Positions 1-64,000 of a stretch of DNA of 64,000 nucleotides are shown here, piece after piece. A model generated the notes under the pieces. That model had not been told where the DNA came from and did not search any database. It saw only the letters and a program-made list of their open reading frames with translations. Numbering within the stretch: the first letter of the stretch is position 1; every line of letters begins with the position of its first letter. Made by a program: the position numbers and the translations under genes. Source of the stretch: Bolinopsis microptera (Eukaryota > Ctenophora > Tentaculata > Lobata > Bolinopsidae). The stretch spans positions 9,979,460-10,043,459 of the forward strand of contig NC_087083.1 of NCBI RefSeq assembly GCF_026151205.1. Direction: 5' to 3'.

Positions 1-509
1 TTCCTTTTCACCCTTTTGAAAAAAGGCAATAGTGAAAGGTTACGAATGGTCGTTTTTGCAGAAAAACGTGGATTTTGGAGATTGCAGTAGGTGGGTCTGA
101 GTATGTCGTGTTCCTTACTTCCGTCCGTTACCAAGCAACGAAAAAGTTGCGCGCGCGCGAGGATTGCTTGCGGAGATGTGATGTATAGATAGCCTGTGAT
201 CTATGAATGCGCGGCGCGACTGTGTTTTAATGTATATGATGCATGTAATGTATAAATATAATATTACTATTAGGTAATACGCCCAATTTGTACGTGGCAC
301 GCGTAGTGTATTGATTTGTACACGAGTATAGTTTACCTTTGCTGATCATTTCTTGAATTACAGATACAAGTTAAGTTCTACGGCAATTGAACTGAATTTT
401 TTCCCGTATTTGATGCATAATTTATCAATATTATTAATATTATGAAGATTGAAGTGAGCTGATTGGAGCTTATACTTAAATTTATAGTAAATGTGAAATG
501 GAAATCTAG

Positions 510-2790
510 CGTCCGCCAAAACGAAACAACGGGCGCAATTCTTGTTGGAACAGGTACAGTGCAGCGGACGAGGACAAATTCAATTTTTGTGGTACAATGA
601 TACGAGGAACATGGATTCCCAGGGTCATCCGAGTGGCGGAGGTGGATTCAGTGATTTCTTCTTCCGTCCTGTGAACATATTAGATGAAGACGAAAATATC
701 CTCTACGGCATAACAGAAGCAAGGACCGAAGAACAGTACTCGAACACACAAACCCTCGATTTATCTACGATAGAAGTACTGAAAAATCCATTAGAGATAG
801 CCTTGCCTACCGATAAAACTGTCTATCTTTACATCAGCGTTTATGATGAAGACGGAGCGACAGACGCATTCACAAGAACCATAAAAAGATGTGGGTTCCA
901 TTTGGGAGCATACATGCCGGAACGGGATGGACTAACAAATCATATTCCTCTTCTGATTGGGAAGCCACTCTCTTCTTCAAGTACAGATTACTTCAATGTG
1001 ATATTAATTTCACCGGAAACGGCTGTAATTCCTGCAGAACCAACTATTACCCAAAACGGGAGTGCACTGTTCTCTGCGATGAAACCTCTAGCTATACCTG
1101 CAATGAAGAAGGAGGAAAAGACTGCAAAGCCAACTATTATCCAGAAAATGAGTGTACGGTATTCTGTAATGAAACCTCTAGCTATACCTGCAATGAAGAA
1201 GGAGGAAACGTCTGCAAAGCCAACTATTATCCAGAAAATGAGTGTACGGTATTCTGTAATGAAACCTCTAGCTATACCTGCAATGAAGAAGGAGGAAAAG
1301 TCTGCAAACCAAACTATTATCCAGAAAATGAGTGTACGGTATTCTGCAATGAAACCTCTAGCTATACCTGCAATAATGAAGGAGGAAAAGTCTGCAAAGC
1401 CAACTACTATCCAGAAAATGAGTGCACTGTTCTCTGTGAAGAAACATCTAGCTATACCTGCAATGAAGAAGGAGGAAAAGTCTGCAAACCAAACTATTAT
1501 CCAGAAAATGAGTGTACGGTATTCTGCAATGAAACCTCTAGCTATACCTGCAATAATGAAGGAGGAAAAGTCTGCAAAGCCAACTATTATCCAGAAAATG
1601 AGTGCACTGTTCTCTGCGAAGAAACATCTAGCTATACCTGCAATGAAGAAGGAGGAAAAGTCTGCAAAGCCAACTATTATCCACAAAATGAGTGTACGGT
1701 ATTCTGTAATGAAACCTCTAGCTATACCTGCAATAATGAAGGAGGAAAAGTCTGCAAACCAAACTATTATCCACGAAATGAGTGTACGGTATTCTGTAAT
1801 GAAACCTCTAGCTATACCTGCAATAATGAAGGAGGAAAAGTCTGCAAAGCCAACTATTATCCAGAAAATGAGTGCACTGTTCTCTGCGAAGAAACATCTA
1901 GCTATACCTGCAATGAAGAAGGAGGAAAAGTCTGCAAAGCCAACTATAATCCAGAAAATGAGTGTACGGTATTCTGTAATGAAACCTCTAGCTATACCTG
2001 CAATGAAGAAGGAGGAAAAGTCTGCAAACCAAACTATTATCCAGAAAATGAGTGTACGGTATTCTGCAATGAAACCTCTAGCTATACCTGCAATGAAGAA
2101 GGAGGAAAAGTCTGCAAAACCAACTATTATCCAGAAAATGAGTGTACAGTATTCTGTAATGAAACCTCTAGCTAAACCTGCAATAATGAAGGAGGGAAAG
2201 TCTGCAGAACCAACTATTACCCAAAAGGAGAGTGCAATGGTTTCTGTGATGAAACCTCTAGCTATACCTGCAATGAAGAAGGAGGAAAAGTCTGCAAAAC
2301 CGATTACTACCCAGAAAATGATTGCAGAACATACTGCAGCCCAGTAGAAGGAAATTACACCTGTAACCAAGTCACTGGGCACAAAATATGCGCGGAAAGG
2401 AGAACCGGAGAAGAATGTGATGAGTGTGTGGAACATCATTTCGGCGAGACCTGCTCCAACTTCTGTAAGGTTAATGAGGACTACATTTGCTCTGAAATAG
2501 GCGAAATAGTCTGCAATGATCCAGGAAAAGATTGCAAGAAAAGTAACATTCCAATTATACTTATAGCAGGGATCGGAGCTGGAGTGGCTGTGTTTTTAGT
2601 TGTGACCTTGCTCGGTGTCTGCAGATACTACAAGAAAGATGTGATCGATGAAGAGGGCAACACCTTGGACTTAACCCCACATAAGGTAATGCCACCTGCT
2701 GAAGTAGTTACCAGCCCAGAAGATGAGGATCATATCTACATGGATCAATTGGATTGTCTGTACTCTGGAGATGACCCAAGTGCTCTCTAG
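510..2790 (+). CDS. Type I membrane protein with tandem DSL-like (Delta/Serrate/LAG-2) repeats; reading frame disrupted
   Basis: The N-terminal part (510 to about 885, frame 2) resembles the region before the DSL domain of Notch ligands. From about 889 (frame 1) come roughly 14 near-identical 30-residue units with pattern C-x3-YY-x4-C-x3-C-x7-C-x7 and two divergent units, matching DSL Cys spacing. A single transmembrane segment follows (about 2545-2625), then a basic stop-transfer RYYKK and an acidic tail of about 50 residues ending PSAL, a possible class I PDZ ligand. Two breaks are visible: a shift between frames 2 and 1 near the A-run at 883-887, and TAT to TAA at 2173-2175 in repeat 13. 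Both could be assembly errors in a long repeat, or the gene may be dead. The start given is a candidate acceptor (TCTAG|CG). The signal-peptide exon was not found. A cell-surface Notch-ligand-like role is inference. Confidence 0.7.
1066..2335 (+). repeat. 90-bp coding tandem repeat of the DSL-like gene
   Basis: About 14 copies of a 90-bp unit, each encoding 30 residues (ETSSYTCNEEGGKVC then an NYYPENEC block). Copies differ by only a few bases and alternate between a few subtypes (KPN or KAN, CNEE or CNNE, CNET or CEET), indicating recent unequal exchange or conversion. The unit is open in more than one frame on both strands, which produces long but meaningless overlapping reading frames. Confidence 0.9.
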
Positions 2791-2852
2791 ATTCTGCCCC
2801 AGTCGAGTATTCAGGTAGAGTACAGAAGATGACGTTGATTCAGGAAACGTTG

Positions 2853-2858
2853 AATAAA
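2853..2858 (+). promoter_or_regulatory. Poly(A) signal AATAAA of the DSL-like gene
   Basis: AATAAA lies 62 bases after the TAG stop of the DSL-like gene, at a normal distance for cleavage and polyadenylation. Confidence 0.6.
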
Positions 2859-3444
2859 CTGTAGTTAATTGACAGTCAGGCTATAATTTTGAGTTATTTT
2901 GTTTGTTTATCTTTTCATTTTGATTGCATTATTAAGATTTCTTTCAACCACTGTCTGTCTTAGGACTCAGATGGGCAAAACCTTTTCTCAATGCAATTTA
3001 ATTCACAGTTACAATGATTTTTCTAAACGCCCTTTTGAACTTAATTTCGAATCATTTCTTTTACATTTGAATTAGGAGCAAGAGAGGACGTTCACTCTGC
3101 CCTTCATTCATGCGATTTTCGTATAATTGGTGTACCGTTTTTTTTTCAGCGTTAATGGACATTTTTATAATTGATTTTTGAATTTGGTTTCTCTTGGAAG
3201 AATGATTATTCTTTTTAACAAAAAAATAAATAGCTTTGGCTATAAATCTTAGACTTTACAACATACAACAAAATTCTATTCACGAAAAATTCAGTAACTT
3301 TTAACATAATAGGAAAACTATTTTGTTGAAAATAGTACTCTAAACTTTCTTCTAGAATTTTGAGTCTTTCATCAGAAGTCCGTCAAAGTTGTAAACGGGA
3401 CTCCACGTGTCACACCACTTGTCACACAGCATGACGTCACCAAC
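2859..3444. other. Convergent intergenic spacer
   Basis: AT-rich spacer between the 3' ends of the plus-strand DSL-like gene and the minus-strand lectin gene. I see no exon, RNA gene or repeat in it. Confidence 0.6.
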
Positions 3445-4644
3445 CTAAGTACCAGGACACTGGCATGCGAAAGCTCTGTGTCTACTCCTATGATCAAACG
3501 AATCATCAAACTGACCATCCCTGGAGATAGCCAGATAGTGTTGAGCCTGGTTCTTGATATACTCAGCGTTGTCAGGGTTAGGGTTCCTCCAGTTCATGTT
3601 CTTGTAGTACTCAATAGGACTTCCATCCACCCACTTCCACTCACCCTCCTCCTCTTCATCAGTTCCACCCAGCCAGATCCAGTTCTCCTTATCCCACAGT
3701 TTCAAACCGTCAGCTTTACTCCCGAGGAAGTAATCCGCAGATTTAATAATCTCTTTAACCTCAGCATCAGATCTCACTTTAGCTAGCTCCAATCCTGCAG
3801 CCTCACACGAAGCTTTAGCCTGGCTCCAGGTTTCAGAGCTCGCGGAGATGATGTACTTACCTTGGTAATCACAAGCGTAGGGATGGGTCTTGTACTTGAA
3901 GGTATCATCCCAGATACCTTGGTGGTTGATTCTCATTTGGTTCTGGAGATACTTCACTCCGTTTTTCTTGTCGGTTCGCTGATCTGGCTGGTGCTTCATC
4001 CATTTGTGGAACTCCTTGGGGCTTGATCCGTCAGCAGCCCAGGACCAGTCCTCTGCGTTGTATTTCTTGCTCTTTTTGCTTCCATCGTTGTTCTTTGTCT
4101 TCCTGAGTCCAGCCCAAACCCAATGGTCAGCAGCCCATTTTTGTGACTTCCCCTTGTAAGGATAAGCCATTTGCAGAAGGAGTTTTAGGTCGGAGTTTTT
4201 GCCATCGTCGTTTACTGTGGCCAGGTGGCCCTTTTGTGCGTCTCCCATACCAATGTCGAAATTCTGCAGGTTGAGGTGAGATCAAACTTTGAAATTAAAT
4301 TTTATCTGATCAACAAGTCGTTTTGTAAGTTCACACTGTTCAGTGTGAACTTACAATTTTAAACATCGTCTCAATCCGATATAACTATATAAACTTTATC
4401 TTCAATCTACAACTATCACAATTCATTTAAATTTGAGATAAAATATTGGACAGTAAAATATTCGACAGACCTGACAGTTCTTCTCAGCAGTATCATAGTC
4501 GACCATTTCACTGAACAAGACCAGTTGACACGTGGGGAACACTCCAGAGTCCAGGTTCTTCAGCAGTTTTTTCAACCCGCCCAACTGGACTTTGTTAAGA
4601 GCCAGCGAGGTGCCAACCAGGCAAAATAACAGAAAACACTTCAT
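3445..4644 (-). CDS. Secreted protein with two C-type lectin domains
   Basis: Two exons: 4644-4471 (58 codons) and 4263-3445 (273 codons with TAG), joined in phase 0 with donor CAG|GT and acceptor GCAG|AA, giving 330 residues. Residues 1-16 are a signal peptide (MKCFLLFCLVGTSLAL). Two CTLDs follow. The first has HLATV, WVWAG, a QPD tripeptide and a WDD...YACDY end. The second has WSQAKASCEAAG, WIWLGG, NPDN and a DDSFDHR...FACQC end. QPD is the galactose-type sugar and calcium signature in this fold. The second domain shows NPD instead, so its specificity is uncertain. An extracellular carbohydrate-binding or innate-recognition role is inferred from the family. It lies directly downstream of the truncated TPP1 on the same strand. 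Confidence 0.88.
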
Positions 4645-5705
4645 TATGCTTCTAGAATATGCTTGCCGCTGCTTCTAATGAGTTTAACTGATAAATGAAC
4701 AAGGCAAACGAAAGGTGTGGTGAGTTTTTGAAGCGGTTTCTGTGAGGGGCAGTTCTAACCCCCTTGAAATTTACAGTTCATCATGGAAAGTTGTCGGGTT
4801 ATATTTTTTACGGTCAGGCTGAAACGTGGTGTTGGACGAATGATTTGTAGTAAGGGTGGATTGAGTTGGTCAATCTGATGCTGTAGAGTGGAGCTAATTC
4901 TTAGAACTGTAAACAATAAGGCAACTGTAAAAACTATATAGTTGTTTGTAAAGGCAACTGTAAAAATTATATAGTTTCTAGGAAAAATAGGGGGCTCGTT
5001 GAGCATCAAGTTTCACATGGAATCAAAATATTTTTTATTGGACAAGGTTTTTAGTCTGAAGTTTTACTAATGGAACTGAAAAGTTATATACGCAAATAAT
5101 ATTATAAAAAAATATTATTGGTGATATTATTTTTAGCAAAACAAGGGCTCAAATGTAAATACGGAGTCTGGAGTTTGTACTAAAGAGTTACTAATTCACG
5201 GGGGTTATAACTTTTAGTTGGAAACTAGCGTTAGTTTCGCTTTTTTACTCTTTGGGCGAGTTTTAAATCTTTGGCGGCTCAAATATTGTTGGCTTTAAGT
5301 TCTGTTTCCTCTCAAAATGAAACCAAACATATTAAAACAGGAAAACTTAGGCGGTATTGCAAAAATCTAAAAATCCTCAGCGTTTTTGTCAAAAGCTCCG
5401 TCAAGGATCCTAATCATTCGGAAAGTTCAAAAATAAAGTTAACTTTTTTTCACAATAATTGGACTTGGACAGATTGTGTAGGAAAGAACTAATGAAGAGA
5501 ATTAATAGTTATACATCATATTTCACACAACTTTAGATCAACTCATTGACTTTCTAGCCATGATGTTTTGAGGCAATAAGTCGAGGACTAATAAAGGCTA
5601 ATGAATGGATGAAATTTAATTCATAATTTTCGCTAAGTCAGTAAGTCCGCCATGGCTAAAAATATTAATTTTTCATTATTGGGGGGGGGGGGGGGGGGTA
5701 TTCAC
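4645..5705. other. Spacer between lectin gene and the last visible TPP1 exon
   Basis: AT-rich. I looked here on the minus strand for the rest of TPP1 (the SYGD, ASGDSG, GGG and SGTSAS regions) and found none. It contains an uninterrupted G run of about 17 at 5681-5699, a place where assemblies often break. Confidence 0.55.
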
Positions 5706-8700
5706 CTGAATATGTGAGGTATTTGAGAGGTGTTACTGAGGTCCAACAGCCACTCCAGAAACGGTTCCTGGCCTTTATTTAACCTGCAAAAGATTACTAT
5801 CCGTTACTCATGTTCTCAGAACATTATCATAATCATCAAACTTTAATCAAATGTTAATCAAATGTTAATAATTAATTAAATGTTAATAGGGTTTCTGCAA
5901 CACATATTTCAGCATTTCGTTGATATTAAGACCTTTTTATTTGCTGCGTTATTTGACTTATTTAAATTATTAAAAATAGCAACTTATAGCTAGTTACGTG
6001 ATAATTTTACACCACGTGCAACATGACGTCACACCACGTGCAACATGACGTCACACCACGTGCAACATGACGTCACACCACGTGCAACATGATGTCACAC
6101 CACGTGCAACATGACGTCACACCACGTGCAACATGACGTCACACCACGTGCAACATGACGTCACACCACGTGCAACATGATGTCACACCACGTGCCACTT
6201 TACACTTACCCGCCGGTGCTCCAGAAAGTAGTAGAAACATTAGCACCCAGTGACATAATGTACTGAACATCCAGATTAGCTTCAAGTCCTGCTTTACCAC
6301 TGTTAGGTCCAACTTCGTGAGAGATCTGGGGAAATTACGTCACAAATTACGTCACAAATTACGTCACATTTACGTAACAAATTACGTCACATTGTTCCAC
6401 TTGTCAAATTGAAATAAGATTTGGAGTTATGAAAATTAGTATTATTATTTAATATGGCGGTAGAAATTACTTGTAGATTGTAGATCAATTGACATTAAAT
6501 TGACCTACATTATCACATTATAAATTGGAATTTTGAATAATAACAAAAAACTAAATCAATATTTTCCAATAAGTGAAAATAAAAAGAAAGTGAAAATGGA
6601 AAATAAAAGAAAGTGAAATAAAAGAAAAGGCAAAGCTACGTAATTGCGGCAAGAAACCAGAAAGCTACTCCAGTCACCAACCTTATTCAAATGGGGGAAA
6701 CCCTTGCCAAAATGGCTCATAAACTTTGTCAGGTCCCCAGCGGAGTAGAACTGTTTAAGGAACTGGGCGGTAGCCTGGTATAGTAGGGTTATTGGTTCAA
6801 AATATTCTATAATCGATAACTTTTTAGGAATTATCGAGATATTATCGGTTATCGGCGATATTACCTGGCATCCCAATGCGCGACCTTCTTTCCGAGCTTC
6901 TCGCATTGAGACTGAGACTACGTGAGAGTAGCGAGCAATAGACTAGCAAGCTGGTAATCGGCGATAATATGGTCATAAAATTTAATTGAGCTCATAATAG
7001 ATATAATATCTCGTTGCAAACACTACCTGGGAGTTGTTAGCGTTTGTAGCCACGTTGTCACTGACGTTGTAACGCTTGCGGAGTGTGTCGGGGTGGACCC
7101 CGTAACGGAACGCGGAGAGGTCGTCCGGTAACGGCATCCTGGAGTTGGGATGAGTTACAGGAGCATGTTAAGCGCTGTTGCTACCTTACTGTTGCTACGT
7201 ACTGTTGCTACGTACTTTACAGTGAATACTTAACTCAGACACCACTTGGACGGACTTTGAAATTAACACTCGAGGGCCATCTCTTAAGTCGTCCGCCAAA
7301 ATGTAAACAGATATTAAAATGACCGGACATTAAAATGAACGCTATAAGGGCCTCTATCGTCCAATTAATGTCCGTTCAAATAAAGTCCGATAAGATATAC
7401 TCACGTCTGTTTTATCTTGAGTTTGCTCTCCACGTTAGGAAGCCTGTGAACTCCTCCTATGAAGTCTAGTTTACTTGCTATTCTCTTAGGAACTGTGTAC
7501 TCCTGAGATACAGGTTACAATTCTGCAGTCCGCTCAGAGAGGGATTATGCGCGCTCAGCCAACAAACTTTGTTAAATGTATATTTATTTATCGAATTATC
7601 TGATATATAATATATTATGAAGGAGTAAGAGATTTATACCGCCATTATACATCATTTTGACTGTGTAAACTGCCCCAAAATACTCACAAACCGCTCTTGT
7701 ATTTACCTGAGTTGCTCTGATGATGACGTTATCCTTTTGTACGCTATGTTGAAAATAACCGAAGTTAGTTTCCAGCAGTTGTTCTGCCACACCAACAGTG
7801 ACCCTGTGAAGTCACAACATGAACTTACAACCTTTTGTTACCTGTTTTCAGGATTTATTTCGGTGTTGAATTTGAAACATTTCCGAAACTGGGACTTTGT
7901 TGGTGGTGAGATATGTACATTGTACACTGTACATTGTACATAGTACATTGTACACTGTACATTGTACACTGTACATTGTACATTGTACATTGTACACTGT
8001 ACATTGTACACTGTACATTGTACATTGTACATTGTACAGTCATATTCAACTACTTATTAAGTTATTATAGTGTTGTTCAACTACTACATGACATGGTTAA
8101 CTGAGAACAAACCTGCACTTGAGGAAATCTCGGGTTTCAATAAGAGAGCACGAGTCCACATTGTAGTGGTGTAACCAAACCATTATATCCTGAGAAACAT
8201 AACACGTGACGTCATACCACGTGACATGACGTCACACCACGTGACATTACGTCACACCACGTGACATTACGTCACACTAGAGACATAACACACGTAACAC
8301 ATGGAATATGTTTGGTGCGGTTTGAGAAATTGACAATCGTGGTTACACCACGTGATGTGACGTCATATTATTCAATTGACGTCAATTGACCAATTTACGT
8401 GACGTCATACCACGTGACGAACATCATTACCTTGATATCCTGAGGATGCGGCTGAACAATCTCCTTAACCTCCTCTAAACTCAGAAACTTGCCGTATCGA
8501 GCTGACAGAGGATCAGATACACTCCAGAACAGCTGTGTGAGGTCGTCTGTGTTCCTTTGTTTCAGGGCCAATACCAGGGTTGTTAGGTCCGACTTCAGGG
8601 CGTGTCTGATGGGGGATTGTGAGGTAATGTGATTATGTGGACTCGTGAAGTCACGTGTTGGACTCGTGAAGTCACGTGTTGGACTCGTGACCTCACGTGT

Positions 8701-10026
8701 TGGACTCGTGACCTCACGTGTTGGACTCGTGAAGTCACGAGTTGTACTCGTGACGTCATGTGTTGGACTCGTGAAGTCACGTGTTGTACTCGTGACGTCA
8801 TGTGTTGGACTCGTGACGTCATGTGTTGAACTCGTGAAGTCACGTGTTGGACTCGTGACGTCATGTGTTGGACTCGTGAAGTCACGTGTTGGACTCGTGA
8901 AGTCACGTGTTGGACTCGTGAAGTCACGAGTTGTACTCGTGACGTCACGAGTTGTACTCGTGACGTCATGTGTTGGACTCGTGAAGTCACGTGTTGTACT
9001 CGTGACGTCATGTGTTGGACTCGTGACGTCATGTGTTGGACTCGTGAAGTCACGTGTTGGACTCGTGAAGTCACGTGTTGGACTCGTGACGTCACGTGTT
9101 GGACTCGTGACCTCACGTGGTATGCATAAACAACTGTGTGAGGTGGTCTGTGTTACTTTGTTTCAGGGCCAATACCAGGGTTGTTAGGTATAACTTTAGA
9201 GTTTAGATCTTGTCTGAGGGGGAATTGATGAGTGACGTCATGGGATTAGCTGTGATCTTATGTCACGTACTGGGCTTGTTATGTCACGTGTTGGCAGGTG
9301 TTAGGCTTTTAATGTCACTTGAAAATAATAGGACGCTGCTGCAGCAAGCCCATTGGTTCCTCGAAGTCACGTGTTAAATCAGATGTTCATGCTGAGTTAG
9401 TTTACTACTACGTAGCACTATTCACTACAGACAGGAGTTGTTCTGTTCTAGTTTTCTAATGAGTTCTCATTTTCCAAAGACGAGTGCTCAACTGACATGC
9501 AGGAACATTTAAACACTTTTACAAAGACAACCTAAATTAACAAGCAAACGAATCGTATCGTAATATCGATAAAATAATAATGCACCATTGATTGTATTTG
9601 CTTTATCGATATCATGAAACGGAATTCGTTAATTGCCAACTGATTTGAAATGTTTGATTTGTTATGTCACTACATGGCACGTCACGTGGCACGTGGTCAC
9701 AGTTAAGGGGTCGTTAACAATTAACATATTACGTAATCACTGAGGGGGTTCCAAATATGTAATATTAACACAATAGCTGTGTGTAAACGTTTTCAACTAC
9801 AACGAAACGCAGTATGTCAATGTGAACGACCTCTAACGTGCGCGTGACATTTAGTCAATTAATAATTAATTATGAGCTGATCTTACCCGACAAAGTCCCA
9901 GTTGTCTCTACCAGGTAGAAGTTGTTTCCCCTCTACCCGAGCCCTGCCTCTGTTCACAGTAGATACCATCTCCACTCCCCCCACACACAGTGCCAGTGTC
10001 AGCACTGCCAGAACGTACTGTTTCAT
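5706..10026 (-). CDS. TPP1: Tripeptidyl-peptidase 1 (sedolisin family S53), 3' part missing
   Basis: Nine exons with consistent phases: 10026-9887, 8605-8431, 8189-8113, 7803-7707, 7502-7405, 7138-7027, 6774-6682, 6325-6210, 5783-5706 (986 coding bases, about 328 residues). The start gives a signal peptide ([17 protein letters not shown]). Exon 2 encodes [19 protein letters not shown], typical of the TPP1 pro-domain. Exon 5 has [11 protein letters not shown] and exon 6 LRKRYNV. Exon 8 encodes [13 protein letters not shown], whose E and D (about residues 279 and 283) match human Glu272 and Asp276 of the catalytic site. Exon 9 ([19 protein letters not shown]) ends in a good donor in phase 2. 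The second half, including the SGTSAS serine, is not found. The family protein is a lysosomal serine peptidase removing tripeptides from N-termini. The gene may be truncated, mis-assembled at the nearby G run, or continue past the lectin gene outside the window. Confidence 0.93.
6011..6205. repeat. 22-bp minisatellite with CACGTG and TGACGTCA
   Basis: Eight or so units of ACCACGTGCAACATGACGTC in TPP1 intron 8, starting only a few bases from the exon 8 donor. Two units carry TGATGTCA instead of TGACGTCA. A related short array of ATTACGTCACAA lies at 6332-6396 in intron 7. Confidence 0.9.
7913..8038. repeat. Self-complementary TGTACA-type repeat
   Basis: Tandem TGTACATTGTACAC-like units in TPP1 intron 3. 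Because TGTACA is its own reverse complement, the tract could fold into many alternative hairpins. Overlapping reading frames on both strands here are artefacts of the repeat. Confidence 0.9.
8204..8420. repeat. CACGTGAC/GACGTCA repeats in TPP1 intron 2
   Basis: Degenerate 18-22 bp units of CACCACGTGACATTACGTCA with further copies of the motif near 8343-8418, filling most of the intron between exons 2 and 3. Confidence 0.8.
8629..9119. repeat. 21-bp minisatellite (GGACTCGTGAAGTCACGTGT)
   Basis: About 23 units of 21 bp in TPP1 intron 1, each with TCACGTG or GACGTCA. It lies between exon 2 and a decayed duplicate of part of exon 2. Long open frames on both strands arise because the unit length is a multiple of three. 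No protein is implied. Confidence 0.93.
9131..9229 (-). pseudogene. Decayed partial copy of TPP1 exon 2 with its acceptor region
   Basis: Matches 8530-8620 with scattered substitutions: the stretch around TTTCAGGGCCAATACCAGGG is identical, while the segment after it is diverged and slightly longer. The two copies flank the 21-bp array, so a tandem duplication of the exon 5' end and its flank apparently preceded or accompanied array growth. It is in intron 1, and the frame is no longer obviously usable. Confidence 0.8.
9709..9834. mobile_element. MITE, family with GGGGTCGT termini (copy 1)
   Basis: Terminal inverted repeats GGGGTCGTT...AACGACCTC flanked by TAA on both sides, and sharing the internal words ACATATTACGTAATCA and GTGTGTAAA with copies near 12.3 and 19.5 kb. 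A 3-bp TSD of TWA type fits PIF/Harbinger elements. No coding capacity. In TPP1 intron 1. Confidence 0.7.
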
Positions 10027-10089
10027 AGCTATAACACACCTGCGCTTGTTGCTGTTAGTGTTATAAATTAACGGTGCTTATTTTGTTAG

Positions 10090-10587
10090 GGGGGGCCAAG
10101 TGGATATTTGTAGATATTTGTAGATTAATGTAGAATGGATAATCCACGAAAAAAGTGGATGACATTCTACAAATTTATACATTTATCTCCAAAAATTCAG
10201 TAGAATTTCTGGGCACATATTTGAGATTACATTTTTTGTAGATAAATGTAGATATTTGTAGATTATTGTCAATGGATAATTCACGAATATTCTACAAATT
10301 CTACAAATTTATACATTTATCTCCATATTTGAGATTACATTTTTTGTAGATAAATGTAGATATTTGTAGATTATTGTCAATGGATAATTCACGAAAATTC
10401 TACAAATTTATACATTTATCTCCAAAAATTCAGTAGAATTTCTGAGCAAATATTTGAGATATACATTTTTGTAGATAAATGTAGATATTTGTAGATTATT
10501 GTCAATGGATAATTCACGAAAAAAGTGGATGACATTATCCAAATATCTACAAATATCCACTTGGCCCCCCCCCCCCCCCCCCCCCCC
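10090..10587. mobile_element. Inverted-repeat MITE with internal repeats
   Basis: Starts with a G run then GCCAAGTGGATATTTGTAG and ends with its complement and a C run. The flanks TTGTTAG (10083-10089 and 10588-10594) look like a 7-bp target-site duplication. Inside are three copies of a block containing GTAGATAAATGTAGATATTT and TGTCAATGGATAATTCACG. About 500 bp, non-coding, just upstream of TPP1. Confidence 0.75.
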
Positions 10588-10621
10588 TTGTTAGTTATGA
10601 TTATCATAAGTTAGTTCGGAC

Positions 10622-10769
10622 CAGGGACAAAAGGATTTCGCGATTATTTTGGCCAAAATTCGCGATACCGCGATTTCTAACGACTATACATTAAACTATA
10701 GATAAAATTTGTCGCAAATAATGGAAAAGATCGCGATTCCGTACATGCCGCGATTTCCTTTTGTCCCTG
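10622..10769. mobile_element. hAT-type MITE, CAGGGACAAAAGG family (copy 1)
   Basis: 148 bp with terminal inverted repeats CAGGGACAAAAGGA / TCCTTTTGTCCCTG and a perfect 8-bp target-site duplication GTTCGGAC (10614-10621 and 10770-10777). The YARNG-type end and 8-bp TSD are hallmarks of hAT elements. A second copy is at 56.8 kb. The interior is rich in CGCGAT words. Confidence 0.9.
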
Positions 10770-10795
10770 GTTCGGACGATAGAATACGATAACAT

Positions 10796-11012
10796 CACGT
10801 GACATGACGTCATATCACGTGACATGATTACATCACACCAGGTGACATGACGTCACATCACGTGACATGATTACATCACACCAGGTGACATGACGTCACA
10901 TCACGTGACATGATTACATCACACCAGGTGACATGACGTCACATCACGTGACATGATTACATCACACCAGGTGACATGACGTCACATCACGTGACATGAC
11001 GTCACATCACGT
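10796..11012. repeat. CACGTGACATGACGTCACAT minisatellite upstream of TPP1
   Basis: Alternating CACGTGACATGACGTCACAT and CACGTGACATGATTACATCA units, about 0.8 kb upstream of the TPP1 start codon. They carry both an E-box core and a CRE core. Confidence 0.85.
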
Positions 11013-12328
11013 GAATAGAATAACGGCACTTGTCAGTCTGTGGGTTATTTAAGAGCGGGGCCAGGTTTTCAGTCGTATTTAATCATATTGTAAATATTAG
11101 TGAGTAAATAAATTTTTCATTGGGCCATTTTTGTGTAGAAATCGGACTATTATTGATACAAAACAAAAAAGTTACTTTAATTGGTAGGTACTGCTATCTT
11201 GTTTTGATACACGTTGTATTCCTCTTTTTACAGGCCTTTGCTGCGATAATAGGTATGCAACGTTTATCAAGTACAACGTGCAGTGGAATCAATTCAACTC
11301 TATATTTTACAATAAGCGATGTTTAGTTGTTCTGTTGTTAAGTAAGACAGAAGAGTGATCAAAGACAGAACTATGAACTTGAAATGAACTGGCGCTCAAA
11401 ATAACTTAGGTCCTACAAACAAACAGCAAAATATCAAGGGATTCTCTCAAATACTACACCAAAGAATCACCTCAATATTGCTGATGTTAAACTTACTAAA
11501 AACGCTGATGTTCTCCTAAAGGTAATTGATAAAGGCAGACGAATACGAACAGTGAGACGAGTACTGAAGATATCTTATCTCAGCAAGCTCACGTACAAGA
11601 CATACCTCCGGTATTGTATTACGAGGAGAAACATAAGAATAATATTTCAATTATGTGAATTTATGCAATATTGCACGAGGTATTAGGTAAGCTTAGAAAT
11701 TCAATTTCTACTTTAACCCTCGTGTCGTAAGATATATCTTTTTTAAGCTTAAAAAACCTAATTTATAAATCAGATTTCTTAAGCTTAAAAAAGAAGCTTA
11801 CTCTTTATATGTCTAAGCAAAAAATAACATAAATTGATGAGATTGCAATCTACATTTTTTTTTCTGAAAACACTAATATGAACTAACCACTTGATTCAAT
11901 TCCTAAAGATTGTATCAAAATTTGGGCATATTTGAGGGTAAGTATCTATATCGGTGGAACACGGAGATCAGTAAAAACGCGTTATTTCAATCAATTAAGG
12001 TAAATAAAACACTTGAAATGAAATCAATCAGCGAAAAAAAGGTCGATCAAAATATTCATCCAGATTAAACAAAAACAAAATATTCTACTAGAATATTTTA
12101 CAGAATCTCTAGTCATTTCACAGAAGTTAAAACGAATAGTTACAATTTTATCATTGATATCACCTGTATAGTTAGATATCTTTCTTAATATAATATACCA
12201 TATATTCACTTAAAACAATTATTACATATCTTATTTAAGAAAACAAAGTGCGTCATCGTCACCTCCGCAGTCATTTTATAAACTGAAATTTTAACTAACC
12301 AAAGAAACATGCCCGATGTTTTCTGTTA
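11013..12328. other. Spacer between TPP1 upstream region and RAB2 3' end
   Basis: AT-rich. Short open frames only, none with recognisable domains or convincing splice pairs. Near 11.72-11.81 kb there are palindromic TTTTTTAAGCTTAAAAAA words. Confidence 0.5.
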
Positions 12329-12491
12329 GGGGTCGTATACATATTACATAATCAGCCGAGGGGGAGGGGGTTTTCAAATGATTACACTAGTGTAATTTTG
12401 GCACCAAAGCTATGTGTAAAACTGATTACGGAGGGGGGAGGGGGGTTACAAATTGTCCAAAAAGTGATTACGTAATATGTAAACGACCTCT
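12329..12491. mobile_element. MITE, family with GGGGTCGT termini (copy 2)
   Basis: GGGGTCGTATACATATTAC at one end, GTAATATGTAAACGACCTC at the other, with TTA on each side. The interior holds GGGGGAGGGGG and GGAGGGGGGAGGGG stretches shared with the copy at 19.5 kb. Confidence 0.75.
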
Positions 12492-12557
12492 TACAAGCAC
12501 AAAGTCTTTAATGACATCGCAGAAAAAGAACCAATAGCACAGTCGTCCCGTTGTAAC

Positions 12558-12800
12558 GTCGAGATACGCTGACCAATCAGAACGCACGATTTCTGTGACG
12601 TCACAGTTTGCTGGTCAATCAGAACGCACGATTTCTGTGACATCACAGTTTGCTGGCCAATCAGAACGCAGCATAGCTATGACGTCATCATACACTGGCC
12701 AATCAGAACGTACGATGGTTGTAACCTCACAATACCATGACCAATCAGAACACCGCATGATCGTGACGTCACAACGAGACAGCTCTCTGATTGGTGGATG
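12558..12800. repeat. About 44-bp repeat carrying CCAAT and CRE motifs
   Basis: Five units, each with CCAATCAGAACG followed by a TGACGTCA or TGACATCA core and TTTGCTGG. CCAAT (NF-Y) and CRE are promoter elements in animals. The array is 3' of RAB2 and far upstream of TPP1. The 63.4-63.7 kb promoter-like region shares GCCAATCAGAACGC with it. Confidence 0.8.
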
Positions 12801-12835
12801 ACGTCACGTGTGTAGAATAGGACGGTGTGATTGGT

Positions 12836-22053
<9,218 letters not shown>

Positions 22054-22059
22054 TTTATT
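22054..22059 (-). promoter_or_regulatory. Poly(A) signal of ICMT
   Basis: AATAAA on the minus strand, only about 10 bases past the TGA stop. This would be a very short 3' UTR. Confidence 0.5.
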
Positions 22060-22068
22060 GGTGGATCA

Positions 22069-25000
22069 TCACTCATTCTTAACTTGGTTAAGGAATTCGT
22101 TGAATTCAGGAGAAATAGTGTAACCCTTGATTCCAGGTATTCCAATGCCAACTTGCTCTTTGTAGTCCCTGTATTCCGAACCAAAGAAGCGCAGCAGGTA
22201 GCACTCTTCTTCTTCGATCCTGCGATATTAGAGTTCGGGTCAGACGCTGTATGAATAAGAAGATATGGGACATAGGTATTCGAATTTCAGCTTTCCGCAA
22301 CCTAAATTTCACTGTTTTTACTGCATTTTTCTTGAATGACCATCTTACAGGGTCACTGAGGATGGCACAAGACACGATTGAAGTACTCAAAGTTCTATTC
22401 CCAAAGAAAGCTTTCATATTTAACGGAAAATCATCAGAATATAAAAAGAAATTTTGGAAGATTTTGAAGAGGAGCTTTTCTGCCGTCCCCTTGACCGAGA
22501 TTTCGCGGTTTTTACTGAAATTTTGACCAGTGACAAATCAGTGAGGTCGGCGAGCGTGACACAAGTCGCCATCAAGGTACTGGAAGCAGTATATCCGGAG
22601 AAAACTTTGATGCAATGGAAATTTTAAATATGTCCTCTAGAATGTATGTAGGGTGTTTCATAAATAATGTCCTGATTTTTTTAATTAGGAAATTTAAGGA
22701 GCAAAAAGCACGTACATGTGATTACACAGTCTTTATTACATAGCAATATTCAATAATTATATCCAGGTAAAGGTATTCACAAACAGTTTTGTTTTGACAC
22801 GTGATTCTACTGGACTTGAATGGTCAGTGTTATTGAAGCTCATGCGTTAATCTCAATTCCCATGTCATAAATAACTTGGACACCCTCAACAACCTTTTCC
22901 ATCGACAAAAAATAATGATAATAATCAATTTAATGACACCACTTTTAACATTTACTCAGCAGTGTTTAAACTATTCATCCCATAAATTACGTCGTCAAAC
23001 AAGAAGGAGGGAGGTTTCCGATATTATGACTTTCATTTCAATACTTAAGGCGACGATGGGGAGAAAAGGAGAAAGGGGTTGGAAATATGTCCAAATTAAT
23101 TTGATTTATAGATAGCCCCTAAGTCTCACCTCTCCTCGAAGAATTTCCAAGAAGCGTAAGCATATCCAATACTACAGACAGGATTACAAAGGAGGAGCTG
23201 TGTTCCAATGCTCCAGTAGAACCAGCCCGCGTAGGAAGGGTGCCGGGACAGGGAGTATATACCGCTTCTTACCAGCTGACGGGGTTAATTAGTTAATTAG
23301 TTAATTAGTTAATAATATTATGTTAATTAGTAGTGATTTTGATTTGAAACTTTTACAAAATATATAGGATCAATTAGTAATAACATAACGTTAATGAGTG
23401 ATTGATTGATTATTAATTACATAGCATCAATAATGATTTTAAAATATCAATTAGTAGCTAAAAAACAATTAATTACTAATTTCATAACATAACCTAAATA
23501 ACACTGTCATGATTGTAATTCTTAATAAAATATTCGTGTACCGGTGATATACCACTTGTAACCGGTAAGATATAAATACCTCAATCTACAGAGATAAAAG
23601 AAATTACATTACATTGTATTGCACGCTTAAATATCTGCCCAACCTTGATTTATCTTTTTTAAATCATTCGAGGTCTATTTTCACTTTGATAATAATAAAT
23701 TGAAGTTTAATAACACTACTTTTAAGATAAAACTTTATATTTTTATATACTCAGCAGTGTTTAATCTAAACATCCCAGAAAAGTGAATAGGATAAGGACT
23801 GGTAACCGTGGTAACGTATGCCATAAAATCACGTACCTTGTGATCAGCTGCCTTCTTAGACTGAACCAGGTGGTCAAAGTTCTCCGCAGCAGTAATAATA
23901 GCTATCTTCCTTGTGAGATCCCCTGCAATTATCATCACTCCTCCAACATAACTCATGACCTGTCACGTGTTTGTAGTTTATAATGAGTTAATTAATTAAT
24001 TAATTCGTACCAGACCTCAGTGATGATGTTTAAAATACATAATATATCTTCCCCATATTTTCACAAAACGCTCGGCTGAATTATATCTGAACTGACGAAT
24101 ACCGCAATTAATATCTTGATAACCACACTAATAATACTATTATAAATTGAAGAAAGCTGATAGCTTATTTGGATTACATTATATTTATAGGGAACTAACC
24201 GGGTAGAACTTGTCCTCCTCCAAGTTAACATACTCAATTAAGTATTCCACCATCCCTGCTGTTAGGGCTAGATGGTAAGCGGTTGAGTGGTTCAACAAGA
24301 ATGAGTCCAAGGAGAGTTTGTTTTCTTTAAACAGAGCTGAAAAAAAGTTTAGATTAGTCAATGTCTGAGCCAAGAAAAATTTGAATTCGTGGATAAGATT
24401 TGACATGCATAAGGAAGAATTGATATTTTAAAAGCCCAGTTGCAGTTAGATGAACAATTTGATATATATTTTATAGAAAGGTCAACATTGAGGACAGAAA
24501 AATCAAGTAGTCACCTGTCAAGAGGTATTCCGTAATATGGAAAACAGAGAGACCGATGAAATATACTCCAAGTTGAGTGTGGAAGCTATATCTGCATAGC
24601 ACAATACCTGGAATTTTATCATAATTTTAAATTAAACCTGGAAAAATTTAGGACGAAATGCTGAGATGAGAGTTCAATTATTTATCAATTAAAGGTTCTA
24701 TGGATACAAATTGATCCGTTATTTCTTCAGAACAGGTAAAATATGTCGTTCAGCTCTTTACAGTAAGTAAGAGGTAAAATAAAACATGGTTTTATTTTAT
24801 ATTACATATTTAATATTATATTATATATTTAAAAACTACGACACTGTACCTGCAGAAGCTACAGCTCCAATAAAGTACGCTCTGTAGAGAACAGGGTGAG
24901 AAGGCTGGTTCACTAACAGGAACAGAGGCGCTACTGTGAAGATTATCCCAAATGTGTACCATAATACGTGTGCCTGAAAATTAACTTTTGGTGAGGTTCA

Positions 25001-25184
25001 GGTTACTTAATACATGAATATTTAAGTTACCAGTTCCTGGTTAGCGATTTGAAGTAAATTTCTATTATCAAGACAAATTTTCATGCAGCATATATCAACT
25101 TACCTCTGTTAATATAAGAAGGAGAGTACACAGTATAGGGTTCACATAAGAGATAAGAGCTATTGAAAACTGCTTACAAACCAT
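22069..25184 (-). CDS. ICMT: Protein-S-isoprenylcysteine O-methyltransferase
   Basis: Seven exons, phases consistent: 25184-25104, 24973-24850, 24607-24515, 24336-24200, 23959-23837, 23275-23130, 22219-22069 (855 bases, 284 residues, about the same length as human ICMT). Family signatures: LSLDSFLLNHS (exon 4), NFDHLVQ (exon 5), RHPSYAGWFYWSIGTQLLLC (exon 6, the SAM and substrate-binding core), then FFEER|IEEEE and FFGSEYRDYK (exon 7). Several hydrophobic stretches in exons 1-6 match the multi-span ER membrane enzyme. It methylates the C-terminal prenylcysteine of CaaX proteins such as RAS and lamins using S-adenosylmethionine. The tail after KGYTISPEF is a little longer than the human one. 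Introns are short. Confidence 0.97.
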
Positions 25185-27828
25185 TCTAGATAAAAGCAGA
25201 TGTTTTGTTTTTGTTATATACACCACCATTTAGTTGACACAAGAAAGAAGCTAACCTCAAATATTTTTGGGAGTGTGAGTGGAAATGAGAATAAATGTGA
25301 ATGGCAGTAGAGTAAGTGAAACCGTGATTTACTTTAGAATTTGGGGGATAAGAGGTTAGCAAATTATTGGGCCTTGGAGCTCAGCATATCAGGGTCTTAA
25401 TGTAATCACAAGTAAATTGAAATTAAACAGTGTTCCTTTTAAGGTATCTGGTGACTAGACCCTCCCTATATGGCCATCACAAAAATACAAATGACTACGG
25501 CATAAGTGAATTATACAGTAATAATAATAGGCTGAAAAAATCAGCCTAAGTAACAGAGAATAACGTTGTGATACTTAATACTTACGATTGAGTTAAATAA
25601 ATCAAATCGAATAATAATCACACTAATGTCATCACACATCATCATGCATGTTTCTGCACACATCATTTAATTTATATAAAATTGTAAGTTCAAAGATACA
25701 GTCCAAATCAAACTTTAGGAAACCAAGGCCCTTTTAATAGAAAGACTCACTAATTACAATATTTTTGGCTCAAAATTCTAACAATGTAATCAGAACTGTT
25801 CAAACTTTTTGATGATCACATAGATGCTACACGAGTAGATACAAGTAGATACTTAGAGATCCATTAAAATAATTTCAGTATCGAACAACAAAGCATATTG
25901 AATCGATAAAGAACAATGCTGAATGTAGCTACTGAAGGATAAAATGTAATAAGTACGATGGAAATTAGTATAAATTCCCTCTTCAGTGAGGATGTAAGAT
26001 ATAAAGATCGTTAGAAATCAGATTAGGCAACAACACAAAAATTACATATAGTGTAGTAGCTGTTCTTACGTGAAAAATGTAGCGCTCGATGTTTGTACTA
26101 CGATTTAAATTTAATATGCAAAACATGCGCGGCGCAACTAAAATTTAAATTTCATTTTAAAATTTAATTTGTACATTTAGACCTTTTAATAATATTGAAA
26201 AAAATGTTCACAATGCATGCATCAAAAAACAAATAAAATTTTGCCTCAATTATTTTGGTCAATAAATATTTATATTTTTTGCATTTTATTTGGGAAAATA
26301 ATCCGGTAATAGCAAATTTAATAATTAAGTCAAGATCAAGTCATACTAAATAATTTATTTCCATTTTATATATATATATTATTATTATTCATGTATTCAT
26401 GTTGTCCATTGTTAATAAACTAACCCGGCGCGCGCTACTTCGTATAGCACTTGCCTCGGGCCATTTCGAGAAAAAAAGCAGCGCGCTACTTTGAACAAAT
26501 TTAGACGAGTAACATCCGTCAAGTATTATATTTATGTATTTATGTAATTATGTATTCATGGAGGATTATGATATATCATAAATATTGTTTTCCATTATTG
26601 AATATACCTATACTAGTTAAGTTTTTATTGTTAAATGCTATTTATACTAATAATTTTGGAGAATTTCGATACTTTGACGCGCCGCGCGAACTATCATTCT
26701 TGCCTTGCATTGAAAATCGTAAATCGTTCTGCTTTGCAAAAATGATCCTAAAAGGTTGACGGACATCGTCAATCAATAATCAAGCTATAATCAAATTTTA
26801 AATTCGATTAATAAGCTGTAAAACTTGAATAATGATTACTTGACTGTCCAGTGACTTTTTTAAAACTATAACCTATGTACGGTATCCATTTTTTAATTTG
26901 GGCAGCGGTGATTGAATTTTCGAAACCCTAACCCTATAATTTGATCCCAATCCTAACCCTAATCCAATTCCTGACAAAAGCATTCGCTGAAACCCCGATT
27001 TGGAATCAGCGTCCGAAAATAAATTGGTTTATGTTGGTTTCAACTGACGCGACGGGGGCCCTTTTAAAAGAATATCGTAGATCGACTGAAAACTGATTTA
27101 GCACGCTCGGTAGGACTTAGTTGATTCGAGTTCTTTTTGGAGAAATTAGAGAAGCTCCCATCCCCTATACTTTTTCAGCTCATTGGCTTGATTAAATGCC
27201 ACATTGCGTACTTATAAAAGTACCGGAACAGTGGTTAATTGCAGGGTCCAGTGATCCTCCCTCATTGAGATGGTGTCATCCCCATCATGTTCAAACATCC
27301 ATTTGAGGTCAAAAATAAGTTATGTTTATTTCGTAAACAATACTTGGTATTGTTAACAGTGCATGGTACTGTATTTACACTATTTACACTGTAGGGTACA
27401 CTAAAAAGGTTCAATAATGAAAACAACATTTTCGCCTGAGTTCACCGGCCACCAGTGTAGCATAGGCCTAATGTAATCCTTATGCTGGTGTTTGTGTCAT
27501 GAGTAGGATTGAACTGATTTTAAGGAAGCTTTGTCCACAGTTGACAGACAGTGAGCCAATGCCCAATGACCCCCTTGGCCATTTTAGTACACCAACTTTT
27601 CCAATTCAAATCGCATGTTGAACAAATTGTGAATATATAGTCATTAAATTTGAGCGTGAAAAATTTCAAGCTTTAATTATGATGGTAGTTATGGGTACAA
27701 TGATTGACAGAGCTCTTTTTGTGGCTTCCTCTCACTCAACAAAATCTAACTATTACATATAATAATATTAATGTTCATTTGTCTTCATATCTTTAAGCTA
27801 AAGAGGATGCTCCATACAAGCGAAGATA
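25185..27828. other. Divergent intergenic region between ICMT and the 27.8-kb gene
   Basis: AT-rich with a few CG-rich islands (CGCGCGC near 26430 and GCGCCGCGCG near 26680). A degenerate telomere-like CCCTAACCCTA cluster lies at 26925-26970. No exon recognised. It must hold two divergent promoters. Confidence 0.5.
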
Positions 27829-30800
27829 ATGTCTGATGTTAGAAGGTTCTGCACTGATCTTACTCGTCTTCCATCCCCTGTTTACAAACCAATAAGTAAG
27901 CCTTTGTTAGATTTATTTGTTTAATTTAGCTTAATTATGAGATATAATCAAATGAATGTATATTTTTGAATTTTTAACATTTAATTTGATAATGCAGTAT
28001 AAAGAAATTTTTAATTAGCACTGTATAGTTTAAGATATTTATATTAGCTTATTATAACCATTGATACAACGACCATAATTTTTCAACAGCTCTCCAATAT
28101 CCATCTTTAAGTTGCATCTTATATCCTCAAACTACACAATTTAAACTTAGGCATATATATAGTGTAGACTTTCTGTCACAACAAGACTGTAACCCATAGT
28201 AACAAACACAAACAGAACCCCTAACGTCTGCTAACAATTTTCTTCTGATCCTCATATGAGCCCTGTCTCTAAAAACTCAACTGAACTAGCGTTTTGGTGT
28301 GTGCAAAAGCTTTCAGGCACGCACATTCCCTGCCCCGTTAGTTGCCTGTCCCTTCAAAATCAAACTTACAGTCAAGGACAAAAAGTCATACACCAAATGA
28401 GCATTATATTTTTATAAATTGTTTTACATCTCTTTACTCTGTAAAATGTGCTAAAAATTAAATTTGTTTCCTTGAAATTTGGCATGATCTATCGCTTATC
28501 AATTATAGTCCTGTTTAAAGAATTCTTTTAAGAAAGCATTTTAAAATTCGATTTAAAAAGCATGTTTTGCTTTGAATTATCGCTAATATATGCATATTAA
28601 TGTTTAAAAACACCACTACAATTCCATGGACTTCCATTGCAAATTTGATTTAAACAATCTCTTATTTTTCAGATACAAATCAAGGAGTTTATGCAAGAGC
28701 AGTTCTTAAGGAAAATGCCAAATTTATGCTTGTCATGGAGAATGGCTCCAAGGAAGGCAAGGATCAGAATATAAAGCGTGCATTTTCTGCACAACCTGGT
28801 TAGAAGCAAACTTTTCTGTATTCTAAACAATTCACAGTTACCTGAATTTGAATAACAAGTTTATCAGTGTGAGGTTCTGATTATCTTGTTGAGTTCAATG
28901 AAACTGATATATCAGTTTATGTAGTACACTTGAAGTACAATTCTGGGATGTAATTTTGAACATGAAAAACACTATCTCTTCTATCTTAATATGAGAATTT
29001 AGAGATAACCAATAACGTTGACTTCCCCGATTAATAAATCCTACAACCAACCCTCTTAAATTGTTCTATGTAACAGATGAACCTCACAGGTAAGCATCGA
29101 GGAGTACGTCCAATGCACATGAGCACCCTTTGTTTGGAACATGATAATCCACCTCTTGCTGAGGTACCCTCTTACAGCAGACATTTTAACAGCAAGAAGG
29201 GACTACGCCCAGCTGCCAGATCGAGCCAGTATCCTTCACAGTTTATCAGGTTTGTTACTGATAACCGACAATCTGTTCTAACAACTTTACAATTAATATT
29301 AATTAATTATTATTATTAGATTTGATTAATTAATATTAAAACCTTTTAATGTATCAGTTCCAACTACTTTCACTTAAGATTAATCCATTACTCACCACAC
29401 AGCCAGATATCGTTGGAACACAGTCCTAAAGGTAAGATAGAGTGCTCGGAGAACACAACCAACAAATCTACTTTCCAGCATTGGCCGGAGCCACATGTCC
29501 GGAGTTGCTCAAGAGAGGTTTTTCGAATAAATTTTCAAAATTTTTTATATTTTTTTGTAATATTGCCTCTTTCAAGAAAAATTATGACCTGATTGCTCGG
29601 AACTTTTTCCGATTTCTGTCACCGGGGAAATGTCTGAGACCAACTTGATCTGACTGTCGTATCAGCTTCTAATGATAGTGACGTATTATTTTATCCATGT
29701 TCATGTTATAAGTTTGCACAGTTTAGTTTTATGGCGATAAAAAATCAACTTTTTGTACCGCTGTATTGTATGCATGGTAACTGTAACCATTTTGACTCTA
29801 TTTTCAATTTTATAGACTGTGATCATGTTGCTTGTTGGTGGTTATTAACAACTATAGAGATCACTGAAATCAATCTATCAAGATGATTTATTATATATAG
29901 AGAGATTCAAATGATTACCAATTTTCACAATGTATTCATATTTCTGGTGACAGAAAGTCTACTTTTTTTAAATTGAGTTACTTGTGTCTATAGAATAAAA
30001 GTCTTTATTAAATCTGTAAAATCTGTAAATAATATCATGCTACGATATTGTCTACATGCTGAGAAGAAAGTTAAAATTTACTGTCAGAGAGATTTAAATT
30101 CTTTATAACTCGAGCAATTTCAGTTAATCTATTTATATTTTGAATGGTATGTTGGTATTGGTATGGTTTCTTCATGGGATCAAATAGGCATATTCCACAC
30201 ACATGTAATGCTCGATAACAATTTTAATTTTTTGGATTTATAAAATATTTTGTTGGCATTTCTTGCTTCACAAATTTCAGTACTGTTGAGTAAATCCTTC
30301 TGGTTTATGTCAAGCAAAGATTTACCACGTATAGCTATATCGGGAGTCCGTTAATCTGATCGACTATGAGGTGTTAATGATAAGTTAATAATTAATTTAA
30401 ATAACGTTGATAATTTAATATAATAGCGGTGGATACAAAGGAACTACATTTTACAATTATCTACTTTAAAATCGAGTGTGTATCAGCTTGAATAGTTCTC
30501 CCACGTAACTATTTAGTGTAACTGGATAGCTCAATTGAGCACAGAGGTATTTGCAAAGTTATTTCCGAAGGTATTGAATGAAAAATTAAATGAGTTGCTA
30601 TATAATTGAAATGAAGTTTGACCTATTAAAATTAAATATTTTATTTAAAAAAGGCCGGAGTGATAAAATGTTAACCTACTCTTCGTGCAAATCCTGTAAT
30701 ATCACTGCAATATAAGGCCTGTAACTGCTAATATGGTGGCTACTTATTAGTAACTGCTTACTCGATAACACCTGTAAATTATTATACAGTGAGATGAACA

Positions 30801-32541
30801 CCTGTAACTTATTATACAGTGAGATGAACACCTGTAACCACTCATTACTGATAGCGCCTGTAACTAACCAGTAACCATGATATAATAAGTTTAATATTAA
30901 GTGTAACGTACGTGTATTTCAGAGGAACAAGGAGAATATAAGGAGTATAATAATTAATAACACGTGTGTATTTCAGAGGAACAAGGAGAATATAAGGAGT
31001 ATAATAACACGTGTGTATTCCAGAGGAACAAGGAGAATATAAGAAGTATAATAACACGTGTGTATTTCAGAGGAACAAGGAGAATATAAGGAGTATAATA
31101 ACAAGTGTGTATTTCAGAGGAACAAGGAGAATATAAGGAGTATAATAACACGTGTGTATTCCAGAGGAACAAGGAGAATATAAGGAGTATAATAACACGT
31201 GTGTATTTCAGAGGAACAAGGAGAATATGAGCCGTATAATAACACGTGTGTATTTCAGAGGAACAAGGAGAATATAAGGAGTATAATAACACGTGTGTAT
31301 TTCAGAGGAACAAGGAGAATATAAGGAGTATAATAACACGTGTGTATTTCAGAGGAACAAGGAGAATATAAGGAGTATAATAACACGTGTGTATTTCAGA
31401 GGAACAAGGAGAATATGAGGAGTATAATAACACGTGTGTATTTCAGATGAACAAGGAGAATATAAGGAGAATAATAACACGTGTGTATTTCAGAGGAACA
31501 AGGAGAATATAAGGAGTATAATAACACCTGTGTATTTCTGAGGAACAAGGAGAATATAAGAAGTATAATAACACGTGTGTATTTCAGAGGAACAAGGATA
31601 ATATAAGGAGTATAATAACACGTGTGTATTTCAGAGGAACAAGGATAATATAAGGAGTATAATAACACGTGTGTATTTCTGAGGAACAAGGAGAATATGA
31701 GCCGTATAATAACACGTGTGTATTTCAGAGGAACAAGGAGAATATAAGGAGTATAATAACACGTGTGTATTTCAGAGGAACAAGGAGAATATAAGGAGTA
31801 TAATAACACGTGTGTATTTCAGAGGAACAAGGAGAATATAAGGAGTATAATAACACGTGTGTATTTCAGAGGAACAAGGAGAATATAAGGAGTATAATAA
31901 CACGTGTGTATTTCAGAAGAACAAGGAGAATATAAGGAGTATAATAACACGTGTGTATTTCAGAGGAACAAGGAGAATATAAGGAGTATAATAACACGTG
32001 TGTATTTCAGAGGAACAAGGAGAATATAAGGAGTATAATGACACGTGTGTATTTCAGAGGAACAAGGAGAATATAAGGAGTATAATAACACGTGTGTATT
32101 TCAGAAGAACAAGGAGAATATAAGGAGTATAATAACACGTGTGTATTTCAGAGGAACAAGGAGAATATAAGGAGTATAATAACACGTGTGTATTTCAGAG
32201 GAACAAGGAGAATATAAGGAGTATAATAACACGTGTGTATTTCAGAGGAACAAGGAGAATATAAGGAGTATAATAACACGTGTGTATTTCAGAGGAAGAA
32301 GGAGAATATAAGGAGTATAATAACACGTGTGTATTTCAGAGGAACAAGGAGAATATGAGGAGTATAATAACACGTGTGTATTTCAGAGGAACAAGGAGAA
32401 TATAAGGAGTATAATAACACGTGTGTATTTCAGAGGAACAAGGAGAATATGAGGAGTGGAGTGGATGGAGCAGAGGTTGTTTATGAAACTCTCTTTCCCA
32501 CAATGTACTCCAGCACCTACGATAAGAGCTTTCATCAGTAG
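27829..32541 (+). CDS. Small unrecognised protein, five exons, last exon behind a splice-acceptor array
   Basis: Exons 27829-27895, 28673-28798, 29090-29249, 29407-29431, 32434-32541 (486 bases, 161 residues) join in frame with GT-AG at every boundary. The product starts MSDVRRFCTDLTRLPSPVYK, has GVYARAVLKENAKFMLV, is basic and has no signal peptide or membrane segment. It ends LFPTMYSSTYDKSFHQ. Short, Tyr-rich proteins with a C-terminal TTY..F-like motif are common among axonemal microtubule-associated proteins, a weak hint only. I do not recognise the family. The exon 3 acceptor (CTCACAG|GT) and exon 4 acceptor (CCAG|AT) are chosen because they alone keep frame. Upstream alternatives at 29077 or 29403 create stops. 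Confidence 0.65.
30908..32459 (+). repeat. 47-bp array duplicating a 3' splice site and exon start
   Basis: About 33 copies of a unit reading GTGTATTTCAG|AGGAACAAG then GAGAATATAAGGAGTATAAT. The last copy is the real acceptor and first 23 bases of the terminal exon of the 27.8-kb gene. Copies differ by 0-3 bases and nearly all keep the TTTCAG acceptor (two have TTTCTG, two or three TTCCAG). The long minus-strand open frames here come from the repeat. Confidence 0.95.
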
Positions 32542-32831
32542 CTTGTTGTTTAGTCACGTGATCCCCCGGCTCACGTGATCTCTCCTGATGAATAGGACTG
32601 TTGAACGGGTATTGGGGAAATAGGCTAAAATTTGTAACGGGACTGTTTTAAAATTAGGATGTAGCTTTCAACCAAAATTGTTGTATTTTGTAAAATCTGG
32701 AGCTCTATAATAATATTGCTTTTTTCAGTGAGATGCTGTTATAACCCACATTTAGTCACAACATTATAACATTCCCACTTTTAGTACGAGTCAATATGAT
32801 TACAGGATCTCATCTAATATGAGCTAATATG

Positions 32832-34429
32832 GACACGTTCATAAAAAGGTGGCACTAGAGATTGATTTTTCACTGCCAAAATTGTGTGAAGCATTTTAAA
32901 ATACTTGTATCTCAAGGAGTATGCTATGAAAGTTAACCAAATTTTAATATGTGGTCCAAAAAGATTCAAATGTCACATAATTAAGTCATTCATCTCTTTA
33001 TATCTGTTAATTGTGCAGATATGAGCCAGAAATCACAAAATATTCATTTCTTGCACCTCTAATGATGAATTTACATTCTGTGAGTGTGTCCTGCTTCTCA
33101 ATGCGATTATTGAACCTTTTTGAGATAGTTGAGTGTTAAAAGTGCAAAGAGTCACCGGTTAAATGTGGAGTTACGATGCAATTATCACACACAGGGTTAA
33201 TTCTGACTAATTATTTTAGAATGATGAATGTGATATGAATATCAACGGAATGATTGTAATAATGAACTCTATCGATCACAATTATAGCATGCTAACTAAT
33301 ATTTAGAGAATTTAGATGGTTAAAAGTGCCATAATGAGTCAAAAATCACATAAATGAGCATGTATTGAAATTATGCTGTATCAGGGGAATGAATCACTTT
33401 TTGGCTCTATATCAGGTTGGTATTCATAGTAAATCTGCAGTGATTTGTTGTGACACTTGTTTATGGTCATGGAGAAGTTCGTTATTAGAGTAATAGTGGA
33501 ATCAATAATCACAAAACACTGATTTTAAACTGAGTAAACTAGGCAAGTACTTTTACTACTCAAGCCATGATAATTTTGTCTCCATAATGTGAGAAATGAA
33601 TCAATCAGTAACGTATAATACTTAATTGAATTTTTGAAATGTGATTTTCGATTCATTACCTTTCCTTTCAAAATGTCATTACAACTTGAACATTACATAT
33701 GATTCAATTGTCACACTTTAAAGAAAATTACATATTTGGTAGCTCGATTTATGTGATTTTTGAATCATTTAGCACCAAGATCAAAAATTATCGCTCAAAG
33801 ACCTTCAATATGGTATAAGCTTAGACATAGATTCAAAAATCACATAATAAGAATCATAGAATGGACATAAATTGTCATATCGTGCACTTAATTTAAGGCT
33901 TACTATAGTGTGACTTAATAGCGCACCTTTAACGAAAATGTGACTTTTGAATCATATTAACTGGTTTTAATACTATTTAATACTATTTTGTACCCTAAAA
34001 AATGATAGAAAGCCAATAAAAACGTTAGATGATTCAATAATCACTGCTCAAAATAGGCTCATTTCCAACGTTTAAGTTGTGATTTTTGACTCATTTTGGC
34101 ACCAATAACAATTTCAGATAAGACATTCCATTCCTTACATGCATTATAGTCACCATATCAATTTTGGCTTCTTTGTGAATAGTACTTTTCAGATTATCTA
34201 GTGTTGATTCATCTTGCATTTCTAATTGTGTGACTTTTGACTCATTGGCACACTAATAACGATAACTCCTGTGACATATGCACTAGAGACTCCGTGATTT
34301 CAGGATCATGAAATTTAATCGAATTTCTAAAGGTATAGATAGATATATCAACCAACAAAGAGCAATGACTATTTTTAAAACGCATTTAAAAAAATCAATC
34401 TCTAGTGCCACCTTTTTTTGAACGTGTCC
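32832..34429. mobile_element. 1.6-kb non-autonomous inverted-repeat transposon
   Basis: Termini GGACACGTTCATAAAAAGG... and the complementary end at 34390-34429 match over about 40 bp (through GTGGCACTAGAGATTGATTT). The interior has no long frame but many copies, in both orientations, of a TGTGATTTTTGACTCATT-like word. Flanks are ATAT on each side, so the exact TSD is unclear. Confidence 0.8.
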
Positions 34430-36007
34430 ATATAATAATGTCACCTGTAAGACTTGATTACCCTGCACGGTGATTCTGCTAAAAGTTACATGCAACAATC
34501 ATTGCTAGTGCTGGAAGTGCATCCTAGATTCGATCATGTTGTAAGCAGAATTATGCAGGGGAGTCAGGGGGCTGAGAGATTATAATCTAACGTATATATA
34601 CGTTATATAATAGGTTAGGTACTTACGGAGATGCCATTATGATGTGGCTGCTGAGCTTACGATATTTGGGTATTGTCCATAATTTGTATCTTAAGTTTCA
34701 TCTTAAGATTTAAATGGATGATTTGTTTTAGATAAGATTTTATAAGAGGCATAATGTATTTATATGAAAATTACACCTTGAATCAAAATATGTCATATCT
34801 ATCATGTAGCATACATATCACGTGACAAATATTTTTGTCGAATAGACAAATTTGTTAAGATTTAAAGATTTTTGATTATTATTATTTGGTGGTTGTGGAT
34901 AGTTAATAAAGTCAGATTTTTTCCCGATCCATGACTCGTGCCGAAGGCACAAAAGAGTCAAGGACAAGGGTTAGCGATCGAGGTTTTTTTTGTATATGGT
35001 AGCTTTGCGACCGAGCGTGCGTGCGTGCGTGCGTGCGTACGTGCCTGCGAGCAATGTTATCGCCCACGTGACTACCTGCGCAAAGTTATTTTGCGTGATA
35101 ATCTGAATTATATAATTGTTGGCGCGCGGCGCTGAACCAACCAAGTACATTATTAATTTCATCATGTACGTATCCCACTAGGCACTAATTGATAGCATAT
35201 TATTATTATTTTGAGTTAGTATTACTATTTTGCACAGATCCGTGTCAGGTTGCATAAACAATAAACATATGGTTACATAGAAGTATACACGATTTTCAAA
35301 TTCAATATAGAATTATATTAACTGGGCGGCGCTCGGCAGTCGGCATGTCACTTCGCCATATTTGCATGTTTATATAAACAGTAAAGACTGGGCCGTCCCC
35401 AGGTTGTATGGAATATGATAAATACGCCATCACGGATCGGGAAATTGAGCGGCCATCCACAAAAGAAAAGCGGCCGCATTTCTTGTTAGCTTAAAGGATT
35501 GTTATTTTCTACTTTCCAGTATATTGATTCTATCGATGAAATGCATTTTATTTTGATCTCATCAATATTTATCCCTTATTTTATGAGCTGTTAATAGGGT
35601 GTGTACAAACTTTTGTAACAAGTTGAAAGGTTTTTGTTTATAAAATTGCTGTAGATTTTATACCGGATATATCAATAATTATGCCATTTAGAGTTTTTTA
35701 TTCATTAGTTGTTTTATTTCAGCAGTGTTTAAAATTGAGTTTACAACAACAAATAATTTAATCGAAATACAAAAAAAACAGGTCTTTCTGTATCTAGAGA
35801 TTCTGAGGAACTCAACAATCCAATGATAGGCAGATAAGCTTAATTCAGCCTAAAGAGCTAAAGGACGCAACTGCCGATGTAAATAAATCGCATACAATCA
35901 AAATTATGCAATCAAAATCACTATATAGTATACACCCACGATCATATTATATGATCAAAACACAAAGCTTTGAAATATACTTTTTCTGTTTGAGATTTGA
36001 ATAACGT
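34430..36007. other. Intergenic, no gene seen
   Basis: AT-rich. Contains a GTGC microsatellite at 35017-35042 and a small hairpin near 34930 (ACTCGTGCCGAAGGCAC). No supportable coding sequence. Confidence 0.5.
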
Positions 36008-36445
36008 GGTAACACGACATCTGTCCGACAGCGACATCTGTCCGACAGCACTATTTTCTTGTGTTTGAAGTGATATCTCAAATTTGGCACATAGAAATTC
36101 ACCCAAACTTAGAAACTTGCACTAATTATTATTTGTCTTATTTGTCTTATATAGCTATCTTACTATCTAGAGAATTTCAATAAAATCGTATCGTTGGGTC
36201 TCCAGATATATGCCTTGGAACCACTGCAAAACACCGAATTGGAGATATTTTGTGTGTTTAAGGTGATATCTCAAATTTGGCACATAGAAACTCGCTCAAA
36301 CTTACACAGATTATCCGTCCTATAACCACCATACTTAATGGAAAGTTTCAAAAAATCGTACGGTAGGATCCGACATAAACTATTGTCCGAATAACCTATT
36401 TTCTGAGTCGGACAGATGTCGCTGTCGGACAGATCTCGCCCAATC
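36008..36445. mobile_element. MITE with 9-bp target-site duplication
   Basis: Both ends carry two copies of CTGTCCGACAGCGACATC in inverted orientation. The flanks GAATAACGT (35999-36007 and 36446-36454) are a perfect 9-bp TSD, which suits Mutator-like elements. The interior has a direct duplication of TGATATCTCAAATTTGGCAC. Non-coding, 438 bp. Confidence 0.82.
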
Positions 36446-36454
36446 GAATAACGT

Positions 36455-39400
36455 TACTGTAATGTTCCAAATTATATTTTAAATGTTCAAAATGTTCACA
36501 CATTATTCTCAAATGAAGCAATGATAGCTTTAATCATCAAGATAAAGATAAAATAGTTTTATTTGAAGAGCTATCACGGGAGAGAAACCCTTAACATTGC
36601 ACCCTGATCTTGCATGATGTGATTTACTATCTCCCAATAGAAACAGAATGCTCCAACACGACTGATGAAACATTACCAATTTTATGGTGTGCTTTAAAGT
36701 TCTGATGGTCCAGAACTCTCCTCGCAATCTTCAGCACTTTCCTCAGCACTTTCCTCAGCACACTCTTCAGCACACTCTTCAGCACTTTCAGCACTCTGAT
36801 CGTCTAGACAGTCTAGAGGGAGTCTCGTAGCATTAGGTTTGCGCTGTTTTTGTTTGTTTGTTCGTGTGTTAGTTGCTCTTATGGTGAGTTTTTGTGTGAT
36901 TATTGAATGTTCTACATTGGGTATTATTATGTGGCTTTTCATCAAGATGAATTAATACCCCACTTATTATAATTGGCGGTTTAAAACCTTTGTTATCTTA
37001 ATATTTAATCAATTAATATCGCGATATTGAAAGTATTAATTACATGAAAATTACACATGTCTGAAACATCACACAGTATATCCAACATCCATTATATAAT
37101 CTAAACTATAATATCCTCTGTTCACAACAATATTCACTCCATTCATAACATGATGGCTTTATCTGTACGGGATGTCTGTTGATAAAACATATCTGTTAAA
37201 TTCTCCTAAACTTTTTAAAGACTGTGTCAGTAAGTCGGTAACAAGTGCAATTGAGTCAAGATTGGTAACTTTAAAACGTATGGTGTATCTATCTTACTCA
37301 GTTACTTAACTTTTAAACTTCTAACATATCTTTAAAACTTACTTAAGATATATCTTGTTGTTTTGACTAGGTTTTCTTGTAACCGTGCTCTGTGGTAAAA
37401 CTGATAGCATGTATCAGATAGCAAGGTAACAATGGAGTTTATTGTGCGGTGATATTTAGATGCTAGAAACTATCCCGAGATATAGAATTTTTCCAGATTT
37501 GTGAGGTTTGCGAGCGCGGTTGTCATGGAAACGGCACACCTAAATTTTCGAATCTTTCAAAAAAATTTGTTGGTTACTATTTACGTCTATGGGGATGTAC
37601 AAAAAACTTTCCAAGATGATCGGACGAAAAAGTGAAAATTCAGGTTAGTGCGGTGATATTTAGATGCAGCGAAACTATCGGACTGCGATGAATGAGGACT
37701 TACCTCCCCATGGCAACATTAAATATATCGACTCCGGTACATCGCTTAAAACTCTTGTAACAAAATGAACTGGGATATTGTATTCAAGATTGACAAAGTA
37801 GTAAAAGTGATGTGCTAGGTAATATTATATTGAACCAATCGAATTATTTGCATTGGTTTTCAAATATTTTGTATCGTGTTTTTCTTAAATTTGGGGAACG
37901 ACAATTAACTTTACGGGCAGTATATTAGGACGCAATGAAACTATCGGACTACGATATATGGGCCATGGGGACTTGCTACCCCATGGCAACATTAAAATAT
38001 ATTGATTCTGTTACATCGTTTCCTCAAATTATTTGTTATATAGTAGTGTTGAAAGTATTAAATACTTATATAATGGAGGCAGGGGCATAATGAATGAAAT
38101 ATGTTTCTAAAATTATTTGAATTTTCAGTTTTCTTGTGCGATTTCCAGCCAATGCGTGTCATCAAAACTGATTAGCATTTCGTATTTGTTGCAATTTATC
38201 GTACTTGAATTTTCATTATTTCACTTTCCATTCCAACGAGCTTGAAGGCCTAGAACAATCACTGTGCAATGAACATAATGTGGAAGATTTAAACGTAATA
38301 GTGATAATAGCAAGTATCATTCTTGTCAAACAATTTTGTGATTTAAAAACGCGAGCTCAAGCGTGCAGGAGATACGGATAGAATTGTCAGCATTCTTAAA
38401 ATTGTTAAGATTCTTAACATTGTTAGCATTCTTAACATTATCAGCATTCTGATCATGCGATATGCACATGTTTTAAATTTTGAACTGCTCAGATTAATGA
38501 TGATATTTTGATCATGGTTGATCGTGGAATGGTTGGCATGGGAAACCACAATTGTGTTTAGAGAGCGTTCACATATTACGTCAGCAAGTTGCTGGCCATT
38601 TTTACCCCTCCCGATCCCCCCTCCGTCAGCAATCATCAGCATTAACCGAAATGGCCGCAATAAATCGGGGTTTGCGGTAAATCGGGGCAGGTTAAATTAG
38701 GGTTTTACTGTAACAGTGTACCAAACAATTTAAACAGACGAATTCCACTAGGAGTAAGGGTCGGTATTGTAATAACAATTACGTTGCTACGAAGATACTT
38801 ACCGTTACATGTAATCATTTAGCATTTGTCACTTTGTTTAAATCATCCAGATTATCATTTATCCTATTATCTTTGATTTAACTGCATTTTAACTAGGATA
38901 TCAAAACGGAATGAATATTCAAAATTCAATTTTAATGTATACCAATGCATGATTCATATTCGATCATACACTTCAGTTCATTAAGGCATTAAGTGTTATG
39001 CAGCTGCAATATAAATAGATAAATACACTGCTATACAGGTAGCTAAGGATGACCTTTTAGTATTCCAAATCGTCATGGCAACCTATACCAGTATTACCGT
39101 CGCATTTAATTTCATTTAATATACATGACTCTAAGTGCGTAACTAAATCTAGAAGAAAAGTACGTGATGGTGAACATTAGTATTTTGAAGTTGACTGTTT
39201 CGTGGTGAAAGTCGTGCAGTGGCGATGAATTATGGAATAATTTAACCAATTTTGGGGCTGGATAATTTGTTTAATTTATTGACTTAGTTCCCTTGGTGAA
39301 ATGGAGACGCCAATGTCTTTTGGAAGTACTAGATCGGAGGTTAATTTTGGCAATGTCCAATTGAAATGTTTAGGTATTGGAAGGCGCAATGCGTAATTAA

Positions 39401-41419
39401 TGGCTAAAATACTTTATTTTAACATCCACCATGACATGCGCGGCGGATCGATCGATCCACGCGCGCGCATGGGTGCAAGCAAATTGCAGTTTCAAAAAGT
39501 TAGCTACTCATTTCGGAAGAACGTACCACTACCAATCACCGGAAATTGTATGTAAGTTTGAAACGGAGAAAATATGAGAGTAGAACATAAAATTTGCAAA
39601 AACATAATTTTACTGGCGATGTCAAAACAAGGCAAGTTTCTATTCGGTACACAATATATTTACAATTACAAACCTGGCCTAAATGTAAAAAACTAATTCA
39701 GCTTACATGTTATACCATCAAAAGGAGTAACCCAGAGAGCTCGAGATCACAGTCTGATCATGGACATTGAATATGAGAGTAAAATATCAAATTCATAACA
39801 TAAATTTTAGTGGTAGTTTCAAAACAAAAAACATGGCAAAATATCTTTCGGGAACACAATAGAATTACCGGATTCGGCTTCAACTTTCGCTGGCTTGGAG
39901 AATAAAATAGTTTAGTTTGGTTAGTTTACAATAAAATGCGGTGGTTAGGTTGAATAGTGCGTTTTGAAACTATTATATAAGGAATCGGTATAACGTAGAT
40001 TGAATATTAAAATTTGCGTTTACGCTTTATGGATGTTTAAAAGGTTTTAATTAGTGATTGATACTTGGGGGTTTTGTTACTGTAGGTTTGCAGGGCTTTT
40101 GCTGAGACTCCTTGCGTCGGGCAGTGATTGTGGGGAAAGTTATTCTTACTGTAAATAAACGGGGTTAGTTCGGCCGGTAGCCGTCCGATAATGGCGCTGA
40201 TAGATGTGAGTAGTTTTTCTCTAATTTGAGGGAAGCTTCGGTTGTCTTGTAGCTTTGTAGGGCACATTATTGGAAGGCAACCGTGGGTTAGCTAATTATT
40301 TGACATAACAAACAATAATGTAAATCACCCTGTGCGTGGCACAATTGTAACTGTAAGTCTCGGCTGGGTTATTGTGTTTGAAACTGGAAAGTACCGTGAT
40401 TTAATATAGATTTTAACTTGGCAAAGCCGGGCCTAGGCACTTACATCTCCAATAATACTAATAGGGACTTTACGCCCCAGTAAAGTTATGTGTTTGTGAG
40501 CTGGTGAGAACTGAGCTATTTCGATGCCTGGGGCACTTACATATATTGTGACTGTTACACACTGCTATCATATTATCAGTGTTACCACATCTCGTTCAGT
40601 AGGCCCGAAAAAGTATTTGAGTACAATTAGCTTCGGGAGGGGGAGTGGGGGCGCCGAAAAATTTATACGGAGCAGGGAACCAGATGTTAACGTTACGCCA
40701 CTACTAACCTGACCTTGCTATTCAATGGATAATGAAAGATGTGTGTATAATCATTATTACAATTATGTTACGTTTTGCTTTTAAAGCACATGAAATTGAT
40801 CTGTTCTCCGTAAATTGAGCATATTTACCACGTAAGACACACACGGTAACCACAGTAACACGGTAACCACAGTAACCACAGTCCACAGTAGCTCTGCCAC
40901 AATTACCCGATTGATGTGACTTGACAGGCTGATTGATTGATTATCATCGAAGGTTCGAGAATTCGTTCTCTTTTGTACACAGAGTTGTTTGCATTTCGCA
41001 CCTGTGCCTGTTTATGGCTAGCTTTTATAACATTTGTTAGTTTGGGTTACATTAATGTTTGTTTGTTTGTTTGTTTGGGGACTGGTTTATTAGCATATAA
41101 ATACTTTATTACATAATCATAAATATATAACATAAATAGATCAAATCTTAACAGAATATTTGCACGCAATTGATAAATAAAAAATGAAAAGGATAATTTA
41201 TTGATTTAAACAAAATATAAAGCACACTGTGCTTCCAACAACTTTTAATAATAACGTGATATTATAAGTATAACCATGCAGTTGTGTGGTTAATACCTTT
41301 ACCAAACATTACCCTACAATGTTTGTTAAAGCTGCTAACCACACTCTTAAATATAACAATATCGCGTGATTTAAAAATAATATCACGTGGTTTAAAAATA
41401 ATATCACGTGGTTTATCAC
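36455..41419. other. Intergenic region with dispersed repeats, no gene recognised
   Basis: Three features stand out. A repeat around GAAACTATCGGACT and CCCCATGGCAACATTAAA occurs at 37645-37740 and 37915-38030, and inverted at 44370-44465. A single MITE end (CGTTCACATATTACGT) is at 38565-38582. A hairpin-like CG-rich stretch with GGATCGATCGATCC is at 39437-39472. Open frames lack domains. Confidence 0.5.
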
Positions 41420-41420
41420 C
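41358..41420. repeat. 21-bp repeat starting at the sushi exon donor
   Basis: About three units of TTTAAAAATAATATCACGTG plus G, directly abutting the donor of the sushi exon. Confidence 0.75.
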
Positions 41421-44400
41421 TGTAATTGCCACGCAGCGGAGTTGAGGTGACCATTCCCCTGTCCAGGTACACTTGACCGTCTTATCACCACCCATCACGA
41501 AATGATCCGCCTTACACTGTATCTCCACCGTTGCTTCCTCCGCATACTTTTGAGATGCAGTGTACGAGGTATGCGAGGCTGAATTTTCTATGATAGGCTC
41601 CGAGCATGTAACTGAAATATAATAGGAGGACACATGATAATCACATGATAATCACATGATAATCACACGATAATGCGTCAAAAAAGAATATATAGATCGT
41701 AGCTTTAATACAAATACTTTAGGTCAACTGAAAAGCTGGAAGTGCATGTGCAAACATTGCAGAAGTATCCGGTATCATGGTTCATTATTTTAAAATTACA
41801 TTGACAATTTGCTATCATTCACAATCACAGTTTTGAAAAAAAAGTTTAACAATTTAAGATTTTTTAAAGAATTTAAGAATGTTTAAGAATATTCTCAAAA
41901 ATCCGTGACAGCAGCACGCTGAAGGTTTTAGCGATTACCGGTTTTTCTGCAAAAAGCGTAGTCAAGATATCCCTGGAGTTGACTAGGCATCGCTTCTTTG
42001 TTGAGATTACATAATTTGTCAGTGTTGCTATGTTCAAAGGAGAGACAGAGAGGCAGAGCGTCGCATTCCTTAGCACATTCCTCTCTCAAACCTATTGCCA
42101 ACTTACCTCCCAGTTCAGTGCCCCAGCCTACAATATGCCCGACTTCTTCGGAGTATCCCACTGGGCAAACCTCTGAAATTTTGATGGATGAAATATCTAA
42201 AAATCAGTCACAAAATTGCAAGTTCGGGGAATATTGCCTTTTGGGGTTTAATTTCTCTCCACCGCACCATGTTAATCAATGGAAAACGTGGCATTATGCT
42301 TTTATGAATATGCGAGAAATCGTTAGTTTCAAAATTGAGGCTATTTAATTGTGAGTGAAAGTTGTTGCATAACAGTCGAATACCCACTGCACAGCAAAGT
42401 ATCAAACAGAAATATTTTAAAATTCATTGGCGTACCTTAAGATTTGAATGTTTCTCACTCATGGTACTGGTAGTAGATGTTGTGAAAGGTGTGCCGTGTG
42501 GAAGCTTGTTTCAAAACGAATGTAGTAGCGATGTAACGTAATAATGGCGTGATTATGGCAATCGGTTACTGTGGAAATATAATACCGCGCAACACTGGTC
42601 CGCGCGAAATGACCCAAATTACTCAACTGCACCAAAAACTGGTTGTTATACGTGTAATTGATTAACACATAACTGGCGTCGCGCGCAGCACAACAAACAT
42701 CTCATACACGCAGAATTATAGGGGAGTGGTCTATATTGCGAAGGAGCAGACTTTTGTCGTCAGCGTAGTAAGTCCACCTCATATATCCAAACCCGATTAC
42801 TTATTCCCTACGATCTTTTGCCTTCGGCAAGAGCAGGGGAAAAAATTACGGAGAGTTTGAGTTATAACGTGTGAGCTGCATGACTTTTTAAGCAACCAAA
42901 TTCTGCTAACCTATGTCTCGATAGACTTGAACCTCTGCAAGTTGTACAACTTCACTCCCTCCCTGAATCTGAACACTTGATCCTTCTTGTTTCAAATCGG
43001 AGAAGATGTAAATATTCGTTCCTGCCACGTATCGAATAGTCCGGACGTTAACAGCTTCCTCGTAGTTTCCTCCCGTCATCCCGACACCTACCCAAACTGT
43101 CACTCCATGGATCTTATGGGCAAATTTGGGATTCACTCTGTTGTGTACCTTAGTTGGACGTTTTCTGTTAGATGTATTCATTCGGTGAGTTCTTGAAGGG
43201 CTATGACGTAAAGATGATATACAAGGTGTACCACATGAAGTAGAGGCGTGAGCTAGCCGGCTAAGCCGGCTTAGCCAGCCGATTGAAATTGCCGGCTTAG
43301 CCAGCCGATTGCCATCGGCTAGCCGATCGGCTAACACATTTTCAGCAGTTATCACTTATCTCTACTTCAGGCCGGGAATCTAGACGGCATGTAACAAATT
43401 ATACCATGATCGACTTTAGAGATAAATTTCATAAATTTCAGAACCGTCAGACGGATCGTCTTAAAGACGAAATTAAAGTATATGAGGCCTTGCAGTGCCC
43501 TAAAAACTTTCTGTCCAAGATGGACACTCTTAGATTTTGGAAATGTCGTAGTGATACATTGCCCCTTCTTTCAAATTTAGCATGCGCTATATTTTCGGTT
43601 CCTGCATCCGCTGCTGATGTGGAAAGAACATGGTCAGCAGCAGGGCTGACTGTAAACAAGAGGAGATCAAAGATCTCATCAGACAATTTAAAAGCCATTA
43701 TGCTCATCAATCGTAACAGAGATCTTTTGTTAAGTTTTATAAGTAAATTAGAGATTGACTCTGACCAGTGAGAATTTCCTAACTTATTATTGACTAACTT
43801 ATTGTTATTGAAGTTATGAAATTGTATCACTTGCTACCTTCCATTTCAAGTTTTGCCCTTAAAATCGACATAAAGTATAAAGAAACATAAAGTATAAGCC
43901 AATCAATTTTAATACAAAATAGTAATATTAGCAAAATAAAAATGTTTGGTACAATATCTGATATTAGGATCTGGTAATCCCATTCCCATTTTTAGCCGGC
44001 TTAGCCGGCTAGCCAGCCGATTTTTTCTCTTAGCCAGCCGATTGCCGTCAGCTAGCCGGCTCACGGCTCTAACATGAAGTGTTACTTTCTTGATAAATAA
44101 TGAACAATTTCATGAAAAAAAATTAATTAATTAAATTAAGTATCAAATTAAGTATCAAACGCAGTTGATTCCATATTTTACCTTAATCTCACGAATGACA
44201 ATGACTCTAGGAAGTGTTAAAAGCCACCACGCATCTTTTCCTGCTGTGGCCGTTCTGCTAAAATCCCAATCTGGGTCGTCTCTGAAAAATGCAATATAAA
44301 CAACATTATATCTCTTCCTTACGTAACGATTTTACATTTTTTTTGTAACGGAGTTTTATATTAACAGGAAACGATGTAACAGAGTCAATATACTTTAATG

Positions 44401-44976
44401 TCGCCATGGGGTGGCAAGTGAGCAAGTCCCCATACATCGTGGTCCGATAGTTTCACTGCGTCATAATATATTCAAATTATAAGGACATGTAGTAGAAATG
44501 AAGTCAGTAAATGACATCGAAACTTATTTCGATTATTCTCTGATATTTAAAATGGTTAATTCAACGACCGTTCGAATACTGGAAACTGTTTACCGTCCAT
44601 TTGAGATTCCATCAATAGCTTTCGAAGCTGTTAAATTGAACTGGTCAAAGGTATTGATTTGCTCAGCTGTACCTTCACGAGCAAAGTTCCTCAGATCTAT
44701 AAGCAGAAATGTTTATTGTTTTTTTTCTTTCAATTTACAGTTCAAATTCCTGTTAGATAGATCCGTATTGTGAGGACGTATTATTTTATTATTTTTCAAT
44801 CTTAAACCCTCAATAATTGTATCACATTAGCATTTAATTGTATTTAATTGTATCACCTTAGCATATAGTTTAACTGATATGTTAATCTGTTAATTTAAAC
44901 TGTACTATTTGCAACCAATCTCACCTGTTGCTATAACAAAGGGTATCCGCAATGTCAATAGTAGGAAAGGGACCAT
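41420..44976 (-). CDS. Secreted fucolectin-PAN-sushi protein (C-terminus uncertain)
   Basis: Six exons with matching phases: 44976-44925, 44696-44594, 44281-44182, 43148-42911, 42172-41939, 41611-41420 (306 codons plus one base). Exon 1 is a signal peptide (MVPFLLLTLRIPFVIAT). Exons 2-4 form a fucolectin/F5-8C-like fold: N-AREGTAEQ, TASKAIDG, DAWWLLTLPRVIVIREIKV, HGVTVWVGVG, VQLAEVQVY. Exon 5 (phase 1-1) has the Cys pattern of a PAN/apple-type domain (GLREECAKECDALPLCLSFEH). Exon 6 (phase 1-1) is a sushi/CCP module (TCSEP...IQCKADHF...GEWSPQLRC). Such combinations are extracellular recognition proteins, and sugar binding is inferred. After the CCP the gene either splices at ACAG|GTGATA to an exon not found, or reads through to a stop at 41262. 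Confidence 0.82.
43241..44071 (+). mobile_element. Internally deleted hAT transposon
   Basis: 831 bp with ends TAGAGGCGTGAGC / GCTCACGGCTCTA (YARNG type) and a perfect 8-bp target-site duplication ACATGAAG (43233-43240 and 44072-44079). Subterminal AGCCGGCTTAGCCAGCCGAT repeats occur at both ends. It lies antisense in intron 3 of the fucolectin-type gene, adding about 0.8 kb to it. Confidence 0.93.
43406..43771 (+). pseudogene. hAT transposase fragment, C-terminal dimerisation domain
   Basis: 121 residues covering the hAT dimerisation region, with LRFWKCRSDTLPLLSNLACA, VPASAADVERTWSAAG and a final KRRSKISSDNLKAIMLINRN block. The zinc finger and catalytic RNase H-like parts are absent, so it cannot be a working transposase. 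It could only be a remnant or, less likely, a domesticated fragment. Confidence 0.93.
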
Positions 44977-45536
44977 TTTTCAGCGACCGTTCATTCCTTT
45001 GTTGACTAACAAATATACTGGTTAAACTTTAGTTTTTAATTGGCAGAAACTAAAGAATAGCAACTTTGTCGGAAAATAAAAACCCAGACTTGATAGCTTG
45101 ATTAAGTTTTCATGCCAAAACGTGGAATCAGATAGTAATAACAGAGAACATAAAAATATAGAATAAAATTTATAATTATGATCCAAAACACGAATGACAA
45201 AGTTCTGACCGTGAAAATATGTACATTAATTCTTTCTTAACAATAAAACATAATGCAATTTATTGCATTAATAAACTCTGCATTTGGGTATAACCCATCT
45301 AGGTTAGTTTCTGAAACCTCTTTCAAAAGATTAAAACTACACTGAAAACTCTGGATATCATTTCGAAAAGCAGATTTTTTCACATTATACGTTAGTTATA
45401 GTATAACTTGTCTCTTTAATTTAAGAGCTTAAGTACAAATAACTTAAGTAAAGTAACTTCGTTCAAGATAATGTGTTAATAATTCGTACATTTCTGGAAT
45501 TAGCTGGCAGTTTGTACTTTGAATAGCGACCATATG
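44977..45536. other. Upstream of the fucolectin-type gene
   Basis: AT-rich sequence that should contain the promoter of the 44.98-kb start. No clear element is recognised. Confidence 0.4.
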
Positions 45537-45825
45537 CAGTGGCGTAACGTTGCCTGTTGGCGCCCCCCTGCCGAAAAGGCGCCCCCCTGTTGGCGCCCCC
45601 TCCCCTTTTGGTGCCCCTCCCTAAAATTGAACAAATTAGGTGATTTTAGAGGATACCCCGGTAAAAATCTCTAAAAAAGTGTGTATCTAGAGCAAAACGC
45701 GCAGTTTTGCTAGTACTTTAGTTAAGTTTTCGAAATTGTCCCACATTCAAACGACGATTTGGCGCCCCCCTAAGACGGCGCCCCCCTGCACAGCGGGGTC
45801 AGCGGGGCCCTTCGTTACGCCACTG
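45537..45825. mobile_element. hAT-type MITE with CAGTGGCGTAACG termini
   Basis: 289 bp, ends CAGTGGCGTAACG / CGTTACGCCACTG, flanked by a perfect 8-bp duplication ACCATATG (45529-45536 and 45826-45833). The interior has repeated GGCGCCCCCCTG words near both ends. CAGTGGCGTA ends are typical of one hAT group. Confidence 0.92.
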
Positions 45826-45902
45826 ACCATATGTCAGCCGTCAAACACTGGCAGCAAATATTTCAAAATAGCTGTAGAATAACACTTACTAATGCTATAT
45901 AC

Positions 45903-46663
45903 TTATAAACCCCTCCGGGATAGAACAAGATTCTGATAATCCCGGCTCCCGCTAAATAGATTCTGATAATCCCGGCTCCCGCTGTTAGTTTTTTCCCGCT
46001 GAATAAATAACCCCGGCACAGCTTTTATAATCCCGCCCCGCTAATTTGGCTCAACAAGATTTGTTTTGTTTTGATATTCCATGAGAATTTCAACCGCGTA
46101 CTGTCACGTGTTTTGATGACGTGTATCACGTGACTAACTACTACGACGCGCATTGGTAAAAAATGTCACGTGACCTATGGCTTAACGTAAGAACTATAAA
46201 TACACTCGATCTACGTATCGGTCTAATTGCAGGCGCTGGCAAAACTCCAGCACACTACATTACTTAAACTCTTACATTAATTGGACCAGTTCCAAAACTT
46301 GTCTCGACGGTTACATTTGATTTTGTCCGGTTCGGTTAATTTTGTCGAGTTTGATATAAGCCATGTATTATAGTCGTCTACTTTGATGAACTTCATGACA
46401 CGATTAGATATCATTATTAGCTTTTATCGCTTGCCAGGCTTAACTCGACGCCGGCCCTTATCGATATTCATATTCATTCAACGTTCTGACTGAGGAATAG
46501 TGTTTAGATATAACGCCAATTTCAAAAGTCATAGTACCTTAGTTGTATTTATTTGGAAGTCCCCAATTCCATTTCATATTTTCCATAATGATCTCATATA
46601 GCTAGAATTAAGAGTAAAATGTCAAATTTGTTGGTCCTAGCACTAACCCGGAGGGGTTTATAA
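45903..46663. mobile_element. Inverted-repeat element TTATAAACCCCTCCGGG
   Basis: Perfect 17-bp termini 761 bp apart. The left side has two copies of TTCTGATAATCCCGGCTCCC. The interior contains TCACGTG words and a CTATAAATACA TATA-like sequence near 46195, but no long frame. Confidence 0.7.
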
Positions 46664-46842
46664 CACATAACACCGGCACGCTTAAGTTATATTAAAATAA
46701 CCCCTCGTGCTAAAGCACGTCGGGGTTATTTTCATAATAATCCCTCGTGCTTCGCACTCGAAATTATTATAAATTTTTCCCGCGCGTCGCGGGAAAAATT
46801 GAAATATAATCCCTGCGCATGCCGGGGTTATGTGTGTTATAA
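46658..46842. repeat. Cluster of nested hairpins with TTATAACACA ends
   Basis: Outer arms TTATAACACATAACACCGGC and its approximate complement at 46818-46842. Inside are three separate hairpins, ATAACCCC...GGGGTTAT with GTGCTAAAGCAC, ATAAT...ATTAT, and AATTTTTCCCGCG...CGGGAAAAATT. A related structure occurs at 61840-61954. Confidence 0.75.
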
Positions 46843-47672
46843 TAGGCCAGCTTTCAGAATAAGCAGCCGTGTTCTACTGCACCCAAGAGCATGTTATGAG
46901 TTAATACTAATTGGAATTTCCTGGTCCCCATAAGTTATTGAGAACTAATGTTATTGAAAACTTAATACGTTATTCAAGTTATTTTCAATAACCAGTGAGA
47001 GTAGACAGGAAACTTGAACGTGCAAGTGGTGGCCACGGCCATTAGCACGTGTATACTGTAATTGCGCAAACTGTGTCCTGTTCCAATGCGAATAGAGCTT
47101 TAATCCAAAATATTTCGAGATAGCAGTTGACCAACAAACTAGGACCAGTGACCAAACTTTTGAGGGGGTCCCGGACCCCAACCGCCAAACGGTACCCGCG
47201 GGGCAGCCACGCCCATATTTGGTCCAAATTAGGCCCAATTTAGCCAAATACCCTGAACATGCCCAAAACCCAATATTACTTTATAGTTGCTGAACAGAGA
47301 ATATTGTGAAGCAGGTGAGTTAGGTTTTAGCTGACATCTAATTATAGACCTCATTATAGATATGGAGCCTATCACACAAAATATGGAGTCAAATCTATTG
47401 TCCTGTTAAAATAATGTTTTTAAAAGTATTTTTAACAAGATTTTTCAAGTTTATTGTTTAAGTATGAAGCTTATTCTAACTTGACTTGCCAGTGATTTAG
47501 TCTTATGGAGGCGGTTATCTGGGGTAGATTGGACTTAGCTCCGACATAGTAGTAGTCTAGTCAAATAAGGATTCGTGTTGACGTCATGGTGTCAAAAAAC
47601 CCCAAAAAACAAATACTTAAAATAGCTACATATGAGTGACTGATAAGTGACAAGCTAAGTGGCTAACTAAGA

Positions 47673-47895
47673 GAAGAAACCCCGAGAAGGAACCCCGAGA
47701 AGGAACCCCGAGAAGGAACCCCGAGAAGGAACCCCGAGAAGGAACCCCGAGAAGGAACCCCGAGAAGGAACTCCAAGAAGTAACCCCGAGAAGGAACCCC
47801 GAAAAGGAACCCCAGGAAGTAACCCCGAGAAGGAATCCCGAGAAGGAACCCCGAGAAGGAATCCCGAGAAGGAACCCCGAGAAGGAACCCCATCA
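47673..47895. repeat. 13-bp minisatellite GAACCCCGAGAAG
   Basis: About 17 units with few changes. No gene context. Confidence 0.92.
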
Positions 47896-49855
47896 TCTCC
47901 TGATTTTATAACCTTCGCTTTTTACTTATTATGATCATTCTGGTATCAATGTTTGTCGTATTGCTTACAAACTGTATTTTCTCTACGCTGCTTATCAACA
48001 CTTAACATTTTTATATTCTCGGCGGATTTCCAAATACCCATCGAAAAAACCCCGATTGTTTCACTGAACAGCAAATAATTTTGAAAGTAAGGACATGGAT
48101 CATTTATCTTTAAATTGATGATTTCTCAGCCAAGACGAAAAATACTCTTTAAGAATAATTACTTCACGCCAGTTCAGACGATAACATTACTTACGACAAG
48201 TATGCTAGACCTCTAATAATAGATGTGGTATTCTGGGTCTATAAGTACTGGGGAGTAGTTGTGATTCCTGAACCTGTTCGAAGTGTCAGGCGAACTGTTT
48301 CCGGTAGTTTACCGGCCTCTATAAATAGTAAGTTGGGAAACTTTAGAAGTATTTCGTGGCTCGGCGCGCGCCCTACAGGTCGTGAAGCCGTTAAAAAACT
48401 TTTTTAAACGCTTGTGATACGCTGGTATTTAAAATTATATTGTGCAATCGTTTTGGATGTTATGTTGAATGTTATGTTGGATGTTATGTTGGATGTTAGG
48501 TTTTGATGTTTTGCTTGTTCTGGGCTTCAACAAATATATAAATCATTTTTTATTGCATCAACTGTTATAAAACACAATCATAACCTCATCTAAAAGCTCA
48601 CTTATTAGGCTTTTTCTTTCGAAGACATAGATTGCTTTGCTACTAGACGAAGTTCAATAACAATCCACTAGAAGTTCTACTTCTGTCTCGAAAAATTGTA
48701 CGTTTGCGAACTGTAAAAAAAGATTTCGTAGCTGAGGATTGATGTGAACTCTCCAAACACACAAACAAACAAGACGAAGTTCGATAATAATCCACTAGAA
48801 GTAGAAGTTCTACTTCTGTCTAGAAAGATAAAGGTTGTTAAAACAACAAGATTTCGTAGCTGAGGATTGATGCCATATATATCGGTTAAAAGATCAGTTA
48901 CTAGGTTACATTTAATATACACGTGGATATTAGGAGTAATAATTACACTTTATTTCATGGTCACATCATGCATATTTCAGATTTTACCCAATAACGTTTT
49001 AATAAAGCCATAATTACAACATCATAATTACAACATCATAATTACAACATCATAATTTAATAATTCTCCTCTCCACTTTCTTCTCGTTACTTCTCCAGTT
49101 CGAACTTGATTGTTAAACTTTAAAAACTGGCATGTAAGTCATTTAGACACGCCCTCCACAGTAATGAATGGTCTGAATTCAGATCACGTGTTGATTTACC
49201 ACGTTTACCACCTCGTATATATAATTATAATTATGAAGTTGGATCATGTGGGTTTTTTCAACATTTTCCGATCGCATGTTAAGTTGTTAAACTGCACTTT
49301 AGCAGTTACAGTAGACACGCACTTGGCAATAATTAATGGCGTGATTCTACAAAGATTATAGTTATCACGTTATCGTTGTTAAGACTTTTGCCACCAAGTA
49401 TATATAAAGAATTTGTCATTTATTGAACGTCATATTATATTAGTCATATATTAGTCATTTATTTGTCATTTATTTATCGTTTATTTTTCATTTAATTGTC
49501 ATTTAATTGCCATTTATTTGTCATATTTATTGAATGGTGTGATTCTGTGCAGATAATTATTATCCCGTTGTTAAGACAAGTACAACTTCTTCTCGCAAGC
49601 AGAATCGTCCAACTATAACTGTAACGTATTACTGTAACGTATTACAGCAGTATAGAGTTATATATAGTATATAGAGTTGTTATTGTGCGCACTGCATCTT
49701 GTTTATTAATTGAGATGTTGCGAGCGACGCTAGACGGTGTTGTAGATTACTTTTTCGTGTGTTTTTGTAGTTTGTTTTTGATAGTTTTATGTTAAAAGTG
49801 CTGTTTTTTATTGATTGAAGATTTAAAATTTTATGTAATTGGTAACTGTTGGTTG
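47896..49855. other. Intergenic, no gene seen
   Basis: Contains a roughly 130-bp tandem duplication (48650-48740 and 48770-48870, sharing ATTTCGTAGCTGAGGATTGA), short TGTTGGATGTTA and CATAATTACAA repeats, and TTATTTGTCATT repeats near 49.45 kb. Confidence 0.5.
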
Positions 49856-49860
49856 AGGCA

Positions 49861-50513
49861 CTGTACTGGCCCTGTACTGGCCCTGTGCTGGCCCTGTGCT
49901 GGCCCTGTGCTGGCCCTGTGCTGGCCCTGTGCTGGCCCTGTACTGGCCCTGTACTGGCCCTGTGCTGGCCCTGTGTTGGCCCTGTGCTGGCCCTGTGCTG
50001 GCCCTGTACTGGCCCTGTACTGGCCCTGTGCTGGCCCTGTACTGGCCCTGGACTGGCCCTGTGCTGGCCCTGTACTGGCCCTGTACTGGCCCTGTGCTGG
50101 CCCTGTACTGGCCCTGTACTGGCCCTGTACTGGCCCTGTGCTGGTCCTGTACTGGCCCTGTACTGGCCCTGTGCTGGCCCTGTACTGGCCCTGTACTGGC
50201 CCTGTACTGGCCCTGTGGCCTGTACTGGCCCTGTACTGGCCCTGTACTGGCCCTGTATTGGCCCTGTACTGGCCCTGTGGCCTGTACTGGCCCTGTGGCC
50301 TGTACTGGCCCTGTGGCCTGTACTGGCCCTGTGGCCTGTACTGGCCCTGTACTGGCCCTATACTGGCCCTGTGGCCTGTACTGGCCCTGTACTGGCCCTG
50401 TACTGGCCCTGTACTGGCCTGTACTGGCCCTGTACTGGCCCTGTGGCCTGTACTGGCCCTGTACTGACCCTGTACTGGCCCTGTGCTGGCCCTGTACTGG
50501 CCCTGTACTGGCT
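49861..50513. repeat. 12-bp minisatellite CTGTACTGGCCC
   Basis: Over 50 units of CTGTACTGGCCC or CTGTGCTGGCCC, with late units shortened to a GGCCTGTACTG spacing. All three plus frames are open over 600 bp only because 12 is a multiple of three. The Trp/Pro-rich translations are not credible proteins. Confidence 0.95.
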
Positions 50514-52117
50514 GAACTGTTTCATTTCGGTCGTTTGCTGCTTTTTTCCAGAAGACAGGAGCAATAACTGAAAGTAGTTACGAGGTACGAGTTATGAGTT
50601 ACCAGGCTGCAATGCTGAAATTAACTTGTTAGTAAATTCGACTGTACTCATCACTGTAAATTAAGTTACCAACTCAGTAAAAATTATAAAAAGATGAAAG
50701 GGATGTAAAAAGTAAAGCCAGGAGCTGTTATTGACGTTGAGAGAGGCGGTGAAAAATTCAAATTGATAAATTTCATAGAAATAAAACTTTTCACTTCTTG
50801 GTAGTGACTTCTCACCGATGAAAGACTTGCGACGGTTGTCTTACTCTTATTTTCTTAGTACTTTAGTAATGAAAAAAAGGAGAGAAAAATGTATCTGCTA
50901 TTTATAGTTCAAAGCATTTTATTAATTAGTTGCCACATAATAATTTTTACCCATAGCTGCGGGGTACTGTACAAAAATGTCGGTCTAAATAGTTTACCTT
51001 TTTCTGATTCTATAAATAAACTTGTCAAATTAGGGCTTATCGAAAGTATCAAAAGTTGAAGCAACGCCGGCTGGCGATGATTTTCACTCCCACAGAACTT
51101 AACCCCACCTGCCAATACCCTGAACTTTACCTTTGACATTCTCCAGATACCCTGTTGACATATATATTGGTTCTAATTCAGTGCAAGATTTTCCAGTTAT
51201 CTGTATCTAGTTCTACGTTGTTACAGACGGAGTTAAGAAACGTCCGAATCAGTCAGAAACAGCCGAAATCGAACTGGAATATCGGATGTTTCCCAGACTG
51301 AATTACGAGCAAGGCTAGTCTGATTTGTGTTATTTAACCTGACAGATGAATCAGTTGAAGCTTCGCCTTCCTGCCTTTCTAGCAACATCTTGTATCAAGG
51401 CTAGCCGGATCAGGGGAGATAAGCTGTAAACATTTTTTTCAATATTTTAATCTTTCGTTCCATGAACTAAAAGATTAAGCCATATTGCAATTGTTATCAT
51501 CTTCAGTATCTACTTATTCAAAGTTAAAACCGTTTGAAGCCGTGTAGCCAGTTGGAGTCACCTAAACATTTTATTTCATATCCGTCCTATGTTATTTCCA
51601 ATAGGAGGTTAAACTTCATGTTATATTTCAAAAACTCATGATACAATAACCAATATATCTAGTCAGCAGTTCCCTTTGGTCTCATCAAAGGTTTTCTCCG
51701 TTTATCATAACCGACAAGGGAGGTGTATTCGCACTTGGTACTTACTAATACTACTTAACGTAGTAAATCGTTCCTTACTTAATTGTCGGCCTGTAAAAAG
51801 AGTTCCTCAGATTATAGCGATTTATCGTTTTATCGTTTTATATACCACCTTTTTTTCTATTATATTTATATCAGAAATTGAGATAGCACCAGGAATATAC
51901 TCCTTTCTGAGTTATGAGTTTATTGATTACCAGATCCTATTTCCTTAGAATCGATCTGGATTGTAGAATTAATCTGTAATTTGATATTTCAATGAAGTTA
52001 ATTGACAGTTTCGTTTGATCAGATAACATTGATATCAAGGATTAATGATTGGGCCTCACTTTCTGAGGTGTTCATTTGCATCCAGAATTCTGAATTAGTC
52101 TTCATCTTGTGCAGTGA
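50514..52117. other. Intergenic, no gene seen
   Basis: AT-rich, with short frames only and no recognised repeat family. Confidence 0.45.
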
Positions 52118-52295
52118 AAGCCCGATTTATCGCAGTTTGCGGTAAATCGGGACGCAGTAAATCGGTGTATGTGGTAAATCTGTGTTTGTGGTAAATCAGT
52201 GTATGTGGTAAATCGGTGTATGTGGTAAATCGGTGTATGCAGCAAATCGGTGTTTGTGGTAAATCGCGACGCAGTAAATTGGGGTGTTACTGTAT
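52118..52295. repeat. Repeat of GGTAAATCGGTGTATGT
   Basis: About nine units of roughly 17 bp. Related TTTGCGGTAAATCGGGG words occur at 38662-38690. Confidence 0.8.
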
Positions 52296-54340
52296 TACAA
52301 GCGTTGCGAGATGAGTTCAAGAACACCCCTAGCCTGTCAGAATAACTGCAGCATAATTTTTAGTCTATCCCTGTGCTGGCCCAACAATCAAAGAATCAAG
52401 TCTGTGACCTAATCAAGCTAACACTCTAATATTAATAAGAGTTTGCCAGGCTTTGGGAAGGACTCCTAGAACTAATCAAGATGAGACCCAGCTCCTTTTT
52501 TTATTTATATTTCAAAACAATCACAGTTTGTTCGTTTTGTTCGTTCTGTTTGTTTTGTTTTGATCAGTTTGTTCGTCGTTGAAAGTTGTAGTTTGTACAG
52601 TAATTACACCACACGAGATGGTAACTGCAACCACTTTATCTGCGCCCCATTATTATATACTGTAACTGTGTATCGTGTGATGTTTTAAACTTACCCATGA
52701 CTGTACACAACTGGCGCCAGGTATACCTTGTACACCAGTAAATTGACATAGAGAGACCTATATCAGAGTTTGAAACTTTGTTGTACTGTACAGGCTCCAG
52801 TTTTCTACCACATGAACTAAACTAATTGGCAACGACTAGAGTCCAGGGGTCGACCGAGTCCTCGGCCTCGGTCAAAATCGTCTATTCATGGTTGACCCTG
52901 CTAGAGACTAAGGACCTATATCCAAGTTGTACAATGTACACTGACCACACTCCTTGGGAGTTGTTACAGAACCCCAATGAGCAGCAGCTATCAACACAGG
53001 TACCAACAATGTGTCATACTGTTGAGTGCAGACACCCCGACAATACGGCTAACTGGCAGCACAGTGTCCACACTTTCTGCACACTGCACACTGCACAGGG
53101 TTCTGGGTTCTCTGTTCATAGCGCCACAATTTTGTAGGTTTATTGTTTAAAGTAACGTTTATTCTCGTATTTTTTCTCCGAATCTGCAGGATCGTATCAA
53201 AGTATTTGTTTGTTTCACACTTCAGACTTACCCCGACAATATTACTTACCAGGGGAACATGTAGTATAATGTCCGGGAACTTTCTCTAGTTTGTATCAGG
53301 TTAGGGTGTATTGTAAAGGTGTAAAATTTATAGGGTATAATGCATATTGTGCAGGGGTAGAGTTAGGGTTTATAATTATTGTATTGTTCAGAAAGTGCAT
53401 CATAAAAGCAGAGATTTGTAGGTTTGAGGTTGGTTGATTATAAACCCGGTTGCATTGTTTATTCTGATTGATCGGAGTATTGTTCTTTTAATTCGGGTTA
53501 ACTTTTAAACCAACGCTGATTTTTGTATGTGTCTTATTTTTCTCTAAATCTACAGGATGAGGATGTGCAATGAGGATGTGTAATGAGGATGTGCAATCGC
53601 TGATTAGATCGTTTTTTTGTGTGATAATTTTACTGTTTTGTCGCTTGCAAATTTATATTGTTACTAGTTCTGAGGAGTAAAACTAAAATATTAGTGAGGT
53701 TTTATCTGCATCCCATTAGCTCAAGACTCAGCCGCATATTTACATTCATAATCTTGCAAGTAAATATTATTCGGCATAGCATAATCAGGAGATTCTATTT
53801 TGAGAAAGTAACACCATTGTAACACCATTGTAACACCATTGTAACACCATTGTAACACTATTGTAACACTATTGTAACACTATTGTAACACTATTGTAAC
53901 ACCATTCTGCATTCTATTATATTCACCCTGGTCGGTAATAATTACATAGTTCAGTTCGTTTTCAATTTTTAATTTTAATTTTCAGTACGTTTTACCTAAC
54001 AATATCATTTTTTAGCTAGCAGAATGGTTTTCAGAGGGCATTAATGAAATTTACTATGAGCTGGTCCTAAGTCCAGACGCCATTTTATTCTTTGTAATTT
54101 TCAATAACCCTGTCTAGTCATTGACTACTGATAGGTAATTATTACGTAGGTAATTATTACATAGGTAATACCACTCGCACTATATTCAGTAGTCACCAGC
54201 TGTTGCGAGTCATCCTAATCAGCGTGAATGCCCGTCCTTTGGACGAGGTTACATTATAACGTGGTATGTGATAGTTGATGTAGTATGTTTTAAGGTTTTA
54301 GAACCTCATGGAACTTTAAACAACGAAGTAATAATTCAAA
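52296..54340. other. Intergenic, no convincing gene
   Basis: A 103-residue frame at 52826-53137 has no recognisable domain and no supporting splice sites. An 11-bp TAACACCATTG minisatellite is at 53808-53905. Confidence 0.45.
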
Positions 54341-54354
54341 ACCAACACTCATAT

Positions 54355-54830
54355 ATCTGATATCGGTTACTATTAGTATTCCTTGATATCGGTTACTATT
54401 AGTATTCCTACATATCGGGTACTATTAGTACCTATTCCTTGTGCATATCGGGTACTATTAGTATTCCTAGTACATATCGGGTACTATTAGTATTCCTAGT
54501 ACATATCGGTTACTATAATTAGTATTCCTTCATATCGGTTACTATTAGTATTCCTTCATATCGGTTACTATAATTAGTATTCCTTCATATCGGTTACTAT
54601 TAGTATTCCTTCATATCGGTTACTATAATTAGTATTCCTTCATATCGGTTACTATTAGTATTCCTTCATATCGGTTACTATAATTAGTATTCCTTCATAT
54701 CGGTTACTATAATTAGTATTCCTTCATATCGGTTACTATTAGTATTCCTTCATATCGGTTACTATAATTAGCATTCCTTCATTATATCGGTTACTATAAT
54801 TAGTATTCCTTCATATCGGTTACTTTTTGC
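54355..54830. repeat. Minisatellite CATATCGGTTACTATTAGTA
   Basis: About 17 units of 26-29 bp. Two unit types (ACTATTAG and ACTATAATTAG) largely alternate, suggesting higher-order expansion. Confidence 0.92.
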
Positions 54831-56755
54831 TGACTCTAGGATAAGATTTTCGTATTTATACCTACAATTTGTACCATTCACCATAATACTATCTAGAAGC
54901 TATGTATCAAAGTTTGAGAATATCCACGCATGAGTGAAAGAACCTGGGAGTCCATAACCTCCCACCTTACTTCTCTCACCGTACAAGCAGAAGTATCAGC
55001 TTAATTAATTAATCAATTAATTAGCAGCTTTAATTAATTGAGTATGACAAGGGACGGCACCCCTCGCTCTATCGGTATATCTCAGTATATCTACATATTA
55101 TTAACCTTGACCGTAACACACAGTACACCATGTATAGTACATGATAGTATTCCAACTATTTCGCGTACTAATACTGTCGTTGTACTACGGGGGTGCGTGT
55201 TGTATTCTTTAGGTGTGTACATTATGTGGCAGTGCGTTTGATACCTTGATAGGGTTTGTCCGTTTTTATTTATTGTTGAGGTTAGTTTGAATGGGGAACG
55301 TTCGTGATTGTTCAAAATTATATTGTTACACGCTGGTTACAGATGCCGTATGAAACAAGTACCTGTGGTGAAAAATGACAATTTCTTGGCCGATCAGCTA
55401 CCTTTTTTGACACTTCTCCAAAATATTTCGTGACTCTAAATTTAATGCTCGTTCTCAAAGTATACTTGTCTGTTTAAAATCATCTTTTATTGATTGATAA
55501 ACTCGACCTAGGCTCCAACTCCTTTACAAATCTTCCAGCCAAATGACAAGACTGGAAAGTTTCCAATTTACAATTTTTACTGCAGATTTACTTTTCCTTC
55601 TCTATCTCTTTATCCATCAGTGTTGACGTGATGAACTCTAAATCTTCGTCTAACCGCCTCACTCTTCACATTTGCAAATTTCCTACAAAATATTCGCTTG
55701 TATTAATAAAAATTGTTGCAAAATTCCGGCAACAAGGATCCAAAAATCTTAAAATGATTAAAACGTCCTGCTTTTCACCAGGAACGCAGTGATTAATCAG
55801 CGCGCACAACCATTAATAATATTACAGAAAGACAAAAAATACCCTGAATAAATAGTGAAGTCCTCAGTTAAATACCTTGCATGCATAACATAGTCTCCAA
55901 TAAAATGCACGGCATTGCGCCCATCTCACGTTATATCGACAAAATTAGGCATGGTAAGTGGTGCACTAGTGTGTTGGTTATAATGTCTTGATGTGTTGAT
56001 AGGGGTAGAAGTGACAGAAGGAAAATGAAAAAAGAAAGTTCGGGGTATGTGAGGCCAGAGCGACTGATAAGTTGGTGTTAGGCTCTGTTTCGATTCGGTA
56101 AATAGTTTTCATTCCTGAATCCTGGTTTTGGATAGTTATTGAATGCTTGTGTTGTTGCAGAGAATTCAATCAACCAGTTGGTTGATTTGACTGCTAGAAA
56201 AGTGTGCTTATTCCCGTAACGTCTGAGTTTAAATTTTGATTTCCATAATGTGAGCTCCATTAATATAATGCAGCCACTCATCTGAATACATGTTTTTTGA
56301 AAGCTCCTGCTACCACAATCTTTTGTATCACTTATATCATGTGTGTAATTTTGATTAATTACCTGTAGATCAATTAATTAATTGTCCTTGGTGTGGTGAA
56401 ACTTTAGTTGACATGTGAAGCCACAATGTACATCCATTAACGCCAAGGTTATTCGTGCCAAGAATTAATTTTGGCACAAACAAATTACGCTCTATCACTT
56501 TATCAAACCTTATATTCACAAGCTGTTTAATTTCTATTTGTATTGATGATTGATATTTTTCATTGATATTTTTCATTGGTACATTTTATCTGAAAGTTTC
56601 TTTTCCAAATACCAGCTGTTTCTCCGCCTCCCTTCCATTTCAGTAAAGTCCATTCATTTTCAAGTGTGGTTTATATGGGTTTAATTCACGTGGGAAGCCC
56701 TGAAAATTGAGGCGTGTCTATAAAAGTGTCTGAGCTTCCGAATTTCGATATTTCA
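54831..56755. other. Intergenic, no gene seen
   Basis: AT-rich. Small frames without domains. Confidence 0.45.
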
Positions 56756-56763
56756 GTAGCTTA

Positions 56764-56921
56764 CAGGGACAAAAGGAAATCGCGGCATGTACGGAATCGC
56801 GATTTTCCCATTATTTGCGACAAATTTTATGTATAGTTTAATGTATTATACTGTATAGTCTGTTAATATTCGCGGTATCGCGATTTTTTGCCAAAATAAT
56901 CGCGAAATCCTTTTGTCCCTG
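56764..56921. mobile_element. hAT-type MITE, CAGGGACAAAAGG family (copy 2)
   Basis: 158 bp, same termini and interior as the 10.6-kb copy but in the opposite orientation, with a perfect 8-bp target-site duplication GTAGCTTA (56756-56763 and 56922-56929). Confidence 0.92.
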
Positions 56922-57225
56922 GTAGCTTACCTTAATGTGGATGATAGGATTGATATTTCTTCTTCCATAAATATTAATTTATTGAATTTTAAGCAATAAC
57001 CATGTAATATTCATCATTAAATTACTCTGTAATTTGTTAGTGTACATAACATTGCGTAATAGTTTTATTAGATCCACCTAGGGAAGCAGCAAATGCCACC
57101 CCAATCTAGCAATCTATCAACACGCCCTCTCATTGTTACCATAGTTACCTGAAGTGTTACCTTGGGTACTGTATACTCGCTATCTAGCCCTGTACTGTTA
57201 CATCGGGTACTGTTCAATGTTCATG

Positions 57226-57312
57226 TTGAGAAAAGTGTGCAGACAACATAAAATTCTGTGCAGATAGGATTCATTTCAGTTTGTTTGCCAAAAATATGGA
57301 TGTGCAGTTATA
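57226..57312. repeat. Dispersed repeat shared with 19.1 kb
   Basis: Second copy of the repeat at 19075-19157, same orientation. Confidence 0.7.
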
Positions 57313-57510
57313 ATCGCTCTCGTGCGAGCAGCAAGGTTACCAGGTTAAGGTTTTTCCTACCCATGAACTGTATAATCTTGCAGCCCTACATGTTACATAG
57401 GGCTGGGTGTTAGTCAGTCAGGGAACTCTTACAGTTGGTATGTCATCTTAATGTCATCATACATCGTGCTGTGTTATTGAAGAGCTGATGAAGTTTAATC
57501 TTTTAGTGTT

Positions 57511-57936
57511 TGTTCTAGAACCTGAGGGTTTTGTTCTAGAACCTGGGGGTTTTGTTCTAGAACTCGGGGGTTTGTTTTAGAACCTGGGGGTTTGTTCTAG
57601 AACCTGGGGGTTTGTTCTAGAACCTGGGGGTTTGTTCTAGAACCTGGGGGTTTGTTCTAGAACCTGGGGGTTTGTTCTAGAACCTGGGGGTTTGTTCTAT
57701 AAGCTGGGGGTTTTGTTCTAGAACCTGGGGGTTTTGTTCTAGAACCTGGGGTTTTGTTCTAGAACCTGGGGGTTTGTTCTAGAACCTGGGGATTTTGTTC
57801 TAGAACCTGGGGGTTTGTTCTAGAACCTGGGGGTTTGTTCTAGAACCTGGGGGTTTGTTCTAGAACCTGGGGGTTTGTTCTAGAACCTGGGGGTTTGTTC
57901 TATAAGCTGGGGGTTTTGTTTTTGAACCTGAGGGTT
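57511..57936. repeat. 20-bp minisatellite with TTCTAGAACC palindromes
   Basis: About 20 units of GTTCTAGAACCTGGGGGTTT. About 17 contain TTCTAGAA, which matches the inverted TTCnnGAA core of a heat-shock element. Confidence 0.93.
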
Positions 57937-60900
57937 GCGCGGTCCCACATCCAGAAATACAGCTGATTGGCAGGTGATTATGCGTGTAAATATTAGATTT
58001 TGGAGGAAATTTTGGTGCTAAATCTTTAGTGGGGGGGGGGGACATTAATCTGCGAGGAAATTTAAAACGTTTTGGATGTGGAAGTGAAGTTCTACCCTGT
58101 TATTAGTTGAGCTGTGTTGTGGGGTGTTCAGATCTGTATCATTATCAAATTTAGATTTTATATTTTACAATTTTATCGGCACATGGTACTTTCGACCTTA
58201 TATATTAATTTTTGAAAACGAACTCGTAGGAAATTTTCAAAGGTTTCATGATTACTTTATTTTCAACATTGTAACTCTTGAAGTTCATAACAACTTTTCC
58301 AAATATTTGAAACAGCTCCATCCCTACCAATGTAAGATTAGTTTAGTCAGTATTCTTTCACAGAAGCCAGCCAAGTGGGTAAGTATAATGGGTAAGTAAG
58401 AAGCACTAAGTAAGTAAGAAATCGCATCGACTGCATCAGGTACTATTATAATTTATACTTGTATAACGTATACCACTGGTGCGATACAGTAGTTTCCATG
58501 GAAACACTCATAATTACCACCCTCAAATATTAGAGATGAACTCCAATTTTTTCCCGGACTCACACGACCCAATGCACTTTTTGTAAGGTTAAGCAATTAT
58601 TATAGAGAATAGTTATTTAAATAGTATTTTGATGCACCACACGCACCAGGCACATATTATATACACCAACAATGGTATCAGTAATCAGTACACACTGCAA
58701 TACAATAATGAGTACCACTCAAACCGTAACTACTCCGATAAGGGTGTTACACACATTGGTACAATATGGGCCCCGACTTACATAAGTATACATAGTTGTA
58801 CACTGCATGTGTGCGTGTAAATCGTAATTCGATTTTACATTTTAGGACTTCATACCACGGTATTTACGCTCAAAGTTGTTGCAAATTTTGGGAGTGTGGA
58901 TTTTTTTTCCTGCACTGCCCGGTAGTTTAAAGTGTGTTGGATGTTGATATTATTAACAGGTGAAACTGCTAATAATTGTTTAGTTGGTTTTTTGCGAGTT
59001 TTAACATTTTGCTGCAAAGTTATACCAAGTTCACTTCACTTATTGAAAGTTTGTACAGATTACTTTTAGTACCCCCGCGGTTTTAAAAGTTACGGCCCTT
59101 TATACTACTGTTTATGACTACTTCTGACAATTTCGTATTTGTTGAATAATTCTCTTTGTGCTATTTTTCTGCGACTATCAAGCTGCCGTATAAGATCTTG
59201 GGAGTTCGTTAGGCGGACGCTATAATATTTCCATCCACTGCCTTTTTAAGTATCTTATTCATAATATCAATGCCTTTTAAATCTTGATTTATGATTCTGT
59301 TCTGCTGAGGCCGAATAGCATCCTCAAGATATTGTATTATTAGATATTATATTATCAGAACACCAAATTCTCGACCAGCGTCCAGGTAATCCAGAACCAA
59401 ATTAGAATCGGCCCACCTAAATTCCAGACGCGCTCAGAGCTGACGACAAAATAATCACAGTAATTCCTAGGGCATCCAATTCTAAACATATTCCTGGCCG
59501 GAATTTGACATTTGGAGTGTCAAACTGGTCCCAATTTTAAGGTTTCGATGTACCATTACTTATACGATACGTATCTATATATAATATATACCTGATATTT
59601 ATCTATTCGTATCTTATGTTATAGTTATACAATATACGTATCCGCTGAGCAACTTTTGAGCAACTTTTGAGGCAAGCTTTTTCTGCCTTGAGAAACAACG
59701 TACAACTCTTGAAGTTGCTGGGAAAACTTGGCTCAGCTCAGAGAATCGTGATACGCTGACAGTCTCAACTGTTTTAGTTACTGAAATTAATTATAATTTA
59801 ATTAGTCTTAGTAACTTGTTAAATCAGTAATAGTTCACGATGTCTGCCTCTTTTTAGATGCGCTTGTTAGTTACTAGATAAAATCATCGTGATCTGTTAA
59901 CTTAGTAATCGGTGGAATGCATGGACCAAGGCACTATTATACCTAGTATTTTATTATCTGACTTTGCAGTCTTGATTCGGACAAGAATCTAAAATATTAA
60001 AATCCTGTTTTGTCAACCAGTATCTCAGTATCTGTATCACTGTGTTCATTATGTTAAGGTGGTTATAGATTCGTTTACAAAGCCCTGCAGAGTTGGTCTG
60101 TGAATTTGGAGTTTTAAATATTATTAGTATTGCACTGCAATTTTGAGCTTTTAGTACCAAACTTTTCGTGGCTGTGCTACAGTCTATCTACTGGATTTTT
60201 ATTAAAATCATTCCAATCACGGTTACTTTCTGTTATGTACCACACTTCAAAATTTTAATTCCGCTATGAGGTGCCCAATTTTTTTCCAAAGTTGAAAGCT
60301 TTACTCGTTGCATCACCTGATCTTTAATATAACCTCGACCAGGAACAAATGTAACGCGAATTTATGTGCATCATATCTGATTAATATCAGATACTAAGAG
60401 ATACTAGCATGTGCAACATCTTTATTGTCCTGGAATGTGGTCAAAAATTCTCACAGTTTAAAACACTGTGACATGACATGAGAAAATTCTGCTTGTTATT
60501 TAATCAATAAGTTGAGGCAGTGCTGAAATTTCCGACATCAATGTCACGTTTTTATTCCAGGTATTTTTGAGTCGGTTTCGATACCTTGCTTATAGAAATA
60601 ATTTTAATGTTGAACGTGACAAACTTCTTAAAAAAAACGTAGGATATTCGATAAACTGTTTTTTTGTCCATGTTTCTATTTTCCAATATCTATTTCATAA
60701 ACCAATTATCTCACCTAGAAATAATGTGTCTCTTTATTAATTGTGCTATATTTAACAGTTTTTGATTAGAAATTGATTATTGACTTTGATCAGGAAGCTT
60801 CACTAATTGGATTGATTAGATCACCCAATTATATCACCCAATTAGACCACCCAATTAGATCACCCTATCACGTTATATCTTGATTGTGGAGATCTTATCC

Positions 60901-63400
60901 TTTGGTTAAACCATTAACACTTCGATTGAAGTTCATGGCATACAATCATTGTTTAAAAACAGTTATTTCTTCAGTCACGTCCACGGAGTTCCTTCATTCT
61001 TTCATTTCACGAGAAAGCTTCCAGTTTGTCTATCTGTTTAATTCAAATGATCTTTTTTGCTACATAATTAAAATTTATTGTTGGACACTCACCGGGCGCA
61101 GGCGTAATTTCACGGGAGGGAGAGCAGGGTATTGTTGAGTCATCATCGTTGGGATCGCTACAAAGAGTACAGTGCTTCTTTGCTTGATTAATTTCCGTAT
61201 GAATCACCGTTTAAGCAACACATCCGATATTCACCGTGAATTACTTTTCTGATGCTCATCTGATTATTTCAGTTGAAGGTGTAATTGTGTGATTATGTAA
61301 TCACATAATTGCATATAACAAGCACAAGCGTCTTTGTAGAATGTAGTTGGATGCTTCTTCTCGATTCTTCTTTTTTGTTTGTTATATAGATACAGTTTCT
61401 CTTCTTTTTCTCGATTTTTCTTTTTGTTACTTCATACAGTTTCTCGTTGTTTTATTACATCTCTTTAGCACCTCTTGTTAAAAATGATGTGGGAAGCTGA
61501 TTAATAAAGTCGTGTAGTATTAATGAGTCTCATTTGATGTTTCTTTCAATAACATTTCTGATTTTTTCTGAATAGAGGCATTGACGACAGTTTCTAATAA
61601 TGAAGGTAAATAGTTAGATGTGGGAAGCATTGAAACAATCTAATTGATGTAATTTCCCGGTGTTCCCGTGCTGTTAGAAATGTAGAGCTTTTAGGGTCAA
61701 GGTTGGGTTAATCTATGGCTTGATCAGGGTTCCGGTTGGGTTGAGTTTGGATGTAACTTTGAGGGAAACCCCTTGAAAAGCCGTGACCTTCCAGAAAAAA
61801 AAGCCACCAAGTGAGAAGCCAAAAAGTATAATAGTACATAATATTATAATATAATAATGCCTTCGACTCTTCGGGCTCCGCTTGATAATTCCCGACAGCT
61901 TGCTGGAGGGAATTTGCGGCCCGAAGAACCGGAGGTATTATGTATTATAATATTTTCCGGTTCCGAATTGGAAGGGGTGTAATCCGATACGTGCGCATGA
62001 TACAATATAGTGTCTAATATATAGAACGCCAGTGTTATTTGTTTTACAACTTGCCGCCAGCCAGTCTGAGGTCTATGCTGATAATACCTTGGCTTCCCTT
62101 GCGGGATATATCGGCAAATTATCAGCTCTCAGTGTCCGAGACTTTTAGTGGATATAATTCCCGGAAGGTATTATAACACATAGCTAACCCAATCCACGGT
62201 AACAATAAGTTTAAAGTTCTTTGCGATTGCTCGATATTCAAATCCTGAGATTCAGTGATCAGAATCTTTTTAGATGATAATTCTGGATCATTCTCGAACC
62301 CGATATTGATAAGTTAATTATTTTAAGTGCTTAAAATGTGGCATTGTGGCGTACAAAATAAAATCATTCGATAATTGTCTTCGTTATCTTTTGTTTGGTT
62401 GAGTGTGCTACTTAATGAAACCAACTGGTGTCTCGAAATAATAAATCATGTTAAGTTCAACCAGTGAGGCAATCTATCAAATTGTTGATTTAACAAGGAC
62501 CTCCCTATCTTCATACTCTCATACTTGACACCCCACGTGAGTGCTGCACGCGTCAAGTAGTCCCGGCAGACGTCCGACCCTGAGGGGCTCCCGGGCTGTC
62601 ATAGCAGCTGATTGGGACCACTCTTAGATCGCTCACCTGGCCTTATCTTATTCCGATAAGATTACATTGTTTTATTCGAGAGATAATCTTGAACATTCGT
62701 CAGTAGAATAAACTAGGATTCGGTTTATATTCACTCTTTTTTCACATATCTTCAATCTTCATACATGGTAAATAGTATTAGTAAGTACCGGTCTTGGTAA
62801 GCACATGTCTTGTTTATTCGTCCTGATCAGTTTGTCCTCGTTCATTACCAGTTGATTGGTTTCCCCTCTGTCGATGATTTTATGGATACCAAGCTCGCGT
62901 GGCCCTGTAGTTGGTGACAACATTTTTAAAGTGTCTGGTTATTAAAATTTACAACGGAGATATTATATGAGTTATTGTTCAAATAGCATTTCAACAGTTT
63001 CTCAGAATAAATCTGGCTAAATGCTTGAGAGTCTATTACTTAGCAGACATGTGTGGTTTTGGCTGAATTTTGAGTTTTTTTGGACATATTTTTTCAATTT
63101 ATGATCACTGTTCAGAATTTTGTAATGTAACGTTACACTTAACGTGACTATTATGAAATCACCTAGATCAATAGATAATTATTTGTATTTTGTCCATTGA
63201 AGTTTTAAAATTGACAAGTTCCAAAACTAAATAGATCACAATATATTGCCCTATATTGATAGAATTAGACCAGCGACGTAGCTACCCTCCTCCCCTCCTC
63301 CTCTTCCCAATTTACACAATGAGTCACGACAGGCTGCACACTGTACATGGTGCTCCACTCACATAGTGTCTACTTGCTTACTGCTGCTTCCAGGAAGCTA
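57937..63400. other. Intergenic, no gene recognised
   Basis: AT-rich. Contains a G run at 58031-58042, a short AATTAGATCACCC repeat at 60825-60868 and a hairpin at 61840-61954. Open frames at 58.1, 60.9 kb and elsewhere have no domains. Confidence 0.45.
61840..61954. repeat. Inverted repeat with CTTCGGGC core
   Basis: AATATTATAAT...ATGCCTTCG and its complement CGGAGGTATT...ATTATAATATT form an imperfect stem of about 35 bp around a GC-rich centre. TATTATAACACATAG at 62170 resembles the ends of the 46.7-kb hairpin cluster. Confidence 0.7.
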
Positions 63401-63420
63401 CTTAAATCATCCTCCAATCA

Positions 63421-63690
63421 CCACCCTTCTCCAATCGCCATTAACCAATCAGAGAGCCCCGTCAAACCCTCCCAGCCAATCAGAACGCTGCATCTCTAAT
63501 CAACTCCCTCCCCGTGCTCCTATCTGCTCCGGATTTCAATTAACTGACGTAATTAACAGCCCTTCATTCTACTCTGTCACGTGTTTCATCTCCACCAATG
63601 AAACGGAAGTATTGCAGTCACGTGACATGGATCTGACTAATCAGAGAGCGAGTTGGCTTGTGCTCGTGCAAGATTATGATTTGTGGCTAC
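63421..63690 (+). promoter_or_regulatory. Candidate promoter with CCAAT, CRE-like and E-box motifs
   Basis: Contains CCAATCAGAGAGC, GCCAATCAGAACGC, ACCAATGAAAC, TGACGTAA and two TCACGTG words in 250 bp, just upstream of a putative first coding exon. A 131-residue frame here is probably incidental. Confidence 0.45.
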
Positions 63691-63812
63691 TATTCTCTTG
63701 GTTTAACTTGATGGGTCTCGCTCCTTGGCTTGTTTTATCTCATCTATTACGTGATCTTTAAGAAGTGCGCACGCTTTTGTTCTGAGTTGATTTCGTTGTT
63801 CCAAAACTTCCA

Positions 63813-63872
63813 ATGGAGTCGCTGAGGGAGGTGATGAATGGAAAGTCATGGGTCAGCGCCTGGAAAACAAAG
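63813..63872 (+). CDS. Putative first coding exon of a gene continuing to the right
   Basis: ATG followed by 20 codons (MESLREVMNGKSWVSAWKTK) ending at AAAG|GTAACT, a good donor in phase 0. It lies downstream of a CCAAT/E-box cluster. Too short to name a family, and the rest of the gene is beyond the window. Confidence 0.4.
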
Positions 63873-64000
63873 GTAACTTTCTACTTGAACATTCGTCAGT
63901 TATTTTACCGATGAACCATGCACCTCCCCTCTTAATAAGTAGTAAGTACTCTTTATTCTGATGAAACACTGTTTTATAATCCTGATTCTATGGTCTAAAT

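Follow-up and report, generated by a model that had tools for sequence, protein, structure and literature searches.

The question raised by this locus is how the last intron of a gene can be joined to its terminal exon if the junction between the two is present in dozens of near-identical copies. The window, i.e. the 64-kb stretch of Bolinopsis microptera DNA analysed here (positions 9979460-10043459 of contig NC_087083.1, in an assembly of 264,652,675 bases and 232 contigs that was searched as the genome), has as its top-scoring tandem repeat a 47-bp repeat for which TRF reports 32.0 copies at 30955-32457 (96% matches, score 2831). A diverged extra first copy at about 30910-30954 brings the plus-strand minisatellite at 30910-32457, as delimited by TRF, a genome-wide pattern search and comparison of the copies, to 33 copies in all, in agreement with the preliminary description, where about 33 had been counted. 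The unit reads TAATAACACGTGTGTATTTCAG, then AGGAACAAGGAGAATATAAGGAGTA, and contains a TAATAAC-like branch motif (recognized by eye, and different in the first copy), a TTTCAG-type acceptor and about 24 bases of exon sequence from the beginning of the predicted last exon.

A 28-base unit pattern with up to three mismatches occurs at 33 places in the whole genome, all of them within this array, while the pattern written backwards occurs at none; a DNA search of the genome with the array as query, which passes over simple repeats and very common words, returns the array only. Both the TRF score and this uniqueness argue that the array is not a product of chance. A transposon origin is ruled out by the restriction of the pattern to this one locus, and a coding function of the array by its reading frames, which close within one to three units in the copies tested; Rfam gives no match at gathering score.

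The 32 full copies differ from their consensus at zero to four positions each. The acceptor AG, directly followed by the exon-start sequence, is present in 31 of the 33 units, so that TTTCAG, described earlier as a constituent of every unit, is replaced by TTTCTG in the two copies whose acceptors lie at 31541 and 31682. Changes are spread over all parts of the unit, with the intronic part slightly less altered than the exonic one (1/224 cells in the branch-like part, 2/224 in the spacer, 4/256 in the acceptor part and 19/800 in the exonic part, for 32 copies). Few differences, falling on every part of the unit, are what would be expected of a young minisatellite. These per-cell changes give no clear sign of selection on the acceptor positions, and since the counts are too small and the shared ancestry of the copies too strong, no claim of selection is made.

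Whether these acceptors matter depends on the gene to which they would belong. The preliminary description placed the array at the last exon of a "27.8-kb gene", which as a length is ruled out, the plus-strand span 4.7-32.5 kb crossing the minus-strand genes TPP1, RAB2 and ICMT. The figure was therefore taken to mean a gene starting near 27.8 kb, and a five-exon plus-strand model starting at 27829 does end at the array. Predicted exon 1, with the ATG start (27829-27895, donor score 5.9), has a coding score of -3.0 bits, composition giving it no support; exon 2 (28673-28798, acceptor 8.8, donor 5.7) scores 4.0 bits, exon 3 (29178-29249, acceptor 6.3, donor 6.4) 12.3 bits, and the 29-bp exon 4 (29403-29431, acceptor 6.3, donor 10.6) 0.9 bits in frame and 5.9 bits in another frame. 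The predicted last intron (29432-32433) is 3.0 kb long, its 3′ half being the 47-bp array, and the predicted terminal exon (32434-32541), 35 codons and a TAG, starts within the last array copy. This exon scores 8.9 bits in frame; another frame reaches 12.4 bits but contains a stop. The model as a whole comprises 402 bases encoding 133 residues, with GT-AG introns and all four junctions in phase.

The score of the model, 32.0, is matched by 15.3% and 18.0% of the chains in two controls (the reversed and the complemented sequence, 150 chains sampled for each), and the terminal exon accordingly stays a prediction, as does the placement of the array at the end of a gene. The best unconstrained chain into the same terminal exon scores 46.3 (matched by 2.7% and 7.3% of control chains), and ICMT 97.9 on the same scale. 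No homologue of the 133-residue product is found in Pfam or PDB, PDB matches at E 0.67-1.9 and a match to NAAA-beta (14.9-16.4 bits versus a cut-off of 27) being taken as noise, and a genome search gives only its own exons among the matches listed. In Pfam searches with the three plus-strand frames of 2.6-32.4 kb (stops as X), nothing exceeds a curated cut-off and two matches lie below it (E 0.006-0.008). A ciliary-protein identity of the product, a mere impression, was not adopted. With control chains scoring as well in 15-18% of cases and no homologue, the gene is plausible rather than established.

The coding model behind these scores is crude; it was trained on kinase loci, single-exon ORF loci (together 35 of the 37 loci L027-L063, with L030 and L051 dropped) and two stretches of the window, and the splice matrices are generic. 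Early gene-finder chains were discarded, as a low exon penalty joined pieces of several genes and higher penalties gave shifting chains. The gene finder recovered the known minus-strand genes at about 6-25 kb, namely ICMT (Pfam 9e-25), RAB2 (Ras, 2e-45) and a TPP1-like S53 protease (pro-kumamolisin domain 4e-32; PDB tripeptidyl-peptidase 1, 1.7e-28), as well as a CCT chaperonin gene of 11 exons; where its models of RAB2 and TPP1 were visibly wrong, the faulty parts were manually corrected or omitted. About 290 bp 3′ of the predicted stop lies a 1.6-kb repetitive element (32827-34433) with inverted ends of about 44 bp, flanked by TA, which has many full-length or partial copies in the genome (94-99% identity among the long ones listed).

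Provided that the model holds, 31 acceptors are available to splicing, of which one has to be selected. As had been proposed, only the last one, at 32434, leads through 35 codons to the TAG. From all 32 upstream copies, including the two that lack the AG, the frame stops early, after 15-39 codons. The earlier statement that TAA follows after 21 codons from any upstream copy holds exactly for 24 of them; in four (acceptors 31165, 31353, 32293 and 32387) the stop after 21 codons is TGA, including, as described, the penultimate copy (32387), in three a TGA follows after 15-16 codons, and from the first copy a TAA follows after 39. Of the 32 upstream copies, 25 match the exon-adjacent acceptor at every one of the last 20 intron bases. 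Most copies, the last among them, have an acceptor score of 4.8, and the scores of the 31 copies with AG span 4.3-5.8, so that there are 30 intact upstream acceptors of about equal score and the last copy has no advantage over them in this 20-base stretch. The array thus does present dozens of near-identical acceptors, which splicing would have to skip insofar as the predicted gene exists. In most units a single donor-like site exceeds a score of 2, namely CAC/GTGTGT (score 6.1, the slash marking the junction); it lies 13 bases before the AG of its own unit and may, if spliced to the AG of a later unit, give a 35-base cassette.

On balance, the array is probably a junction-spanning minisatellite that splicing tolerates, with the exon-adjacent acceptor in use and without a regulatory role. 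The minisatellite would have grown from a piece of DNA that spanned the boundary between last intron and last exon in a small predicted gene, presumably by local duplication of about 45 bp and then by slippage or unequal exchange to 33 near-identical copies, each of which would by construction hold the acceptor together with the branch-like motif before it and the exon start after it. The last acceptor would most likely be used and the rest of the array removed with the intron, while some leakage to upstream copies could yield a protein with a short array-coded tail. As arrays are densely packed in the window (TRF gives 76 rows, which partly overlap), some junctions are bound to be struck by them. 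Against the tolerated minisatellite stand the missing homologues of the gene model and its lack of significance relative to the control chains, the local sequence, which does not favour the last copy, and a simple first-AG choice, which would favour the most upstream acceptor.

The alternative with the strongest claim, unlikely as it is, would be that the gene model is wrong and the array an ordinary non-coding minisatellite whose unit holds TTTCAG by chance, the 35-codon stretch being accidental. This would agree with the frequency at which control chains reach the score of the model, with exons 1 and 4 lacking a coding signal, with the missing homologue, and with the 3′ flank, where neither AATAAA nor ATTAAA occurs between 32542 and 32827. 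Such an accident would, however, have to supply four in-phase junctions with usable GT-AG sites and an exon 3 that is among the 15 plus-strand exons above the exon-score threshold (3 and 10 in the controls). The unique 80 bp of the last exon can be read either way, scoring 11.1 bits in frame but slightly more, 12.1 bits, in another frame that is closed.

Rather improbable is a regulatory decoy array in which the acceptors compete, productive splicing is thereby reduced or tuned, and the copy number sets the output between alleles. The many intact upstream acceptors of about equal score and the early stops from every upstream copy would suit such a function, for which there are human precedents in the CBS 31-bp VNTR (PMC2630376) and the TERT VNTR6-1 (PMC11830802), both treated below. 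The acceptor positions, on the other hand, bear no clear mark of being held by selection, and similar arrays are found in RAB2 as well. Moreover, the suggestion of a poison-exon array is not supported, the possible 35-base cassette apart: upstream acceptors would lengthen the last exon, leaving no exon junction downstream, and the usual nonsense-mediated decay (NMD) depends on an exon junction downstream of the stop. Since the array acceptors are last-exon acceptors, neither a poison exon nor NMD is implied, and junction-dependent NMD of the early-stop forms is not expected. Least probable of all, a truly used upstream acceptor, with a protein ending in an array-coded tail (mostly 21 residues, 39 from the first copy) and the array as 3′UTR, would fit the first-AG logic, the nearly equal scores and the stops inside the array region, but has against it the open, coding-like frame in the unique part of the last exon as well as RAB2 and CBS 844ins68, where the exon-adjacent site is favoured.

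That arrays of decoy sites can be passed over is shown by RAB2 on the opposite strand (best PDB match Rab-2B, 8.3e-78), insofar as its exon boundaries can be read from homology. At 19179-19370 (minus strand; TRF and gene model) an 11-bp array with about 18 copies of the donor junction ACCAG/GTTAST overlaps the exon end at 19365; exon 19365-19447 ends ATTACCAG/GTTAGT, and the copies of the junction run on into the intron. Four decoy donors in or just beyond this array score 8.9, as does the real donor. A second array, at 13403-13902 (minus strand; TRF), touches a RAB2 acceptor and consists of 14-bp units in two blocks, 13403-13438 (2.6 copies) and 13791-13902 (8.0 copies), split by an insert of about 350 bp which, judged by a motif, may be tRNA-derived. 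The units, TTACAGTTTGCTAA, lie ahead of exon 13259-13402, whose beginning reads GGAGAACAGTTTGCTAAGG; by eye they resemble this beginning, and they carry TTACAG decoy acceptors. The joined exons read YDIT-RRDTF and YEE-GEQF, and this conserved frame, as predicted from the genomic sequence, requires the exon-adjacent junctions. Since homology fixes these sites, decoy donor and acceptor arrays evidently coexist with a conserved gene. In contrast to the last acceptor of the 47-bp array, however, the real RAB2 acceptor outscores its decoys (7.7 versus at most 5.7; one AG in the inserted element reaches 6.1). A RAB2 intron also contains a single plus-strand open frame of 504 codons (14521-16032) without a Pfam match, which has 86 genomic matches, many of them in open frames of about 500 codons.

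Taken together, 64 kb contain three splice-junction arrays in two genes, two overlapping a junction by TRF and one touching it, and junction arrays may hence be common in this lineage. For a wider comparison, 41 gene-model introns were assembled, 37 from RAB2, TPP1, ICMT, four CCT loci and two kinases and four from the predicted gene; the genes of the 37 are Pfam-supported, not every boundary was checked by homology, and uncertain introns were removed by hand. Two loci (L079 and L080) with no TRF array were kept out. Nineteen arrays with a TRF score of at least 50 lie in these introns. Overlap with a junction is no commoner than in random placement (2/19 versus 1.50 expected, P 0.46), which makes the 47-bp array ordinary for this genome. 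A 3′ splice site lies within 20 bp of the array end in 8/19 cases versus 1.72 expected (none of 10,000 random placements as high), whereas a 5′ site does so in 1/19 versus 1.72. The 3′ excess is also seen for arrays of at least three copies (5/11 versus 0.90 expected), for the arrays of the window (5/15 versus 0.89), for those outside it (3/4 versus 0.83, P 0.03) and with the intron of the 47-bp array left out (7/16 versus 1.64). It is not repeated in a noisier set of 135 strong predicted exons, taken from both strands of the 38 loci L026-L063, of L079-L080 and of the window after 34433 and including antisense and intronless predictions: arrays lie within 20 bp of three acceptors (one of them, the L026 case, being the window's own RAB2 array) and two donors, and within 150 bp of five acceptors and eight donors. 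Having been noticed before it was tested, and lacking confirmation in the 135 exons, the 3′ bias is only a lead. The most striking member of the intron set is a CCT chaperonin intron in which a 30-bp unit containing ACTAAC and runs of pyrimidines is repeated 61 times (L075:3177-5076), the array ending 19 bp before the acceptor. It nevertheless appears improbable that in this genome minisatellites grow by preference at the 3′ ends of introns and form there redundant branch-point and acceptor arrays whose copy number modulates splice-site choice.

Among known systems, the closest relatives of the 47-bp array are two human CBS variants. The 31-bp VNTR c.1444_1467+7(16_21) is a minisatellite of 16-21 units (PMC2630376) whose coordinates, read from this notation, run from exon into intron, so that the tandem repetition includes a splice site; according to the title of Lievers 2001, cited in the same paper, the VNTR is linked to reduced CBS activity. 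Likewise, the units of the 47-bp array each hold a splice site with flanking exon sequence (31/33). In the CBS VNTR, however, the repeated site is a donor, the gene is known, an effect has been reported and length polymorphism is documented, whereas here an acceptor is repeated in a predicted gene of one assembly. In CBS 844ins68 the intron/exon junction is present in a tandem copy, and splicing strongly prefers the distal site next to the exon (PMC2630376); this splice-site duplication also appears in PMC4479818, and the title of Romano 2002 speaks of a 3′ splice site. One extra 68-bp copy is present there as against 32 extra copies here. 844ins68 would thus be a reported precedent for distal choice and the VNTR one for a many-copy junction array.

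Intronic minisatellites, too, can bear on splicing, as is suggested by two further cases. The VNTR6-1 in TERT intron 6 (38 bp, 24-66.5 copies) is linked to TERT splicing (PMC11830802) and resembles the 47-bp array in unit size, copy number and this link, but lies inside the intron, with no repeated splice site mentioned in the parts consulted. The C. elegans minisatellite CeRep25B is enriched in introns near alternative splicing (PMC4039745); this 24-base repeat family would act, if at all, through intronic motifs, whereas the present array repeats the splice site itself. A narrow search of open papers by titles and abstract beginnings gave no description of a many-copy acceptor array. By comparison, the 47-bp array is best read as a tolerated junction-spanning minisatellite akin to the CBS 31-bp VNTR and 844ins68. 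If the gene is real, it would offer a natural test of acceptor choice, with 31 locally near-equal copies competing in one intron and array length as a variable that can be changed; common junction arrays would allow one to study how the splicing machinery distinguishes the correct site from identical ones next to it.

Further repeats occur elsewhere in the window. In TPP1, exon 6210-6325 is flanked by two arrays, at distances of 6 and about 14 bp (region 6009-6393), and an array near exon 8431-8605 (8638-9213) is bounded by what by eye appears to be a degenerate duplicate of the latter exon (about 9131-9213). At 850-2790 a cysteine-rich repeat protein frame extends over a 90-bp array of 14.3 copies; after an in-frame stop at 2173-2175 the same frame continues to a hydrophobic, by eye transmembrane-like stretch. 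The hexamer CACGTG occurs 96 times in the whole window, versus about 7 expected from base composition, with 66 of the 96 inside 25 tandem arrays and 30 of these in the 47-bp array, and TGACGTCA occurs 36 times in the whole window.
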